A stretch of DNA of 64,000 nt from Levilactobacillus brevis (lineage in GTDB: Bacteria; Bacillota; Bacilli; Lactobacillales; Lactobacillaceae), in contig CP032931.1 in assembly GCA_003666485.1 (NCBI GenBank), positions 558,001 through 622,000 on the forward strand. Direction: 5' to 3'. The position numbers and the translations under genes are program-made. Positions 1 to 64,000 of the stretch are shown here, in pieces (position 1 is the first letter of the stretch; each line of letters starts with the position of its first letter). Under the pieces are notes generated by a model. It did not search any database, was not told the DNA's origin, and saw only the letters and a program-made list of their open reading frames with translations.

Positions 1-1653
1 CAACCAACTGATCCAGTGACTACGCCCGCCGCAGTTGGACCAGTCCCAGCCATTACGGACGACGAGCTACCGACAACGCCGGTTCAAGCATACACGAACG
101 AAACGATTGACCAGTGGATGCCAAATCAGATTTTACGAAAAGCCGTTTGGTTAGCGCTACAAGATACGCACCCAAAGGATGGGAAGACCTGGGCCACCCC
201 AGAAGAAATTACCCAACAAGATATGCAGCGACTTGAGGCTTTGCGTATTACAGGAAACCAGGAATCACATGGCATCAATAGTTATATTGATGGAAAAACT
301 GAATTTTCACTCAAGGGATTAGCCTATGCTGTGAATCTTAAAATAATTTCGTTGGGCGCTGGACTCAATAGTGAGCTTGATACGAGCAAGCCCTTCCAGA
401 TCCATGGCGACGTGGTCGATATTTCACCGCTGGCGTATATGCCTGAACTGGAATACGCGGCCTTGGATAATAACCGAATTACAGATATTTCGCCGTTACG
501 TCATCTGCAGCAGTTGGATCGGTTATATTTAACGTTTAATCATATCGCTGATTTTAGTCCGTTAATGGATCATGAATTTCGCGAACTGACAATTACTAGG
601 CAATTGGTGACGTTGCCTGCGATTAAGGTGGACGCCCAGACGCGCAGAGCCCAAATAGCGTCACCCTACATACAGCCGAATGATCCTTGGGCAGTGGCGG
701 GATTGGGAACGATGGCTACTAATTGGTTACGACAGAATATTTCATTTCAACTAACTGAGACGGGACATAGTTGGAATTTTGTTCGGTACCATACCATGCC
801 GGGGACTGACATCGATATGGGTGTGACTGATGATGATTGGGACGTTCTGTATTTTAAAAATATTCCTGATCAGTTGCCAGGTGATTATGGCGGTCTGCAG
901 GTGAATGAGTTCAGTCGCCAGATTGCCTTACCGGATTATTATTATCTGGTGGGGCAGGCTTATCCGGATACGACTGAGTTTAAGACGACCGACGGGGATA
1001 TCGAATGGTACGTGGTGCAACCCTACACCATTGCCCAAGAGGCGGGTACCATCACGGTCCATTACCAGGATCAAGCAGGACAAACGTTAGCGCCGGATCA
1101 GACACTACCGCAGGGGGATGTCGGGGATTCCTACGACACGAGTCAATTAGCGGTGACCATCAAGGGGTATACGCTAATGACACCACCCGACAATGCGGTG
1201 GGAACCTACACCGCTGCGCCAATCTCAGTGACGTACGTTTACCGAAAAGATCTAGTGAAGCCAGATACAACCCGGCCGCCAGTACCTGAGGTGCCAGGGG
1301 TACGACCGCCAGCTGAAGTTATTCCGCCGGAGATCACCCCGCCAAATCCCGTGACGCCACCAGAGATAACGCCACCGGTTGTGACTGAGCCGACCGAAGT
1401 TGTACTGCCGGAGACGCCACCAACTGTTGTGTTGCCAGTACCTACGTCATTGGGTGATGCCGATGGGATTAGCGAGTCACTCAATAGTGATCAGCAATCG
1501 CCACAGCAACCAGGACTCTCTCGACCGTTGCCATCACAGAGCCTTAGCCTGCCACAGACCAATGACCAGCAAAGCTCATCTTGGTGGGGTGTAGCATTGT
1601 TAGCCATAACGACGGTTGGCGGCTGGCTAGGGAAACGCCGCTGGTCAAAATAG
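1..1653 (+). CDS. LRR/MucBP cell-wall-anchored surface protein (5' end outside window)
   Basis: The frame is open from base 1, so the N-terminus and signal peptide lie outside the window; a GTG at 16 is probably internal. The visible part has leucine-rich repeats of the 'DISPL' type (about nt 340-600), an uncharacterised middle, one MucBP-like domain (about nt 1036-1240), a Pro/Glu/Thr wall-spanning stretch (1255-1480), and a C-terminal sorting signal with LPQTN at 1549-1563, a hydrophobic helix and a KRRWSK tail. The domains point to adhesion to mucus or host/matrix ligands (family knowledge). The sorting motif has Asn where Gly is usual. It is the first of three consecutive wall-anchored proteins. 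Confidence 0.85.
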   Translation, partial: QPTDPVTTPAAVGPVPAITDDELPTTPVQAYTNETIDQWMPNQILRKAVWLALQDTHPKDGKTWATPEEITQQDMQRLEALRITGNQESHGINSYIDGKTEFSLKGLAYAVNLKIISLGAGLNSELDTSKPFQIHGDVVDISPLAYMPELEYAALDNNRITDISPLRHLQQLDRLYLTFNHIADFSPLMDHEFRELTITRQLVTLPAIKVDAQTRRAQIASPYIQPNDPWAVAGLGTMATNWLRQNISFQLTETGHSWNFVRYHTMPGTDIDMGVTDDDWDVLYFKNIPDQLPGDYGGLQVNEFSRQIALPDYYYLVGQAYPDTTEFKTTDGDIEWYVVQPYTIAQEAGTITVHYQDQAGQTLAPDQTLPQGDVGDSYDTSQLAVTIKGYTLMTPPDNAVGTYTAAPISVTYVYRKDLVKPDTTRPPVPEVPGVRPPAEVIPPEITPPNPVTPPEITPPVVTEPTEVVLPETPPTVVLPVPTSLGDADGISESLNSDQQSPQQPGLSRPLPSQSLSLPQTNDQQSSSWWGVALLAITTVGGWLGKRRWSK

Positions 1654-1724
1654 CTGCAGCGATGTACATTTACCAAGAGTCAGTGCAGTGGCTAGCAGGA
1701 CCACAAAAGAGAATAGAGACCATT

Positions 1725-1757
1725 GAGCACGCCAGAAATGTTGGGGTGCTCTTTTTC
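1725..1757 (+). terminator. Rho-independent terminator after the LRR/MucBP gene
   Basis: GAGCAC pairs with GTGCTC (1725-1730 and 1746-1751) and is followed by TTTTT. Confidence 0.7.
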
Positions 1758-2007
1758 TCGACAAATTTTGACTAAGTAAAGTGGAATAACAAACATAGGG
1801 GTAACGAGTTTCGCATAACCACGGTTAAATTCTGGAACGGAACACTACCAATCATACGCTCGGAAATTGGCATGGAGGGGACTGAAAATTAGCCTTAATA
1901 AATTAGGTAAAGCCTTTGATGAAACACGAATTAACAGCATCCAAAAGAAATATTTTTCAAGAAAACAAGTGGTCACACAAAATAGTTTTGTTTACTTATA
2001 ATTAAGC

Positions 2008-2035
2008 TTGATTTTCTTGCCAAAGGGGATACAAT
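2008..2035 (+). promoter_or_regulatory. Predicted sigma-A promoter of the second surface-protein gene
   Basis: TTGATT (2008-2013), 16-bp spacer, TACAAT (2030-2035). A long leader of about 90 nt follows before the ribosome binding site GGGGGAAG. Confidence 0.5.
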
Positions 2036-2133
2036 GTAGGTGTAGAAAAGATTACCCACATTAATAGATGTGTAACGTAAAAATATATGACTAGGGCGAT
2101 TGGGGCACATAAACTTCATAGGGGGAAGTTATC

Positions 2134-4320
2134 ATGCGGAATACATTAAGCACAACCAAAGAGCATTACAAGAGCTACAAGGCAGGCAAACGTTGGCTTT
2201 TTGCTTGCATCACGGTGGTCAGTTTAGGCCTCGGCATGGCGGGAGCGGGAACGACAGCTCAAGCCGATGAGACTTCGGCGGATGATGCCGCAACTACTGC
2301 AGTTCAACCGGCAAGCAGCAGTTCGCAAGGCCAAGAACAAGTATTGCAGGGGGCACAACAAGTAGAAAAAGCCGATACTGATGTATCCGGTGTTAAGGGT
2401 GATGCTGAAGCCGCTAACGGCGCAACCGACGTTAATGATGGTCAGGCAGATAAGGGGTCAGTGAATGATGATACGCCAGCACCGCAAGCAGATTCCGATG
2501 TTAATGCAGGTAAGGTAACGTCTGACAATGAAAAAGTAGGGGATCCACAGAAGCAGCTTGAAGGCGACTCCCAACAATCAGAAGATATCACGAATGATGC
2601 CAACGAAGCGCCTGCAGAGAAGGTTGCCACAACTGATGGCAAGATTGTGAACGACGATACGCTTGCACAAAAGTCGACGACTCCCGACAGTGACACTGGC
2701 AATAAGGTGCAGGGCACGCCAGCCAAGCAGGGGACAGTTAAACTTTCACGGAATAGTTTGGTGAAGTCCGCTACCGCCAGCATTGATGGGGTAGACGCTT
2801 CTGTTTGGATGCCCGACGCGAATCTGCGGGCGGCAGTTGAAAAGGAAATCAACATGTCGGGTAATGTTGCTCCGGTGACGGATGCGACTCTCTCTGCTAA
2901 CCTGAATTCGCTGAATAGCTTGACTCTCAAAACAGCCGATGGTATGCCAACGAGTCTGGAAGGGCTACAGTACTTTACGAACCTAAGTCTTCTTGATGTG
3001 AATGGTAATTTGCCAGCTGACGCTTGGATTGACTTCGGGTTTGCCAAGAACTTGAGCATTGTCTACATCATGAATGACACTGGTTTAACCGGCGTTGATT
3101 TTCCCACTTTCTTCAAGCAAACGTTTGGCAGCAATTCAAAACTGATGCTCTTGAGCCTGACGTATTCTGGGCTGACCGGTAACCTGCCAGATATCACGAA
3201 CTATCCTGACTTGAAGTACCTGAGTATTAATAATAATAATTTGACGGGAACCTTGGCAGACTTAGGGAGTTCGACTAGTGTTACGAGCTTGATGTTAGGC
3301 TACAACCAAATGACTGGTAACTTGGCCGGCATCGACAACCTGCCTAACGTAACGGCGCTATACGCGGCAAACAACAACCTCTCCGGTGACCTGACCGACT
3401 TGAGCAATTACACCGGGACGCTGTATGCGCCAGATAATCATTTAACCTCAGGCGTTCAAAACTTAAAGGGTTACAAACAGGGGCTTTCAACCTTGGACTT
3501 CCAATCCGTTACTGGCAAGACCTACACACTGACGCCGAAGAACCGGGAAATTGATCCAGTTGCTGGCGTTATCACGGGTGTGCAAGACGCTACTGGGGCA
3601 ATTGTCAAAGATGATCCTATGGTGGTCTACAAGCTTGGCACCGCTGGCCAATACTTTACGGTCGTGACCAACAGTGATGGCGGCTTTACCCTGAAGGCCA
3701 AGGGAGACGTGCCGGACGGCGATTACACGCTGACGGTCATCAATAAGAAGACCTATGAATATGGCGTCAACCTGACCTTCACCGTTAAAAATGGCGAGGA
3801 TCCGGCCGACCCAGATACCACCAATCCTGATACGAAAACGCCGGATACCACGACACCGGAGACGCCTAATCCGGATACGACTAACCCTGGTGGCACCACG
3901 ACCACAACACCTGTGACTACGGTGACAGATGGTGGTGACGCGGACGCAATCGTCGCGCCAGCCGATAATGAATCGACGACAGTCACCCCATTGACCGGTG
4001 GTGATGGGGCAACGATCGACACCACGACCCCTGGCACCAAGTCAGCCGGCCAAGCCGACCGGGTGGTTACGGAAACGGCTAAGCAAAATGGGCAACCAGT
4101 CAGTTTGATTGCCAAGAACAGTTCACGGATCGTGCGTGGCACTAAGGCGCCGGTGATGGCTCACCAACCAGCCACTGCCAGTCGGCAACTCGCTGCCAAG
4201 CAGACTGCCGAAACGACTTTACCACAGACCAATGAGCAGAATAGCGCTGGGTTGATTGCCGCCGGTGTGGCAGTCGCCCTGGCAACTTTGGGGATGGGCA
4301 TCAAGACCCGTCACAATTAA
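2134..4320 (+). CDS. KxYKxGKxW signal-peptide LRR adhesin with LPQTN anchor
   Basis: A 728-aa secreted, wall-anchored protein. Residues 1-46 form a KxYKxGKxW-type signal peptide (HYKSYKAGKRW, hydrophobic core, cleavage near AQADE). Residues about 47-210 are acidic, Asp/Ala/Gln-rich and probably disordered. Residues about 220-440 contain leucine-rich repeats of the form LTGNLxxLxxxxxLxxLxxxxN. An Ig-like segment and a Thr/Pro/Asp linker follow. The C-terminus has LPQTN near residue 696, a hydrophobic helix and KTRHN. The start is fixed by GGGGGAAG just upstream of ATG. Likely an adhesin; the ligand cannot be told. LPQTN is noncanonical, as in the preceding gene. Confidence 0.88.
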   Translation: MRNTLSTTKEHYKSYKAGKRWLFACITVVSLGLGMAGAGTTAQADETSADDAATTAVQPASSSSQGQEQVLQGAQQVEKADTDVSGVKGDAEAANGATDVNDGQADKGSVNDDTPAPQADSDVNAGKVTSDNEKVGDPQKQLEGDSQQSEDITNDANEAPAEKVATTDGKIVNDDTLAQKSTTPDSDTGNKVQGTPAKQGTVKLSRNSLVKSATASIDGVDASVWMPDANLRAAVEKEINMSGNVAPVTDATLSANLNSLNSLTLKTADGMPTSLEGLQYFTNLSLLDVNGNLPADAWIDFGFAKNLSIVYIMNDTGLTGVDFPTFFKQTFGSNSKLMLLSLTYSGLTGNLPDITNYPDLKYLSINNNNLTGTLADLGSSTSVTSLMLGYNQMTGNLAGIDNLPNVTALYAANNNLSGDLTDLSNYTGTLYAPDNHLTSGVQNLKGYKQGLSTLDFQSVTGKTYTLTPKNREIDPVAGVITGVQDATGAIVKDDPMVVYKLGTAGQYFTVVTNSDGGFTLKAKGDVPDGDYTLTVINKKTYEYGVNLTFTVKNGEDPADPDTTNPDTKTPDTTTPETPNPDTTNPGGTTTTTPVTTVTDGGDADAIVAPADNESTTVTPLTGGDGATIDTTTPGTKSAGQADRVVTETAKQNGQPVSLIAKNSSRIVRGTKAPVMAHQPATASRQLAAKQTAETTLPQTNEQNSAGLIAAGVAVALATLGMGIKTRHN

Positions 4321-4360
4321 CAAAGCGGATGTTAGAAAGTAAATGACCCCAAATAGAAAA

Positions 4361-4406
4361 CGGACCCACCAAGCGATTTGTAATGACGAAGCGCTTGATG
4401 GGTCCG
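4361..4406 (+). terminator. Hairpin terminator after the LRR adhesin
   Basis: A 15-bp near-perfect stem (4361-4375 with 4392-4406) lies 40 bp after the stop codon. The following T tract is weak, so termination strength is uncertain. Confidence 0.55.
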
Positions 4407-4595
4407 CTTGTCTGTAAAAGGGGTAGGTAATCTTGTTTTCGTTAGACCAATTCTAGCCGAATTCATCAATGTGGTAAATTGACGTTTAACTGTTCAATTG
4501 TTAGTAAAAATAATTTTCAAATTGTGTTGATTGTTGTCGCCAGGAGGACGAAAATAGGGATGTAGTCTGATTGGAAAGGTAGGGATTTAATCAAT

Positions 4596-6677
4596 ATGGA
4601 AACGAAACGGACGCACTTTAAAATGTACAAGAGTGGCCGTCGCTGGGTCTTTGCTTGTGCAGTGTTATTAGTTACGTTGGGCGCGGGGAGTACAGTGACT
4701 GCCAACGCTGACGTTGCGGGGACCGAATCCAGCAGCAGCTCACTGGTCAGTGGGGAAAGTTCAACTGATGCCAGTTCTGCTAGCAGCTCGTCTGCCAGTG
4801 ACTCTTCCACGGCTGCCGCTTCTACGACTAGTGAAAGTAGCGAAACGTCAAGCCAATCGCGTGAATCGAGCCAACCTAATGAGTCGCACACGAGTGACGC
4901 TGACGTGCAATCGAGCCAGGCGAAGAAGACGACTAGCGTCAAAGCAGCGACACCAGTCACCAAGGCGTCAGCTGCCAAGACGGTCAAAGTCAACGCTAGT
5001 CTGAAGCAATCCATCAAAGCCACGGTGAAAAAAGGCACGGCGCCAAAACGCTACGTGCACACGAGTTTAACCGCCGCTGCTAAGGCGGCCGCTAGTACCA
5101 AGAGCGCACAATCCATCAGCAATTTACTACATAAGCTGGCAGGAACCAACGCCACGGCCGCTGCAGTGACCCCCTATGCCGACACGGGTATTCAAGCCGG
5201 CGGGAGTGTCTACGATGATTATCCTGATTTGAACAACATCTTGGGCGTCTCCTCCGTGTTCCACATTTTCGCGCGGGAAGCCGAGTTGAATGCGCATACG
5301 AACGGCAATATCGCGGTCCAGAACCTGATTGGGAACGTCAACTTTGGGACCAACATCATCGAAGAATTGTTGGACAAGGATATTTCGTACATCCAAAATA
5401 TCACGAACATCGCCAACAGTTCCTTCGTTTCCGGTGGTGATAGTCGGGAAAACAAGGTGGTCTTTGGTGAAGGTATCACGATCGATATCAGTAACCCGAA
5501 CCGCCCAATGGTCAACGGCGAATACATTGACCATTTGTTGGCCAGTGAAGTCTACCAAGACCAAAACGGCCAGACGTATATTGACTTCGATGCCGAGTTT
5601 GCCAAATTAAAGGCCTTGAACGAAGCCTTGGCCAACCAACCCAGTGAAGCCACTTACAGCAATAGTGATTTTGACGATCAAAACAATCGGGTCATCGACA
5701 TTAGCAACATGACGCCGAATGACAAGAACCAAATCGTGATCAACTTGACGCCAGACGTCTTGAACGGCAATACGCCATTGACGATTTCCGGGTTGTCACC
5801 GGACGCTGACGGGACGACGGTCATCATTAACGTGGATACCGGTACTGATGCGGATTACGACATTAACTCGCAGATCAAGATTATTTACAGTGACGGGTCC
5901 GAACGGGACAACCACGAAACCGAAGACTTTGGGGACAACCATTTGCTGTGGAACTTTTACAACAGTGGTGCCAGTGATAAGCAATACACCGGTACGTTAG
6001 ACTTCAAGCGGCCGTTCCAAGGAAGTATCTTAGCGCCTTCCGCAACCGTGGTTGCCAGCGCAAATATTGATGGCAACATCATTGCGGATAAGGTCATTGT
6101 CAATGCGGAAACCCACCGCTGGGATCTGCAAGACAACAAAGACAATGAAGAAGACGTCGATGACGAGGACGAAAATGACTTTGAAATTCCTGTTCACCCT
6201 GGCATCGAAGTTCCTGGGATTCCGGATACGGAAGAACCTGACACGGAAAATCCAGGAACTGAAACGCCTGGTACCGAGGAACCCGACACGGAAGATCCTG
6301 ACGTTGAAGAACCCGAGGACAACGGTGGCGATGAGGACTTGACCTATGAACACGAGCATCCTGACTACACTGAAGAGGAAGCAGCGGACTTCGAAGATGA
6401 TTTGATCAACTTTGAAGAAGAGAACAACGTTGCTGGCGAAGAAGCCTTGTTGAACAAGGTGGACGCCGCCATTGCTGCTGCGCGGGCCAAGGGGGATACC
6501 CAACTGGTTGCTCAGCTTGAATCCGTTCGGAGTAACATCCTGCGAGCGCTAGGCTTGAGTGATGGCCTGCCACAGACCGGTGAAGCTAATGATAGTTGGT
6601 TAAGCGCCGTCGGGTTCGTCCTGGCTGGGACCTTACTGGCTACCGGAGTTGCCGTTGACCGGAAGCGTCGGTATTAA
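4596..6677 (+). CDS. Ser-rich LPQTG surface protein with choice-of-anchor-A-like domain
   Basis: A 693-aa protein. The N-terminus has a KxYKxGKxW-type signal in the Arg variant (FKMYKSGRRW) with cleavage near ANADV. A Ser/Thr-rich stretch (about 45-110) and a Lys/Ala-rich stretch (110-190) follow. Residues about 200-510 resemble the choice-of-anchor-A domain: 'FHIFAREAELNAHTNG' near the start and 'GSILAPSATVVASANIDGNI' near the end. An acidic Glu/Asp/Pro repeat region (515-600) spans the wall, then a short helical segment and a canonical LPQTG near residue 658, hydrophobic helix and RKRRY. Likely adhesion or extracellular-matrix binding. Of the four wall-anchored proteins here it alone has the standard motif. 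Confidence 0.85.
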   Translation: METKRTHFKMYKSGRRWVFACAVLLVTLGAGSTVTANADVAGTESSSSSLVSGESSTDASSASSSSASDSSTAAASTTSESSETSSQSRESSQPNESHTSDADVQSSQAKKTTSVKAATPVTKASAAKTVKVNASLKQSIKATVKKGTAPKRYVHTSLTAAAKAAASTKSAQSISNLLHKLAGTNATAAAVTPYADTGIQAGGSVYDDYPDLNNILGVSSVFHIFAREAELNAHTNGNIAVQNLIGNVNFGTNIIEELLDKDISYIQNITNIANSSFVSGGDSRENKVVFGEGITIDISNPNRPMVNGEYIDHLLASEVYQDQNGQTYIDFDAEFAKLKALNEALANQPSEATYSNSDFDDQNNRVIDISNMTPNDKNQIVINLTPDVLNGNTPLTISGLSPDADGTTVIINVDTGTDADYDINSQIKIIYSDGSERDNHETEDFGDNHLLWNFYNSGASDKQYTGTLDFKRPFQGSILAPSATVVASANIDGNIIADKVIVNAETHRWDLQDNKDNEEDVDDEDENDFEIPVHPGIEVPGIPDTEEPDTENPGTETPGTEEPDTEDPDVEEPEDNGGDEDLTYEHEHPDYTEEEAADFEDDLINFEEENNVAGEEALLNKVDAAIAAARAKGDTQLVAQLESVRSNILRALGLSDGLPQTGEANDSWLSAVGFVLAGTLLATGVAVDRKRRY

Positions 6678-6708
6678 CCCACTACTAGTACTAACGAAAT
6701 CCAATCGA

Positions 6709-6733
6709 AATTTGTAACCCCCTAATTGGCGGG
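6709..6733 (+). repeat. Short dispersed repeat, copy 1
   Basis: AATTTGTAACCCCCTAA followed by TTGGCG, shared with 30789-30815 and preceded in both places by ACTAACGAAAT; both copies lie just after a gene's stop codon. Confidence 0.6.
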
Positions 6734-6798
6734 AAAAATGAACGATTGGCGATAAACGTTGGTTTAGCAGCGTTTGAAGTGAAAAAGTTTTTTAAAAA

Positions 6799-6842
6799 AA
6801 TGACCTTGGCGGACCACATTTCAGTGGCTCACCAAGGTCATT
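6799..6842. terminator. Bidirectional terminator between the surface gene and tauE
   Basis: An 11-bp stem (6799-6809 with 6832-6842) is flanked by A-rich and T-rich tracts on both sides and sits between two convergent genes. Confidence 0.75.
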
Positions 6843-6848
6843 TTGTGC

Positions 6849-7592
6849 TTAAAAGAGCATGCGCAGCCCCATGAAAATCAGCAGGACGCCCATAAATGGT
6901 TTGACGTAGTAGTTCAATTTGGCGGGGTCCACGTGCATCAACAGGCGAGGTGCACACAATGCCCCGACGACAGCACCAATCATCAGCCAGGTGCCGACCT
7001 GCCAGTCGATGTTGTTGGCTGACAAGTGGAAGAGCAGGCCGACCAGCGAGGTACCGACCAGCACGTAAGAGGAGGTCGCCGCGGCCGGAAGCATGTCCAG
7101 CCCCAACACCAGCAGGCCAGCGATGATGGGCCCGCCACCGCTCAGGCCTGCGACCCCCACCATGATACCGCTCAAAAGGCCGTAGATGGCGGCTTGAGCG
7201 CTTTGATGACGGGGCGCCTTGGCGTGGGTCATGAGGAACCGCTTGACCAGGACTTGAATCCCCAATCCGGTCAGGATAATGGCGACAATCCAGGTGTAGA
7301 TGTCGTTAGGAATGTACGGCGCCAGCAACGCCCCGACGACGGTGGCGGGGATGGCAGTCAGCAGCATTTGATTCCCGACCTTGAAATGAATCTGGCCCGT
7401 TCGATAGTGACCGTAAGCACCGACTACCAGTGAGGGAAACGCCGTGAACAGGGATGTGGAGGCCGCAACGGCGGGCGCTAACCCGAAGATGCTGGTCAGT
7501 AGACCCAAGTAGATGGCCGCACCGCCACCCCCGGTCGAAATGACCAACAGGCCAACTAAAAACCCGATTATTAGAAAGACTAACCACATCAT
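6849..7592 (-). CDS. TauE/SafE (TSUP) family membrane exporter
   Basis: A 247-aa integral membrane protein with about eight hydrophobic segments and the two internally related halves typical of the TSUP family (GGGGAAIYLG near the N-terminus, GLSGGGPIIAG in the second half). The family moves sulfur-containing anions such as sulfite or sulfoacetate; the substrate here is unknown. AAGGAG lies about 12 nt upstream of the ATG. The gene converges with the LPQTG gene and is divergent from the short-chain dehydrogenase. Confidence 0.8.
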   Translation of the reverse strand: MMWLVFLIIGFLVGLLVISTGGGGAAIYLGLLTSIFGLAPAVAASTSLFTAFPSLVVGAYGHYRTGQIHFKVGNQMLLTAIPATVVGALLAPYIPNDIYTWIVAIILTGLGIQVLVKRFLMTHAKAPRHQSAQAAIYGLLSGIMVGVAGLSGGGPIIAGLLVLGLDMLPAAATSSYVLVGTSLVGLLFHLSANNIDWQVGTWLMIGAVVGALCAPRLLMHVDPAKLNYYVKPFMGVLLIFMGLRMLF

Positions 7593-7716
7593 TTATCCAA
7601 TCGTCTCCTTATCGACTAATTCTGTTAATCAGTTTACCGGTTACAGCACGACTCGTCAATTTGCTGGGGGATTTGGTCATCTTGTTGTATCATGGCAAGT
7701 AAAGAGCGGAGGTTCG

Positions 7717-8451
7717 ATGAATATGAAATTAGCACAGCAACGGCTGCTCATTGTCGGCGGCACGTCCGGCTTCGGCGAAACGGTGGCCCAACAAGCGTTA
7801 GCGGCCGGCGCGACGGTTCACGTGATTGGTCACAGCCAGGCCCACGTGGATGCGGCGCTGGAACGGCTCCAGGCAAAGGCCCCAGTCGTGATTGGGACCG
7901 CCTTGGACGCCCAAGACGCGGATCAGTTAGGCGTTTTCTTTTCCTGTCAGCCCAAGTTTGACCACGTCCTGTCGTTTTTAGGCGGCGCCATGGGTGGCGG
8001 TTTCTTGGACAATGATGTGGCCACGATTCGGCAGGCAATTGAGGATAAATTTTTTGCCAACCTCGAACTGGCCAAGGCAGCGGTCGGGCATTTGAATCCA
8101 CACGGCTCACTGATCTTCACGTCCGGTGCCGGTGGTCATCCCGACGATGCGTCGGGCGCCATCATTGGCAACCAGGCCATCAACACCATGGTTGCCGGAC
8201 TAGCGGTTGAGCTTGCCCCGGACTTCCGGGTCAACGCGGTGGCCCCAACCTGGACGCCCACCGGCCTCTGGCGTAAGCTGACGATGCAACAGGTAGAACA
8301 ACAGGCCCACGACTTCGCTCAGGGCGTGCCGCTAAAGCGCGTGGCAACGAAGGCGGAAGTGGCCTCAGCCTATTTATATTTGATGCAAAATGATTTCGTG
8401 ACCGGCCAAGTGCTCCACGTGGATGGTGGGGTCGATTTGGGCGTGCGGTAA
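7717..8451 (+). CDS. Atypical short-chain dehydrogenase lacking the catalytic Tyr/Lys
   Basis: A 244-aa Rossmann-fold SDR. The dinucleotide-binding glycine motif (VGGTSGFGE) and the C-terminal 'VLHVDGG' tail are intact and a Ser-containing FTSGAGG strand is present. The usual YxxxK is replaced: the segment aligning with it reads IIGNQA, putting Ile149 and Gln153 where Tyr and Lys belong. Such a protein may bind NAD(P) without classical reductase chemistry (inference). The start is chosen from GGAGG at 7708-7712, which serves the ATG at 7717 or 7723; the frame is open further upstream but without a ribosome binding site. It is divergent from tauE. Confidence 0.75.
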   Translation: MNMKLAQQRLLIVGGTSGFGETVAQQALAAGATVHVIGHSQAHVDAALERLQAKAPVVIGTALDAQDADQLGVFFSCQPKFDHVLSFLGGAMGGGFLDNDVATIRQAIEDKFFANLELAKAAVGHLNPHGSLIFTSGAGGHPDDASGAIIGNQAINTMVAGLAVELAPDFRVNAVAPTWTPTGLWRKLTMQQVEQQAHDFAQGVPLKRVATKAEVASAYLYLMQNDFVTGQVLHVDGGVDLGVR

Positions 8452-8685
8452 TTTTGTGGGGGGATGTCTGGTTGGGGCGTCTCCCTTTTTGTATTTTCCA
8501 TCAACAATTTTGAAATAAGGCGTCGAATAATCTCTGTTTTCTTAAGTAAAGGACAAATTTAATTTCTTAAAAATACCTATATAACAGCAATATTAAATGA
8601 TTGTATCGATTTTTACTGTGATTGTATCTTGTCAATGTTACGATTGAAAAAAGTATGCTACAATCGTTCTTGGAGGTGGTGTTAA

Positions 8686-9807
8686 TTGGGCAATCTTGAT
8701 AAACAGATAGAACGGATTCGTCAGGGAACGGGGCTTCCAATAACGGTAGCAAAAGAAGTTCCGACGTCTTCGTTAACGCTTAGTCGATCCGACCAACGAA
8801 ATACCGAAGCGGCCTTGTGTGAAATTTTTGATAAGCGAATCCTTTTAATCTCCTATGATGGGAGTATCGAGTTCCGACCATTAGCAATCGTCAGAATGAT
8901 TAAAAAAAGCAGTGCAATTGAACTAGATTCAATCGTCGTTCTTAAACCACAGCTGTCGGTCCGTGAACGTAAGGCATATTTGAGCAACGCTGTTCCTTTT
9001 ATAACGTCTGATGGTGAAATGTTTTTACCTTTCATGGGTACACGCCTTCAACCAGGTATCGTATCTACGTCAGGAAAATCTTTACGTGAAACTTTTTCTC
9101 CATTGGAACAACGGTTAGCGTTAGCGATATTGTTTGCGCAACTTATTTTTGAACGTCGTGGCCGTACGAGCGGTCTGCCTGAGATGAAGCCATTTTACGT
9201 TGACCATGATCTTTTCTGTATGTTTGGCGGTCAACGCTTTATGACAACGATTGGTAAGAAGGTCGGTATTACAAATCGAACAACATTTGCCCGCGCCACC
9301 ACTCAGCTGGTTGAAAGGGGATTGCTGAAATTTAAGGGAGAGACTAAGGATAGAATTTATTCATGTCAACTTAATAGTAGAAAGTTCTTCAGAGCCATTG
9401 AACCGTATTTAGCCACCCCAATTCAGGCCTCTGGAGGGGTATTGGTCGATTTTGACCCGATGAACTTACCGTTGGTTAAACCATTGTATAATGAGTTAAC
9501 CGGGCTAGCCAAAGTAACTATGGTCAGTAGTGAAAGTGGTATAGAGTCACTTGTGGTTAACCGAGCCGGACGTCAAGCACTGGATTATCTAATGGATAAT
9601 GTTGATGAAAATTCAGAGCCAGTCTGTAAGCTCCAGGTATCCAAATATGATCTCGTAGGGTTTAACGAGCTAGTTAGGCAAATTATAGACTATCCAGAAG
9701 ATGTTGTAGATCCTGTTCATCTATACACGTTGTTTAAGGATGTACCAGATGAACGCGTACAGGGAGAAGCTGAAGAACTAGTTGATCGGCTTTGGAATGG
9801 GGACTAA
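8686..9807 (+). CDS. AbiEi-like winged-helix regulator/antitoxin candidate
   Basis: A 373-aa soluble protein starting with TTG, fixed by GGAGGTGGT five bases upstream. Residues about 150-250 look like a winged-helix DNA-binding domain ('TIGKKVGITNRTTFARATTQLVERGLL'-type region, positions about 190-215). The N-terminal 130 residues are an alpha/beta domain I do not recognise. The next gene is a nucleotidyltransferase that overlaps this gene's end, the arrangement of AbiE-type (type IV) toxin-antitoxin systems, where AbiEi is a regulator and AbiEii an NTase. That pairing is the main reason for the call; sequence similarity to AbiEi proper is not shown. Base composition is more AT-rich than the neighbours, suggesting transfer. 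Confidence 0.5.
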   Translation: MGNLDKQIERIRQGTGLPITVAKEVPTSSLTLSRSDQRNTEAALCEIFDKRILLISYDGSIEFRPLAIVRMIKKSSAIELDSIVVLKPQLSVRERKAYLSNAVPFITSDGEMFLPFMGTRLQPGIVSTSGKSLRETFSPLEQRLALAILFAQLIFERRGRTSGLPEMKPFYVDHDLFCMFGGQRFMTTIGKKVGITNRTTFARATTQLVERGLLKFKGETKDRIYSCQLNSRKFFRAIEPYLATPIQASGGVLVDFDPMNLPLVKPLYNELTGLAKVTMVSSESGIESLVVNRAGRQALDYLMDNVDENSEPVCKLQVSKYDLVGFNELVRQIIDYPEDVVDPVHLYTLFKDVPDERVQGEAEELVDRLWNGD

Positions 9808-10597
9808 ATTGAAATTTGATAAATTTTTTGATTATTTTAAAGAGTACGAGGATTGTTACGTTATTATCGGTGGGAATGCCACGGCCTTCTGGCTAGAACA
9901 AGATCAGCAAGTTTTTCGGGCAACTAAGGATTACGATATGGTTGTCATTTTTGAAAATACTACTGATGATTTTGCCAAAGAATTCAGTGAGTTTATATTA
10001 GAGAATGGTTATTTACGTTGTGAAGTTGGTGGGGACGAGGACAAGAAGAAAGTTTACTACCGATATAGGCTAGATTCTGAGCACCAAGTGAAAGATGTGC
10101 CGAAAGAAATTGAATTATTCTCGAGAAAACCAATGAACTATTTGCTTGATACGCCAACAGAAACGACGCCATTACACTATGAAGATGGTCCCAGTTTGTC
10201 GGCCATTATTTTAGACGACGATTACTATCTGTTGCTCAAAGAATGTCAGGAGAAAATTGGCAATGTTTCGGTGCTAAGTATTCCTGGTTTAATTTACTTT
10301 AAGGCTAAGGCACATCTGGACGTTCGCCAACGGATCCAAAGCGGTAAAAAGATTACCCATCGGGCTGATAAAATAAAACACTTTAAGGATGTTTGTCTGC
10401 TATGCTCGCTTTTAAGCAGTGAAAATGATAGCATCGGGGAGATTCCCGAGTCTTGTCAGAGTGATCTAAAAGCGTTTATACAAATCGTTGAGGCGGAACC
10501 GAATAAGATCTTTAAGCAACGGTTTAGGTCAAATAGAGACTTTGATCTTAGTCAGAGCGATGTACTAGATGCGCTGAACTCACTTTTACCCAATTAA
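9797..10597 (+). CDS. AbiEii-like nucleotidyltransferase toxin candidate
   Basis: A 266-aa protein with the nucleotidyltransferase-fold signature: IIGGNATAFWL near residue 25 (GG motif) followed by RATKDYDMVV (the DxD pair) near residue 45. The C-terminal half is helical and Lys-rich. The ATG at 9797 overlaps the upstream stop (9805-9807), implying translational coupling; a TTG at 9809 after GGGGA is an alternative start. It forms a two-gene unit with the preceding regulator and is AT-rich. The family includes AbiEii toxins that modify tRNA, but a solitary NTase of other function is possible. Confidence 0.6.
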   Translation: MGTKLKFDKFFDYFKEYEDCYVIIGGNATAFWLEQDQQVFRATKDYDMVVIFENTTDDFAKEFSEFILENGYLRCEVGGDEDKKKVYYRYRLDSEHQVKDVPKEIELFSRKPMNYLLDTPTETTPLHYEDGPSLSAIILDDDYYLLLKECQEKIGNVSVLSIPGLIYFKAKAHLDVRQRIQSGKKITHRADKIKHFKDVCLLCSLLSSENDSIGEIPESCQSDLKAFIQIVEAEPNKIFKQRFRSNRDFDLSQSDVLDALNSLLPN

Positions 10598-10686
10598 AGC
10601 TATGGAACTTGAGGTGTTCATCAAACTGGTTCAGTTCGTTCAAGATATTTTCGCCATGATATCCTGGTCCTGGCAGCCTCTGAAAC

Positions 10687-10801
10687 GTGCTCCGCGAACC
10701 AGACTCCTGCGCTTAGAAAAATAAGGTGCCCCTATTCGGCTTTGCCGAACAGGAGCACCTTATTCCTCTAATGCTCAGAGTCTGAGCGGTTCGCTCCGCA
10801 C
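10687..10801. terminator. Large nested hairpin between convergent genes
   Basis: An inner hairpin at about 10720-10764 (AATAAGGTGC with GCACCTTATT, plus TTCGGC with GCCGAA) sits inside an outer imperfect inverted repeat (GTGCTCCGCGAACC near 10687 with GGTTCGCTCCGCAC near 10801). It probably terminates both the NTase gene and the minus-strand dehydrogenase. Confidence 0.65.
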
Positions 10802-10804
10802 TCT

Positions 10805-11569
10805 TTAATAACTAGTCCACCCGCCATCAACCGGTACAACTGTCCCGTTGACGTAACTGGATGCGTCCGAGCAGAGGAACAGTGCCGTTTGGGCGATTTC
10901 GTCGCCGGTTCCTGGTTCTGGTGAGAGCGGCATGCCAACGCTTTGGCGTTCCATGCCTTCCTTGTCGATTCCCTTCATGGTGTCGACGATGTTGGTCTTG
11001 ATACCACCCGGTGCGATGGCGTTGGTCCGGATACCCACGTTTTCGTACATGTAGGCGGTGTTCTTGGTCAAGCCGACCACCGCATGCTTGGAGGCCGTGT
11101 AAGCCGCACCGGCCCGGCCGCCACCAATACCGCCAACGGAGGCGATGTTTAGGATGACGCCAGATTTCTGTTTGGTGAAGAGCTTTAAGGCCTCCCGCGT
11201 TGCCAGCATGACGCTGGTCGTGTTGACCGTCATAACGCGGTCCCACAACTCGTTGGTCAGTGTCCCGACTGGCGCCATGTTATCCATGATACCGGCGTTG
11301 TTGACCAAAATATCCAGCTGACCAAAGTTATCGACGGCCGCTTGGACCATCGCAACAACGTCAGCTTCCTTGGTAACGTTGGTGACCGCAGCCACGGCGG
11401 TATTACCCGCATCAGTGATGGCCTTAACCACTTCATTCAAACGCGCTTCGTTGATATCGGCTGCCACGACTTTGGCGCCTTCCTTGGCAAACAATTCTGC
11501 CATGGACTTACCCATACCAGAGCCGGCACCCGTGATGATAGCCACTTTTCCTGCTAATTGTTGACCCAC
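10805..11569 (-). CDS. Classical short-chain dehydrogenase/reductase (SDR)
   Basis: A 254-aa NAD(P)-dependent oxidoreductase with all SDR hallmarks: TGAGSGMG cofactor motif, NNAG, a catalytic Ser in NIASVGG, YTASK, and the C-terminal PVDGG. The substrate is unknown; similar enzymes act on diacetyl/acetoin or secondary alcohols. The start is assigned to GTG 11569 because AAGGAG lies 8 nt upstream of it; an in-frame GTG at 11578 overlaps that ribosome binding site and is unlikely. Confidence 0.85.
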   Translation of the reverse strand: MGQQLAGKVAIITGAGSGMGKSMAELFAKEGAKVVAADINEARLNEVVKAITDAGNTAVAAVTNVTKEADVVAMVQAAVDNFGQLDILVNNAGIMDNMAPVGTLTNELWDRVMTVNTTSVMLATREALKLFTKQKSGVILNIASVGGIGGGRAGAAYTASKHAVVGLTKNTAYMYENVGIRTNAIAPGGIKTNIVDTMKGIDKEGMERQSVGMPLSPEPGTGDEIAQTALFLCSDASSYVNGTVVPVDGGWTSY

Positions 11570-11676
11570 GTTACTCACTCCTTAGTAAAAATGTTTTAGG
11601 CTTAATTACCTTGGCTCTATTATATCCTTTTGCTTAATAGAAAGCGCCCAATATGCTGGGTGTTGGGTCGAAATGT

Positions 11677-11704
11677 TTGACGATGTGTGCAGTTCATGTA
11701 ACAA
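11677..11704 (+). promoter_or_regulatory. Possible promoter of the NmrA-like gene
   Basis: TTGACG (11677-11682), 16-bp spacer, TAACAA (11699-11704); the -10 is poor. Confidence 0.35.
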
Positions 11705-11741
11705 TAAAAGTAACATCAAAACAACAAGGGAGTTTTGCCAC

Positions 11742-12605
11742 ATGAAATACGTGATCACTGGCGCGACTGGCCATTTAGGCAGCCAAATCGTCGACGAATT
11801 AGCACAACGGGTACCGGCCGCCGAAATAACGCTGGGGGTACACACCCCGGCTAAGGCGCAGGTGTTTGCCCAGCAGGGAATGACCGTCTTACCGCTGGAC
11901 TACCGGGATGCCACGAGCATTGTTGCCAGCCTGCAGGATGCGGACGTCGCCATTTATGTGCCCAGCAAGAGTCATGACAGCTTCAGTCGGGTCACGGAAT
12001 TTGAAAACGTGATTGGGGCCGCCCAACAAGCTAACGTCAAGCACCTGATTGTGATGGGCTTCATCGCCGACCAGGCTGACAATCCGTTTGACCTGTCCGC
12101 CTTCTACGGGTATGTGCCCCGGCGGTTAGCGGGGAGTGGACTCTCCTATACGATCTTGCGAAACGCACTGTACGCTGATCCGTTGGTTCCGTACTTGCCG
12201 GAGCTAATTGAGCGCCACAATGTGATCTACCCACTGGGCGACGCGTCATTGAGCTTCATCAGTTTGGCCGACAGTGCGGCCGCCTTTGCCCAGATTGCCG
12301 TCACGCCGCGGCTGTGGACGCAACCCGTTTACACGCTGACGCAGGAACGTTCTTACACCATGCCGGCGTTGGCCCAGGTACTGAGTCAGGTATCAGGCGA
12401 GCAAATTGGCTATGCACCGGTCACCTTGACGCAATTTGCTACGATGTATGACGAAGGCCACGAGGGGCACATGCTAGCGTCGATGTATGCCGGTGGGGCC
12501 AAGGGCCTGCTGGCGACGGTCACGGATGATTACCGCAAAATTATGGGACATCCGGCCCAAAGTCTCCCTGACTTCTTGACGGCGGCACTTGCAGACAAAA
12601 GTTAA
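11742..12605 (+). CDS. NmrA-like NAD(P)-binding oxidoreductase
   Basis: A 287-aa Rossmann protein starting MKYVITGATGHLGSQ, the glycine pattern of atypical SDRs of the NmrA/quinone oxidoreductase type. These bind NAD(P)(H) and act either as NADPH:quinone reductases or as redox sensors. The start at ATG 11742 follows AAGGGAG with about 10 nt spacing. An Rrf2 regulator follows 44 bp downstream with its own promoter, and such regulators often control redox genes of this sort, so a regulatory link is plausible. Confidence 0.75.
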   Translation: MKYVITGATGHLGSQIVDELAQRVPAAEITLGVHTPAKAQVFAQQGMTVLPLDYRDATSIVASLQDADVAIYVPSKSHDSFSRVTEFENVIGAAQQANVKHLIVMGFIADQADNPFDLSAFYGYVPRRLAGSGLSYTILRNALYADPLVPYLPELIERHNVIYPLGDASLSFISLADSAAAFAQIAVTPRLWTQPVYTLTQERSYTMPALAQVLSQVSGEQIGYAPVTLTQFATMYDEGHEGHMLASMYAGGAKGLLATVTDDYRKIMGHPAQSLPDFLTAALADKS

Positions 12606-12616
12606 GCGGGTATAAT
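12589..12616 (+). promoter_or_regulatory. Promoter of the Rrf2 regulator gene
   Basis: TTGCAG (12589-12594), 16-bp spacer, TATAAT (12611-12616). The -35 lies inside the end of the upstream gene. Transcription should start near 12623, which rules out the ATG at 12623 as a useful start. Confidence 0.65.
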
Positions 12617-12649
12617 GGTTCGATGAATACTGGTAAAGGGGGCCTGTCC

Positions 12650-13096
12650 GTGCGCTACTCGCATAAATTAAGTGATGCTGTGCACATCTTAGCGTATATT
12701 GATATTTGTCATGACGGTGATTTGTCGAGTACGGCGATTGCGGCCAGTGTTGAGTCGAACCCAGCACTGGTCCGGCGATTGATGGGGGCCCTGCGACGGG
12801 GTGGCTTATTGGCGACCCAGCAAGGTTCGGCGACGCCTAAATTGGCCCGGCAACCGGCCGCCATCACCCTCTTTGATATTTACCAAGCGGTCGAAGGCGA
12901 CGGTAACCTGCTACACGTCGATGACAAAACTAATCCGCACTGTATCGTGGGTGGCAACATTCAAGATACCTTGCGGGTGGCCTACGCGGAGGTCCAATCC
13001 GCGGCCGAAACGCAAATGAAAGCCATCACACTCGCCCGGTTAATTGGCGATATCTTGACTCGTGAACGGGCGAAACAAGGGCCGGCTGGCAATTAG
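12650..13096 (+). CDS. Rrf2 family transcriptional regulator
   Basis: A 148-aa protein whose N-terminus (M/VRYSHKLSDAVHILAYI) is typical of Rrf2/YwnA regulators, with a winged helix at residues about 10-70. The Cys triad of the Fe-S Rrf2 proteins (IscR type) is absent; one Cys occurs in 'NPHCIVG', as in thiol-based or metabolite-responsive members. GTG 12650 is chosen because AAAGGGGG precedes it by 8 nt and because the family normally begins at this point. Confidence 0.8.
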   Translation: MRYSHKLSDAVHILAYIDICHDGDLSSTAIAASVESNPALVRRLMGALRRGGLLATQQGSATPKLARQPAAITLFDIYQAVEGDGNLLHVDDKTNPHCIVGGNIQDTLRVAYAEVQSAAETQMKAITLARLIGDILTRERAKQGPAGN

Positions 13097-13150
13097 GCTG
13101 CTTGGCCTGGTGATAATGGTTAAAGCAGCTATTTTTGAGAAATATTTTTA

Positions 13151-13200
13151 CGAACAACCCCCCTGACCGGCGCAATCTACCAGTCAGGGGGGGTGTTCGT
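13151..13200. terminator. Strong GC-rich hairpin after the Rrf2 gene
   Basis: A stem of about 17 bp (from CGAACAACCCCCCTGAC at 13151 to its complement ending near 13199) lies 55 bp after the stop. No good T tract follows, so it may be a weak terminator or an mRNA-end hairpin. Confidence 0.5.
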
Positions 13201-13341
13201 CTGCAAATTTGGGAGAGATGAATCAGGTAGCCAGTCACACTGAGGGGAGTGAGATTGGGGAGAGCATTTTTAAGTTTAGGGGATAGTCATGCCGGTCAGT
13301 GTTTGGGGGAGGCTGCCCTGTAGCGGACTAAGGGATTGGGC

Positions 13342-13635
13342 TTACTTGAGTTGACCGTCGTGGTGTTGCTGGTCGAGATTCAGTGCGCTGGCGTCGACCG
13401 CTGTTTGGACCTGACTAGAGATCTGGGTGGTCGTGACCCGCTTGTGTAGCTTGATGGTCATTGGCCGAATCTCGGGTTGGGCCTGCTTCTTTAAGGTCAC
13501 GGTCGTTTGGGCTGCGGCTGGGGCCGGCGTCGTGGTCGTCGTTGCGGCAGAAGCCCCCGCGGACGTAGCCAGTAAGGTCGTCACCGTCATTGCACCCAGC
13601 ATTACTTTAGTCATCATCGTTTTTAAGTTTGTCAT
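13342..13635 (-). CDS. Small secreted protein of unknown function
   Basis: A 97-aa product with a signal peptide (hydrophobic stretch and cleavage near AGASAA) and a mature part of about 65 residues rich in Thr, Gln and Ala, without cysteines or a recognisable domain. GAGGAG with 8-nt spacing fixes the ATG at 13635; a GTG nine bases earlier abuts the ribosome binding site. Function unknown. It is flanked on both sides by intergenic repeats or hairpins. Confidence 0.6.
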   Translation of the reverse strand: MTNLKTMMTKVMLGAMTVTTLLATSAGASAATTTTTPAPAAAQTTVTLKKQAQPEIRPMTIKLHKRVTTTQISSQVQTAVDASALNLDQQHHDGQLK

Positions 13636-13806
13636 GGTAACCACTCCTCAAGTTGTTTGTCGTTTCGCTTTCGATATATTAGTTATACCACCGGCCGGTA
13701 CGACAAGCTTGAAGGCAGGTTAAACTTAACCTGTGAATTTCTTAGGTTGGGCTTAGAAAGCGTTGAGAATGCTGAAATGACGGCAATTCCGAGGCAAATA
13801 TCAGTC

Positions 13807-13970
13807 GCCTGCGGCTGCCAGGGGTTCCGCCTGCTATGGGGGACGGCTTCAGCCTGAGGAGCGGTCTTCCAGCTCGCTTGGAAGCCTGGCAAAGCCCGCC
13901 AGTCTCCCAAGTCGCCCCACGCTGTAGGCTGAGAAAAAAACCTCAGCCAACACCGTCGACACGGCAGGCG
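13807..13970 (+). repeat. Repeat B, copy 1 (forward)
   Basis: A copy of the B family: terminal segment GGCTGCCAGGGG, the shared 'TTCCGCCTGCTATGGGG' block, and a GGCTGAG/CTCAGCC hairpin near the right end (about 13928-13950). It stands alone, with no A element next to it, and ends 9 bp from the HxlR stop codon. Relative to that minus-strand gene it has the same orientation that B copies show after plus-strand genes elsewhere. Confidence 0.85.
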
Positions 13971-13978
13971 ATAACCTG

Positions 13979-14341
13979 CTAGACGTCATCGCGGCTGAGA
14001 AGGGTGATGGCTTCGCCGGCCGCTTCACGCCGGTCGATGTTGTCCTCGCCCCAGACACATAGTTCGTGCAAGATACCTGACAGCGACTGGCCGTACTCGG
14101 TCAGGGAATACTCGACTTTCGGCGGCACCTGCTTGTACACGTGGCGGGCCACGATGTTTGCGGCCTCCAGTTCACGGAGCTGTTGCGTCAACATTTTTTG
14201 TGAAATTTGGGGAATGGCACGGGCCAATTCACCCGTGCGCATGGTGTGGTGGCGTAAGTGGCATAAAATAATGGATTTCCATTTGCCACCAATGATTTCC
14301 ATCGTGGCTTCGACGCCAATGTGATAAGTTTTAGTGGGCAT
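13979..14341 (-). CDS. HxlR family transcriptional regulator
   Basis: A 120-aa winged-helix protein. 'EIIGGKWKSIILCHL' and 'ELARAIPQISQKMLTQQLRELE' (split here by position, residues about 15-60) are diagnostic of HxlR, and the wing contains VPPKVEYSLTEYG. AGGAGG sits 7 nt before the ATG. It is divergent from an MFS efflux gene and probably controls it through an inverted repeat around the efflux promoter. The inducer is unknown. Confidence 0.88.
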   Translation of the reverse strand: MPTKTYHIGVEATMEIIGGKWKSIILCHLRHHTMRTGELARAIPQISQKMLTQQLRELEAANIVARHVYKQVPPKVEYSLTEYGQSLSGILHELCVWGEDNIDRREAAGEAITLLSRDDV

Positions 14342-14400
14342 AAAACGGCCTCCTGTTCAATTATTACCTTTTGGTGGGTAGGGCACTTTAAAGTCGGTTC

Positions 14401-14449
14401 TTGTACCTGAGTTGCTAACCAGTATAATCATTATTTATCACGTTAGCAA
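14401..14449 (+). promoter_or_regulatory. Efflux gene promoter with candidate HxlR operator
   Basis: TTGTAC (14401-14406), 16-bp spacer, TATAAT (14423-14428). A perfect 8-bp inverted repeat, TTGCTAAC (14412-14419) and GTTAGCAA (14442-14449), brackets the -10 and the start of transcription. Confidence 0.65.
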
Positions 14450-14470
14450 ACGAAAAACAGGGAGGTCATT

Positions 14471-15676
14471 ATGACTAAAAAAATTTCACCGGCAATGACG
14501 CTACTGGCGTTGGCCATCAGTGCCTTTGCCATCGGCTCTACGGAGTTCATCAGTGTTGGGTTAATGCCATTATTGGTTCAAAGTTTTCACATTAGTTTGG
14601 CACAAGCGGGTTTGACGGTGTCGGTCTACGCCATGGGCATCATGGTGGGGGCGCCGTTAATGACGCTACTGACCGGGCAGATCAACCGGCACACCTTGAT
14701 GGTCATCATTATGTTGCTGTTTATCTCGGGTAATTTGGTCGCCACTTTTGCCCCGGTCTTCAGCGTCTTGTTGGCTGGCCGGGTGATTGCCGCGCTGGCG
14801 CATGGTATTTTTATGACAGTGGCTTCCGTCATCGCGGCGGACGTGGTGGCGCCTTCCAAACGGGCGTCGGCCATTGCCGTGATGTTTACCGGCCTGACGG
14901 TGGCGACCGTGACCGGGGTACCACTGGGGACTATGATCGGTCAACTGGGCGGCTGGCGTTGGTCGTTTATCTTCATCAGTCTGATCGGGGTGTTGGGCCT
15001 GCTGGCGGACTACGTCTTGGTGCCACGCAACCTGCCACTGCCTAGCAAGGCCACGGCGCGCGGCATCTTACGGGTGCTCGGCAATCCCCAGCTTTTGGTG
15101 GCGCTACTGGTAACCGCCTTGGGATACGGCGGGACCTTTGTGGCTTACACCTACCTGTCTCCGCTCCTGGAACAAAAGATGGGCTGGTCCGCCAGCGCCG
15201 TGGTGGTCATCTTGGTCATTTACGGCTTGATGGTCGCCTTTGGGAACACGATGGGCGGTCGCTGGGCCAACGCCAAGCCGCTGGCCGCGTTGTTAAAAAT
15301 GTTCACGGGACTCTTTCTCACGCTGGTCGTCTTGACGTTTACCGCCAATAGCCAGTGGTTGGGCCTCCTGACGGTGCTGGTCATGGGCTTCTTCGCCTTC
15401 ATGAACGTGCCCGGCCTGCAACTGTACATCGTCCAACTCGCTGAAAAATACACGCCGCAAGATATTACCATGGCGTCGGCGCTAAACATTGCGGCCTTCA
15501 ACGTGGGTATCGCTCTGGGATCTGGTATCGGTGGTCAAGTCACCAGTCAATTTGGTCTGGGCTGGACACCACTGTTCGGTGCCGGCATGGTGGCCTTGAG
15601 CATTGGCCTGACCCTCTGGCTGATTCGATTAGCTCGACCCGTCAAACGTTTAATTCACAAATTTAACCAATTCTAA
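14471..15676 (+). CDS. MFS efflux transporter, AraJ/DHA1 type
   Basis: A 401-aa, 12-helix major facilitator. The N-terminus (AISAFAIGSTEFISVGLMPLL) and the 'GRVIAALAHGIFM' segment are typical of the AraJ/PbuE branch of drug:H+ antiporters, which export drugs, sugars or purines. GGGAGG lies just upstream of the ATG. Divergently paired with an HxlR regulator, which suggests inducible efflux of a toxic or electrophilic compound. Confidence 0.85.
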   Translation: MTKKISPAMTLLALAISAFAIGSTEFISVGLMPLLVQSFHISLAQAGLTVSVYAMGIMVGAPLMTLLTGQINRHTLMVIIMLLFISGNLVATFAPVFSVLLAGRVIAALAHGIFMTVASVIAADVVAPSKRASAIAVMFTGLTVATVTGVPLGTMIGQLGGWRWSFIFISLIGVLGLLADYVLVPRNLPLPSKATARGILRVLGNPQLLVALLVTALGYGGTFVAYTYLSPLLEQKMGWSASAVVVILVIYGLMVAFGNTMGGRWANAKPLAALLKMFTGLFLTLVVLTFTANSQWLGLLTVLVMGFFAFMNVPGLQLYIVQLAEKYTPQDITMASALNIAAFNVGIALGSGIGGQVTSQFGLGWTPLFGAGMVALSIGLTLWLIRLARPVKRLIHKFNQF

Positions 15677-15712
15677 GCGAAATCCTTACCAGTGTCATGA
15701 CTGGTCAAAAAC

Positions 15713-15751
15713 CACCGGCAATCCTTCGAAAAGTGATTGCCGGTGTTTTTT
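15713..15751 (+). terminator. Rho-independent terminator after the MFS gene
   Basis: CACCGGCAATC pairs with GATTGCCGGTG (15713-15723 and 15735-15745), followed by TTTTTT. Confidence 0.85.
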
Positions 15752-15955
15752 AATATTAGCCGTATTTTTAGACGAAAAGTGATCGGTGGTTGGCAAAATG
15801 TTAAGCGGGGTAATCATACGAAATTGCGGCCTATCACGGTTCAATAATGGTGAAGGACCACAGTAGTTGCTAGGCTATAATTATCCGCAGTATTGTACGC
15901 GCGGCGTGATTTATAAACAATATAATATTTAAATAATTATAACGATAAATTTAAA

Positions 15956-15984
15956 TTGTGATGGTTGCTGGGCTTGGGTATACT
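15956..15984 (+). promoter_or_regulatory. Promoter of the lectin-WxL gene
   Basis: TTGTGA (15956-15961), 17-bp spacer, TATACT (15979-15984). The 348-bp gap upstream (15677-16024) otherwise holds only the MFS terminator and AT-rich sequence. Confidence 0.55.
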
Positions 15985-16024
15985 CCTGCTTATGAAGAAA
16001 AAATAAAAATTGGGAGGAACCGCA

Positions 16025-18175
16025 ATGGACAAGAGGTGGTTAATGGGGGTGCTAACCGGCGTAATCCTACTGACCGGCGCCGCGACGGCCCGTGCCGCAA
16101 CCGACATCACCGGCGATGCCGACCTGCAACACGCTGTGGCGACGGCACCCCAGGGGATTCCCCTCGATAATTTATTTGCAATGAGCGGGTGGGATAACTT
16201 TACCAAGCTGATTGATTCGCCCTTGGTCGATAAATCCATCGCCCAGATTACTCGAGATAATCCGACTACCATGGATGTTCAGGCAGGCGCTATCTGGTCC
16301 AAAACAGGCTTAACCCGGATGAACAATCAATTTGATATGAGTCAGGATACTGATATTTCGATGTGGTTGTATTTTGGCAATAAAGGGCCCGACGCAGGTT
16401 CTGGCATGGCATTTGTCTTGCAAAACTCAGAAGACGGCATTTGGGCGGCGGCCAGTGGTGGCCAGGCCTTAGGTGTTTGGGGGAACGATAAGAACGGATA
16501 TGGCAAAGAAACCGTGGTTTCGTCTGCAATTCAGAATAGTTGGGCGCTAGAATTTGACACACGAGTGAATAGTGCTGGGGGGTATGGCGCTAGTGATGCG
16601 TTTGATAGAGATGCCGTTGTCAGTGCTGGGATGCACATTGCTAGCGGTTATCCCGGGCAGGCAGATTCGTATAATCTCTTGGGGGAGTCAAGAAAGTATT
16701 ATGCAAGTCTAAACCATATCCAGCCCAAGCGAGTAGCTAACTTTGCGGATGGCCAGTGGCACCACCTATCGCTGTCTTGGAATGCAACCAAACGGCAAAT
16801 GACCTACCACTATAACGATCGTGACGTGCGAACAGGGGCGTCACGGTCTGGCATGGATGTCGTGCAAGACACCGTCAATATTGACCCCAGCAAATTGAAT
16901 GCTACTAGTGAGAAACCCAACGTCTACTGGGGGATGACGGGGTCAACCAACGCTAAGAACAGTGAAAATGGTCTCGTTCTGATCGACAGTTCCGACACAC
17001 TGGGACAGGTCAATGCTCACGCAACGCTGGAAAATGCCACCACCCACCGACCCGTTACCGCGGGCAGTCGGGTGGCCGTGGGGGACCAGCTGACTTATCG
17101 CTACACGTTTGACTATGATGCGATGACCAGTCATCAAGATATTCAGCCGCTGACCATGAACGTCCCCTTGCCGCAGCCATTGACCTGGACGGCAGGCGGC
17201 GTTCGTTACAACGGCGGCGCCATCACGGAACCATTTACGGCGGCAGAGCTGAAAAGTACGATGATTCAGAAGAAGTGGCGCGAAAAGCTGGATGCGAGTC
17301 GCCACCAAGTCACGGTACAGGTGACGGGAACGGTACCACCAGTGACGCACACGACCGCGGTGCCCGAGGTCAACGCCAGATTCTTCGGGCCCAACTATCA
17401 AACGCAACTGTCGCTGCCAGGCTATCACATTGCCACAGACGTCGCGCTGAAGTTGACCAATTTGGGGGCCGCGACCCAGCAGTTGGGCCACCACGAAACG
17501 GCACTGGTCCGCGTGCGGTTGACCAATCAGGACCAACCGTTTGCCCAGGCCGAGCTTGCCAACTATCGGGTGACCGGGCGCCTCAATGGGCAGGAGCTGC
17601 CAGCCAATGTGACTTGGATCGACCAACCCGTGGGAACGGCTGAGGTGACGCTACCCGCGGAATACTTGCAGCCGGGTGACAATCACTTGACGCTACAGGC
17701 GCAGGATAAGGGTAACGCGACGACCGTGTCTAATTCAGTAGCGGTGACGCTGAATCGTGGGCCTGGCACGTTAGATTTTGCAGAGGTGTCGCCAGCCGCC
17801 GACTTTATGCCCACCGCGCTGACAGGCACGGCCCAACGCATTATCCGCCAGCCGGGTTGGCGCTTGAGCGTTTCGGATGAACGGGGTGCCGGGCGTCGCT
17901 GGAAGTTGTTGGTCCGCCAAGGCGAGGATTTTCAAACGCAGGCTGGTCACCCTCTAAGTGGCCAGTTGTTATTTTCTTGGGGCGACCAGAGCAAGCCCAT
18001 CAACGAGATGGACACGTTGATTGCGACACACACCACGGCCAGTGATGCGGACGTGGTCGATGTGAGCGGGCATTGGGAAACGAACGAAGGGCCACTCATG
18101 GCCATCAATAGCGACACGTTAGCCGGCCAGTATCGGGGCATATTGGAATGGCGATTACAGGATACACCGGGTTAA
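16025..18175 (+). CDS. Secreted L-type lectin-like protein with C-terminal WxL domain
   Basis: A 716-aa protein. A signal peptide ends near TARAA. Residues about 45-320 resemble the bacterial L-type lectin domain (NNQFDMSQDTDISMWLYFG, GMAFVLQN, ALEFDT, WHHLSLSW). The middle third consists of Ig-like/adhesin repeats. The C-terminus carries both WxL-domain hallmarks: 'WRLSVSDERGAG' and the terminal 'EWRLQD' motif. WxL domains bind peptidoglycan noncovalently, so this is a surface-displayed sugar-binding protein. No LPxTG or DUF916/WxL-partner gene is adjacent, unlike typical WxL clusters. The ATG at 16025 follows GGAGG by 7 nt. Confidence 0.82.
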   Translation: MDKRWLMGVLTGVILLTGAATARAATDITGDADLQHAVATAPQGIPLDNLFAMSGWDNFTKLIDSPLVDKSIAQITRDNPTTMDVQAGAIWSKTGLTRMNNQFDMSQDTDISMWLYFGNKGPDAGSGMAFVLQNSEDGIWAAASGGQALGVWGNDKNGYGKETVVSSAIQNSWALEFDTRVNSAGGYGASDAFDRDAVVSAGMHIASGYPGQADSYNLLGESRKYYASLNHIQPKRVANFADGQWHHLSLSWNATKRQMTYHYNDRDVRTGASRSGMDVVQDTVNIDPSKLNATSEKPNVYWGMTGSTNAKNSENGLVLIDSSDTLGQVNAHATLENATTHRPVTAGSRVAVGDQLTYRYTFDYDAMTSHQDIQPLTMNVPLPQPLTWTAGGVRYNGGAITEPFTAAELKSTMIQKKWREKLDASRHQVTVQVTGTVPPVTHTTAVPEVNARFFGPNYQTQLSLPGYHIATDVALKLTNLGAATQQLGHHETALVRVRLTNQDQPFAQAELANYRVTGRLNGQELPANVTWIDQPVGTAEVTLPAEYLQPGDNHLTLQAQDKGNATTVSNSVAVTLNRGPGTLDFAEVSPAADFMPTALTGTAQRIIRQPGWRLSVSDERGAGRRWKLLVRQGEDFQTQAGHPLSGQLLFSWGDQSKPINEMDTLIATHTTASDADVVDVSGHWETNEGPLMAINSDTLAGQYRGILEWRLQDTPG

Positions 18176-18187
18176 CCCCCACCTTGA

Positions 18188-18838
18188 CTAGGGCTGTAAA
18201 ACTTTTTCCAGTTCGGCGACTAAATAACCGGCCTCGACCTCGTCATCCCACTCACGATTTGGGAAGAGCACGTAGCGGTCGAGCACGTAACCCACAACGA
18301 CGGCGATCATGTACCGAAAGATCTCGTTGAAGGGCCAGTCGATAATGATTTTATTTTTTTGTAACGTGAGAATGGTGTCCTTGAATGCTGCAATCAACTC
18401 GTTGCGCGCGGTTTCGATAAATTGCGTCCGCAACGTTTCGTTGTACAAGAGTTCACTGAAGAAGACCTTGATGGCGTCCTGGTTGTTGGCGGCAAAGGCC
18501 ATCCGGTTACGGACGAAGAAGTCGAGAAAGTCGTGAAGATTGGCGGCGGGGTGGTTGAGCGTTTCGCGTTTGAATTCCGCCTCGACGTCGGGAATGATCT
18601 CTTGGATGATCGGCTCCAGGGCGGCCCGTAAGATGTTGGCCTTGGATTTGAAATGCTTGAACATGGTCCCCTCGGACTGATGGGCGGCCGCAGCGATTTG
18701 CCGGGTACTGGTGTTGGCATACCCCTGTTCCGCGAACAGCTGAATGCTGGTGATCAGGACATCTTTTTGCTTTTGCGTGAGGTCCGGGTTAGCCTGAACG
18801 ACCTCGGGAAACTCATCTAAAATTTTTTTATTGGGCAT
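18188..18838 (-). CDS. TetR/AcrR family transcriptional regulator
   Basis: A 216-aa regulator with an N-terminal TetR helix-turn-helix (residues about 25-70: LFAEQGYANTSTRQIAAAA, SEGTMFKHFKSK) and an all-helical ligand domain. The target is not evident: the gene converges with the lectin gene (12-bp gap) and its upstream side is repeat DNA. AAAGGTGGG precedes the ATG. Confidence 0.85.
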   Translation of the reverse strand: MPNKKILDEFPEVVQANPDLTQKQKDVLITSIQLFAEQGYANTSTRQIAAAAHQSEGTMFKHFKSKANILRAALEPIIQEIIPDVEAEFKRETLNHPAANLHDFLDFFVRNRMAFAANNQDAIKVFFSELLYNETLRTQFIETARNELIAAFKDTILTLQKNKIIIDWPFNEIFRYMIAVVVGYVLDRYVLFPNREWDDEVEAGYLVAELEKVLQP

Positions 18839-18977
18839 GAAAGTCCCACCTTTCTAGGAATAACGGATTGTGTGCTGGGTGTTGCAAGCTTGAAGTTAGC
18901 TATAGTCATTGTGACACTGTGGCTTATGGCGATAAAGGTTGGCCTTTGATACAAGGTGGTCCGTACTGGTGCCTACC

Positions 18978-19145
18978 GTCCGCCAAATATGGGTCGGAAC
19001 GCGGTGGGAAGGACCGGTCGAAGCCAAAGGGCGGTCTTCAACCTCGCTTCGAGCCGAAAATCGCGTCTCGAAGACGCCAGTTTCCAAGTAGGTCGCTTGA
19101 AAACTCCCACGGCTGAGTCCAAATTTAGCTCACTCACGGCTACGT
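18978..19145 (+). repeat. Repeat A, copy 1 (forward)
   Basis: Starts GTCCGCCAAATATGGG and contains the three internal hairpins. The third stem reads GTTT/AAAC and CAAG/CTTG, a divergent but still paired version. The right end (GTCCAAATTTAGCTC) is diverged from the usual terminal repeat. Confidence 0.88.
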
Positions 19146-19352
19146 GGTAGATAACCCACTAAAATTAGTGAAACCATTAGTTCTGCCTGCTAGGGTGAAC
19201 GCCTCTTGACTGAGAAGGTATCGTTTAGCTTGCTAGTTATGCTAGCAAGTTGGTAATTATCAGTAACTGTGTGTTAATGCCAAGCCGGTGGTAAAAGCGG
19301 CTGCACTGAGGTCCAAACCAGTGTCAATTAGCAGTCACCATTGTAGCCGGGA

Positions 19353-19518
19353 GTCCGCCAAATATGGGTTCAGCCGTGGGAGTTACCTTAGCAGCGCTTT
19401 TTGCTGGTTAGGTAACTGGCGTCTTTGAGACGCGAACTTCGGCTCAAAGGCGAGGTGTCGAGACCGCCCCTTGGCTCGACCCGTCCGCCCACAGCGTCCC
19501 TACCCATATTTGGCGGAC
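19353..19518 (-). repeat. Repeat A, copy 2 (reverse)
   Basis: 166 bp with terminal inverted repeats GTCCGCCAAATATGGGT and ACCCATATTTGGCGGAC. Internal hairpins include GTTACC/GGTAAC and GTCGAG/CTCGAC. It lies 3' of the small membrane protein gene and in its orientation. Confidence 0.9.
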
Positions 19519-19688
19519 GGTAGACGACCAGCACGGACCACCCTGCGTCCAAGGACTAATTGTCAGCGGTCTCTCAAAAGCGGCCAAGTAGCTGGTTCAC
19601 ACAGTGTCACTGACACCTACTATCTTACCAGTGTGGTGGGGGATTGCTAGGCCAAATACTAGGTCATTCCCCAATCTTATTTACGACC

Positions 19689-19729
19689 AAAAAGCCGGTC
19701 TGTCTGTGTCCAGGACAGTCCGGCTTTTT
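19689..19729. terminator. Terminator of the small membrane protein gene
   Basis: AAAAAGCCGG pairs with CCGGCTTTTT and an inner GACAG/CTGTC pair; usable in both directions. Confidence 0.8.
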
Positions 19730-19754
19730 GAGTGATAGGGGTGAAGCAAACGGT

Positions 19755-20024
19755 TTAGGCATTGTGGGTAGCCCCGACTTTGCGGTAAGCCAGGTAGAAC
19801 TGGATAATGGCTAGGACGACATTGACCCAGTTGACTGCGGTGAACCAGCCTGCCAGAACGGCTACGCTAGCAGCGCCGTAGAAGACCCAGAAGCCCAAGA
19901 TGATTGCAACCACGTTGATCCAACCAAACCATTTCATCAACTCTTGGTTGCCAGTAGCAAAGCAAGTCCAAACCCCGTTGACAACTAACCAAATCGCAAG
20001 AATCCAAAAAATAGTGGTAAACAT
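19755..20024 (-). CDS. Small integral membrane protein
   Basis: An 89-aa protein with three hydrophobic segments (residues about 3-22, 35-57, 60-80) and little else. The ribosome binding site AAAGGGG precedes the ATG. Conserved small membrane proteins of this type occur in lactobacilli but I do not recognise a function. It is isolated between two repeat clusters. Confidence 0.65.
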   Translation of the reverse strand: MFTTIFWILAIWLVVNGVWTCFATGNQELMKWFGWINVVAIILGFWVFYGAASVAVLAGWFTAVNWVNVVLAIIQFYLAYRKVGATHNA

Positions 20025-20243
20025 GATTAAAATCCCCTTTCCAAATCTTCGAGCGAGTAATCACTCGCCCTCAAGAACAACTTCAGTTTACCACCAAAAT
20101 AGAAAAAGGCAACCCCTTTTTTAAAAAAGTTGGGGGAGTGGGTTTGTGGTTTGAGTGCGGTGCAAATTGGCAAGAATACCATAAGCCGACTTAACATGAG
20201 GAGACTAGTTGTCGCAGCTACATGGTCCGAGCTGCCGCCTACC

Positions 20244-20305
20244 GTTCGCCAAATATGGGCCAGAACGCGGTCTCCTCTCCTCGGATGAGCTCATATTTGG
20301 TGAAC
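20244..20305 (+). repeat. Repeat A, copy 3 (internal deletion)
   Basis: Only the two ends remain: GTTCGCCAAATATGGGCC at the left and GAGCTCATATTTGGTGAAC at the right, separated by about 25 bp. Confidence 0.75.
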
Positions 20306-20493
20306 TCTTGGCTACAGGAGATGAAGCCAGCTGTGTCGAACCGGAAGCCCACTTCAAATCTTAGGACTATTGGCTGCTGACTAACACCGACGAACTGGGG
20401 GATTTATGATTGCGTATTAACCCCAATTTGACGGTAAAACTGGTTGGTGCTGGGGCTAATCTAGTGATCGATTAGCAGCACCATGTAGCCGGA

Positions 20494-20659
20494 GTCTGCC
20501 CAATATGGGTTCAGCCGTGGGAGTTACCTTGCCAGCGGTCTTAGCTGGTTAGGTAACTGGCGTCTTTGAGACGCGAACTTCGGCTCAAAGGCGAGGCGTC
20601 GAGACCGGGCTTTGGCTCGACCCGTCCGCCCACAGCGTTCCGACCCATATTTGGCAGAC
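20494..20659 (-). repeat. Repeat A, copy 4 (reverse)
   Basis: 166 bp, bounded by GTCTGCCCAATATGGGT and ACCCATATTTGGCAGAC. Both ends changed together (CGCC/GGCG to TGCC/GGCA), so the terminal stem is kept. It lies 3' of the aldo/keto reductase, in its orientation. Confidence 0.9.
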
Positions 20660-20710
20660 GGTAGGCGGCCAGTACTTGCTATATAACTGTCGAAAAATTT
20701 GAACACGTAA

Positions 20711-20739
20711 AAACGGCGCAACCAGTTAGGCTGCGCCGT
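20711..20739 (-). terminator. Terminator of the aldo/keto reductase
   Basis: ACGGCGCA pairs with TGCGCCGT; on the minus strand a TTTT run follows. Confidence 0.75.
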
Positions 20740-20781
20740 CTTTACGCGTTGAAATTAAGATTTAGAAACTAAGGGGTGCGT

Positions 20782-21732
20782 TTAAGGCAGGTAGTTGCCG
20801 GCAGCGAAGTAAATGTCGTACCACTCCTGCTTCGTCAAGTTCACGTCGGCACCAGCCGCGCTGTCCTTGATGTGTTCAGGGTTCATAGTCCCCAGCAGAA
20901 CTTGGATATTAGCTGGGTGGCGAAGAATCCAAGCGGTCGCAATCCCGTTCTTGGAGACGCCGTATTTGTCAGCGAGTTCTTGCAGCTTGTCGTTTAACTC
21001 AGGGAACTTCGGATCATTGATGAACATCCCCGCGAACAGGCCGTACTGGAATGGTGACCAAGCTTGGATCGTCACGTGCTTGCGGCGAGCAAATTCGAGC
21101 ATACCCCCGTCAGTGACGGCTGGTGAATCGTCCATGTTGACGCGCAGGCCTTCCGTGATCATTTGGGCGTGGGCCGCACTGAATTGTAATTGGTTGAACA
21201 TCAGCTTTTGGTCAACGGCTTCTTGGACCATTTCGTATTGTTGCACGTTGAAGTTGGAAACCCCAAAGTGGCGAACCTTACCGGAACGTTGCAGCGTGTT
21301 GAATGCGTCAGCAACTTCTTCGGGTTCCATCAGTGGATCTGGCCGGTGTAACAAGAAGGCGTCCAAGTAGTCTAGGCCGGTCCGGCTCAAAATACCATCG
21401 ACGGCGTCCAGCAAGTGTTGCTTGGAGAAGTCGTAGCGTTTCCCAAAGACCAGGCCATCATGGCTACGGCTTTGGTCCAAGATGATGCCACCCTTGGATT
21501 GAATGTAGAAATCGTTACGAGACAACCCGGACTTGGCCAAGGCTTCCTTGAAGACCTTTTCGGATTGGCCATCACCGTAAATATCAGCGGAGTCGATGTA
21601 AGTAATCCCGGCTTCGTGAGCGGCTTGTAAGGCTTTAGCAGCGTCGTCAACCGACAACGTGGCCATGCGCATGATACCCAACGCAACGGCAGAGGCTTGC
21701 CAGTCGGTGCCACCTAAGTGTAACTGTTTCAT
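20782..21732 (-). CDS. Aldo/keto reductase, YdhF-like
   Basis: A 316-aa NAD(P)H-dependent oxidoreductase with the AKR tetrad visible: Asp and Tyr in 'YIDSADIYGDGQSE', Lys in 'YIQSKGG', His in 'LLHRPDPL'. The 'GVSNFNVQQ' and 'AWSPFQYG' segments match the YdhF branch. It reduces aldehydes or ketones; the substrate is unknown. AAAGGAG precedes the ATG at 21732. Confidence 0.88.
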   Translation of the reverse strand: MKQLHLGGTDWQASAVALGIMRMATLSVDDAAKALQAAHEAGITYIDSADIYGDGQSEKVFKEALAKSGLSRNDFYIQSKGGIILDQSRSHDGLVFGKRYDFSKQHLLDAVDGILSRTGLDYLDAFLLHRPDPLMEPEEVADAFNTLQRSGKVRHFGVSNFNVQQYEMVQEAVDQKLMFNQLQFSAAHAQMITEGLRVNMDDSPAVTDGGMLEFARRKHVTIQAWSPFQYGLFAGMFINDPKFPELNDKLQELADKYGVSKNGIATAWILRHPANIQVLLGTMNPEHIKDSAAGADVNLTKQEWYDIYFAAGNYLP

Positions 21733-21971
21733 CAGAAAATCTCCTTTACATACAAAATGTTAAACGAACTTACGAGTCTAGTGTACACGAAACGCAAGAA
21801 AATTTCGCGTCTGGACCTTCGTCATGGTGACGCCATCACCGGGGGGACTTGAGTTGACAATGGCCAATGACGGTAAACGAGGTTCGGCCTAAGAACCAAC
21901 AACGACGGGCATTCGGGTCGACTGTTTGATGGGCTACTGGCTTAACCAACGACAGCTTATGAAAAAAGTGA

Positions 21972-22019
21972 TTGACAATTTTAGCAGAACCGTTATAGTT
22001 AATTACACAAGTAACTAAC
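21972..22019 (+). promoter_or_regulatory. ABC operon promoter with GntR-type operator
   Basis: TTGACA (21972-21977), 16-bp spacer, TATAGT (21994-21999). Directly overlapping and downstream is an inverted repeat GTTAATTAC-acaa-GTAACTAAC (21998-22019), 8 of 9 positions symmetric, well placed for repression by the GntR protein encoded at the end of the operon. The remaining upstream DNA (21733-21970) shows nothing else. Confidence 0.7.
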
Positions 22020-22049
22020 CAACAGACTAATGAGTGGGGGAATTTTATC

Positions 22050-22808
22050 ATGACAACGAATACGGTGGTCAGCGTCAACGACCTGGAAAAAACGTACGGC
22101 AAGCCTAACGAGCGGCAATACACGGCCTTGAAGGGCTTGAACTTTACGGTAGATGCCGGCGAGTTTGTCGGCATCATGGGGGCGTCCGGTTCCGGGAAGA
22201 CAACGCTGCTGAACATGCTGTCGACGCTGGACACGCCGACGAAGGGCGATGTGGTGGTCAACGGCCATGACGTGACCAAGATGCGGGGTAACCAGTTAGC
22301 TGATTTTCGGGCGCAGGAAGTCGGCTTCATTTTCCAAGACTTCAACTTGCTGGAAAGCCTGACCGCTGAAGAAAACATCGGCCTGCCACTGGCCTTGAAG
22401 GGGACGCCGGCCAAAGTCATGGACCAAGCGATTCATGAGGTGGCTGACACTCTGTCGATTGCTGACTTGCTGCAGAAATACCCGGCTGAACTGTCCGGGG
22501 GGCAAAAGCAACGGGTCGCCGCCGCTCGGGCCATCGTCCACCATCCCGCCATTTTAATGGGGGACGAACCGACGGGGGCGCTGGATTCGACCAGTGCACG
22601 TGAATTGCTGGACCTGTTGACGACCATTAATGAGCGCCAACAGATGTCTGTCTTGCTGGTGACCCATGATCCGTTCTCAGCCAGCTTCTGTCAACGGATC
22701 CTGTTCATCAAGGACGGTCAGATTGGGTCTGAACTGCGACGCGGCGATCAGGACCGACGGGAATTTTACCAACAAGTGCTGAACGAATTGGGCACGTTTA
22801 ACGAGTAG
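22050..22808 (+). CDS. ABC transporter ATP-binding protein, BceA-like
   Basis: A 252-aa ATPase with Walker A GASGSGKTT, Q-loop, signature LSGGQKQ, Walker B ILMGDEP followed by TGALD, and H-loop THD. It resembles the MacB/BceA group that pairs with FtsX-like permeases for resistance to cell-envelope peptides. It is followed 12 bp later by its permease. No BceRS two-component system is adjacent; a GntR repressor ends the operon instead. Confidence 0.9.
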   Translation: MTTNTVVSVNDLEKTYGKPNERQYTALKGLNFTVDAGEFVGIMGASGSGKTTLLNMLSTLDTPTKGDVVVNGHDVTKMRGNQLADFRAQEVGFIFQDFNLLESLTAEENIGLPLALKGTPAKVMDQAIHEVADTLSIADLLQKYPAELSGGQKQRVAAARAIVHHPAILMGDEPTGALDSTSARELLDLLTTINERQQMSVLLVTHDPFSASFCQRILFIKDGQIGSELRRGDQDRREFYQQVLNELGTFNE

Positions 22809-22819
22809 GGGGAACGAAA

Positions 22820-24634
22820 ATGTTAGGAAAATTAGCCTTAGCCGGGATCAAGAACCGGCGGCGGGACTACCTGGTCTTGCTGGCAGGTCTGACCATGTCG
22901 GCCGCCATCTTCTACATGTTCGCCAACTTGGCGACGAACCGGGCCTTCTTAAATGCCAACGCCGTGGTATCTTCGGCTAGCGTTATCTTTGGCTTTGGGG
23001 CGGTCTTGTTGATTCTGATCACAATCGTCTACATTATGTATGCCAACAGCTTCTTGCTCAGCATGCGCCAGCACGATTACGGGCTATTCATGATGCTCGG
23101 AGCCACGCGCAAACGGGTCGGTGAGCTGGTATTCTTGGAAACGCTGATTTTGGGAACCGTCGCGACCGCCATTGGGGTGGTACTGGGCCTGTTGATGAGT
23201 AAATTTCTCGTCGGCTTACTGCTCAACGCGTTGGGGTTACACCTCAAGCACCTGACGGCTTTCTACCTGCCAGCAATCGTGGCGACGGTGGTGCTGTACG
23301 TGGGCCTGTTCATCTTGGCCTCGTTGTTCAACCTGATTCGGCTGACGCGGACCACCGTATTGAAATTACTGCACAGTGACGAACTGGCCAACCAACCCAA
23401 GGTCAACCCCATCTGGCAACTGGTCCAAGGTGTCCTCGGCATCGCCTTGTTAGCCCTAGGTTACTGGGCGATGGCGGCGATTAACGACTTAGAAATGGCG
23501 GCGATTCCGCTGGCGTTAGTCACGATTACCCTCGGGACGTACTTATTATTCCGGGCGACGATTTTGGCAATCATTCGGGTGTTACGTCAGACCAGTTGGG
23601 CCAAAAAACATTTGAATGGCTTCCTGTTGGGCCAATTGAATTTCCGGGTGCACAACTATACGCGCATGTTAACGATCGTGTCGCTGCTCTTTGCCATGGC
23701 GTTGGGGGCCATCACGGTCGGCTCCGGTTACCACCGGCAATTGCCCCTCATGGCGCAACGCACCGGGACTTATTCGGTGGCCGTCCATGATGCCAACGCT
23801 AAGGAACAACAGCTGCTGGGACAACTCAACAGCGCCTACACGGCGACCTACACGCAAAAGCGTCAAGGCAAAACAGTGTATTACAACGCCGCTGAACTCA
23901 AGCGCCAACCAGTCGAGCAGCGGGCCTACACCAAGACGGGGACGGCTAAGAACGTCTCTCGCCAGTCCTTCAAGGAATTTCAAAAATCAGGCATTAAGGA
24001 CCTGGACTTCCTGAGCCTCGCGCTGACCAAGTCTGGCAGTCCGTACGCGCCGAAGATCTTGTCCGCCGCACAGTTCAAACGCCAAAAGGGTCAAACCATT
24101 ACGGTCACCACGGTACGGGTCAAGAACCTGGCCGCGGACCTGGGCACGTTGAAACGTCTGAACAAGTTGGAGACGGCCCGTTTCAGTCATCCTGCCGAAA
24201 TGACGGTCGGTAATTATCAAAGCTACACGTTGATGCTCGGGATGTTCGGTGGCCTGGAGTTCATCGGCTACTTCCTGGGAATCGCCTTTCTGGCCATGCT
24301 GGCATCCTGCCTGATGTTTAAGATCTTGTCCGGCGCCCCTGGCGACCAACGACGGTACCGGATGCTGTACAAGGTTGGGGTGCGCAATACTCTGATGCGG
24401 CGCGGTATCGCAAAAGAAATCGGGATTTTATTCCTAATTCCTGGTATCATGGGGATAATCGATGTTTTGTTCGGTCTGATGATGTTTAAGCCGTTGATGC
24501 CCGCGCCGATGAGTCCTTACCAAGGAATTGGGCTGACCTTCCTCATCTTTGTGGGGTTATACGCCATTTACTATCTCATCACGCTGGGCCTGTACTGGCG
24601 AATCGTGTTGCCTAATAAGACCACGGACGCGTAA
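22820..24634 (+). CDS. FtsX-like ABC permease, BceB-like
   Basis: A 604-aa membrane protein with an FtsX-type core: N-terminal helices, a 'MLGATRKRVGELVFLE' signature loop near residue 90, and a large soluble segment (about residues 310-470) between later helices, as in BceB. Such permeases act with BceA-type ATPases in bacitracin or lantibiotic resistance. The ribosome binding site GGGGGAAC is within the short gap after the ATPase gene. Confidence 0.85.
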   Translation: MLGKLALAGIKNRRRDYLVLLAGLTMSAAIFYMFANLATNRAFLNANAVVSSASVIFGFGAVLLILITIVYIMYANSFLLSMRQHDYGLFMMLGATRKRVGELVFLETLILGTVATAIGVVLGLLMSKFLVGLLLNALGLHLKHLTAFYLPAIVATVVLYVGLFILASLFNLIRLTRTTVLKLLHSDELANQPKVNPIWQLVQGVLGIALLALGYWAMAAINDLEMAAIPLALVTITLGTYLLFRATILAIIRVLRQTSWAKKHLNGFLLGQLNFRVHNYTRMLTIVSLLFAMALGAITVGSGYHRQLPLMAQRTGTYSVAVHDANAKEQQLLGQLNSAYTATYTQKRQGKTVYYNAAELKRQPVEQRAYTKTGTAKNVSRQSFKEFQKSGIKDLDFLSLALTKSGSPYAPKILSAAQFKRQKGQTITVTTVRVKNLAADLGTLKRLNKLETARFSHPAEMTVGNYQSYTLMLGMFGGLEFIGYFLGIAFLAMLASCLMFKILSGAPGDQRRYRMLYKVGVRNTLMRRGIAKEIGILFLIPGIMGIIDVLFGLMMFKPLMPAPMSPYQGIGLTFLIFVGLYAIYYLITLGLYWRIVLPNKTTDA

Positions 24635-24670
24635 TCGACAAGACAAGTTTACAAAGAATGTGGGAAAAAT

Positions 24671-25042
24671 ATGAATTTTAATTTTGATAGTCCGGAACCG
24701 ATTTACCTGCAGGTGGCCGAGCAAGTGGAAGAAGCCATTTTCACCGGCATTTACCGGGCGGGGGAACAGGTGCCGTCGACGACAGAAATGTCGAAAGAAT
24801 TTCATATTAACCCAGCCACGGTGCTCAAAGGCATGAACCGGTTAGTCACGGCAGGCATGTTGGAGAAGCGCCGTGGGTTGGGGATGTTCGTCACAGCGGA
24901 CGCGGAAAAGATGATTCGGGAGAAACGCCGGTCGGAATTTTCGCAGCGCTACGTGGCGGGCTTTACCAGTGAGGCCAAGAAGCTCAATTTGTCGGAGGAT
25001 GAACTGATTGCCTTGGTCAAACAGAGTTATGAGGCAAAATAG
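24671..25042 (+). CDS. GntR family regulator, YtrA-like
   Basis: A 123-aa protein consisting of a GntR winged helix (residues 10-75: PIYLQVAEQVEEAIFTG, AGEQVPSTTEM, INPATVLKGMNRL) and a short helical dimerisation tail, the YtrA subfamily layout. YtrA-type regulators repress the ABC transporter operon they belong to. It lies 36 bp after the permease, and the operon's promoter carries a matching palindrome. Confidence 0.88.
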   Translation: MNFNFDSPEPIYLQVAEQVEEAIFTGIYRAGEQVPSTTEMSKEFHINPATVLKGMNRLVTAGMLEKRRGLGMFVTADAEKMIREKRRSEFSQRYVAGFTSEAKKLNLSEDELIALVKQSYEAK

Positions 25043-25054
25043 AGCCTGTAAAAC

Positions 25055-25235
25055 GAGAGTGGGACAAAAGGCGGTTAGCTGGCGAGCATTAAGGCTGATA
25101 AGCGAATAATCCCGGGTTTGGATTGTTTGCTTATCAGTTTTAAGCGGGACCAGCTGCCTTTTGGCCCAGGTTTCAACACCAGATATTCGGAGACACAAAG
25201 GGCCTGGGACTTTCCCAGACCCGTTTTGGGTATCC
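25055..25235 (+). repeat. Repeat C, copy 1 (structured)
   Basis: Begins GAGAGTGGGACAAAAGGCGG and folds into nested stems: CAAAAGGC..AGCTGG pairs with CCAGCTGCCTTTTGG, enclosing CTGATAAGC/GCTTATCAG; a third hairpin (GGCCTGGGA/TCCCAGACC-type) closes the right part. It fills most of the gap from 25043 to 25418. A GAGTGGGACA start is common to intergenic repeats of several Firmicutes (recalled, not searched). Confidence 0.7.
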
Positions 25236-25337
25236 AGGGCTTTTCTCACGGCCGGCAAGAACCTGGTGAGGGGCACAAGGTTGATTACTTTTGTGAGACG
25301 GAAGCCTTATGACACTTCCTTTTTGTAAGCTAATCAG

Positions 25338-25366
25338 TTTACTTTTCTTCAAAAGTGCGTTATAAA
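25338..25366 (+). promoter_or_regulatory. Promoter of the HesB-like gene
   Basis: TTTACT (25338-25343), 17-bp spacer, TATAAA (25361-25366). Confidence 0.45.
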
Positions 25367-25418
25367 TAATTGTGTACAATTGAGTAGCAACAAACGGCGA
25401 AGAAAGAGGGACTTGATT

Positions 25419-25823
25419 ATGGAAATCACAATTAAAGATGTAGCGAAGAGCTATTTAGACCAAAACGTCCAAGCGGACACGGTTCTTTTGCTGACGCTGG
25501 ATGATGGCTCGAATCAGTACTCCACGTTGGGTGGGAGCTGTGCCATCGGCGACAAATTCCAGTTTGTGGCCCTGACGCAACAAGACCCAAAGTACAGCAT
25601 TCCCGTAGCCAACAATGCGGGGCTGAACCTGTGGACCAACGCGGATACGGAACTGTATTTGAATAACGGCCTGATCTTGGACCGGGTCTTCAACCAGTTA
25701 TCCTTGCGTGATGACACGGGAATCTTGGACAGCGCGGTCGGCATGATCACGTACACCGCTGAAGAAAAGTCTAAGTTGGATTTGAAGAAAGAAATGCAAA
25801 CGTTAGGCACACGGATTTGCTAG
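25419..25823 (+). CDS. HesB/IscA-like Fe-S biogenesis family protein
   Basis: A 134-aa protein resembling the iron-sulfur cluster biosynthesis family of lactobacilli: the beta-rich core 'LLLTLDDGSNQYSTLGGSC' and the later 'LNNGLILDRVFNQLSLRDDTG' match the family's pattern. The cysteines that bind Fe-S clusters in true A-type carriers are missing except Cys in 'GGSCA' and a C-terminal Cys, so an Fe-S role is uncertain. ATG 25419 has AGAGGG upstream; the frame extends further but without a ribosome binding site. Confidence 0.65.
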   Translation: MEITIKDVAKSYLDQNVQADTVLLLTLDDGSNQYSTLGGSCAIGDKFQFVALTQQDPKYSIPVANNAGLNLWTNADTELYLNNGLILDRVFNQLSLRDDTGILDSAVGMITYTAEEKSKLDLKKEMQTLGTRIC

Positions 25824-25835
25824 TGTGCTGAAGAA

Positions 25836-25920
25836 TGAGTGGGGCAACAGGCAGTTAGTTGGCGAGCATTAAGGCTGATAAGTGTCAACTGCCTCGTGAC
25901 CCAAGTTTCAGCGATATAAT
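25836..25920 (+). repeat. Repeat C, copy 2 (shortened)
   Basis: Shares 'GAGCATTAAGGCTGATAAG' with copy 1. The inner stem is lost but the outer one is kept with different bases (AGGCAGTT with AACTGCCT). Confidence 0.65.
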
Positions 25921-25925
25921 TTGAG

Positions 25926-25960
25926 GGGGTTCAATTCACTGACGAATTGAACCCCTTTTT
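25926..25960 (+). terminator. Terminator after the HesB-like gene and repeat C
   Basis: GGGGTTCAATTC pairs with GAATTGAACCCC, followed by TTTTT. Confidence 0.85.
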
Positions 25961-26049
25961 GGGTCTTAAATGCAAACTGGATACTGTGGTGGCAGGTTGT
26001 CCAATTGCGGTAGCCATACGCGGTGCAACGGCAATTGATGGATTGACGT

Positions 26050-26136
26050 TTAATACTTTAAATACGCATAGTGGCCGCGACACACGCAATATAGCGAATC
26101 ATCAAGCACATCTATCAAACGGTTCTTTTCATTCAT
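26050..26136 (-). pseudogene. Remnant of a YoeB/Txe toxin (C-terminal stub)
   Basis: The frame starts with an ATG that overlaps the antitoxin stop codon, exactly where a toxin gene would begin, but encodes only 28 residues. Its end reads NRLIDVLDDSLYCVCRGHYAY, close to the conserved C-terminus of YoeB/Txe RNases (HRLxYxxxDDxLxxxxCRGHY). About 55-60 internal codons appear to have been deleted in frame, removing most of the fold. Confidence 0.65.
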
Positions 26137-26404
26137 GAGGGGCCTCATCGTTCGGCGCAATCAGTTCGTGGCGACTACGCTTACCCGCTTTGATTTGTTG
26201 GATACCTTCTAAAATCCATCTGTAATTTTGAGGATTTTCCGTTAAAAATTGATTCTCCATGAAATTGTTATAAGCCCTTTCTGAAATAACAACTGCGTTC
26301 GGTGCATCTTCTCTGGTAATCATCACTGGTTCAAAATCCATCGTGGCTTGATCCAAATAGGCCTTTAGATTTTTACGAAATTCCGAGTATGTCGTGGTTT
26401 CCAT
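26129..26404 (-). CDS. Phd/YefM family antitoxin, now orphan
   Basis: A 91-aa protein with the Phd/YefM N-terminus (TYSEFRKNLKAYLDQA, ITREDAPNAVVISERAYNNF) and a C-terminal toxin-binding tail. The partner toxin is reduced to a 28-codon stub immediately downstream, so the antitoxin stands alone. GAGAGGAAG precedes the ATG. It may now act only as a DNA-binding protein or give protection against related toxins (inference). Confidence 0.8.
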   Translation of the reverse strand: METTTYSEFRKNLKAYLDQATMDFEPVMITREDAPNAVVISERAYNNFMENQFLTENPQNYRWILEGIQQIKAGKRSRHELIAPNDEAPHE

Positions 26405-26599
26405 TGCGCTTGCTTCCTCTCTCTATCGTAAATGTATCGTACGAGTTAACGTAAAATTGTACAACTATTTTGCTTGGATTTAGACAACTCCGTAAAAGAT
26501 GTTGGAAGTAGAATTAACGCGTTAAGTTCTGGAGCGATGATATTCTGGCCGGCTACCGCGTTTCGCCTAGCCTCCAATCTTTGGGTAAAGAAGTTAACC

Positions 26600-26637
26600 G
26601 ACACCGGTTGTCAAGGCGGTGTCCGAACGCGTATACT
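26600..26637 (+). promoter_or_regulatory. Promoter with operator-like repeat for the LPQTR protein
   Basis: TTGTCA (26608-26613), 18-bp spacer, TATACT (26632-26637). A perfect inverted repeat GACACCG-N10-CGGTGTC (26600-26623) overlaps the -35. The rest of the gap 26405-26670 shows no gene. Confidence 0.5.
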
Positions 26638-26670
26638 CAAATTGTATAAATATTTCGGGAGGGGATTTTT

Positions 26671-28035
26671 TTGAGCAAAAATAGTAAAGTTTGGCGACTA
26701 CTGATTGGGATGCTTAGTTTAGTGTTTGTTTTGGTTGTTAGCCAGATGGCAACACCAGCTAAAGCGGCTACCAATCACAACGGGGCTGATTTTACCACTT
26801 CTGCCAGTGTCACCAACGGGCCGGATTTTAAGCACGTTGACACGATTGATATTCAGTACAATTTGAACTTCGGTAGCACGCCGATTCACGACGGCGACAC
26901 CATTACGCTAGATTTTCCTGCCAATCTACGAGGAAAAACGCCGGGCGATACCTTTGATGTGACCGACCAAGACGGCACGGTCATTGGCAAGGCGGTCGTT
27001 TCCGATACCGGAGTGGTCATCACCATGAATGGTGCATTGGAGAACAAGACCAATGACAAATTAACGTTGAACCTGGCCACGAAGTACCGCGGGGATGACT
27101 ATGGCGAGCAAGCCGTCGTGTTCCCACTGGAAAATGGTGGCAAGAGTACGTCGACTATCAACTTGGTCAAGGACGAGGCTAATTTATCCAAAAAGGGCGT
27201 CATCCAGGACAACGGGACCATCAAATGGACGATTCTGGTCGACCGCCAAGAAGTTGATTTGAAGAATTTGAAAATCAGTGATACCATCGGCGACAATCAA
27301 GAGCTGATTGAAGGCCTCACCGTCAGCAATGCGCACTGGACTAGCAAGACGCAGTACCAACGGGAGAAGCCAGCACTGAAAGAAAACACGGATTACAAGG
27401 TTACATATAACGGCACGACGGGGTTCGATGTCGCCTTTAACGACACGGTCTCAAACCTGATTGCCATTGATTACTACACCAAGATTACGGACGATACGTT
27501 GACCCACTCCGGTTATAAATTTAGAAATAAAGCGGTCATGAGCTGGGGTGGCGGCACCGGTGATGGTCGGTATTCCGAAGAGGCCAACGGAAAGGCATCC
27601 TCCTCTACGGGCAATAGTGGTTCCGGGAGCGGCGACGTGAACGAGACCGACGAAGAGGACCCAGACGAAGATACTGGGACCATTGATGTTGATGGCGGTA
27701 CCGAAACGGACGAGGAAGAAGCTGCCCGTGAAGAGGAAGAAGCCAAGGATGAGGCCGCTAAGGAAGCGGATAAAGAAACGGCTAAGAAGAATGCCGTGAA
27801 GAAGGCTGCCGCTAAACAGGCTGCTACGAAGAAAGCCGCTGCGGCAAAGGCTAAGGCCGCAGCTAAGGCGAAGCAGGTGGCACCGGCGACGGCGACCCAA
27901 ACGGCTGGCACGACAACCACGCGGAACACCAAGTTGCCCCAAACACGCGGGGCTGACGACACGATGGCCAGTCTGATGGGCGTTACGGCGCTCTTGGTGA
28001 CGCTCGGCGGGGCTTGGATTCGTCAACGGTTTTAA
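26671..28035 (+). CDS. Collagen-binding-like surface protein with LPQTR anchor
   Basis: A 454-aa secreted protein starting with TTG, placed by GGGAGGGG six bases upstream. The signal peptide ends near AKAAT. Residues about 35-310 form two Ig-like domains of the type seen in Gram-positive MSCRAMM adhesins (DTIDIQYNLNFG, IKWTILVDRQ, KFRNKAVMSW). Then comes a Gly/Ser linker, a very acidic stretch (325-370), and a Lys/Ala-rich stretch (370-405) resembling histone tails. The C-terminus has LPQTR near residue 422, a hydrophobic helix and a terminal Arg. Arg in place of Gly is unusual for sortase A substrates. Confidence 0.8.
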   Translation: MSKNSKVWRLLIGMLSLVFVLVVSQMATPAKAATNHNGADFTTSASVTNGPDFKHVDTIDIQYNLNFGSTPIHDGDTITLDFPANLRGKTPGDTFDVTDQDGTVIGKAVVSDTGVVITMNGALENKTNDKLTLNLATKYRGDDYGEQAVVFPLENGGKSTSTINLVKDEANLSKKGVIQDNGTIKWTILVDRQEVDLKNLKISDTIGDNQELIEGLTVSNAHWTSKTQYQREKPALKENTDYKVTYNGTTGFDVAFNDTVSNLIAIDYYTKITDDTLTHSGYKFRNKAVMSWGGGTGDGRYSEEANGKASSSTGNSGSGSGDVNETDEEDPDEDTGTIDVDGGTETDEEEAAREEEEAKDEAAKEADKETAKKNAVKKAAAKQAATKKAAAAKAKAAAKAKQVAPATATQTAGTTTTRNTKLPQTRGADDTMASLMGVTALLVTLGGAWIRQRF

Positions 28036-28053
28036 ATGAAAATGCGACATTTA

Positions 28054-28094
28054 GTCAGTGAACTGGGAGTGAATCCTGGTCGCTGGCTTTTTTT
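28054..28094 (+). terminator. Terminator after the LPQTR gene
   Basis: GTCAGTGAACTGGGA folds on TCCTGGTCGCTGGC with some G-U pairs, followed by seven T. Confidence 0.6.
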
Positions 28095-28236
28095 GCTGTT
28101 ATTAGGCGAGTGCGTATGATTAAGCATCAGTAAGCGAATGAAGCTGAATGCTATTGTAGGGACAATTACTTCATTTTTGTGACTAGTGGTGATAAAATAA
28201 GCACCATCAGACGCAGAATGGAGATGAAATGTTGTA

Positions 28237-28512
28237 ATGAAAAATCCTGAAAAAACGCGAATTACTATTCGCATGGATCTCAATCGAAAGCAAGAGGCTG
28301 AAAAGGTCGCTAATAGTTTAGGAATTGATTTGACCGCTGCTGTGAATTTGTTCATCTCACAAATGATTAAAGAAAATGGCTTGCCATTTAGGCCGACCAA
28401 TGATCCAGCAAAAAGTGGGCTTCAGCGGGCGTTAGAAGATGTGAAAAATGGTGATACAACTAGGTATACGCTCGATGAGTTTGTCGAACATATTAAAGAT
28501 TTAGGTGAATAA
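28237..28512 (+). CDS. RelB/DinJ family antitoxin
   Basis: A 91-aa ribbon-helix-helix protein (KTRITIRMDLNRKQEAEKV, LGIDLTAAVNLF) of the RelB/DinJ family, ending in an acidic toxin-neutralising tail. Its stop overlaps the toxin start by 8 bp. The pair is AT-rich relative to its surroundings, consistent with horizontal acquisition. Such antitoxins repress their own operon with the toxin as co-repressor. Confidence 0.88.
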   Translation: MKNPEKTRITIRMDLNRKQEAEKVANSLGIDLTAAVNLFISQMIKENGLPFRPTNDPAKSGLQRALEDVKNGDTTRYTLDEFVEHIKDLGE

Positions 28513-28807
28513 CTTGACGATTAAAAATATTCTGACGACTAGAGAGTTTGACCGTAGTTTAAAGAAGCTCAAGAAAAAGCACTATGATATATCGCGAATC
28601 GCTCAAGCGGTTTTTCACATCGCGCACAGAGAGCAAGATGTCTTAATTCGTAAGTACAAGTGGCATCTTCTCAAAGGTGATAAAGCAGGTATTAATGAGA
28701 TTCACTTAGATAGAGATTGGCTACTGTTGTACGAAATTACTGATAATGAAATTACGATTCTTTTGTTAGATACGGGATCACATGATTCAGTTTTTAAGCA
28801 TGCATGA
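28505..28807 (+). CDS. YafQ family mRNA interferase toxin
   Basis: A 100-aa RelE-superfamily ribonuclease. The YafQ pattern is visible: 'REFDRSLKKLKKKHYD' at the N-terminus, 'HLLKGDKAGINEIHLDRDWLLLYEI' in the core (positions about 55-79) and the catalytic C-terminal 'TGSHDSVF' with its His and Phe. It starts at GTG 28505, overlapping the antitoxin. All expected catalytic positions are present, so it is probably active. Confidence 0.87.
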   Translation: MNNLTIKNILTTREFDRSLKKLKKKHYDISRIAQAVFHIAHREQDVLIRKYKWHLLKGDKAGINEIHLDRDWLLLYEITDNEITILLLDTGSHDSVFKHA

Positions 28808-28959
28808 GTGAAGATACCGAATTTCAATCGTTGGTGGTCAATAGTTTCGGCTCTTTTTGCATGCCCCACAGTTGCCACTGGTAAATCATCTAATGTGGCA
28901 AAAATCACAAGCTCTGCTATACTCGACTTAGAAGAAAAATTCACCGGGGAGGAGATTTT

Positions 28960-30753
28960 ATGCAACAACTGCGCGAGTATAAACGGTTCTGGTTCGTCAT
29001 CATTTTAGGGGCCATTGCGTTGGTGCTCCAATTTGGCGCGCACCAAGCAGGGATTGCTCAGCTGCTGATTACCGGTCTAGGAATTCTGTTAGCGCTATTG
29101 ATGTTCATTGATATGGTCAAGACGTTGCGGTCTGGTAAATTTGGGGTTGATTTGTTAGCGATTACCGCGGTGATTGCCACGTTGGCCGTCAGTGAATATT
29201 GGGCGGCCTTGATCGTCTTACTCATGCTGACTGGGGGCGATGCGCTGGAAGACTTTGCTGCTCGCCGCGCAAATAGCGAGCTCCAGGAACTGCTTAATAA
29301 CTCGCCGCAATCTGCCCACAAGGTTGAGGGCGACACGATTACCGACGTGGCCATTCATACGGTTGAAGTGGGCGACCAGCTGCTAGTCAAGCCAGGCGAG
29401 GTCATGCCCGTCGACGGAACGCTAGCGACAGGACCAACCACGGTCAATGAATCGTCACTGACCGGTGAAGCGCGGCCCATTGACAAGGAGGCCGGCGACA
29501 CCGTGATGTCCGGAAGTGTGAACGGTGAGGCGTCCGTTTACCTCAAGGCCGACCAAACGGCCGATAACAGTCAGTACCAAAATATTGTGCGGCTGGTTAA
29601 GCAAGCCGAGGACCAGCCAGCTAAATTTGTTCGGATGGCTGACCGCTACGCTGTACCATTTACGCTATTGGCTTACGTGATTGCCGGAATTGCCTGGTAC
29701 GTGGCGGGGGACCCGGTACGGTTTGCAGAGGTACTCGTGGTCGCCTCGCCGTGTCCCTTGATTTTGGCGGCACCGATTGCGCTGATTTCGGGGATGAGTC
29801 GGGCCAGTCGAAATGGCATCATCGTGAAGACGGGGACCACGCTGGAAAAGCTCGCGCAGGTCAAGACGTTTGCCTTTGATAAGACGGGAACCATCACGCA
29901 AGGTAAATTGGTGGTCGATCAGGTCGTGCCGATCACGGCCGTCACACCGGAAACGTTGCTGCAGCTGGCGGCCAGCGCGGAACAACACTCGGGCCACGTG
30001 TTGGCGCAGTCCTTGGTGGCTGCGACGACGGCACCGTTATTGCCGGCAACGGAGGTAAAGGAAACCACGGCCCAAGGGGTCCAAGCTACCATTAAAGGTC
30101 AGGTTATCCGCGCTGGTAAGGCGGAGTTTGTGACCGATCAACCGGTCGAAAAACCTGACCAAACGGCGGTCTACGTTTCCGCGGCGGGCATTTACCAAGG
30201 CTACGTCAGCTTTAGTGACCAGGTGCGGCCGGAAGCGGCGGAAACCATGACGAAGCTGCACCAACTAGGTGTTGGTAATTTGTTGATGATTTCCGGTGAC
30301 CGCCAGCCTATCGCCAAGCAAATTGCTGGTGAAGTCGGAATCGACCAGGTACATGCCGAATGTTTGCCGGCTGACAAGATTCAGGTGTTGGCACAATTGC
30401 CGGCAACGCAGCGACCAGTCGCCATGGTCGGCGACGGCATCAACGACGCGCCATCACTGGCTACGGCGGACGTCGGCATTGCCATGGGCGCTCACGGGGC
30501 CACGGCAGCCAGTGAGTCGGCGGATGCTGTGGTCTTGAAGGACGACCTGACGCGGGTCAGCGCCGCCAGAAGTATCGCCCACGACACCATGCGCGTCGCT
30601 CGCCAAGCTGTGATGATCGGCATTGTCATCTGTACGGTATTGATGCTGATTGCCAGTTTCGGCGTTATTCCAGCCATCATCGGGGCGGTGTTCCAAGAAG
30701 TCGTCGACACGGTCACCATCCTCTACGCCCTGCGTGCGCGGACTGACCGGTAG
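28960..30753 (+). CDS. P1B-type heavy-metal-transporting ATPase (SPC motif)
   Basis: A 597-aa P-type ATPase: actuator TGE (SLTGEA), phosphorylation motif DKTGT, and hinge GDGINDAP. There is no N-terminal metal-binding domain. The transmembrane metal motif is SPC (ASPCPLILA) rather than CPC, as in the P1B-4 group (CoaT, CzcP, PfeT), known to export Co, Fe or Zn. In the last helices the usual HEGG is replaced by QEVVD. Metal specificity is therefore open. GGAGGAG precedes the ATG. A multicopper oxidase and an ArsR-CadD pair follow within 5 kb, making this a metal-handling stretch. Confidence 0.87.
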   Translation: MQQLREYKRFWFVIILGAIALVLQFGAHQAGIAQLLITGLGILLALLMFIDMVKTLRSGKFGVDLLAITAVIATLAVSEYWAALIVLLMLTGGDALEDFAARRANSELQELLNNSPQSAHKVEGDTITDVAIHTVEVGDQLLVKPGEVMPVDGTLATGPTTVNESSLTGEARPIDKEAGDTVMSGSVNGEASVYLKADQTADNSQYQNIVRLVKQAEDQPAKFVRMADRYAVPFTLLAYVIAGIAWYVAGDPVRFAEVLVVASPCPLILAAPIALISGMSRASRNGIIVKTGTTLEKLAQVKTFAFDKTGTITQGKLVVDQVVPITAVTPETLLQLAASAEQHSGHVLAQSLVAATTAPLLPATEVKETTAQGVQATIKGQVIRAGKAEFVTDQPVEKPDQTAVYVSAAGIYQGYVSFSDQVRPEAAETMTKLHQLGVGNLLMISGDRQPIAKQIAGEVGIDQVHAECLPADKIQVLAQLPATQRPVAMVGDGINDAPSLATADVGIAMGAHGATAASESADAVVLKDDLTRVSAARSIAHDTMRVARQAVMIGIVICTVLMLIASFGVIPAIIGAVFQEVVDTVTILYALRARTDR

Positions 30754-30788
30754 AAAAGAAGGCCTCACTCTTACTAACGAAATTCGCG

Positions 30789-30815
30789 GGGAATTTGTAA
30801 CCCCCTAAATGGCGA
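30789..30815 (+). repeat. Short dispersed repeat, copy 2
   Basis: AATTTGTAACCCCCTAA followed by ATGGCG; the second copy of the element at 6709-6733. Confidence 0.6.
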
Positions 30816-30859
30816 AATTAGTCTTTGAACGCAAGATAGTCCGTACTGGCCGCCTTACC

Positions 30860-31026
30860 GTTCGCCAAATTTGGACCGTGACGCTGTGGGAAGGACCGGT
30901 CGAAGCCAAAGGGCGGTCTTCAACCTCGCTTCGAGCCGAAAACCGCGTCTCGAAGACGCCCGTTTCCAAGTAGGTCACTTGAAAACGCCCACGGCTGAGT
31001 CCAAATTTAGCTCACTCACGGCTACG
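30860..31026 (+). repeat. Repeat A, copy 5 (forward)
   Basis: Starts GTTCGCCAAATTTGGACC. It is close to copy 1, with the GTTT/AAAC version of the third hairpin and the same diverged right end. It lies 3' of the P1B ATPase, in its orientation. Confidence 0.87.
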
Positions 31027-31430
31027 TGGTAGATTGACCACTAATGTCGATGAACACGGCCATTCCAGCGATGTCCCTGCTAACTTTAGGGTTAATCACA
31101 GCCGCAGACGACGGACTGATTTAGTGGGCTTACGCCTTGTCAGCTGAGTCTGGTCATCTTACTTGATAACCTGGCAAGAAATTCTAGGTAATTGGAGCGA
31201 CACAGCTGGCTGTACGGTGTTATTGAAAAGTCAGGAACCAAACTTTCTAAAAAGAGAAGCCTAATATTCAGCATCAAATAGTCAATAAGCTGGGAACATT
31301 TGTCCGCGTTATTGACTATTTTTGCGTCTGAGTGGTGCTTATCAGTGGCTTGGTAGTAGGTCTGATTTGACCGTAGTCCAATTGTTGGCAAGGAAAAATA
31401 ATTGGAGATTAATCATCTCTGTAGCCGGGA

Positions 31431-31598
31431 GTCCGTCAAATGTGAGCTCAGCCGTGGGAGTTCCCTTAGCGGCGCGGGTCACGCCGGTTAGGGAACTGGC
31501 GACTTTGAGACGCGGTCTTTCGGCTCAAAGCCGAGGAGACGAGACCGCCCTTTGGCTCGTCCCGCCGCCCACCGCGTTCCGGCTCATATTTGGCGGAC
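31431..31598 (-). repeat. Repeat A, copy 6 (reverse)
   Basis: 168 bp bounded by GTCCGTCAAATGTGAGC and GGCTCATATTTGGCGGAC, with GGGAAC/GTTCCC and GACGAG/CTCGTC hairpins. It lies upstream of the multicopper oxidase gene in antisense. Confidence 0.88.
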
Positions 31599-31713
31599 GG
31601 ACGGCGGCCAGTCAGGTAAATGTCTGGTAATCAATCCCTTTTTCTCCCCTCGTGAATGCGGTATCATAGAGACGGAGACATTTGCTTTAATCAATCGAAG
31701 AGGAGCCTGAAAA

Positions 31714-33249
31714 ATGACAAAATCAATTCACACTGATTATTTCTTTGATGAAGCGGCATATAACACTCACGATGGGGGCTATGTACCACTGGAGGAGCCC
31801 AAGACGCCACAACAGCCGTTGCGGATTCCGCCACTGTTGGAGCCGGATAAGGAAACGGCGACGGACACCTACTACACGGTCGAAGCGCAGGCCGGCGAGA
31901 CCCAATTATTGCCAGGCAAGAAGACCAAGACCTGGGGCTACAACGGCTCACTGTTAGGCCAAACGGTGGTCTTTAAGCGTGGTAAGACCATGCATATTGA
32001 CCTGAAAAATAGTTTACCTGAACTGACCACGTTCCACTGGCACGGGTTAAACGTTCCCGGCCCTTACACGGACGGCGGTTGTCATGCCCCAGTTTACCCA
32101 GGGAAGACGCGCCACATTGATTTCAAGGTCGACCAACCGGCCGCAACGTTGTGGTTACACGCCCATCCGTGTCCATCAACGGCCGAACAAGTTTGGCACG
32201 GCCTGGCTGGCTTAGCGCTGGTCACCGATGATGTGGAAGCAAAATTGCCATTCCCACGCAACTACGGGGTCGATGACATTCCGTTGGTCTTGCAAGATCG
32301 GCGTTTCCATGAGGATAACCAGTGGGATTACGAAGCCGATTATGATCCGGACGGGGTCCAAGGACCAACGCCAATGATCAACGGGACCATCAATCCTTAC
32401 TTTGACGTCACTACCCAACGCGTGCGGCTCCGGATTTTGGACGGCGCCAACCGACGTGAATGGCGGCTGCATTTTAGTGACGACCTACCATTTACCCAAG
32501 TGGCATCCGATGGCGGTGTGATGCCGGAACCAGTCGAATTCACTCATTTGATGCTGACCTGTGCGGAACGGGCCGAAGTCATCGTAGACTTTGGTAAAGT
32601 CACACCTGGGCATACGGTCACGTTGTACAGCGATGATGTGCCGTTGGTTCGTTTCCGGGTTCATGACTTCGTGCCAGACGACGTCACGTTGCCTGACCAC
32701 TTGGTCGACATCCCGAACCCTGATGTGACACCGAATACACCGGTTCGTAAGGTGGTCATGTCCGGGATGGATGAACAAGTGATGATCGACGGTAAGAAAT
32801 TTGAAATGCAACGGATCGACGCGCGCCAGAAGGTTGGCAACGTGGAACTCTGGGACATCACCAACACCAACGATATGGACGGCGGCATGGTCCATCCATT
32901 CCACATGCACGGGACGCAATTCCTGGTCTTGTCACGTAACGGCCACGAACCGTACGCCAACGAGCACGGTTTGAAGGATACGGTCGGCGTCAATCCAGGC
33001 GAAACGGTCCGCATCAAGGTCTGGTTCGAGCATACCGGGGTTTACATGTACCATTGCCACATCATTGAACATGAAGATGGTGGGATGATGGCACAGATTG
33101 AGGCGTACGATCCTGACCATCCACAAACGTACAAGTTGATGGATATGGACACGTTGATGAACGCCGTCGCTGAAGAGCGGGGCATTGACGTCAAGGACTT
33201 GAAGCTCCCTGGGATGAGCTCCTACGAAAAGATGGGGATGAAGATGTAG
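31714..33249 (+). CDS. Multicopper oxidase (laccase-like)
   Basis: A 511-aa three-cupredoxin-domain oxidase with all four copper-binding motifs: HWHG, HAHP, HPFHMHG and HCHIIEHEDGGMM, the last including a Met after the T1 site. No signal peptide is present, so it is probably cytoplasmic, as are related lactobacillar laccases that oxidise phenolics or biogenic amines; cuprous or manganous oxidation is also possible. The Met-rich C-terminus (MGMKM) may bind copper. The ribosome binding site AGAGGAG fixes the start. It lies downstream of a metal ATPase but beyond 960 bp of repeats, so co-transcription is unlikely. Confidence 0.9.
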   Translation: MTKSIHTDYFFDEAAYNTHDGGYVPLEEPKTPQQPLRIPPLLEPDKETATDTYYTVEAQAGETQLLPGKKTKTWGYNGSLLGQTVVFKRGKTMHIDLKNSLPELTTFHWHGLNVPGPYTDGGCHAPVYPGKTRHIDFKVDQPAATLWLHAHPCPSTAEQVWHGLAGLALVTDDVEAKLPFPRNYGVDDIPLVLQDRRFHEDNQWDYEADYDPDGVQGPTPMINGTINPYFDVTTQRVRLRILDGANRREWRLHFSDDLPFTQVASDGGVMPEPVEFTHLMLTCAERAEVIVDFGKVTPGHTVTLYSDDVPLVRFRVHDFVPDDVTLPDHLVDIPNPDVTPNTPVRKVVMSGMDEQVMIDGKKFEMQRIDARQKVGNVELWDITNTNDMDGGMVHPFHMHGTQFLVLSRNGHEPYANEHGLKDTVGVNPGETVRIKVWFEHTGVYMYHCHIIEHEDGGMMAQIEAYDPDHPQTYKLMDMDTLMNAVAEERGIDVKDLKLPGMSSYEKMGMKM

Positions 33250-33311
33250 CCAGTGTTGTTAGTTGGTCTGTGGCTGGACCATTAGAACAGACGCTGAACA
33301 TCTAAGTGGTG

Positions 33312-33364
33312 AAAAAAAGAAGACTTGTCAGTATTGGTTACGAATACTGATGAGTCTTCTTTTC
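33312..33364. terminator. Terminator after the multicopper oxidase
   Basis: AAGAAGACT-GTCAGTATT pairs with AATACTGA-AGTCTTCTT, with A and T tracts on the two sides. Confidence 0.8.
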
Positions 33365-33530
33365 GTGTGATGATATTGCAGTGAGGTAATGCTTGGTGGA
33401 TAAAATAGGTGTTACATAAACTGATTTCGATTCAATAGGTCAGTATGGTGTTGGGGAGAGAATGAATTGTTTATGGGCCAACTCATCTCTCGTTAGCAGT
33501 AAGCTACCATCCGACATGGTCACCGTGGGG

Positions 33531-33869
33531 TCACTCGCCATGCTTCTTCCCACGTAAAACGTGATCCACGTGGGCCAAAGTCTCGTTGACGATGTCCAAA
33601 ATATGGGGGTCATCCAGCTGATAAAAATTTTGTTTACCCGCGCGGCGGGAGGTCACCAGCTGTTCCTTCTTAAGTAGGGCCAGTTGGTGGGAGACCACGG
33701 ACTGTTCGGTGCCGAGTAGAGTGCTGAGCTCACTCACGTTAAGTTCGCGCTGTTCTAACAAATATAAAATTTGGAGTCGCGTGGTATTGCTCAGTAATTT
33801 AAAAATATCCTGCGACGCGACTAGCGCAGGCTCTTGGATTAAGGTGACTGCTTCTGGGGTATCCGACAT
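33531..33869 (-). CDS. ArsR/SmtB family metal sensor (CzrA-like)
   Basis: A 112-aa winged-helix repressor. The recognition region reads [21 protein letters not shown]. Near the C-terminus the full alpha-5 metal site is present as D-x-H-x10-H-x2-H ([17 protein letters not shown]), the Zn/Co site of CzrA and SmtB; the Cys-based alpha-3 site of CadC is absent. The ATG at 33869 is preferred because AAAGGAG precedes it; the upstream in-frame ATG at 33890 overlaps that site. It is divergent from the cadD-like gene. Confidence 0.85.
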
Positions 33870-33896
33870 GAAAAAGCTTGCTCCTTTCATATGAAC

Positions 33897-33926
33897 GTGA
33901 TAACATATGTCATGAATAACATGTAT
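33897..33926. promoter_or_regulatory. Candidate ArsR operator between arsR and cadD
   Basis: An imperfect palindrome ACATATGTCATGAATAACATGT (33903-33924) with further ATATG half-sites lies in the 70-bp divergent gap, resembling 12-2-12 ArsR/SmtB operators. Confidence 0.5.
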
Positions 33927-33940
33927 GAGGGGATGACATC

Positions 33941-34543
33941 ATGATGAAAACGATTCTAACCGGGGTCACGGCGTACATTTCCACCGGTTTAGACTACTTA
34001 ATTATTTTAATGGTAATCTTCGCCCGCGTAAAGCATCAGGATCGCTGGCTGGTCTTGATCGGCGACTTTTTAGGAACGATTGTCCTGGTTGGCAGCTCGT
34101 TGCTGATTGCTTTTTTCCTAGGATTCGTGCCGGCACCTTGGTTACTGGGCTTTCTGGGGTTGATTCCGATTTACCTGGGGATCAAACTGTGGGTGCAGGG
34201 GGATGACGATGATACCGATGCGATTGCGGCTAAGGTGGCCAACCCCAAGCGATTGATCGGTCAGGTAGCGCTGATCACCATGGCAACCTGTGGCGCCGAT
34301 AACGTCGGCATTTACGTGCCTATCTTTACCACCGTGGCACCCAACACGATTCCGCTGATTTTACTGACGTTTGCCGTGATGGTGGTTATTTTCTGGGAAA
34401 TCGGCTATCGTCTGGCCTGCCTGCCCAAGGTGGCCGACATTTTGGAACGCGAGGGTCGCTACATCACGGTGGCGGTGTACATCCTGATTGGCCTGTACAT
34501 TATGTATGATAGTGGGACTTTCCAGCATTTGTTGCAGCTGTAG
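33941..34543 (+). CDS. cadD: CadD family cadmium/cation resistance transporter
   Basis: A 200-aa membrane protein with about five to six helices. It begins with the CadD-type segment 'TGVTAYISTGLDYLIILM', and has 'GDFLGTIVLVGSSLL' and 'CGADNVGIYVPIF', the conserved core of CadD proteins that confer Cd resistance. A soluble Asp-rich loop (GDDDDTD) separates the halves. It is divergent from an ArsR metal sensor that very likely represses it. Confidence 0.87.
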   Translation: MMKTILTGVTAYISTGLDYLIILMVIFARVKHQDRWLVLIGDFLGTIVLVGSSLLIAFFLGFVPAPWLLGFLGLIPIYLGIKLWVQGDDDDTDAIAAKVANPKRLIGQVALITMATCGADNVGIYVPIFTTVAPNTIPLILLTFAVMVVIFWEIGYRLACLPKVADILEREGRYITVAVYILIGLYIMYDSGTFQHLLQL

Positions 34544-34626
34544 AAAGTGGATTGATTGGTAGTATCTGTGCCAATGCGAGATGGTTTACATCTCAGTTGG
34601 ATTCATGTATATTGTAGATGTAGATT

Positions 34627-34720
34627 TTGTCTCCGTGGGTGACGGGACGTTAATTTAGAATATTACCCGTGTGAATGGTTGTCTCCGTGGGTGACGGGAC
34701 GTTAATTTAGAATATTACCC
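34627..34720 (+). repeat. Two identical 42-bp direct repeats after cadD
   Basis: Identical copies at 34627-34668 and 34679-34720 are separated by 10 bp. Each starts TTGTCTCCGTGGGTGACGGG and contains a small hairpin (GTC(T)CCGT with ACGGGAC) followed by an AT-rich half ending TATTACCC. Confidence 0.9.
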
Positions 34721-34722
34721 AA

Positions 34723-34755
34723 AAAAGCAGTCGAATTTAATATTCGGCTGCTTTT
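34723..34755 (+). terminator. Terminator after cadD and the direct repeats
   Basis: AAAAGCAG-CGAAT pairs with ATTCG-CTGCTTTT. Confidence 0.8.
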
Positions 34756-35024
34756 AATTTACTCAAATCTCCATCTATGTCAACAATCCAATTGCTACAA
34801 ATGCTGTTATCTTCATAGTTGTGAAGATAAGTTTGTGCTTGTTTTTGCTTGATACTGATTGGCCATTTTAAAGTGCATTTGGTCTGTCACAAGACTCACC
34901 TCCAAACGAACGGTACCATTCGTTGCAACTATTTTGACTGAATTCTGTAAATATCTGTTGTCAGAAAATAGACTCCCGACAAGAATCAATCCGAGTCGAG
35001 AGCCTATCTGTATTGCAATTATAT

Positions 35025-36056
35025 TTAGAAGAAAAACTTGCTAGCTAACGTCACGCCCGTCAATAACACGACGGAAGACAGGGTCGCCGCCAGAAAGGCG
35101 TTGCCACCACGTTGGAAGATGACGCGGAAATTCACGCTCATCCCCAGGGCAGCCATGGCCATCCCCAAGAAGATGTAGGCCAACTTGACCAGACCGGCTA
35201 ATGTGGCATCACCCAATGGTAGCCACGTACCGATGATGCTGGTCAGCAAGAAGCCGGCCATGAACCAAGGAATCGGCAGCTTGGCTGGACCAGTCGTGGT
35301 GGTCGTGCTAGCGGTTTGTCTTTGGTACCACCAGCCGATGATCAGCGCAGCGGGGGCCAGCAGCAGGACTCGGGACAGCTTGGTGATGATGGCAGTATCC
35401 AGACTGACCGGACCGCCGGCACTCCCGGCAGCCACGGCATGGGCGATTTCGTGCAGGGACCCACCTGTCATAACGCCAAATTGCACGGCCGTCAGGTGCA
35501 GCAGGGGTTTCAAGCCAATTTCAATCAGGGTGAAGACGGTCCCCAGAATGGCGACGATGGCCACGGCCAGGACTTCATTTTCTCGTTGACGTTCGGCCTT
35601 GTCAGGGCTGACCTTGATCTGCGGTGACACGCCCATGACCGCGGCGGCCCCACAGATGCTGGTCCCGGTAGCCGTCAGGATGGCCAGTTCACGGTCGACG
35701 CCGAGTTTGCGGCTGAGGTTGTAGGTCAACAGGACCATCCCCGTGACCACCACGGCGGCCAGGGTAATCGTTTTGACCCCGGCTTGGGCCAGTTGAATCA
35801 AGTTGAGCTTGAAGCCCAGTAGAATAATACCTAATCGTAAAAATTTATTGCTAATAAAGCCGATACCGGCGCGGTTGGCGTTGACCGCACGAGGTGCCAG
35901 TTGTAAGGCCATCCCTAATAATAGGGCAATGACCAGGGCACCTACTAAATTCAAATAGGGCAGTTGCGCCAGTTCGCTACCGGCGACCGCACAGACCAGT
36001 GTCAGGCCGGCCGCTCCCCAGAAACTTCGAGTCGCCATTGTGGTTCGAATATCCAT
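35025..36056 (-). CDS. yeiH: YeiH family putative sulfate/anion exporter
   Basis: A 343-aa protein with about ten hydrophobic segments and the YeiH hallmarks 'GIGFISNKFLRLGIILLGFKL', 'TGTSICGAAAVMGVSP' and 'GGSLHEIAHAVAAG' (each under 22 residues, positions about 70, 135 and 205). The family is linked to sulfite, sulfonate or taurine metabolism and is controlled by LysR regulators. ATG 36056 is preferred since GAGGAGG precedes it; an in-frame TTG at 36074 would overlap that site. It is divergent from a LysR gene. Confidence 0.85.
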   Translation of the reverse strand: MDIRTTMATRSFWGAAGLTLVCAVAGSELAQLPYLNLVGALVIALLLGMALQLAPRAVNANRAGIGFISNKFLRLGIILLGFKLNLIQLAQAGVKTITLAAVVVTGMVLLTYNLSRKLGVDRELAILTATGTSICGAAAVMGVSPQIKVSPDKAERQRENEVLAVAIVAILGTVFTLIEIGLKPLLHLTAVQFGVMTGGSLHEIAHAVAAGSAGGPVSLDTAIITKLSRVLLLAPAALIIGWWYQRQTASTTTTTGPAKLPIPWFMAGFLLTSIIGTWLPLGDATLAGLVKLAYIFLGMAMAALGMSVNFRVIFQRGGNAFLAATLSSVVLLTGVTLASKFFF

Positions 36057-36112
36057 GGTTGATTTCCTCCTCAATCTTTCTTAAGCAAGCTCTAGTTTAC
36101 TGGAAAATAATT

Positions 36113-36158
36113 ATAAGTTAAAATTGGGATATTTAATAATACTATAAAATTAACTTAT
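36113..36158. promoter_or_regulatory. Candidate LysR operator between yeiH and its regulator
   Basis: A perfect inverted repeat ATAAGTTA (36113-36120) and TAACTTAT (36151-36158) spans the AT-rich divergent promoter region. Confidence 0.55.
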
Positions 36159-36172
36159 GAGGAGTGGTCACC

Positions 36173-37069
36173 ATGCTGGATAATCGTTACCAAACGTTAC
36201 TGGTGCTTACGCAGACCAAGTCGTATACCCAGACAGCGCGACAGCTGTTTATCACCCAACCGGCCGTCACGCAACAGATCAAGAGCCTGGAAGCCGAGTT
36301 ACAAATCAAATTGGTCCACTACCAACGGCCTCACCTGACCATCACCCCGGCTGGACAGGAGCTGGCGGCCTTTGTGCAGCGGGTGCAGGTCCAGGCTAAG
36401 CGGGTGGTCACGAGCTTGCAGCACCCGCAGACGCAGCGGCAGTTGACCTTTAGCACCACCTTATCGTTGAGTGAATTTTTGGCGCCGCAACTGATTCGGA
36501 CCTTGCAGGAGCAGGGAGACTACCGCACGCTGACGTGTCAGGTGACCAATACCCAGGCGGCGTTGGCAGCAATCGACGACGGGACCAGTGACTTTGCCCT
36601 GATTGAAGGGAACTTCGACAAGGCACAGTACGACTATCAAATCGTGCGCGAGGAACCCTTCGTGGGAGTGGTCGCAGCCGACAATCCGTTGGCGCAAAAA
36701 TCACAGGTGAGTTGGGCGGACCTAACCACCACGCCCTTGTTAGTTCGCGAGGCCGGGTCGGGGAGCCGCGAGATTCTCGTTAGCCTGGCCCAAGCCGCCA
36801 ACGTCACGTTAGATGAATTTCGCCAAATCGTGACCGTCAACAATCCTGCGGCTATTCGCCAACTGCTGGTACAGGGATCCGGCATCAGCTTTCTGTATCG
36901 GTCCGTGGTCGCCCCAGAATTGGCCAGCGGCCAGTTGAAAATTCTACCACTACCAGCCGGCCATTTGCTACACGACCTCGACTTGGTTTATGCCCACGAC
37001 AGCTTCTTCGCCACCGATTATCAGCGTTGGGCGCGGGTGTTGCAGGAAAACGAAGCGGGTAGTCGGTAA
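36173..37069 (+). CDS. LysR family regulator, CysL/YeiE-like
   Basis: A 298-aa regulator with an N-terminal winged helix (SYTQTARQLFITQPAVTQQI) and a two-lobe effector-binding domain. Its position divergent from yeiH matches YeiE/CysL-type regulators that respond to sulfite or sulfur metabolites and activate the transporter (known for the family, inferred here). ATG 36173 is chosen because GAGGAG lies 8 nt upstream; an in-frame GTG at 36164 overlaps the ribosome binding site. Confidence 0.85.
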   Translation: MLDNRYQTLLVLTQTKSYTQTARQLFITQPAVTQQIKSLEAELQIKLVHYQRPHLTITPAGQELAAFVQRVQVQAKRVVTSLQHPQTQRQLTFSTTLSLSEFLAPQLIRTLQEQGDYRTLTCQVTNTQAALAAIDDGTSDFALIEGNFDKAQYDYQIVREEPFVGVVAADNPLAQKSQVSWADLTTTPLLVREAGSGSREILVSLAQAANVTLDEFRQIVTVNNPAAIRQLLVQGSGISFLYRSVVAPELASGQLKILPLPAGHLLHDLDLVYAHDSFFATDYQRWARVLQENEAGSR

Positions 37070-37255
37070 AATTTTTTCCCATGGTCAAAGCCATTACCCC
37101 GGCAAGTGGCATCGCTTTCCCAATGTCGCCCCAACAGAAAGATAAAAATAATGGTTGCGGGGCACAACTTCTGAGCGTAAGATTAGACAACTAATATAAA
37201 ATATTGGTACTATTGTAATATTGTTGAAAAAATCTTAGAGAAGGGGTGAGCCATC

Positions 37256-38455
37256 GTGACGACAAAAACGAAACGGGCCATTTTTATTTTAATCTTTAGT
37301 GAATTTTTAGTGTGTTTAGGAATTAGTTTGATCATCCCGGTCATGCCATTCTTAAAGACGGAACTGCATTTATCCGCAACCGACATGGGTGTGATGAACG
37401 CGCTGTTTGCCTTTGCCCAGTTCGTGGCCTCGCCCCTGATTGGGCGGCTGTCCGATAAGATTGGGCGTAAGCCAGTGTTGACGGCTGGTCTGTTCTTATT
37501 CATGGTGTCGGAAGCTTTATTTGCGTTGACCAACTACCTGTGGGTCTTCGACATCTCCCGGTTGATTGGTGGGTTGTCAGCGGCCATGGTCGTGCCAACT
37601 GCCATGGCGCTGGCGTCAGATATCACGACCAAGCGCCAACGGGCTAAGGTCATTGGCTGGCTGTCTGCGGCCTTTAGTGGGGGCCTCATCTTAGGACCCG
37701 GTATCGGGGGTATCCTGGCTGGTATCAGCTATAAGACGCCTTTCTGGGTCGCTGCAACGCTGGGGTTGGTCAGTGCCATCGTCTTGATCAGCCTGTTGCC
37801 TAACGACGTGGAAACCAACCGCGTGGTGGAAGAGCCAGCGGCCGATGCCAAACCATCCGCGCACCCGATGACGCGGGCCTTTTGGACGGTGCCCATCATC
37901 ATTTTATTTACCATGATTCTGGTCTCCTCCTTTGGCCTGCAAGGGTTTGAGAGTATCTACAGTATCTACGTCAACGAAGTCTTTAACTTTAGCCTGAGCA
38001 ACATTGCCGTGGTCTTGACGTTAAACGGGTTGATCTCACTATTCCTGCAGGTCGCGATGTTTGATACCTTAGTCAGCAAGTTCGGCGAGCGCCGCGTCAT
38101 TCGGATTTGTTTCTTCCTGGCTGCGGCCTGCACGATTTGGATCACGCAAGCCCACACCAAGATTGAAGTCATGGTGGCCACGCTGGTCATCTTCTCCGCG
38201 TTCGACTTACTGCGGCCAGCCATCACCACACTGTTGACCAAGGCCAGCGAATCCGACCAAGGGCTGATCAACGGGCTGAACATGTCGCTGACCAGCATTG
38301 GGAACATCGTTGGGCCTATTATGTCGGGGATGTTGCTCGACTGGAATACGCACTCGCCATACCTGGTGGTGTCCGCGTTCCTGATTGTGTCCTACCTGAT
38401 GGCGTTCATGCTTAAACGTCCAGAAAGCTTGCGGCCAAATCAGTCGACGAACTAG
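37256..38455 (+). CDS. MFS multidrug efflux transporter, DHA1/TetA-like
   Basis: A 399-aa, 12-helix drug:H+ antiporter. The DHA1 motifs are clear: motif A 'GRLSDKIGRKPVL' after helix 2 and motif C 'GLILGPGIGGILAG' in helix 5. It is close to NorA/TetA-like pumps; the substrate is unknown. It begins with GTG after GAAGGGG. No regulator is adjacent on the 3' side, but a LysR gene ends 186 bp upstream. Confidence 0.85.
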   Translation: MTTKTKRAIFILIFSEFLVCLGISLIIPVMPFLKTELHLSATDMGVMNALFAFAQFVASPLIGRLSDKIGRKPVLTAGLFLFMVSEALFALTNYLWVFDISRLIGGLSAAMVVPTAMALASDITTKRQRAKVIGWLSAAFSGGLILGPGIGGILAGISYKTPFWVAATLGLVSAIVLISLLPNDVETNRVVEEPAADAKPSAHPMTRAFWTVPIIILFTMILVSSFGLQGFESIYSIYVNEVFNFSLSNIAVVLTLNGLISLFLQVAMFDTLVSKFGERRVIRICFFLAAACTIWITQAHTKIEVMVATLVIFSAFDLLRPAITTLLTKASESDQGLINGLNMSLTSIGNIVGPIMSGMLLDWNTHSPYLVVSAFLIVSYLMAFMLKRPESLRPNQSTN

Positions 38456-38500
38456 TATCCCCCAAAATTGCGGTCACGTGGTCTGAGCTGGCCGCCTGCC

Positions 38501-38667
38501 GTCCGCCAAATATGAGCTGGAACGCGGTGGGCGGCGGGACGAGCCAAGGGGCGGTCTCGTCTCCTCGATTTTGAGCCGAAGTTCGCGTCTCAAAATCGCC
38601 AGTTCCCTAACCGACGTGAATCGTGTCGCTAAGGGAACTCCCACGGTTGAGCTCATATTTGGCGGAC
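38501..38667 (+). repeat. Repeat A, copy 7 (forward)
   Basis: 167 bp from GTCCGCCAAATATGAGC to GCTCATATTTGGCGGAC, with all three internal hairpins. It lies 45 bp after the MFS stop, in the gene's orientation. Confidence 0.92.
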
Positions 38668-38984
38668 TCCGGCTACTGAGGTGATTGCCAGTCAGCAACT
38701 AGCTTAGCCCGTAGTATCGCCTGACTTTACCGTTGAATTAGAGTTAACGTACTGTTACTGATAAGTCGCAACTTGTCGAAGTTAGCCGGAACTCAGTGTT
38801 GCCAGCCAGTTGACTGGCGTTTCTTGTCAGGATTTCAAGCAATCCAGAAAGCCGTCCTCAAGCTGGCTGTGCTTCCCTGGAGCAGATAGGGACAACTGGT
38901 AACTGGTTTCACTAACTTTAGCGGCTGACAGGCTATCCAATCAGACGCTAATGGCTTAATCAAATTTCATTCTAAAAATAACCA

Positions 38985-39312
38985 AGAAAAAACCACGTCC
39001 CCCAAGACGTGGTTTTTTAGTTTTCCCCCAAAGACTCCGATGGCCAATACCTTTCCTGTAGCTGGGCCTGTGTCGCGCTCCCCCCGAAGGACTTGCAGAC
39101 TCAGCACACACGTTGGAAGTGTCAATGGTTCGGCCGTTGCCCCCACAACGACGGAACTTTGCGGTCTGGTTTTTTATCATGAATGATTTGGTTACGGCCC
39201 AAATCATTCGTGGCCAAGCAACCAGGTGGCTCTGCTCCCCTAAGCAAGCCGCCCGCGAGAAAAGACCAGCAGTTAGCCGGTTCGTTCAGGCTGATTACCT
39301 AACCGATGTTAC
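38985..39312 (-). ncRNA. Candidate structured noncoding RNA (unassigned)
   Basis: On the minus strand a promoter (TTATCG at 39347-39342, 17-bp spacer, TATAAT at 39324-39319) is followed about 300 nt later by a strong terminator (ACCACGT/ACGTGGT with six T, 39018-38987). Between them the strand can form several hairpins: GAATGATTTGG/CCAAATCATTC (about 39212-39181), GGCTTGCT/AGCAGAGCC, CGTTG/CAACG closed by GTTC/GAAC, and CTGGT-TTTT/AAAA-ACCAG enclosing the first two. No reading frame in it looks like a gene. I do not recognise RNase P, tmRNA, SRP RNA or a T-box; a divergent 6S-like RNA cannot be ruled out. Confidence 0.5.
38987..39018. terminator. Terminator of the candidate RNA
   Basis: AAAAAACCACGT pairs with ACGTGGTTTTTT; it works in both directions. 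Confidence 0.85.
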
Positions 39313-39318
39313 AGTTTC

Positions 39319-39347
39319 ATTATATCGGCGATTACCTCAATCGATAA
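39319..39347 (-). promoter_or_regulatory. Minus-strand promoter of the candidate RNA
   Basis: TTATCG, 17-bp spacer, TATAAT, reading leftwards away from the AraC gene. Confidence 0.55.
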
Positions 39348-39473
39348 TCCCATAATCTAATGATTGGATTACTAAATTTAACCTTATTTTCACCAGACGT
39401 GGTATGCTATTAAATAAAGAGTGAGTTTAAATTGGTCTATCCGAGTCAAAATGGCAGAATGGGGGATCTTAAT

Positions 39474-40334
39474 ATGCCACGCCCGTATCATGAACGTCTT
39501 GATTTTACCATGACACTACCGTTGAAAGTGATTTCACACGGCACTGTTGGTCCAAAAATAGTGCTCCCCCATTGGCATCAGGCAATTGAATTGGCCTATG
39601 CCTATAAGGGGCACCCGGGAACCGTCCACATTGGGGGCTCCACCTTTAAAATGGCGGAAGAGCACCTCTACGTGGTCAATTCGGAAGTTGTCCACAGCTA
39701 TGAAACATTTCTAGACGAAGCTGATCAGATTGTGACCTTGTTATTGCCACAAGCTTGGTTATTTCAAGTGGTTGCCGCTAAAAAACTACCCTTTTGGGGG
39801 CCGTTGGATTTAGACCTCCGTGCAGAACCCTATCAGGAGCTGGCACGGTCGGTACATACTTTGGCGAAAAATGCGTTGACGGAGCCGGAAGCGCGAGCCG
39901 ATTATTTGGCCAGTCTCGGCGCCGAATATCAACTGGTGGGCGAGCTACTGAAGCATTTGACCGTCACTGGCCAAGTCAACACTGACCAATTACCACTGCC
40001 ACGGCCGTTACGCCAGGCGGTGGCGGAGATTCAGGAAAATTACAGCCAACCCGTCTCCATTGCGAAAATGGCGGAACAACTCAATTATTCCAGCGTTTAT
40101 TTTTCCCGGTATTTCAAGGAATACATGGGTATTTCACCCAAGGCCTACTTGGGACAGATTCGCTTGGAACGGGCGACCCAGCTGTTGATGACGTCTAAGG
40201 AGTCGATTCAAGGCATTGCCATGAAGACGGGCTTTCGGACTGAGAAGAACTTTTTTGTGACCTTCAAACGGCATTATCAGATGACGCCCAAGACTTACCG
40301 GGAGAAATACGCCGCCGAACAATCCTGGACGTAG
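39474..40334 (+). CDS. AraC family transcriptional regulator
   Basis: A 286-aa regulator with an N-terminal cupin-type sensing domain (LPHWHQAIELAYAYKG, with His residues that may hold a ligand) and two C-terminal helix-turn-helix motifs (SIAKMAEQLNYSSVYFSRYF and IQGIAMKTGFRTEKNFFVTF). Such proteins usually control sugar-related genes. No sugar operon is adjacent, so the target is unknown. ATG 39474 is preferred from GGGGGATC upstream; the frame stays open to 39432. Confidence 0.83.
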   Translation: MPRPYHERLDFTMTLPLKVISHGTVGPKIVLPHWHQAIELAYAYKGHPGTVHIGGSTFKMAEEHLYVVNSEVVHSYETFLDEADQIVTLLLPQAWLFQVVAAKKLPFWGPLDLDLRAEPYQELARSVHTLAKNALTEPEARADYLASLGAEYQLVGELLKHLTVTGQVNTDQLPLPRPLRQAVAEIQENYSQPVSIAKMAEQLNYSSVYFSRYFKEYMGISPKAYLGQIRLERATQLLMTSKESIQGIAMKTGFRTEKNFFVTFKRHYQMTPKTYREKYAAEQSWT

Positions 40335-40342
40335 CGTAAACG

Positions 40343-40440
40343 TTGCTTGTCTAGGTGTTTTATGGTAAACTACCCTAACATGTCATAACGAATATAAGTT
40401 GAAACCAACGTCGCCGTTAACCTGACACGTTGGTTTTTTA
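40343..40440 (+). promoter_or_regulatory. Promoter and terminator-bearing leader of the ABC-F gene
   Basis: TTGCTT (40343-40348), 17-bp spacer, TAAACT (40366-40371). About 30 nt after the predicted start the leader carries an intrinsic terminator (AACCAACGT with ACGTTGGTT, then TTTTTT, 40402-40440). The hairpin may simply end the AraC transcript, or it may be an attenuator for the ABC-F gene, as known for several antibiotic-responsive ABC-F genes. Confidence 0.5.
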
Positions 40441-40466
40441 CGCGAAAATCACAGGAGGTATCGTTC

Positions 40467-42098
40467 ATGTTAACCGTCAATAATGTCAGTATGCAGTTCT
40501 CCGACCGGAAACTCTACGACGAAGTTAATCTCAAGTTCACCCCAGGAAACTGCTACGGGGTCATTGGCGCTAACGGCGCTGGGAAGTCGACGTTCTTAAA
40601 GATCATTGAGGGCAAACTCAAGCCGACCAGTGGGACAGTTTCTTTGGGACCCAACGAGCGGATGTCAAGCTTGAACCAAGATCACTTTGCCTTTGAAGAC
40701 AACTTGGTCATGGACACGGTCATCCGGGGCCACAAGAAGCTTTACGATATCATGACTGAAAAGAACGCCATTTACATGAAGCCAGACTTCAGCGACGCAG
40801 ACGGGATTCGGGCCGCTGAACTGGAAGGTGAATTTGGCGAAATGGGCGGCTGGGAAGCCGAGGCTGAAGCGTCACAAATGTTACAGGCGCTGGGCATCGA
40901 CGAATCACTGCACCAAGTCCCCATGAGCGAATTGACGGAGTCGCAAAAGGTGAAGGTCCTCTTGGGCCAAGCCCTGTTCGGCCATCCCGATGTCTTGTTG
41001 TTGGACGAACCGACCAACGGGTTGGATGTGCAATCCATCAGTTGGCTGGAAAACTTCCTGGCGGATTATGAAAACACCGTCATCGTGGTTTCCCATGACC
41101 GGCATTTCTTGAACCAGGTCTGCACGCACATGTGCGACGTGGACTTCGGCAAGATCACGCTGTTCGTTGGGAACTACGACTTTTGGATGGAATCCAGTGA
41201 ACTGGCTGCCCAATTAAAGGCCAACGCCAACGCTAAGAAGGCTGACCAAATCAAGCAGCTGCAGGAATTCGTGGCGCGGTTTAGTGCCAACGCCTCGAAG
41301 TCTAAGCAAGCAACGTCGCGGAAGAAGCAGCTGGAAAAAATCACGCTGGACGACATCAAACCGTCATCACGGAAGTATCCATTCATCAAGTTCAACCCAG
41401 AACGGGAATTGGGCAATGACCTGGTACGGCTGGAACACGTGACGAAGGCTATCGACGGCGTAACGATCTTAGACGATGTCAGCCTGACGTTACGGCCCGG
41501 CGAAAAGGTGGCCTTCATCAGCCGCAATGACTTGACGACGACCACGTTGATGCAAATCGTGTCTGGCGAACTGGCACCCGACAGCGGTAACGTGGTCTGG
41601 GGGCAAACGACCAGCACGACCTATCTGCCAAAGAACGTCAACGATTACTTTGCGGAGAACCAAATGACCGTGATCGACTGGTTACGGCAATTTGCCTCCA
41701 AGGAGGAAAGTGACAACACCTTCCTGCGAGGCTTTTTAGGGAAGATGCTCTTCTCTGGGGATGACGTGAACCGGGAAGTCGACGTGATGTCCGGGGGCGA
41801 AAAGGTCCGTGCGATGCTGTCCAAGATGATGTTGAGTAAGGCTAACGTGCTGTTGCTCGACGATCCTACGAACCATTTGGACTTGGAATCGATCACGGCA
41901 TTGAACGACAGTCTGGTTGGGTTCAGTGGCAGTATTCTGTTCACGTCCCATGACCACGAGTTCATTCAAACGATTGCCAACCGTATCATTGAGGTCAGTC
42001 CAAAGGGAATCGTGGACCGTGCCGACACGACTTATGACGAGTTCTTGGAGCACAAACAGGTCCAAGAACAAGTGGCAAAGCTGTACGATGCTGAATAA
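40467..42098 (+). CDS. ABC-F family ribosome-associated ATPase, YkpA/YbiT-like
   Basis: A 543-aa soluble protein with two ABC domains joined by a basic linker (residues about 245-310). Domain 1 has Walker A GANGAGKST, a signature variant LTESQK and Walker B VLLLDEP. Domain 2 has signature MSGGEK and Walker B VLLLDDP, but its Walker A reads SRNDLTTTTL, without the Lys; a degenerate site here seems shared by the YkpA group (recalled). ABC-F proteins act in translation on the ribosomal E site or protect from antibiotics. CAGGAGG precedes the ATG. Confidence 0.85.
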   Translation: MLTVNNVSMQFSDRKLYDEVNLKFTPGNCYGVIGANGAGKSTFLKIIEGKLKPTSGTVSLGPNERMSSLNQDHFAFEDNLVMDTVIRGHKKLYDIMTEKNAIYMKPDFSDADGIRAAELEGEFGEMGGWEAEAEASQMLQALGIDESLHQVPMSELTESQKVKVLLGQALFGHPDVLLLDEPTNGLDVQSISWLENFLADYENTVIVVSHDRHFLNQVCTHMCDVDFGKITLFVGNYDFWMESSELAAQLKANANAKKADQIKQLQEFVARFSANASKSKQATSRKKQLEKITLDDIKPSSRKYPFIKFNPERELGNDLVRLEHVTKAIDGVTILDDVSLTLRPGEKVAFISRNDLTTTTLMQIVSGELAPDSGNVVWGQTTSTTYLPKNVNDYFAENQMTVIDWLRQFASKEESDNTFLRGFLGKMLFSGDDVNREVDVMSGGEKVRAMLSKMMLSKANVLLLDDPTNHLDLESITALNDSLVGFSGSILFTSHDHEFIQTIANRIIEVSPKGIVDRADTTYDEFLEHKQVQEQVAKLYDAE

Positions 42099-42110
42099 TT
42101 AATTGTGTTA

Positions 42111-42165
42111 GGCGGTGTTTCGCCGCAATGACCAGCTGGGTCGTTGCGGTGGGGCACCGCTTTTT
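42111..42165 (+). terminator. Terminator after the ABC-F gene
   Basis: A long stem: GCGGTG with CACCGC enclosing CCGCAATGACC with GGTCGTTGCGG, followed by TTTTT. Confidence 0.85.
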
Positions 42166-42215
42166 GTGTTGTGGTAACTGACCGTCTGATAGGGGATGCC
42201 GGTTCACCCGTTGAT

Positions 42216-42279
42216 GGTCGAGACCGTCCCTTGGCCCGACCCGGCGTCCGCAGCGTCACAACGCATATCTAACGAACGG
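42216..42279 (-). repeat. Repeat A, copy 13 (one-ended remnant)
   Basis: Matches one end of repeat A (GGTCGAGACCGTCCCTTGG and CATATCTAACGAACGG) with its other half missing. Between this remnant and 42420 no further feature is visible. Confidence 0.65.
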
Positions 42280-42541
42280 TAAGGCGGCCCCCAAAAGACA
42301 ACTGTCCAAGTCAATTTTAGGACCAAATGTTGAGCAGATTAATGGCCTGATCCCCTGAAACGATAAGGGTTGTCTGACCCTATAAGTGCATGTTAAGTTG
42401 GGGTTGTAGGCGGATGGTTAGGATGAATGATGAGGAGGAACTAATCATTAGCAAAAAAAGTAGAGTAACGTAGAAATACGTAGATGAATATGATGATTAA
42501 TGGTATGCTATCCATAGAAAGGTAATATGGAGGTGGATAGC

Positions 42542-43219
42542 GTGGCAATGATTAAACCAAATGAAATGGCAAAGCGTCTGGGCGTTACCGTTCGAACCTT
42601 GCAAGAGTGGGATCGCAACGGTAAATTTACGGCACATCGCTCACCAACAAATCGGCGTTATTATACAGAAGAACAGTATCGGGATTACCTTGATGAAAAG
42701 CCTACAACCAAGAAAGCTGTGGCTTATGCGCGGGTATCAACGAGTGGACAAAAGGATGATTTGAAAAATCAAATTGCGTTCATTCAAACCTTTGCTAATG
42801 CTAAAGGCATTATTCTTGATGAGTTAATCACTGATATTGGTAGTGGCTTAAATTATAATCGAAAAAATTGGAATAAGCTGTTAGAAGAAGTCTTCAACAA
42901 CGAAGTTGGCACAATCTTTATAACGTACAAAGATCGTTTTATCCGTTTTGGGTATGAGTGGTTTGAACGTTTATGCGCAACACATGGTGCTAAAATTGTG
43001 GTGTTAAACAATAAAGAAACGTCCTCAAACCAAGAAATAGTTGAAGATATGATAAGCATTATTCATGTTTTTTCTTGTCGATTATATGGGCTACGGAAGT
43101 ATAAGCGTAAATTGGAAAATGATTCTGATTTGATGGGTGGTGATGAGCTTGATAAGAACACAAAAGGTAAGACTTTATCCAAATCACCACATGGAAAAGG
43201 TGATGGATCATCTTTGTAA
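42542..43219 (+). CDS. tnpA: IS607-type serine recombinase TnpA
   Basis: A 225-aa protein with an N-terminal MerR-like helix-turn-helix (MAKRLGVTVRTLQEWDRNG) and a serine recombinase catalytic domain (AYARVSTSGQKDDLKNQ, with the nucleophilic Ser). This order, DNA-binding domain first, defines IS607 recombinases. GTG 42542 has GGAGG 8 nt upstream. The gene overlaps tnpB by 77 bp. Confidence 0.9.
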   Translation: MAMIKPNEMAKRLGVTVRTLQEWDRNGKFTAHRSPTNRRYYTEEQYRDYLDEKPTTKKAVAYARVSTSGQKDDLKNQIAFIQTFANAKGIILDELITDIGSGLNYNRKNWNKLLEEVFNNEVGTIFITYKDRFIRFGYEWFERLCATHGAKIVVLNNKETSSNQEIVEDMISIIHVFSCRLYGLRKYKRKLENDSDLMGGDELDKNTKGKTLSKSPHGKGDGSSL

Positions 43220-44297
43220 TTATCGCAGATACTGTTGGAATGAGGGCCTAGCTACCTGGAACGATATGTACGATTTACACACCATTGATGAAGCTAGTCC
43301 AAAACCAAGCATGTATGCTGTCCGTAATGAACTGGTCGCGAATAAAGCTGATTGGCAGTACATGCTCTCGGCCCGAACCTTACAATTGGCAATCGCTGAT
43401 TTAGGAAAGGCCTGGCAGAACTTTTTCGACAAAGCCCAACCAGATTGGGGGCGACCAGCTTTCAAATCAAAGAATGCAGCTCGTCAAGGTTTTAAAACCG
43501 ATCGGGCTAAAGTTGTTGCTGGTAAACTTCGCCTGGACAAACCACGTGGTGTTAAAGATTGGTATGACATTAGGGTCAGTCGTCATGCTGATTTGTCCGG
43601 TACGCTAAAGGTGGTCAGTATTTACCGCGAGAATGGTCAGTATTGGGCCTCACTGCCTTTTGAAGTTGAACTCGAAAACAAGCCACAAACGGGTAAAAAT
43701 TCCGCCGTTGATGTCAACGTTGGTCATTTAAACTATACTGCCGGTGTTATCAATACTTTGCCGAAACGATTAGGCAAATTGTATCAGCGAGTCAAGTATT
43801 ACCAACAGCAGTTAGCTCATAAACGCGTCGTGAATGGAAATAAGGCAACTAAAAGTAATAATTATGCTGTAATGAGAGCCAAATTGCAGCGTGACTATCG
43901 TAAGGTGGCTAATATCCAACATGACATCATGCAAAAGTTTACGACGGAGCTGGTCAATAATTACGACAAAATTATCATCGAAGACTTATCCGTCAAGGAC
44001 ATGCAAATGAGTCACGTTGCTTCCAAAGGCTTACAACGGTCTATGTTTGGCTATTTTCGCCAAGTACTCAGCTACAAATGTGCCTGGTATGGCAAGAAAT
44101 TGTTACTGGCAGATAAGACTTACCCTTCAACCCAGCGCTGTTCCAAATGTGGCTACATTAAGCATGGTACCGACAAAATCACGCTCCAAGGCAATGCACA
44201 GCATCAGACTAAACATAATGAATATATTTGTTACAACTGTAGTGCTATCCTTGATCGTGACGAAAACGCCGTTGCCAATCTATTGGATTTAATTTAA
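43143..44297 (+). CDS. tnpB: TnpB RNA-guided nuclease of the IS607-type element
   Basis: A 384-aa TnpB with a helical N-terminus (IRTQKVRLYP), RuvC segments AVDVNVGHLN, IIEDLSV and DRDENAVANL supplying the acidic triad, and a zinc finger CSKCG...CYNC between the last two. TnpB proteins are nucleases guided by an omega RNA from the element's 3' end and help the element persist. The usual RuvC-I form is GIDLG; here it is AVDVN, with the Asp retained. ATG 43143 gives the standard family N-terminus. Confidence 0.9.
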   Translation: MSLIRTQKVRLYPNHHMEKVMDHLCNYRRYCWNEGLATWNDMYDLHTIDEASPKPSMYAVRNELVANKADWQYMLSARTLQLAIADLGKAWQNFFDKAQPDWGRPAFKSKNAARQGFKTDRAKVVAGKLRLDKPRGVKDWYDIRVSRHADLSGTLKVVSIYRENGQYWASLPFEVELENKPQTGKNSAVDVNVGHLNYTAGVINTLPKRLGKLYQRVKYYQQQLAHKRVVNGNKATKSNNYAVMRAKLQRDYRKVANIQHDIMQKFTTELVNNYDKIIIEDLSVKDMQMSHVASKGLQRSMFGYFRQVLSYKCAWYGKKLLLADKTYPSTQRCSKCGYIKHGTDKITLQGNAQHQTKHNEYICYNCSAILDRDENAVANLLDLI

Positions 44298-44370
44298 AAC
44301 AATTTTAAGGGGCTGGCTATAGTCCTCAAACTGTCACAGTTAGTCAATGTGATTACTCCCTAGTGGAATA
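44200..44370 (+). ncRNA. Candidate omega (guide) RNA region of the IS607-type element
   Basis: By family knowledge the guide RNA overlaps the tnpB 3' end and runs to the right end of the element. Just after the stop codon the sequence has GGGGCTGGC, a TCACA/TGTGA hairpin and CTCCCTAGTGG. The exact RNA end is not determinable here. Confidence 0.4.
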
Positions 44371-44491
44371 TCAGAATACCGGTGTTATAACGGCAGTAAG
44401 CAAAAATAATGAAAGGAAATATGCAACCTTTCTAAATGTAGAAAAACATCGTGCTTTTCTATATTTCTCCATATTTTGCATAGCAGGATGA

Positions 44492-44776
44492 ATGATGACT
44501 AAAGTAGACAATACCCCACAATCAGCACACCTGGAACTTGATTTAGACCCGCAATTAATGCAGGATGTCACCCACGTTTACCAAAAATACGGCATGAGTG
44601 TGACGACGGCAATTCACTTATTTTTACAACAATCGGTGAGTGATCAGGACTTGCCATTTGATGTTGAGTTGAGTCCCAAACAATTTCAGGCAGAAATCGC
44701 CCGGGAAAAGGCGACCGGAGATTTACAATCATTGGCGGCCGTTGAAGCGTTGTGGCCAGATTGCCCTGACCAGTGA
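44492..44776 (+). CDS. Orphan RelB/DinJ-like antitoxin
   Basis: A 94-aa protein with a ribbon-helix-helix core typical of DinJ/RelB (LELDLDPQLMQDVTHVYQKY, GMSVTTAIHLFL, DLPFDVELS). No toxin gene follows: a repeat C copy begins 12 bp after the stop. The IS607-type element sits directly upstream and has probably cut the gene from its own promoter. It may be a solitary or decaying antitoxin. Confidence 0.75.
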   Translation: MMTKVDNTPQSAHLELDLDPQLMQDVTHVYQKYGMSVTTAIHLFLQQSVSDQDLPFDVELSPKQFQAEIAREKATGDLQSLAAVEALWPDCPDQ

Positions 44777-44787
44777 ATTTTAGCCCA

Positions 44788-44862
44788 GACTTCAGCACCA
44801 GATATGCGGCGACAGAAAGGGTCTGAGACTTTGGTCCCAGACCCTTTCTGTAAGGTTAAACT
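44788..44862 (+). repeat. Repeat C, copy 3 (right part only)
   Basis: Shares 'TTCAGCACCAGATATGCGG' and the 'GACAGAAAGGGTCTGAGAC' block with copy 1. The end forms an AAAGGGTCTG/CAGACCCTTT hairpin, which can act as a terminator for both flanking genes. Confidence 0.65.
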
Positions 44863-44876
44863 TGTGCAGTGGTTAG

Positions 44877-45809
44877 TTAAAACAGGCGAATCAAGACGAC
44901 CCCGCCAATCAGGACGAGTAGCCCCAGTAATTGCACGGCGACCACTGGCTTGCGTTTGGCGCCCAGCAAGCCGAATTGATCGACTAGCAGGCCACCGGTG
45001 ATTTGCCCCAGCAAGGCGAATACGACCGTCTGACCAGTACCGATGATGGGGGCCAGATAGGCGTTTCCCAGTACGAAGAGGCCACCCATAGCGCCACCCA
45101 GCCAGATCCACCAGGGCTTGCCGCGGCCGACCGCCCGTTTGATAGCGGTGAAGCTGCGGTGGACGACTAAGACGATGAAAAATAGGCAAATCGTCCCGAT
45201 CAGAAAGGAGATGAAGGCTGCGTGTAATGGCGAATCGAGGACGCGGCCCAGGCGGCCGTTGATAGTGGTTTGCGTGGCACCCAGGGCACCGGTGACGATT
45301 CCCAGTAGACGCCAAGGCCAGGGCTTGCTGGCGCGCGTCGTGGTGGTTGACTGGTGATTTAACAGGTCAGGGAGGGCCACAGTAATGATGATACCGGTTA
45401 GCGCCAATAATAGCCCTAGGATACGCACCAGATTCAGCGGCTGGGGTGTTGCATGGAACCAGCCGAAATTATCGATGATGGCGCCCATTGTCACCTGGCC
45501 CAAAATGGGCATGATGGCCGTCTGCACCCCGCCAATGTGGGGGAACAGCAGAATGTTGGTCGTGAGGAAAATCACGCCCAGTAGACCGCCGAGCCAGATC
45601 CACCAGGGCTGCTGGGTCAGCGTGCTGCCGGCAATGCCAAAGGACTCTTGTTCAATGACCATGACGAGGGCTAAAAAGAGCGTGCCAATGGTAAATGACA
45701 CGAAGGACGCCTGGTAGGGTGAGCCAATAAAGCCGCGTAGGCGTGAGTTGACGGCGGTTTGTAGCGAGAGAATAATACCGATAACGATTCCGATGGTGAT
45801 GGGCAGCAT
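44877..45809 (-). CDS. DMT family transporter, tandem YdcZ (DUF606) domains
   Basis: A 310-aa membrane protein with ten predicted helices made of two related halves. Each half has 'PWWIWLGG' and a 'GQxTxGxxxDxFG' segment (GQVTMGAIIDNFG, GQITGGLLVDQFG). Many bacteria encode YdcZ halves as separate small proteins; here they are fused. Substrate unknown. GAGGAGG precedes the ATG. It lies 78 bp downstream of the nucleoside hydrolase gene with a terminator between. Confidence 0.83.
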   Translation of the reverse strand: MLPITIGIVIGIILSLQTAVNSRLRGFIGSPYQASFVSFTIGTLFLALVMVIEQESFGIAGSTLTQQPWWIWLGGLLGVIFLTTNILLFPHIGGVQTAIMPILGQVTMGAIIDNFGWFHATPQPLNLVRILGLLLALTGIIITVALPDLLNHQSTTTTRASKPWPWRLLGIVTGALGATQTTINGRLGRVLDSPLHAAFISFLIGTICLFFIVLVVHRSFTAIKRAVGRGKPWWIWLGGAMGGLFVLGNAYLAPIIGTGQTVVFALLGQITGGLLVDQFGLLGAKRKPVVAVQLLGLLVLIGGVVLIRLF

Positions 45810-45847
45810 GGGGGTTCCTCCTCAAAATGGGTTAATCATCGTGACAC

Positions 45848-45878
45848 AAAAAAAGAGGGCGCCACGAAGGTTCCCTCT
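45848..45878 (-). terminator. Terminator of the nucleoside hydrolase gene
   Basis: On the minus strand AGAGGG pairs with CCCTCT and seven T follow. Confidence 0.65.
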
Positions 45879-45887
45879 AAGTATAGC

Positions 45888-46829
45888 TTATTTGTCGGCT
45901 AAAATCGCCAGTTCGTCAATGCGGCGGAAGAACCCATCATGATCGACGCTCGTGACCAGCGTGATGGGGCGGCCAGTCGGCGTTTCAAAGGTACGGCCGC
46001 GTCCAGGGCCACTCGTCAGGACGTCACTGGTGACCTGCTTGGTCGTAACGATGGCAGGGGTTTCGCTGGCAACCGTGGTGAGAACGTCCCAGAGGAAGTA
46101 AGTCGAGTTGGTTTCAAAATGTTGAAGGGCGGGTACTAACGCGTAGCCTTGGCCAATGAAGTCGATGGCGGGATGTTGGCGTTGGACTGCCCAGTGTTGG
46201 CGAATAGCGGGCGTTAACGGTACCTGTCGGGTACTTTCCAGGCCGACCATTTGGATGTCGAGGTCGCTGTCCCAAACGGTCTTGACCGCTTCGGGGTCCC
46301 AAAAGGCATTCCATTCGGTCGTGCCGTCTTGTTCCGGTTCGGCCACGTTGCCACGACCGTCAAAGGTGCCGCCCATCCAGTAAAGCTTGTCGATTTTGGC
46401 GGTGATGCTAGGGTCGGCTTCTAAGGCACGGGCCAAATCGGTTAACGGACCAGTCATCACCAGCGTCGTGGGTTCGGCCGCCTGCTTGACCTTATCGACG
46501 AGGTCCAAATGTGCTGGCTTGGCCGCAACGGGCGTGGTGACCGTGCCCGCTTCGTTAAGAATAGGCAGGGCATCTAAGCTAAAGGCGTCGAGCCGCCATT
46601 CTTTGGGGAAGGGATGTACGCCACGGGAATCGGAAGCGGCAACATCGAGTTGGGCGCCGTGGCCGAACCGGTCAATGATCTTGCGACTAGCGGCTAGTGC
46701 AGGTTCCAAATAGGAATCCGCGCCCACTACACCCACCCCGGTCAGATGGACATCGGGCATTTGTAGCAGTAACAGTAAAGAAACTAAGTCATCAACGCTA
46801 CCATCGTGGTTAAAATACACATTACGCAT
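45888..46829 (-). CDS. Inosine-uridine preferring nucleoside hydrolase family protein
   Basis: A 313-aa enzyme with the family's N-terminal Asp cluster (NHDGSVDD, in place of the common DxDPGxDD), a TGPLTDLARAL segment, MGG near residue 170, and a late DHDG that supplies an active-site His-Asp. It cleaves ribonucleosides to base and ribose for salvage. The variant first motif may alter specificity. ATG 46829 follows AGAGGAG; an upstream in-frame GTG at 46850 overlaps it. Confidence 0.85.
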   Translation of the reverse strand: MRNVYFNHDGSVDDLVSLLLLLQMPDVHLTGVGVVGADSYLEPALAASRKIIDRFGHGAQLDVAASDSRGVHPFPKEWRLDAFSLDALPILNEAGTVTTPVAAKPAHLDLVDKVKQAAEPTTLVMTGPLTDLARALEADPSITAKIDKLYWMGGTFDGRGNVAEPEQDGTTEWNAFWDPEAVKTVWDSDLDIQMVGLESTRQVPLTPAIRQHWAVQRQHPAIDFIGQGYALVPALQHFETNSTYFLWDVLTTVASETPAIVTTKQVTSDVLTSGPGRGRTFETPTGRPITLVTSVDHDGFFRRIDELAILADK

Positions 46830-47230
46830 GAATGATCTCTCCTCTTTCACCGAACATTATTTGAAATGAAACATTTGATAGTTCATAGTTTACCGAACTT
46901 GATTGGAGAATGCAAGTGACGTGAGAGACTATTTTTGTGTTAGTGGTATGACCTGACGTCAATTTTCAAATCAATAAGTTGATGCTATTAACGCTTGCAG
47001 TACAGCGACTTTTGGTGAAACTGGTTGTGTGAACATGTTATTAAAAAATAAATTCCTTACATAATTTCTGTAATATCGGGGTAGCGGAATACAAAAGCAA
47101 AATTCGGGCTAAACACGAACTTTAAACCGTTTTACCCACTGACCAACCCACACCTCTCAGTGACCGGCTATTGACGCTCCAGCCAATGACGTCGTAAGCT
47201 TAGACTAAGTTAGCGAGAGGGGCTTCGAAC
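46830..47230. other. Divergent intergenic region
   Basis: About 400 bp with no gene. A possible promoter for the hydrolase is TTGACG (47171-47176), 18-bp spacer, TAAGCT (47195-47200). Nothing else stands out. Confidence 0.45.
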
Positions 47231-48016
47231 ATGAATTTTAAAACAAATGATGGCGTAAACTTAGTCTATGATGATCAGGGCAGTGGAACACCGATCGTTA
47301 TCCTGACGGGGATTGGCGGGAGCCGCAAGATTTGGGCAGCGCAAGTGCCGGTTCTTTTGGCGAACGGGTATCGTGTGATTAATATTGACGCGCGGAACCA
47401 AGGGGCATCGGACCAAACCGTTCAGGGCCGCCGCATCTCACGGCACGCAATGGATGTCGCTGAAATAATGACGGCGCTTGACCTTGACCAAGCCATTTTA
47501 CTGGGCAATTCATTGGGTGCGGCGACGTTTTTTGCCTATCTATCGTTATTTGGCGAAAAGCATGTCAAAGCCGTGATTGACGTGGATCAAAGCCCTAAAA
47601 TGGTGGCGGACGCTGATTGGCCATTTGGGTTTAAGCAGCTGACCTGGGATAACTTCCCACAGGTATTAGCGGATCCGATGGGCAAGTCCACGGCGGGCCG
47701 GATTGATGATGCGGTTTACGCTCAAATCCACGAGGAAAAGCAGAAATACCCGTATGACGCGGCGCTAAACTATCCACTGATGGTCGACCACGCTGCGCAG
47801 GATTGGCGGGATGTACTGTCCCAGTTACAAGCGCCGTTCCTGATTGTAGCGGGCGAGCAATCGCCATTCTTTGATCCGAAATTCGCGGCGATTGCTGCCA
47901 AACTGGCACACCACGGTACGTCACAAATTGTCCCAGCTGCCGGCCACATCGTCATGGCAGAACAGCCTGAGCACTTCAATCAAGTGCTGCTGGACTTCTT
48001 GCGGACACTCGACTAG
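47231..48016 (+). CDS. Alpha/beta hydrolase
   Basis: A 261-aa alpha/beta-fold hydrolase with nucleophile elbow GNSLG (Ser near residue 97), oxyanion-hole segment LTGIGG, and a C-terminal 'AGHIVMAEQPEHF' that provides the catalytic His. The acid is probably an Asp near residue 216-220. The substrate is unknown; esterase or lactonase-like activity is likely. GAGAGGGG precedes the ATG. Confidence 0.82.
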   Translation: MNFKTNDGVNLVYDDQGSGTPIVILTGIGGSRKIWAAQVPVLLANGYRVINIDARNQGASDQTVQGRRISRHAMDVAEIMTALDLDQAILLGNSLGAATFFAYLSLFGEKHVKAVIDVDQSPKMVADADWPFGFKQLTWDNFPQVLADPMGKSTAGRIDDAVYAQIHEEKQKYPYDAALNYPLMVDHAAQDWRDVLSQLQAPFLIVAGEQSPFFDPKFAAIAAKLAHHGTSQIVPAAGHIVMAEQPEHFNQVLLDFLRTLD

Positions 48017-48130
48017 TGACCACGAGACCGGATTGGGTTTCCCAGCCACTTTAGCCAAGATTAAGGAAACATCCCTATACTAAGAAACAAGTTAACGACC
48101 AAGTGGTTAACGGAAAGGATGAGTATTGGG

Positions 48131-48349
48131 ATGAAACCAGTTCGTCAGGGCCCTAAACATTGGCTAGCGCTACTAACCGCCGGCATCCTCTTGTTCGCAG
48201 GTGGCGGGGGGACGGGCTATATGCTGGGCCAGCAACAGGCCAAGTCCGCCCAAACCACGCAAATGAAAAATGCCCCGAAAGGCATGAAGAATCGGCCGTC
48301 GGGGGCACCTAGTGGTATGCCAAATCAGAGCAGCAGTAGCGGTAACTAA
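48131..48349 (+). CDS. Small single-pass membrane or secreted protein
   Basis: A 72-aa protein: basic N-terminus, one hydrophobic helix (residues about 11-30, with GGGGTGYMLG) and a Met/Pro/Ser/Gly-rich exposed tail. No domain recognised. ATG 48131 fits the ribosome binding site GAAAGGA better than ATG 48119, which abuts it. Confidence 0.55.
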   Translation: MKPVRQGPKHWLALLTAGILLFAGGGGTGYMLGQQQAKSAQTTQMKNAPKGMKNRPSGAPSGMPNQSSSSGN

Positions 48350-48449
48350 AGATTTCAAGACGAAAACCGGCTAGAATCGTTGTCACCATGCGGTTTATGG
48401 CGTTAAAAGTAGTCGTTTACAGCTTTATAGTGGAAACTGGTCGCCTACC

Positions 48450-48616
48450 GTCCGCCAAATATGGGTTGGAACGCGGTGGGCGGACCGGACCGAGCCTGAG
48501 AAGCGGTCTCGGCCTCGCTTTGAGCCGAAGGTCGCGTCTCAAAGACGCCAGTTGCCTAAGCGGCATGAATCGCGCCGCTAAAGCAACTTCCACGGCTGAA
48601 CCCATATTTGGCGGAC
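48450..48616 (+). repeat. Repeat A, copy 8 (forward)
   Basis: 167 bp with perfect 18-bp terminal inverted repeats (GTCCGCCAAATATGGGTT and its complement). Hairpins read CCGAG/CTCGG, CTTTGAG/CTCAAAG and GTTGC/GCAAC. It is followed by a B element. Confidence 0.93.
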
Positions 48617-48726
48617 TCTCAGCTACAAGAGTACTTGCCAGTAACAATTGGTGTAGCCCCAGGTAGTAGCCACTTTACCAACTAACGCTACTGGGTCCAA
48701 CACAGTGTTACTGACAAGCACTAACT

Positions 48727-48910
48727 TGCCGGAGGCAGCCAGGGTGGAGCCGGCTGTGTCGACGTTGTAGGCTGAGGTCTTTTCTCAGCCTACAGCGTGG
48801 GACGACTTGGAAGCCTGACTGCTTCTGTCAGGCTTTCAAGCGAACCGGAAGACCGTTTCTCAGGCTGGAGGTGTTTTCCCCAGAGCAGGCGGAACCCTGG
48901 CTGACGCAGG
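48727..48910 (-). repeat. Repeat B, copy 2 (reverse)
   Basis: Begins TGCCGGAGGCAGCCAGGG. It contains a strong hairpin GTAGGCTGAG/CTCAGCCTAC and ends in AGCAGGCGGAACCCTGGC, complementary to the start. Confidence 0.88.
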
Positions 48911-49063
48911 CTCCTGGTTTTACTAATTTTAGTAATCAGAACACTGTCGTTTTGGAAACCAACGCGTTAAGTCTACTTTCAATCTTTTGGTAATTAATCC
49001 GTGCAGCATCGTCCAGTGAGCCGGTGCTGTGAACGATTGTCGGCACTACCTATAAAGATGACT

Positions 49064-49102
49064 AAAAATGACCTACCCCGTCAAATGAGGTAGGTCATTT
49101 TT
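49064..49102. terminator. Bidirectional terminator before the sulfotransferase gene
   Basis: AAAAATGACCTACC pairs with GGTAGGTCATTTTT. It serves the minus-strand gene that ends at 49114. Confidence 0.85.
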
Positions 49103-49113
49103 CATGACACAAA

Positions 49114-50838
49114 TTATTTCATAGCTGGTTTAATAGCCTTTAACCCGACCGTGGCACTTCCAGGATACAGGGCCATGCGTTGGGCACGGTAGGTCCAGTC
49201 GCCATGCTTGAAATGGGTGCGGTCAACGTCAAAGACGATTTGGTTCGTCTTCCGGTTGACCTCGACGAACTCACTGCGTTTCCCATTGCTGGCGTAACCG
49301 AAGCCAATCAACGTATTGTGGCGACCGACGGCGTAACTACTACCGACGATGTTGGTGAAGTTGCGTTGGCCCAGCGACTTGCCGAAGCTCCAGGTCTTGG
49401 TGACCGTGTACTTCAGTTGGTCGATCGAGACGATTTCTCCGGCCGACCACTTTTTGGATTGCTTGGTCTTACCACGGGTCACGGGCACGTTGTTGTCATA
49501 GAATTCCAAGGCAATCGATTCACCCTTGTTCTTGCGCGTGTGAATGATATTGACCGCGTGTTGGCCGCCGCTGTAGCGGAAATGCTTGGTCGTTGGCTGC
49601 AACAGGTAGGCTTGGTAACGTTGCGGCAGCTTTTCTGGCGCCGCTAAGATCCACTGCAACTTGGTCGTCTTGTAGTTGATGGCAAAAATCATATCCTGAT
49701 TACGACCAGAGACGATCAGCTCATCACGTTGCGGATCATAGACCATCGAGTTTTGATGGAACCAGTCGATCTTGCCATCAGCCCGGTGTGTCCCATCGTA
49801 TTGGGTGTATGCCGATTTCGGCAAAATGCGCTTGAGGTCAATCACCTTGACGATCTTAGCCGTCTTGTAATTGATCTCAATCATGGTGTCCTCGACGTAC
49901 TTGCTACTCCCGTCATCGACCGTCAGCAACAGGTTGTGGTTCGGCAGTTCAATGGCATCGTGGTGGATCACCGTGTTGGTTGCCAACTTGCTGTGGTCCT
50001 TACGAGTCGGAAATTGGCCTTCAAAGTTGTACTGGCGGTAAACGCGACCGTAGAAGTCGGTCTCCCGCAGCGCGTTGTATTTGTGCGCACTTGCTGAAAT
50101 CTTAGTCAAAATCAGCAGGCGGTTGTTGGCTAGGCGCTTGAAGACGTGGGAAATGGGATTGGTGCTGTACCAACGGACCTGACCACGAGCGTCCAGACCG
50201 TAAGTGGTCCCTTGGCTGGACACGGCAAACGTCAGCCAGTTGTTGCCCTTACCCAGCGCCATCTTTTGGGGATGGCTCGTCTTGAGCGTATTCTTGCCGA
50301 TGCCGTGGGGCGCCTTACCCGTCTTCAACGTGTAGGTGGCGTAACTCTTGCGACCGTTCTTTTGGGTAAACGTCAACGTCACCCGATTGGTCCGGTTGGC
50401 GTACAGGCCAAGAACGCCGACGGAATGGGCCGTCCGGTAGCCAGCAACGTGTTTGGTCAGCGTGGTCTTAGGCGTATCGCCGTGAACCGTCAGCTTGACC
50501 TTGGTAGCTGCGGTCGTCTTGACCAGAATCAGGCCGGACAGCGGCGAGGTCTTGTAAGGGTTAACGATGACCTTGGCATGGGTGATGCCAGTCTTCACGT
50601 GGCGCAAGTCATTGCGGTAAGTCGTATTGAGTCGGTTAGTCGCCGTCGTGTTTTTGGTTGACACGGCCGGTCGTAAGTTGAGTTTGATTTGGTTGGTCGA
50701 CAGAATATTCTTTTTTGAATAATGTTGATGGACCAACAAAAGGCGCCGGACGTTGTGCCGCTGCTGGTAGGCGGTTGCGCCGCCACCAATTACCAGCACC
50801 ACGAGCACGCCCAGGCTTATCTTCCAAAACTTTTTCAT
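49114..50838 (-). CDS. Arylsulfate sulfotransferase-like protein (AssT family)
   Basis: A 574-aa protein with an N-terminal membrane anchor (residues about 5-24), a beta-sandwich domain and a six-bladed propeller of the arylsulfotransferase family. Four active-site segments of AssT are seen: IHHDAIELPNHN (His), DWFHQNSMVYD (His), IVSGRNQD (Arg) and SGGQHAVN (His). The family moves sulfate between phenolic compounds without PAPS. GAGGAG lies 12 nt upstream of the ATG. The lack of nearby sulfate-ester genes leaves the substrate open. Confidence 0.82.
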   Translation of the reverse strand: MKKFWKISLGVLVVLVIGGGATAYQQRHNVRRLLLVHQHYSKKNILSTNQIKLNLRPAVSTKNTTATNRLNTTYRNDLRHVKTGITHAKVIVNPYKTSPLSGLILVKTTAATKVKLTVHGDTPKTTLTKHVAGYRTAHSVGVLGLYANRTNRVTLTFTQKNGRKSYATYTLKTGKAPHGIGKNTLKTSHPQKMALGKGNNWLTFAVSSQGTTYGLDARGQVRWYSTNPISHVFKRLANNRLLILTKISASAHKYNALRETDFYGRVYRQYNFEGQFPTRKDHSKLATNTVIHHDAIELPNHNLLLTVDDGSSKYVEDTMIEINYKTAKIVKVIDLKRILPKSAYTQYDGTHRADGKIDWFHQNSMVYDPQRDELIVSGRNQDMIFAINYKTTKLQWILAAPEKLPQRYQAYLLQPTTKHFRYSGGQHAVNIIHTRKNKGESIALEFYDNNVPVTRGKTKQSKKWSAGEIVSIDQLKYTVTKTWSFGKSLGQRNFTNIVGSSYAVGRHNTLIGFGYASNGKRSEFVEVNRKTNQIVFDVDRTHFKHGDWTYRAQRMALYPGSATVGLKAIKPAMK

Positions 50839-51294
50839 GATATGTATTAACTCCTCAAATATTTTCCGTGTTAATCACGAATGAATGCTCTTGCCATTTT
50901 AGCAATTATTTTATTAAAATTCAACCGGACCCCCGTGTGACGGCACTTTCTGATGCTATTAGTCCGAAACTAAAGGTTGCAAGTACAAAAACACCTGATA
51001 ATACTCAGCTGACAAAGATGGTGAACATTAAATGAGTCCATGCCACCACCTGCGGCTGTCAGAGATTCCGGTAGCTATGGGGAACGCCGGCGGCCTAAGG
51101 AGCGGTCCGCCGACTCGGTTTGAAGATTGACGCAGTACAAACCAGTACGATAAAATTAGGTATCGTCACATGGTAGGCGGGCGGAGCGAGTCAAAGCCCA
51201 CGCCGCAGTCGCTATCGTTACGACGCTAAATCTTGTATACTGTTACTATCAAGGTGAGACGGGTACTTGCGGCCTGTCGGGAGGAGAATCACAT
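50839..51294. other. Intergenic region with B remnant
   Basis: About 456 bp without a gene. It holds a partial B element (51049-51126). GGGAGGAG near 51279 is the ribosome binding site of the next gene. No other structure was recognised. Confidence 0.6.
51049..51126 (+). repeat. Repeat B, copy 3 (partial, forward)
   Basis: Carries the left part of B (GCGGCTGTCAGAGATTCC, GCTATGGGGAACG, GGAGCGGTCC); the hairpin half is missing. Confidence 0.7.
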
Positions 51295-52032
51295 TTGGAT
51301 AAACAAGATCGACTAAATTTTAAATTAGGGGCTAAGCAGCAGGTTTCTAGCAATTTTAAATTTTATTTACTGCTCTCCATTCTGTGGATGGCCATGCAAT
51401 GGATCGGCAGTAGCATGTACGCCCGTGACGTGAGTTGGGCCGAACGCGTCTTGAGCGATGGCAGTACCGCGATTGGCTGGAACGGCTTCTTCTCGTTTGC
51501 GGGGATGTTCTTCTTAGTGGCCAGCATGTTGCGGGTGGGGGTTCGCTTGACCATGATCGATTTGGATCGGGGCAAGATTGAAGCCAACAATCCCATCCAA
51601 CGGAGTTTTGCGCTGTTCGACAAGGGGCAGTACTTCCTGGGCTGGATCTTCATCAGCATTCTCACGGGAATCTTCGTGGCTCTGTGGTCCCTATTGCTGG
51701 TGTTCCCAGGCATCATCAAGGCCTACGCCTATTCCCAGGCGTTCTACATTTACCGGGATGCGTATGACCGCGGTGAAAAAATGTCGGCGCTCCAGGCAAT
51801 TACGGCGTCACGGAAATTAATGGATGGCAACAAAGCGTTCCTGTTTATCATGGACCTGAGTTTTATGCTCTGGTTCATCCTGGTTGCCATCACGTTCAAC
51901 ATTGCCGGACTGTTCGTGGATCCGTACTACGACCTCACGCGGGCCAAGTTCTACAACCAGCTGGTCGTGCGGCAACAAGACGTTCCCGGGGGCACGCACT
52001 TTACCACAACTGACCAGAATTCTGAAAATTAA
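51295..52032 (+). CDS. DUF975 family membrane protein
   Basis: A 245-aa protein with five to six hydrophobic segments and the DUF975 pattern: 'GWIFISILTGIFVALWSLLL' followed by 'FPGIIKAYAYSQAFYI' and a later 'DPYYDLTRAKFY'. Function unknown. It starts with TTG after GGGAGGAG. Confidence 0.8.
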   Translation: MDKQDRLNFKLGAKQQVSSNFKFYLLLSILWMAMQWIGSSMYARDVSWAERVLSDGSTAIGWNGFFSFAGMFFLVASMLRVGVRLTMIDLDRGKIEANNPIQRSFALFDKGQYFLGWIFISILTGIFVALWSLLLVFPGIIKAYAYSQAFYIYRDAYDRGEKMSALQAITASRKLMDGNKAFLFIMDLSFMLWFILVAITFNIAGLFVDPYYDLTRAKFYNQLVVRQQDVPGGTHFTTTDQNSEN

Positions 52033-52104
52033 GAATTGCTAAAGAAGGCATGTCGGAGCCAGGGACGCTTGGTTCTGGTTACGACAAGATAGATTCAGAG
52101 ATAC

Positions 52105-52140
52105 CAAGGCGTTTGGGCATTTTTCCCAAGCGCCTTTTTT
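52105..52140 (+). terminator. Terminator after the DUF975 gene
   Basis: AAGGCG-TTGGG pairs with CCCAA-CGCCTT, then TTTTTT. Confidence 0.85.
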
Positions 52141-52204
52141 CATGGCAAAGGTTCAGCCGCTCATCTAGTTAAAGCTGTTTGCACTTAATATTGGGGAAAA
52201 GCGC

Positions 52205-52239
52205 TTGTCAAATCGAGTGTACTAGGTATAATAGTACAC
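52205..52239 (+). promoter_or_regulatory. GntR-ABC operon promoter with palindromic operator
   Basis: TTGTCA (52205-52210), 16-bp spacer, TATAAT (52227-52232). A perfect palindrome GTGTACT-N9-AGTACAC (52217-52239) encloses the -10, well placed for autoregulation by the first gene. Confidence 0.75.
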
Positions 52240-52277
52240 ACAGGACACGTAGCCAACCACCAAGGGGTGAACCAAAC

Positions 52278-52649
52278 ATGCAAATGAATGATTCCAGTCT
52301 GCCGTACTACGAGCAACTGGTTTGGCGGGTCAAGCAACAGATCGTCCAAGGCATTTTAAAGCCGGGCGACCGGTTGCCGTCGGTCCGCGATATGGCGCGA
52401 CAAGAACAGCTGAACCCCAACACGGTCAGCAAGGCTTACAAGCAATTGGAAACGCAACAGGTCATCACCACCGTTCACGGTAAGGGCACGTACGTCCGCG
52501 AGTCCGCAACGGCGCCGGGCAATTCGGCCCAGGTGGTTGCCAGCAAGAAGCAACTGCTCACGTTACTCACGGAGATTCGCTATCTAGGCGTGCCGTTAGA
52601 TGAGGTCGTGAGTTGGATCAAACAGGCATATGAGGGGGTAGAGCAGTGA
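52278..52649 (+). CDS. GntR family regulator, YtrA-like
   Basis: A 123-aa regulator: GntR winged helix (PYYEQLVWRVKQQIVQG, GDRLPSVRDMARQ, LNPNTVSKAYKQLE) and a short helical tail. The ATG at 52278 follows AAGGGGTGA. It overlaps the ABC ATPase gene by 4 bp (GTGA), so the three genes form one operon that it probably represses through the palindrome at its promoter. Confidence 0.88.
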   Translation: MQMNDSSLPYYEQLVWRVKQQIVQGILKPGDRLPSVRDMARQEQLNPNTVSKAYKQLETQQVITTVHGKGTYVRESATAPGNSAQVVASKKQLLTLLTEIRYLGVPLDEVVSWIKQAYEGVEQ

Positions 52650-53539
52650 CCTTACAAGTAAACAAGTTAAGCAAGAAAATCGACAAGCGCCAAATCATTT
52701 CGGATATCACCTTTAACTGGGCGCCGGGTGAAATCATTGGGCTAGTCGGTCGTAACGGTGTCGGTAAGACCACGCTGTTTCGGACCATGGTCAACCATTA
52801 CGTGGCGGATACTGGCCTGGTGACGGTCGATGATGACCCGATCCAACGGGTGCCCGCGCGGCAACACGATATTTTCTTTTTGGATACGCAATACAATTTT
52901 TTAAGCAATTATAGTTTGAAGGAACTGCCTGATTTTTACGGGGTGGTCTATCCGAATTTTGACCGACAACGCTACATGGACCTCCTGAAACACTTTGCGT
53001 TAAATGCCGGTGACCAGTACCGGCGGCTGTCTAAGGGGATGCGGGCGATAGTCAATGTTATTTTGGCAATGACCTCCAACGCGACGTACCTGATTTTGGA
53101 CGAACCGTTTGATGGGCTTGACGTTATCGTGCGTGAAAATATTGCAACGATGGTTATTGATGAGGTGGCCGACCAACGCAAGGGCTTTTTGATCTCTTCG
53201 CATGACCTAAACGAGCTGGACGGCTTGAGCGACCGGGTCTTATTGCTCAAGGACAGTCAGCTTGCTCATGACTACAACCTGGAAGACATTCGGGCCACGG
53301 CTAAGAAAATTCAGTTGGTCTTGCCGGACAAGACGATTCCGGCGGTGCTCAAGGAACACAGTCACCTGATCCGCGTTTCCGGTCGGGTCCTGGTGGTGGT
53401 CATCACGAATTACACGGCAGACATCGACCAGCAGTTACGGGCTTTGCATCCGGTCTTACTGGAAGAATTACCGTTGACACTCGAAGACCTGTTCCGGGCG
53501 AATTTGGCGCACGACACAGGCTATCAATTACTCAAGTAG
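52646..53539 (+). CDS. ABC transporter ATP-binding protein, YtrB-like
   Basis: A 297-aa ATPase: Walker A GRNGVGKTT, signature LSKGM, Walker B YLILDEP, and an H-loop SSHDLNEL. The LSKGM signature and C-terminal extension are typical of exporters encoded next to YtrA-type regulators. It starts with GTG overlapping the regulator's stop. Confidence 0.88.
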   Translation: MTLQVNKLSKKIDKRQIISDITFNWAPGEIIGLVGRNGVGKTTLFRTMVNHYVADTGLVTVDDDPIQRVPARQHDIFFLDTQYNFLSNYSLKELPDFYGVVYPNFDRQRYMDLLKHFALNAGDQYRRLSKGMRAIVNVILAMTSNATYLILDEPFDGLDVIVRENIATMVIDEVADQRKGFLISSHDLNELDGLSDRVLLLKDSQLAHDYNLEDIRATAKKIQLVLPDKTIPAVLKEHSHLIRVSGRVLVVVITNYTADIDQQLRALHPVLLEELPLTLEDLFRANLAHDTGYQLLK

Positions 53540-53551
53540 GGGGCAGAGACT

Positions 53552-54499
53552 TTGCAAAAACAAGTGACGAAATTAATCTGGCGGCGTCATCGCCGGATGT
53601 TTGTGCTGGCCGGGCTGCTCTCCATCCTGGTGGGCGTGGCGGATGACTTGATCACCTTGCATACACTGAGTCAAACGGAGGGACACTATGATCTGGTGAA
53701 GACCAGCATCAATCAGTGGCGTGTGTATGATGGGGGTAACTTTCCGGCATATTCCTTTTGGCTATTCATCGTAGCCTGGGTCTTAGGACTCCTGTTAATG
53801 AATCAGGACCTGACGGATAACTTTAATCAATTCTTATTTAGTAGCGGCTTTTCCCGCCAACGGGTCTATTGGACTAAGTTGTGGCAAGGCCTTCTCGCAA
53901 TGTTCGTGATCGTCGTCTTGACGCTAGCCGTTCAGTATGGTATTTTTTGGGTCAGTCTCCCGGCCCGAATCGGGTTTCACCTGGCGTGGCCGGGACTGAT
54001 CACCTCGTGGGTTTGTGGTTTGGCCAACTCCTTGGGGATGTTTGCGATTTGCTGGTTTGCGGCTCTGATTGTGGGACAGACTGGCGCTTTGGTCGTGACG
54101 CTCATTGGATTTACCCTATCACTGTCTGGCGTGGCCGCTATTTTTGAACGATTATACGACAAAAATGGCATCGGGTTAGGCCTACACGGCGGCCAATTGT
54201 CCTGGCTGACTGCTGGGGCTTGGGTCGTGGCGGCCCTGATCCTATTCATCTGGGGCGCGTACTTGTATCAGCGCTTGTCGCTGGAACACAACGGAGAGTA
54301 TCTACTCTTCCCAGGTTTGCGCGTGCCGGTTTACATCGTATTCGTCCTGTATGTGACCCTCATCAACGGGTTCAACAATGCGGACGGTTACAGCACCATC
54401 ATCAGCTTCTTGGTCTCAGCTGCCTTCGGGTATTTCTGGCTCTGGCGGCCTAGCATCATGGCCAAGTGGCACCGATGGCGATCACAACGTGAAGGCTAG
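53552..54499 (+). CDS. ABC transporter permease of the GntR operon
   Basis: A 315-aa membrane protein with about seven hydrophobic segments, beginning with TTG after GGGGGCAGAG. It resembles ABC-2-like permeases of YtrABC-type exporters ('FLFSSGFSRQRVYWTKLWQG' loop). The substrate is unknown; envelope stress or peptide export is a reasonable guess. Confidence 0.78.
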   Translation: MQKQVTKLIWRRHRRMFVLAGLLSILVGVADDLITLHTLSQTEGHYDLVKTSINQWRVYDGGNFPAYSFWLFIVAWVLGLLLMNQDLTDNFNQFLFSSGFSRQRVYWTKLWQGLLAMFVIVVLTLAVQYGIFWVSLPARIGFHLAWPGLITSWVCGLANSLGMFAICWFAALIVGQTGALVVTLIGFTLSLSGVAAIFERLYDKNGIGLGLHGGQLSWLTAGAWVVAALILFIWGAYLYQRLSLEHNGEYLLFPGLRVPVYIVFVLYVTLINGFNNADGYSTIISFLVSAAFGYFWLWRPSIMAKWHRWRSQREG

Positions 54500-54622
54500 A
54501 GAGTAAGTCGGCGTAGGGTTTGAACGAAACAATTGGTAGTCCACGGATTATCAAGGGGAGTGACCAGCAGCGTTGGGGAACGCGGCTGGTCAACGGTCCG
54601 GTGAAAGTAGCCGGACAACGAA

Positions 54623-54667
54623 AAAAATGGTGTTTCTGACTGGTTAGACAGTGGGAACACCATTTTT
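54623..54667. terminator. Terminator after the ABC permease
   Basis: AAAAATGGTGTT pairs with AACACCATTTTT. Confidence 0.85.
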
Positions 54668-54702
54668 GTTTGGGTTGAAATTGATCAGGCTGGCCGCCTC
54701 CC

Positions 54703-54869
54703 GTCCGCCAAATATGAGCCGGAACGCGGTGGGCGGCGGGACGAGCCAAGGGGCGGTCTCGTCTCCTCGACTTTGAGCCGAAGACCGCGTCTCAAAATCG
54801 CCAGTTCCCTAACCGGCATAAACCGCGCCGCTAAGGGAACTCCCACGGCTGAGCTCATATTTGGCGGAC
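54703..54869 (+). repeat. Repeat A, copy 9 (forward), best reference copy
   Basis: 167 bp. The outer stem is GTCCGCCAAATATGAGC with GCTCATATTTGGCGGAC. Internal hairpins: GACGAG/CTCGTC (about 54741-54768), TTTGAG/CTCAAA (54772-54796) and GTTCCCT/AGGGAAC with CGGC/GCCG (54804-54840). Confidence 0.94.
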
Positions 54870-55153
54870 TCCCGGCTACGGAGATGTTTCACTGCCAATC
54901 GGGTTAGTTCTTAGCAACAGGTGAGCTGTAGTCAAATCTGTTTCAATTCGGTGTCACTGACAAACGCTAACCTGTCGGAGTCAACCAGTATTCAGAGTTC
55001 CCAGCTGTGTCGGCTCCAGCTAGTTGACGTTTCTTATCAGAATTTCAAATCGGCCATGCTGTAAGCTGAGAATACTTTTAGCTAACGCCAACTTTCATTT
55101 CTAATTGCTTCTGGTCAGCACGGACCATCTCGTCAGCCATTTACCAATCAAGG

Positions 55154-56611
55154 TTAAGTCCGATGCAAATACCAGTCGTAGATGGCGTGCGCCGCGTCAG
55201 CGTGGAGGTAGCGCAACTCGATGGCCTGGTTGCGATTGCCGTGGCGGATATTGACCACCAGATGTGCCAGGTGCGTGCGTTTCATCCAAATGGACCGGGT
55301 CAGCTTCATTGATTGAATCTTGTTGGTCGGAATGTAGTACAGCTCCCGTTCCCAGAAATGGCCGGTCTGCAATGCCAATAATTTCGGCGACAGCAGGCGG
55401 CCCGCCGTGTTGCGAGCAGCAAAGCGGCCCTGAAGTGCGGCGATTGGCAAGAGAATCAAACTCATCCAGCCCCAGCTAGGCCACAGCCACCACAATAGGG
55501 CGATGGGCACCGCGACGACCAGCATCGTATTTCGCATTTGATACCAGCTGTGGGCAACGTGGAGGTCCGCCAGATCTGGCTGGTGGTCCGGCAACCATTG
55601 AATAAAGGGCTGCATGGTGCGGTAGACGATGTCGCTGGCAATCACGGGCATGACGACCAGGTCGTTGTCATCGTCATCACTAGCGGCCTTGGACGCAACC
55701 AGAATTTGAACCGTCTGGAGGTGTAGCCATTGGCGCAGGATGTTTTGCTTGATGCGGACGGCCTGGAGTCGGTCTAGTGGCGCAGTGACGGTGTTGCGCT
55801 GGAACAAGCCCTTGGCGGCGACCAATTGGTGACCGGACCGGGAGAGTTCAAAATGATAGTAGCGCGTCAAAGTCCATAAGAAGGCGCCCAGCCAGGCAAT
55901 CAAGATGATGACGACAGCCCCAGCAATCAGCAGGGTCAGGGCCAAATGGCTGGCGTCAGAGACCAGGGCGTCGGTCATGTTGCGGGGAATCTTATTGTAC
56001 AGGCCCAGTAGGACCAGCAAAAACGGAATGAAGATCAGGGACGTCAGACCAAATTTGACCAGGTCGCGGTAATTGATCTGATAATACGCGGCTGGGGCGA
56101 CAGTATCGGCAATCGGCGATGGTTCAGCCGGTGGCGTGTCTGCGGTCGGTGCTGCCGTGACTGGCGTTGGGTCGGTCGTCGCTGTTTGACGATAGTGATT
56201 GATCTGTTGAGCAACGGTGATGGGTACCGCGGCCAGTCGAGCTTCCGGGGCACTGTCGGCGTGGCTGGCCGTTTCAATCAGGACCTCTTCTAACTTAAAT
56301 GGCCGCAGGTAAAACCACTGCTTGCTTTGGACCGTTTGAATCCGCGTGTAGGGGATGTGCTCGTGGTGCCGGACGAAGACGCCAGAGTGGACCACCACCG
56401 CGTCAGGCGTGATAGCGTAGGTCAGCGTCAGCCATTTGGCACATGGCCAGATGAAGAAGGCCAAGATTAAAATGATTAGGATTCCCCAGAACCAGATTGA
56501 CGTGTGGTCGTGATTGGTGAAGACCAGAATCAACAAGAACCAGTAGTCCTTGATCGACTTGGCAATGTGCTGGAGCAGTCCTAAGGGATGGGTGCGTCTA
56601 GGTTTGGTCAT
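55154..56611 (-). CDS. Bacterial PH-domain membrane protein, YdbT-like
   Basis: A 485-aa protein with several hydrophobic helices and repeated bPH2 domains (segments such as 'YAITPDAVVVHSGVFVRHHE' followed by 'HIPYTRIQTVQSKQ', and later 'QRNTVTAPLDRLQAVRIKQ'). YdbT pairs with YdbS; the couple has been tied to envelope stress or bacteriocin tolerance, but the mechanism is unknown. ATG 56611 follows AGGAGG. It overlaps the YdbS-like gene by 14 bp, giving a two-gene operon. Confidence 0.83.
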   Translation of the reverse strand: MTKPRRTHPLGLLQHIAKSIKDYWFLLILVFTNHDHTSIWFWGILIILILAFFIWPCAKWLTLTYAITPDAVVVHSGVFVRHHEHIPYTRIQTVQSKQWFYLRPFKLEEVLIETASHADSAPEARLAAVPITVAQQINHYRQTATTDPTPVTAAPTADTPPAEPSPIADTVAPAAYYQINYRDLVKFGLTSLIFIPFLLVLLGLYNKIPRNMTDALVSDASHLALTLLIAGAVVIILIAWLGAFLWTLTRYYHFELSRSGHQLVAAKGLFQRNTVTAPLDRLQAVRIKQNILRQWLHLQTVQILVASKAASDDDDNDLVVMPVIASDIVYRTMQPFIQWLPDHQPDLADLHVAHSWYQMRNTMLVVAVPIALLWWLWPSWGWMSLILLPIAALQGRFAARNTAGRLLSPKLLALQTGHFWERELYYIPTNKIQSMKLTRSIWMKRTHLAHLVVNIRHGNRNQAIELRYLHADAAHAIYDWYLHRT

Positions 56612-57074
56612 GGCGCGCCTCCTGTGCCAAGCGCATGATCTGTTCACGGAGACGCTCGGCTTCAAGGAGCTCGAGGCCTTCGATATCATGGCTAGTGGCC
56701 GCGGTGGCAATCGAGACCTTGGTCAGTTTTTGCCATTGCAGCAACGGCCCGGCGTTTAAGGTGACGTTTTGGACCCGGGCAATCGGGATAGCCACGCGCT
56801 TTTGGAAAATGAACCCGGACTGCATTTCCACGGCCAGGTCGGTGATGTGATAGCGAGTAAAGCGGTAGCGGTAGGGAATCAGGCCGGCCTCAATCAGGGG
56901 CTCGATGACGGTTAGAATCAAGGCAAAGACGGTGATCCAGATGGACCAGTCCCAGTAACGGTAGGTTAACCACAGTAGCCCGCTGATGACCAGCAGGGCA
57001 ACGAGGCTACCGAGGGCGCTCAGGCCCCAGATACGTTTGATACGTGGGGGTAATTGGTGATTAGTTGATGACAT
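56598..57074 (-). CDS. Bacterial PH-domain membrane protein, YdbS-like
   Basis: A 158-aa protein with two N-terminal helices and one bPH2 domain (YRFTRYHITDLAVEMQSGFI, VAIPIARVQNVTLNAGPLLQ), the YdbS layout. GGGAGGAG lies upstream of the ATG. First gene of the pair, under the promoter at 57100-57128. Confidence 0.85.
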   Translation of the reverse strand: MSSTNHQLPPRIKRIWGLSALGSLVALLVISGLLWLTYRYWDWSIWITVFALILTVIEPLIEAGLIPYRYRFTRYHITDLAVEMQSGFIFQKRVAIPIARVQNVTLNAGPLLQWQKLTKVSIATAATSHDIEGLELLEAERLREQIMRLAQEARHDQT

Positions 57075-57099
57075 AGAACTCCTCCCTTGTAGTAGTCTA

Positions 57100-57128
57100 A
57101 GTGTAGCAAGTCCACTCTACCTTGACAA
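57100..57128 (-). promoter_or_regulatory. Promoter of the ydbS-ydbT operon
   Basis: On the minus strand: TTGTCA (57128-57123), 17-bp spacer, TACACT (57105-57100). Confidence 0.65.
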
Positions 57129-57270
57129 TAGGCGGTAGCAAACAGTTAGGAGTTGAACTAAAGCCGGCATAAACGGTTAGACCATTAAGACGAAAAAATG
57201 AAAATGGCTGGTGTCCCGGGAATGGGGGGCGTCAAACGTTTAACGTGGTGGGCGACGATCAAAATGAGGA

Positions 57271-57299
57271 TTGACGCGCACTGATGGACCCCGTATAAT
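57271..57299 (+). promoter_or_regulatory. Promoter of the deoxyribosyltransferase gene
   Basis: TTGACG (57271-57276), 17-bp spacer, TATAAT (57294-57299). The DNA between this and the ydbS promoter shows nothing else. Confidence 0.8.
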
Positions 57300-57318
57300 A
57301 GCTAGAAACAACCAAATA

Positions 57319-57420
57319 GTCCTTTTAACTTAGTCCCGTGAGGCTAATAAAGGTCCGGTAGTCACTTAAATTTAATGTGTGCTAGCGGCCTGACTCCTTA
57401 CGGGATCCGGCCGCTTTTTT
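57319..57420 (+). promoter_or_regulatory. PyrR-binding attenuator leader
   Basis: The PyrR binding-loop consensus ARUCCNGNGAGGYU is matched exactly by AGTCCCGTGAGGCT (57332-57345), inside a stem of CCTTTT and AAAGG. An intrinsic terminator follows (AGCGGCC at 57384-57390 with GGCCGCT at 57409-57415, then a T run to 57420). TCCCGTGAGG in the PyrR loop can pair with CCTTACGGGA (57396-57405) inside the terminator, giving the antiterminator. This is the three-way switch of PyrR-controlled genes: UMP-bound PyrR favours termination. Confidence 0.88.
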
Positions 57421-57463
57421 CATGGGCCGGCGGTTGCAAAGAAAGCATTGGAGGAGTTTTTTC

Positions 57464-57904
57464 ATGGCACAAATTTACGTAGCAAGTCCATTTTTCAGTC
57501 CCGAACAGGTCGACCGGGTCAAACGCCTGGAAGCCGCTTTAGAAGCCAATCCCACGGTCAAGGATTTCTATTCACCCCGGCTGCATCAAGACGCCGCCAA
57601 TGAACAGTTTACCAAGCCTTGGGCCACGGAGATCTTCCATCGTGACATGGACCAAATCGCGGCCGCAGACGTCATCGTCACGGTCATTGATTTCGAGGCG
57701 AAGAACTTGGATTCGGGGACGGCGTACGAATTGGGCGTTGCCACGATGAGCAACAAGCCAATCTTGGCACTGCAGGAAAAGGACGAGGCGGTCAACCTGA
57801 TGATCACCGAAAGCATGCACTGGTACACCAAGCACGTCGATGACTTCAAGACGTACGACTTCAACACCCTGGACAAGGGCGAGTTTATCGGCGAAATCTT
57901 GTAG
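57464..57904 (+). CDS. Nucleoside 2-deoxyribosyltransferase
   Basis: A 146-aa enzyme of the NDT family, which swaps bases between 2'-deoxynucleosides in salvage. Seen: N-terminal IYVASPFFSPEQ, 'DVIVTVIDF', and the catalytic 'DSGTAYELGVA' with its Glu nucleophile. ATG 57464 has GGAGGAG seven nucleotides upstream; the in-frame ATG at 57422 abuts the leader terminator. The PyrR leader makes expression respond to pyrimidine supply, and an NCS1 base permease gene follows on the other side of a repeat block. Confidence 0.9.
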   Translation: MAQIYVASPFFSPEQVDRVKRLEAALEANPTVKDFYSPRLHQDAANEQFTKPWATEIFHRDMDQIAAADVIVTVIDFEAKNLDSGTAYELGVATMSNKPILALQEKDEAVNLMITESMHWYTKHVDDFKTYDFNTLDKGEFIGEIL

Positions 57905-57923
57905 AAATTTGGGTTACCAGGTC

Positions 57924-58110
57924 TGCCTCCAGCTACCGGGGGTTCCGCCTGCTATGGGGAACGATTCCAGCCAAAGAGCGGGCTTTCATCTCGCTTCAAA
58001 GCCTCGCAAAATGCGCGAGTCTCTGAAGTCGTCCCACGCAGTAACCTGGCTAAGAACGCCAGCTAACTGCGTCGACACAGCTGGCTGCGCCCCTGGTAGC
58101 TTCCGGCGGG
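57924..58110 (+). repeat. Repeat B, copy 4 (forward)
   Basis: Starts TGCCTCCAGCTACCGGGGG and has the TTCCGCCTGCTATGGGG block. Its hairpin is GCAGTAACCTGGC/GCCAGCTAACTGC, a different sequence from the GGCTGAG/CTCAGCC of other copies but still largely paired. Confidence 0.85.
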
Positions 58111-58194
58111 TTAGACAATTTTCAAGATTAGTGTGTGTCTACTGGAGCCAAGATATTGCTGTTTACTTATTGTGACACGCCAATGTAGCCGTGA

Positions 58195-58360
58195 GTTCGC
58201 TAACTATGAGACTGGAACGCTGTGGGCAGACGGGTCGAGCCGTAGAGCGGTCTCGACACCTCGCTTTGAGCCGAAGGACGCGTCTCAAAGACGCCAGCTC
58301 CCTAACCGGTAAAGAGCACCGCTAAGGGAACTCCCACGGCTGAGCTCATAGTTGACGGAC
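58195..58360 (+). repeat. Repeat A, copy 10 (forward)
   Basis: Starts GTTCGCTAACTATGAG and ends CTCATAGTTGACGGAC; the two ends have changed in step. Hairpins GTCGAG/CTCGAC and CGGT/ACCG. Confidence 0.88.
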
Positions 58361-58452
58361 TTTCGGCTACGGTAGTGCTGGTCAACAATCGTTGCTTCAC
58401 TGCAATTAGCGGTGTAGCAGGGTGATGACCGTTTGAATAAGTACTATCAGAC

Positions 58453-58638
58453 TGCCGGAGGAGGCCAGGGATGGAGCTGGCTGTGTCGACGGTGTTGGCT
58501 GAGGTTCTTTCTCAGCCTACAGCGTGGGGCGACTTGGGAGACTGGCGGGCTTTGACAGGCTTCCAAGCGAACCGGAAGCCCGCCTTTCAGGCTGCAGGTG
58601 GTCCCCATAGCAGGCGGAATCCCTGGCAGCCGGAGGCA
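58453..58638 (-). repeat. Repeat B, copy 5 (reverse)
   Basis: From TGCCGGAGGAGGCCAGGGAT to ATCCCTGGCAGCCGGAGGCA. It has the GGCTGAG/CTCAGCC hairpin and a GGCGGGCTT/AAGCCCGCC stem, and ends 44 bp before the permease start. Confidence 0.9.
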
Positions 58639-58681
58639 ACTGGTAAAGAAAACAAAGTGAATAAAAGAAAGGTGAGGAACC

Positions 58682-59180
58682 GTGGCACAAGAGGTTAAAA
58701 CAGCCGCAACAACGCAGACGCCGAAGACATTTGGGCGTGTTGAATCTATCCCCATGGCACATCGGCGGATGTCCAACTGGGATTTATTTGCGACTTGGAT
58801 TGGCGCTAACGCCAATAACGGAACGTGGTACATCGGTGGGGTCATCGCGGCCTGTGGCTTTGTCACAGCGTCGACGACCTTGGTGATTGTCGGCCTGATT
58901 TCCTATGCATTGCTGGCGGTGGCTAGTTACATGGGGTATCGCACCGGCGTACCAGCCATGGCGCTCACTCGCGCTTCATTTGGCTTACGAGGGAGCTTCA
59001 TTCCTTCCGCGATTAATGTGATTCAATTTATTGGTTGGGCGGCCGTCAATACGTTTATTGCCGCCACGTCGATCAGCTACATCTTTGGCGAACTGTTTGG
59101 TTGGCCGTTATATGGCAAGCCGGGCGGGACGTTTGGTCTGATCGTCGGCATTTTGATTATGAGTGTCCTGCATTTATTGA
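58682..59180 (+). pseudogene. NCS1 permease, 5' part, split by IS1380-type element
   Basis: Encodes the first 166 residues of an NCS1-family base permease (cytosine/purine/uracil/allantoin type): soluble N-terminus, then helices with 'WIGANANNGTWYIGG' and 'TRASFGLRGSFIPS'. GTG start after AAAGGTGAGG. The insertion adds a stop within two codons of the junction. The continuation is at 60835-61745; joining the two across one copy of ATTGA restores a 469-codon frame. Confidence 0.92.
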
Positions 59181-59340
59181 CCTGAATTATTCACCAGAAA
59201 CTCCAAAATCCCCATCAAACACATGATTCAAGTGCTTGATGGGAATTTTACGTTTTCACCTTTTAAGTGCAGAAAAAGAGCCTCAGCTCTGGTATAGTTA
59301 ACTCGACCAAAAGACACTATAAAGAGAAGAGGACTCTATA

Positions 59341-60645
59341 ATGAAAACTGTACAGGAAATGGCATTTAGTTTCAATAAAAACATTCTAGCATCGCATACC
59401 GGCGGTCAATTATCTTCTGATGGTGGCCTAACCTTGTGTGTTGAACTGATGGCAAAGTTTCAGTTCACGAACTTAGCTGACAATCTATTGAAGTTCAACG
59501 ACCATCGACAATACTGCCGACATAGTAATTCAAGTATCTTAATGCAGTTGGTTCTGCAGATCATTGCCGGTTATAATACAGATTCTGCTGCAACCTCATT
59601 GGTTGCAGAACCATTGTTTAAACTTTTATTGGACAAACCAGCCTTAGCTTCACAAGCGACGATATCCCGTTTCTGGCAACGTATCGATTCCGCAGGTGTG
59701 GACGCCTTCCAGACTTTAAATCAAGCTCTTATTGATCAAGCTCGACTGCTAACTAATCAGACGACCACCATTATTGATATTGATTCAACCCATTCTGACA
59801 CTTATGGCAATCAAGAAGCTACTGACTATAACGCCCATTATGGCTCGGAGGGGTATCATCCATTACTAGCTATCGATAATGATGGTAATCTCATGAAAGC
59901 CATCCTACGGCCTGGTAATGCCTATACCAGCACAGATATAAAAGCCTTTTTAGAACCGTTATTAAAACATTATCAAGACCAATTGCCAGAAACTGATATT
60001 CTGGTTCGCGGTGATAGCGGGTTCGCCACACCAGCTGTTTATGATACCTGCGAGGCCGATGATGTCTTTTACATTATTCGCCTCAAACGTAATAAGCGAC
60101 TACACAACTTGGCAGAAGAGTTTGTACAGATAAGCGACACAACTGAGTGGCATGAAACCGAAACTCACTATTACTCAGCAACTTATCAGGCCACTTCGTG
60201 GCCTAAACCGCGTCAAGTATACGTTAAGTCAACTCGTGTAGCTGGCGAATTGATCTTTTCACATGAATTTATTGTGACTAATCTGACAAATTTAACCGTA
60301 GAAGCAGCATTTGAACTGTATCATAAGCGTGGTCAGATGGAGAATTATATCAAGGAAGCCAAAGAGGGCTTCTTCTTTGATAAGACTGATAGTTCAACGT
60401 TTACCGCCAACGCTGCCCGTATGATGGTTAGTGTATTAGCGTACAATATTATCAATTTTATGAAGCAAATAGCCCTACCTAAAACAGAGACCGGATTGCG
60501 TGTTAGTACATTACGAATCCGTTTATTCAAAGTCGCTGCCCGCGTTGTGTTTACCGGTCGACGAATCCAGTTACGACTGAGTTCTCATCACGTTTATCAT
60601 CGACTCTTTTATCAGGTATTACAGCGTATTCAGGCTATTAAATAG
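59341..60645 (+). CDS. IS1380 family DDE transposase
   Basis: A 434-aa transposase. The N-terminus (SSDGGLTLCVELMAKF) and catalytic residues fit IS1380: Asp in DIDSTHSDTYG, Asp in LVRGDSGFATP, and Glu in YHKRGQMENYIKEAK. The frame is intact, so it is probably active. The ATG follows AGAGGA. Confidence 0.92.
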   Translation: MKTVQEMAFSFNKNILASHTGGQLSSDGGLTLCVELMAKFQFTNLADNLLKFNDHRQYCRHSNSSILMQLVLQIIAGYNTDSAATSLVAEPLFKLLLDKPALASQATISRFWQRIDSAGVDAFQTLNQALIDQARLLTNQTTTIIDIDSTHSDTYGNQEATDYNAHYGSEGYHPLLAIDNDGNLMKAILRPGNAYTSTDIKAFLEPLLKHYQDQLPETDILVRGDSGFATPAVYDTCEADDVFYIIRLKRNKRLHNLAEEFVQISDTTEWHETETHYYSATYQATSWPKPRQVYVKSTRVAGELIFSHEFIVTNLTNLTVEAAFELYHKRGQMENYIKEAKEGFFFDKTDSSTFTANAARMMVSVLAYNIINFMKQIALPKTETGLRVSTLRIRLFKVAARVVFTGRRIQLRLSSHHVYHRLFYQVLQRIQAIK

Positions 60646-60769
60646 CCCCAATTAAAAAAAATTCTGTACGATCAAGGGATAAGTGCACCCAAAAATTCAA
60701 AAATGACTCACCGTTAGGTGATACCATCAAAATTTAGAGTCTCAATACATAGTAAGCAAGATCAAAAGC

Positions 60770-60808
60770 CGTCAGTTTTTGAAAAACATGAAAACTGACG
60801 ACTTTTTT
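60770..60808 (+). terminator. Terminator at the right end of the insertion sequence
   Basis: CGTCAGTTTT pairs with AAAACTGACG, then TTTTTT. Confidence 0.8.
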
Positions 60809-60834
60809 GAAAGGTATGAATAATTCAGGATTGA

Positions 60835-61745
60835 GTATCTCGCTAGGAGAAAAATCCGTTCGTTTAATTGAACGGATTGGCATTATCTTAGTGGTCATTT
60901 TCGTGCTTTGGGAATCGGTCGTGGTCTTCCAAACGGTCTCCTTCCACGACATCATCGCCTGGCATGCGCCCGCTAACTTGCGGATGTCTTCCGGTGTAGC
61001 AGCTGACACGCTGGCCGCGTTCAACTTAGCCTGGGTCACCGCGGCGTCGGACTTCAGTCGGTTCACGGCCAAAAAGTCGGCCGCAACCACCGCGTCATTT
61101 CTCGGCGCTAACTTCGGGCTGTTCTGGTTCGCCTTTATCGGCCTGTTTGCTACGATTGGTACGGCGGTTTCGCTGAACCATTTCGACCCGAATAACTCGG
61201 ACCCCAGCACGGTCGCCGCTAAATTGGGGCTGGGCGTGATTGCCTTACTGGTGATCGTTCTGACCAGCACCACGGCCAACGCAGTCAACTTGATGTCGGC
61301 GGGCTCGGCGCTGACGAATTTGACCCACCGCTTGTCACTCAACGTCAGCCTGTGGATCGTCACGATTGCGGCGACGTTGGTGACGTTCATTCCCGTCTAC
61401 CTGGCCAGTTTCCTGGATGTCTTTGAAACGTTCCTGGACGGTATTGGGATGTTCTTGGGGCCGGAAATTGCGGTTTTCCTGGTCGATTACTTCTTCCTCA
61501 AGGGCAAGCAATATCGGTTGGCGGAATTGACCAAGGTACGTGGCGCTTACTGGTACAGTCATGGCGTCAACTGGGTGGCCGTAGCCAGCTGGGTGCTCGG
61601 CGTAGTCACGTATTGGGGCCTGAAGCAGGTCACGGTGGTCGCCACTACGATTGGCGCCACCTTCATTGCCATGGCGATTACCGCTGTTATTTACTGGGTG
61701 GGCATGCGGATCACGCGCAATGCCGCAGTGCCCGCTACCAAATAA
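60835..61745 (+). pseudogene. NCS1 permease, 3' part, split by IS1380-type element
   Basis: Encodes about 300 residues forming the rest of the permease (ERIGIILVVIFVLWESVVVF, a SDFSRFTAKKS loop, NLMSAGSALTNLTHR, and 'ETFLDGIGMFLGPEIAVFLVDYFFLKGKQY' split at the segment 'LVDYFFLKG'). No internal stop or frameshift is seen, so precise excision would restore function. An ATG within the IS end (60807 onward) could still give a truncated product. Confidence 0.92.
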
Positions 61746-61807
61746 GTTGACCAGATGGGCAGTTGGTTGGTGGTGAAAGGCCAATTGCACTCATAAAAGC
61801 CAAAATT

Positions 61808-61848
61808 AAAAGCTCTCCCGTCAGTCCTTTGCTGGCGAGGGAGCTTTT
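61808..61848 (+). terminator. Terminator after the permease gene
   Basis: AAAAGCTC-CCCG pairs with CGAGGGAGCTTTT. Confidence 0.8.
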
Positions 61849-61963
61849 GGTCTACAATGGCTGGCGTGGGCAACTGGCTTTCGCAATTGAACAGTTTTTT
61901 TCAGAAAAAACGTTACTTTTCGCAAAGTCGTTCGTTACATAGGTGTTAGGGGAGGAGGTCAGC

Positions 61964-62443
61964 ATGCGACTACAGCAATACGAAAGCTTGATCGCGCAAC
62001 TCGCGGGGGAGCTCCAGCGTTATTTGGTGAGCCGAGGAGCACAGCCGGAAGTGGCTGAAGATATTGTCCAAGATGTTTTCGTGAAACTATTGGAAATGGA
62101 ATTGATTTTACCGCCGGATAAATTGCGTCCCTACATGTACCGAGTGGCGTGGTCGACTTATCTGGACCATTACCGGCGGGTCCAACGTTATCAAGATTTA
62201 GTGCGCAAATACTTAACCCCTCAGCTTAAGGAACCGCCCGTAGCGACGCCACCAGATATTACCCAGGCGCTAACCCGGTTATCGGCTAAGAATCGGCAGT
62301 TGTTGATCTTACGCTATGATCAGGCATTGTCGATCGAGCAGATTTCAGAAAAGTTGCGCATTAAGCCGGCAGCCGTCAAGATGCGGCTGTACCGATTACG
62401 TAAGAAGTTAAAGCACATTTTGAGGAGTGAAGCACATGAATGA
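61964..62443 (+). CDS. ECF-type RNA polymerase sigma factor
   Basis: A 159-aa sigma-70 family protein with only regions 2 and 4: region 2 includes 'AEDIVQDVFVKLLEME' and 'MYRVAWSTYLDHYRR'; region 4 includes 'QLLILRYDQALSIEQISEKL' and 'KPAAVKMRLYRLRKKLK'. It should direct transcription of envelope stress genes. ATG 61964 follows GGAGGAGG. It overlaps the downstream membrane protein by 8 bp, the standard sigma/anti-sigma layout. Confidence 0.88.
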   Translation: MRLQQYESLIAQLAGELQRYLVSRGAQPEVAEDIVQDVFVKLLEMELILPPDKLRPYMYRVAWSTYLDHYRRVQRYQDLVRKYLTPQLKEPPVATPPDITQALTRLSAKNRQLLILRYDQALSIEQISEKLRIKPAAVKMRLYRLRKKLKHILRSEAHE

Positions 62444-63377
62444 AGCGCAGAAATTTCGTCGACTGGCCCTACGTGTCAAAGTTGTCCGGTGGCTGGTAAC
62501 GGTGGTCATTGTCATCGTGGTTGTTTTGGTAGGGGCCATTGGCGGTTACGGGTGGACCCAACATCAGGCGGCTAAGGAATCTGATGAATTGACACAATAT
62601 ATGAGCGGCCTCTCGACCGTGATGTCACCCAATATTGAGACCAGTGATCAGTACTTGGCCGACACCAATTTCATGGGCGGTAAGGTCACCAGTCACCGCT
62701 ATAAGGACATTGAAGGCTATCGCGAATCGTGGTCGCCACTAGTGGAACCTTACTCGTGGAGCTGGTTGGGGACGCAATCGGCGACCATGACTCTGAACGC
62801 TACTGACACCACGGACACGGGGGCTTATGATCGACTCACTCAACACAAGGTACCGTTGTTTTACAATCCACGGGTCAAACACCCGGACGTCAGGCGAGTA
62901 ACGGATGTGACGAAGGTAGCGGCGACTAAGGGCGCGGTGGCCGAAGTGGCGTTGACGTTTAAACATCCACTGACCTATGCTCAGATTCAACGGCGGCTGC
63001 CCCGTAAGCTCCACGCTGTCTGGTACTGGATCGGTACGGGGGCTAAGGCGGATCCAACCATGATGGACAACACCTTTATGGGCGTTCAGGCCAACTCCAA
63101 AGGACACCTGCAACAAGGCAAATACACCCATCCGTATCGCGACTTTCGCCAAGCGGCAAAGCAATTGCAAAAAATGACATGGGACGCGCAATACGATGGC
63201 TTCAGCCCTGCCAAGTACTTGAAAAGTTACGTGACCCGCTACCCGACACAGAAAACCGCGAAGTTTGCGGGCGTTATCGTCACTGGTAACAGTGAGAACT
63301 TTCAGCCGCTGACGCAGGCCGATTGGCTCTATGCCAGTTCTGCCGGCTTCTTCCAGGCACGTACCGCGATTAAATGA
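62436..63377 (+). CDS. Membrane anti-sigma factor with sigma-regulator C-terminal domain
   Basis: A 313-aa protein: short cytoplasmic N-terminus (about 25 residues), one membrane helix (about 26-48), and a large extracellular domain like the 'sigma factor regulator' family (ETSDQYLADTNFMGGKVTSH, VPLFYNPRVKHPD). It presumably holds the co-encoded ECF sigma inactive until an external signal. ATG 62436 has GAGGAG upstream and overlaps the sigma stop. Confidence 0.83.
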   Translation: MNEAQKFRRLALRVKVVRWLVTVVIVIVVVLVGAIGGYGWTQHQAAKESDELTQYMSGLSTVMSPNIETSDQYLADTNFMGGKVTSHRYKDIEGYRESWSPLVEPYSWSWLGTQSATMTLNATDTTDTGAYDRLTQHKVPLFYNPRVKHPDVRRVTDVTKVAATKGAVAEVALTFKHPLTYAQIQRRLPRKLHAVWYWIGTGAKADPTMMDNTFMGVQANSKGHLQQGKYTHPYRDFRQAAKQLQKMTWDAQYDGFSPAKYLKSYVTRYPTQKTAKFAGVIVTGNSENFQPLTQADWLYASSAGFFQARTAIK

Positions 63378-63386
63378 GATTAGCAG

Positions 63387-63550
63387 CTGCTGCCAAATGT
63401 GGTCTGGAATGCTGTAGACGGATGAGACAAGCGGAACAGATGGTAACGCCTTGCTTTGAGCCGAAGACCGCGTCTCGAAGACGCCAGCTTCCAAGCAGGT
63501 CACTTGAAAACTCCCACGGCTGAGTCTAAATTCAGCTCACTCTCGGCTAC
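63387..63550 (+). repeat. Repeat A, copy 11 (forward, diverged)
   Basis: The left end is degraded (CTGCCAAATGTGGTCTGG); the CTTTGAG/CTCGAAG and CAAG/CTTG hairpin regions and right end (GTCTAAATTCAGCTC) resemble copies 1 and 5. It lies 3' of the anti-sigma gene. Confidence 0.75.
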
Positions 63551-63721
63551 GTGGTAGGTTACCCACTAGTGTGGATGAGCGTTGCCAGTCCAGCGACTTT
63601 CCTGCTAACTTTGTGGGTAATCTCTGACAGCCGCAGGTGGCGGGGTGGACTAATTTAGTGTTCACAATCCTTGTCAGTTGAGTATTATCAGGTATTTTTG
63701 TACTTGCAACCTTTACCTGTT

Positions 63722-63758
63722 AAGCAAACTTCCACGACTGAGCCCATATTTGGTAAAC
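63722..63758 (+). repeat. Repeat A, copy 12 (right-end fragment)
   Basis: AACTTCCACGACTGAGCCC and CATATTTGGTAAAC match the right end of A; the rest is missing. It is followed after about 105 bp by a B element, as in full units. Confidence 0.7.
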
Positions 63759-63862
63759 TCTCAATCACGACATTATTCATTGTTAAGCTTGGTGTTGGGT
63801 CTTTCGCACTTTACAATGAAGCGAGGGATTACGACTCATTATGTGAAAAAATACTAGCAGAC

Positions 63863-64000
63863 TGCCGGAGGAGGCCAGGGGTGTAGCCAGCTGTGTCGAC
63901 GGTGTTGGCTGAGGTTCTTTCTCAGCCTATAGCGTGGGGCGACTTGGGAGACTGGCGGCCTTTGCCAGGCTTCCAAGCGAGGTGGAAGCCCATGCTTGGG
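63863..64000 (-). repeat. Repeat B, copy 6 (reverse, cut by window end)
   Basis: Starts TGCCGGAGGAGGCCAGGG with the GGCTGAG/CTCAGCC hairpin; nearly identical to copy 5 as far as it goes. Confidence 0.88.

Follow-up and report, generated by a model that had tools for sequence, protein, structure and literature searches.

The window analysed here, a stretch of 64,000 nucleotides of the Levilactobacillus brevis genome (contig CP032931.1, positions 558,001 to 622,000), carries ten near full-length copies of a folded intergenic repeat. At 16-4320, there are two genes for surface-protein-like products showing MucBP/LRR and KxYKxGKxW signal features. A two-gene element at 42527-44388 encodes a TnpB-type RNA-guided endonuclease (43137-44297) after an ORF that by eye resembles a serine recombinase, and contains a match to the RF03014 'Transposase-1' RNA (44331-44388) that perhaps represents its guide RNA end. 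A PyrR binding site (RF00515, at gathering score) is found at 57317-57420, upstream of a nucleoside 2-deoxyribosyltransferase gene (57422-57904), and an IS1380-family transposase is encoded at 59341-60645. No tRNAs were detected in the window. RF03014 and RF00515, both away from the repeat, were the only two matches obtained in a scan of the window with Rfam 15, and no family reached its gathering threshold at the element, in keeping with the original prediction, in which it was not recognised as a named family.

All ten listed copies were recovered by blastn with the copy at 54703 and its short flanks (window 54640-54930) as a query, the one at 63387 in two pieces, and all ten were matched by the covariance model R1 (E 1.6e-52 to 2.5e-18). 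Seven of them (all but 38501, 58195 and 63387) are part of the alignment underlying R1, so that their R1 matches follow by construction. R1 additionally detected a remnant at 20235-20314 and weaker matches, e.g. at 42120-42286. The claim of ten copies with one common fold was thus confirmed for a family larger than noted, and the proposed unit length of 167 bp was revised, since the conserved unit spans about 185 bp (54694-54878 for the 54703 copy) and usually forms one half of a pair. The arms and parts identified in the window are as follows (placements marked as such were made by eye).

54694-54878, plus strand (inferred functional strand, its complement): the copy under study, one arm of type A; R1 206.5 bits, E 1.6e-52; member L001 of the R1 alignment
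54703-54719, plus: outer stem, left arm, pairing with 54853-54869; 17/17 complementary; 12/16 helix pairs vary on both sides across sequences
54853-54869, plus: outer stem, right arm, pairing with 54703-54719
54726-54733, plus: middle helix, left side, pairing with 54842-54849; almost invariant in alignment A1; placed by eye
54842-54849, plus: middle helix, right side; placed by eye
54740-54763, plus: hairpin H1 (GAGCC..GGTCTC); missing from two-hairpin forms; placed by eye
54768-54800, plus: hairpin H2 (GAGCCG..CGTCTC); the part still matching in the most distant loci, L056 and L057; placed by eye
54804-54840, plus: hairpin H3 (stem with CTAA/CTAA); placed by eye
54945-55035, minus: what remains of the inverted module B arm that partners the 54703 copy; 74.7% identical to the module B consensus by blastn, E 7.8e-11; outside the count of 193 arms
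48441-48625, plus: arm A of a complete inverted pair; R1 189.8 bits
48699-48911, minus: module B partner of the 48441 copy; 82.3% to the module B consensus, E 6.8e-56
18969-19142, plus: short-H3 arm, inverted pair with 19344-19527; R1 152.4 bits
19344-19527, minus: arm A, partner of 18969-19142; R1 197.2 bits
20235-20314, plus: remnant arm facing 20486-20668; R1 56.1 bits
20486-20668, minus: arm A; R1 182.2 bits
30851-31024, plus: short-H3 arm, pair with 31422-31607; R1 154.9 bits
31422-31607, minus: arm A, partner of 30851-31024; R1 194.6 bits
38492-38675, plus: arm A; R1 194.1 bits
38781-38901, minus: partial partner arm, module B; module B blastn, arm-pair count
58186-58369, plus: arm A with inverted right end at its left; R1 168.1 bits
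58454-58638, minus: inverted partner arm, module B; 79.5%, E 7.3e-43
57924-58112, plus: extra module B arm; 82.1%, E 6.4e-50
63380-63549, plus: degenerate arm, short-H3 subtype; R1 75.7 bits
63864-63993, minus: partial inverted partner arm, module B; module B blastn, arm-pair count
13807-13974, plus: module B arm, no nearby partner; 81%, E 4.6e-39

The copies at 18978, 30860 and 63387 represent a subtype with a short third hairpin; the 5' half of the 63387 copy is degenerate, and the left side of the 58195 copy bears an inverted right end. Two of the pairing states reported for the third hairpin exist but had been assigned to the wrong copies, as judged by eye: the G-C state (GTTGC/GCAAC) is found in copy 7 (48450) rather than copy 8, and GTTCCC/GGGAAC occurs in the 54703, 31431 and 38501 copies, whereas the left arm of copy 9 (58195) reads GCTCCC. 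In the 3.1-Mb genome of the strain, at least 150 R1 matches were obtained (150 of 150 candidates scored, out of 1267), a number that is a lower bound because of the candidates beyond those scored; the 167-bp query yielded at least 43 matches (40 of 268 candidates scored). Among copies of this genome, nearest-neighbour identity reached.983 at most (median.925), and none of these copies is therefore brand new. On the two halves of C1, the copies showed no striking replication-strand bias (first half 29 plus and 42 minus, second half 43 plus and 36 minus; origin not located).

Arms and gene contexts were counted in fetched stretches, a sample of all copies comprising 193 arms and 105 copies, respectively. 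About half of the 105 copies have some 300 bp in common on their right side, and this shared segment contains module B, a diverged arm in opposite orientation. Among the 193 arms, 83 neighbour pairs within 450 bp were identified, of which 67 pointed inward on the strand first folded, 11 and 5 were in the two tandem arrangements and none pointed outward. Inward pairs had a median gap of 103 bp, accounted for 134 of the 193 arms and were also present in other species (e.g. at L032, L034, L039, L207, L208 and L210). The 167-bp repeat is therefore usually one arm of an inverted pair and, since the arms point inward on the strand first folded, both would read away from the spacer on the inferred functional strand. 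At L005, L007 and window positions 58186-58200, arm ends appeared by eye to be swapped or duplicated in inverted form, resembling the products that would arise by recombination inside a palindrome.

The 54703 copy is closed by 17-bp terminal arms with 100% complementarity. Across the family, a GCC/GGC closure at the terminus of each arm is followed by a long outer stem and a middle helix, and the interior contains two or three hairpins, their number varying between copies. An additional hairpin upstream of the GTAGCC of the complement was suspected by eye, although its register varies, and is not claimed here. Covariation was evaluated in several alignments. A1 contains 42 arms aligned with MAFFT in a structure-blind manner, namely 15 of 30 loci from the same genome, five window copies and 22 loci from other genomes, excluding L049-L051 and L055-L057 (partial or with no recognised end), whereas A5 consists of 46 hand-picked sequences and includes more distant species. 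A3, the own-genome set, was built by alignment to the model and is biased in its favour; like A3, alignment A4 was fitted to the structure. A2 contains antisense hits and was not relied on. In A1, 31 of 49 pairs varied on both sides, with 95.8% of cells pairing, compared with at most 15 pairs and 48.5% of cells when the partners were slid by 1-3 columns, which bears out the proposed compensatory base-pair changes; in A5, both sides changed in 39 of 47 pairs.

For a test against the phylogenetic background, substitutions per branch of a FastTree tree were redistributed among columns in R-scape style, applying a cut-off of E<0.05. At this threshold, covariation was detected for 19/47 pairs across species (A5), 12/49 pairs in A1 and 15/49 pairs in the own-genome set; the corresponding numbers of non-structure pairs were 23 of 18,098 (19.3 expected), 10 of 15,882 (16.2 expected) and 2 of 16,241 (16.6 expected), respectively. 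The background that the original prediction had set as its yardstick was thus exceeded both across species and within the genome, and selection on structure is upheld at both levels. Consistently, private changes per copy relative to the consensus of its six nearest relatives were less frequent at paired (.0356) than at unpaired sites (.0516) in 128 copies longer than 165 nt. The 417 private changes at paired sites comprised 220 Watson-Crick double changes (each side counted), 160 single changes, 14 other double changes and 23 with a variable partner. Gene conversion may account for part of this pattern. Among pair types carried by at most two copies, 40 double-change cells were found versus 107 single-change cells.

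Mismatches were distributed asymmetrically between the strands. On the strand first folded, A-C outnumbered G-T mismatches by 155 to 55 in copies of the same genome (6,306 cells) and by 54 to 26 in A1; the excess was slight in A4 (78 versus 67) and reversed in A2 (109 versus 126). Read on the complement, A-C mismatches become G-U pairs. The complement was also predicted to fold more stably in 124 of 129 own-genome copies (by 8.9 kcal/mol on average), in 22/22 rows of A1 from other species and in 43 of the first 50 rows of A4. Because of this asymmetry and the difference in stability, the functional strand is probably the complement of the one first folded. A mutation bias, visible at unpaired sites (G>A.127, C>T.081, A>G.110, T>C.067), is a partial rival explanation: it accounts for part of the bias at G-C pairs, yet it opposes that at A-T pairs, where A-C exceeded G-T by 60 to 16. 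The suggestion that the element acts as RNA or folded single-stranded DNA had therefore named the right pair of options, while the evidence favours the complement over the strand on which the fold had been drawn. A promoter-like site at 48403-48431 (two sites found, 0.8 expected) aims into the 48441 arm on the strand first folded, opposite to the inferred strand, and a scan of two pairs detected no promoter-like site in their spacers.

R1 matches were obtained in 33 of 35 Levilactobacillus genomes, including that of the present strain (at most 76 candidates scored per genome), with G021 and G031 as the two genomes without a match. Seven of the nine genus genomes in which blastn was blank were matched by R1. 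A hairpin-pattern search returned 50 stretches, 47 of them in named Levilactobacillus species and three in Companilactobacillus huachuanensis. With R2, a model of the complement strand, matches were found in 31 of 295 genomes of the order, belonging to 11 of 74 genera (8 candidates scored per genome). The 54703-type element had no match in the plasmid collection, and a literature search, with subscription journals mostly outside its reach, returned no paper on this repeat in lactobacilli.

Occupied and empty sites were compared between species. The whole unit was present in one species and absent at the matching site of another for L133/L083, L012/L076 and L078/L149; at other matching sites, L071 retains an eroded stub, and L085 and L105 have unrelated sequence. 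In six filled/empty comparisons of old sites, whose flanks shared roughly 82-92% identity, no target duplication could be made out by eye. L143 (2239-2719), L053, L054 and L071 represent a matching intergenic site that carries the element in the present genome and two distant ones and an eroded stub in L. angrenensis, and may constitute an old shared insertion.

The occurrence of the element does not follow that of Y1 transposases or reverse transcriptases. The Y1 domain (PF01797) had no match in 12 of the 33 element-bearing genomes (one of which, G005, is 72% complete) and was matched in both element-free genomes, and RVT_1 was found in 10 of 35 genus genomes. Reverse transcriptases were accordingly rejected as an autonomous parent. 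The five Y1 genes of the present genome resemble IS200/IS605 copies, a stretch of about 1.9 kb being common to four of them, and were likewise rejected since their ends differ by eye. At one of the five Y1 loci (L183), an element arm (117-304) lies about 1.2 kb from the gene. The same locus shows a 63-bp palindromic sequence twice, at 355-417 and 2052-2114. No ORF-sized gap was found between A and B arms, the largest of 51 inward A-B gaps measuring 488 bp, under a limit of 1500 bp beyond which longer parents would be missed. No active parent IS, as called for by the alternative named in the original prediction, was encountered among the Y1 transposases, the reverse transcriptases and the gaps between neighbouring arms.

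In a genus denoted f4/g4, R2 gave exactly one match in each of 13 genomes (8 candidates scored per genome). This genus appears to be Streptococcus, judging from the gene neighbours inspected by eye at 12 loci and from a nearby BOX element. At eight of these 12 loci (L232, L235-L239, L242 and L243, at about 1481-1654), the relative resides in the purD-purE junction, which suggests an old insertion kept in place. The Streptococcus-like repeats keep the order of the junction parts on the same strand, as seen by eye. R3, a model of the streptococcal-set sequences and one locus of another family, matched 48 of 58 genomes of the f4/g4 genus with up to 41 of 46 scored copies, so that the streptococcal relatives also are dispersed repeats. 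Applied to 31 sources, R3 lent modest reciprocal support, matching L224 (E 1e-4), the Companilactobacillus locus L063 (E.0012) and, more weakly, three others; there was no match in the window or in 14 other Levilactobacillus sources, nor in the present genome (10 of 703 candidates scored). The streptococcal repeats are probably distant relatives, a link supported by R2, the weak R3 matches at L224 and L063 and the common architecture. The streptococcal relative had no match among plasmids and phages, the relative at L229 none among plasmids, and the streptococcal H2 pattern no exact match in viral contigs.

Several of these repeats resemble the Rfam family RF02616 (SSRC8_2). Its central part matched them on the inferred strand at five loci, four in the f4/g4 genus (L245, E 3.6e-12; L235, 2.9e-11; L233, 1.5e-10; L240, 8.3e-6) and one in another family, f5 (L231, 3.4e-7). 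Every match, however, remained below the gathering threshold (best score 53.6 bits, threshold 72 bits), and ten loci outside the streptococcal set, including six from Levilactobacillus, had no match. For SSRC8 of S. pyogenes MGAS315, a transcript was detected on Northern blots and circular RACE served to map its ends (PMC3675131). The link to a streptococcal sRNA detected by Northern blotting suggests that some annotated sRNAs may be domesticated or active copies of such a repeat.

The gene on the outer side was nearest in 85 of 105 copies and faced the element with its 3' end in 70, only nine copies were at divergent sites, and orientation at tandem sites showed no strong preference (37 versus 26); these counts are based on ORFs assigned by a greedy rule rather than a gene finder, with 40 of the 105 copies overlapping an ORF of at least 80 aa. 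Such an arrangement fits an RNA that serves the host, i.e. a module of 3' UTRs or inter-operon regions (terminator, stabiliser or decoy) that benefits neighbouring genes, and compensation within single copies also agrees with this idea. The remnant arm that partners the 54703 copy contains a terminator-like site at 55007-55030 (plus strand), albeit at chance level (one found, 0.9 expected), but the arms of the 48441 pair lack such a site, orientation at tandem sites is not strongly biased, the occupied positions differ between related species and two genus members are without a match, which leaves a host function improbable.

We consider it moderately probable that the element is a non-autonomous mobile repeat of BOX/MITE-like type whose folded single strand is under selection. 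Each arm forms a multi-hairpin junction, with a spacer of about 100 bp usually separating two arms in inverted orientation, and an enzyme or factor supplied in trans would recognise the folded strand, enabling the element to copy itself; the fold would be selected because this factor must recognise it for copying. Insertions are tolerated chiefly in intergenic positions and next to the 3' ends of genes, any influence on adjacent transcripts being a likely by-product. The folded strand is somewhat more likely to be RNA than single-stranded DNA, since a transcript has been detected for the probable streptococcal relative. An ordinary MITE mobilised by a DDE transposase, with compensatory changes produced by template switching during palindrome correction or by gene conversion between copies, appears unlikely to us. 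The outer stem does resemble terminal inverted repeats, the swapped ends seen by eye at L005, L007 and window 58195 fit recombination inside palindromes, and inter-copy conversion could yield paired double changes in short hairpins. However, conserved mismatches, bulges and internal loops persist that would be lost under correction, mismatches would not be expected to differ between the strands, double changes exist even among rare pair types, and the arms are neither AT-rich nor separated by an ORF-sized gap within the 1500-bp limit. Still less credit, and indeed very little, is given to a REPIN-like element, in which a Y1 (RAYT) transposase would recognise the inverted arms in single-stranded DNA form. 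Arms do usually occur in inverted pairs, most arms of this species begin with GTAG on the complement and an arm is found near one of the five Y1 loci, but GTAG is not conserved across the genus, many element-bearing genomes are without a Y1 match, the Y1 genes of the strain look like IS200/IS605 copies and the inferred functional strands of paired arms are located on opposite DNA strands.

The preferred reading of a mobile repeat with a selected fold could be extended to a bolder one, which we regard as speculative and rather unlikely, namely that these repeats are bacterial SINE-like elements. In that case, a transcribed RNA domain with an elaborate fold, found across Lactobacillales in Levilactobacillus, Companilactobacillus and Streptococcus (SSRC8), would have expanded repeatedly, reaching dozens or hundreds of genomic copies through a mechanism that recognises or copies RNA, with the mirror-image paired arms as the mobile unit.

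Among known systems, EFAR repeats of Enterococcus faecalis are folded modular repeats of about 170 bp and thus similar in size and also found in Lactobacillales, a likeness by description rather than by sequence. REPINs and RAYT-associated REP sequences consist of paired inverted palindromic units in intergenic DNA of bacteria. The element has this organisation in common with them; its arms, in contrast, are about 185 nt long and contain several hairpins, no RAYT was recognised and there is no conserved GTAG tag. It is a member neither of the REPINs nor of RF02616. The terminal inverted repeats typical of MITEs are present as the outer stem of each arm and as the inverted arms of each pair, whereas the GC content of the ten window arms (0.53-0.66, compared with 0.51 for the whole window) differs from that of an AT-rich element.

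BOX-type features are evident in the dispersal of at least 150 copies between genes and in a modular interior with a variable number of hairpins. On the complementary strand, the arm ends resemble BOX ends, represented by AGCCGCAGG and by ACGGCAAGGCG, the latter of which lies inside primer BOXA1R. The 5' motif was found at 8/9 positions or better in 8 of 46 sequences versus 5 of 2000 shuffles, and the 3' motif at 10/11 or better in 6 of 46 versus 2 of 2000, with no single sequence of the 46 reaching both thresholds; the BOX element in L240 gave no convincing R2 match (best E 0.1). BOX of S. pneumoniae and the BOX-type repeats of S. suis likewise are modular and strongly folded and occur in more than 100 dispersed copies per genome and have no proven mobilising enzyme (Croucher et al. 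2011, PMC3049150); ISSpn2 has been proposed for BOX. Target duplications are reported for BOX, unlike the situation at the sites compared here, and neither hairpin content nor inverted pairing is alike. Small bacterial repeats have mostly been seen as DNA palindromes, whereas the present element covaries like a structured RNA, even within one genome, and its mismatch signature hints at the strand that is read. It is an old question how BOX-like repeats are moved and for what reason they fold, and the present family makes it testable in food-grade lactobacilli.
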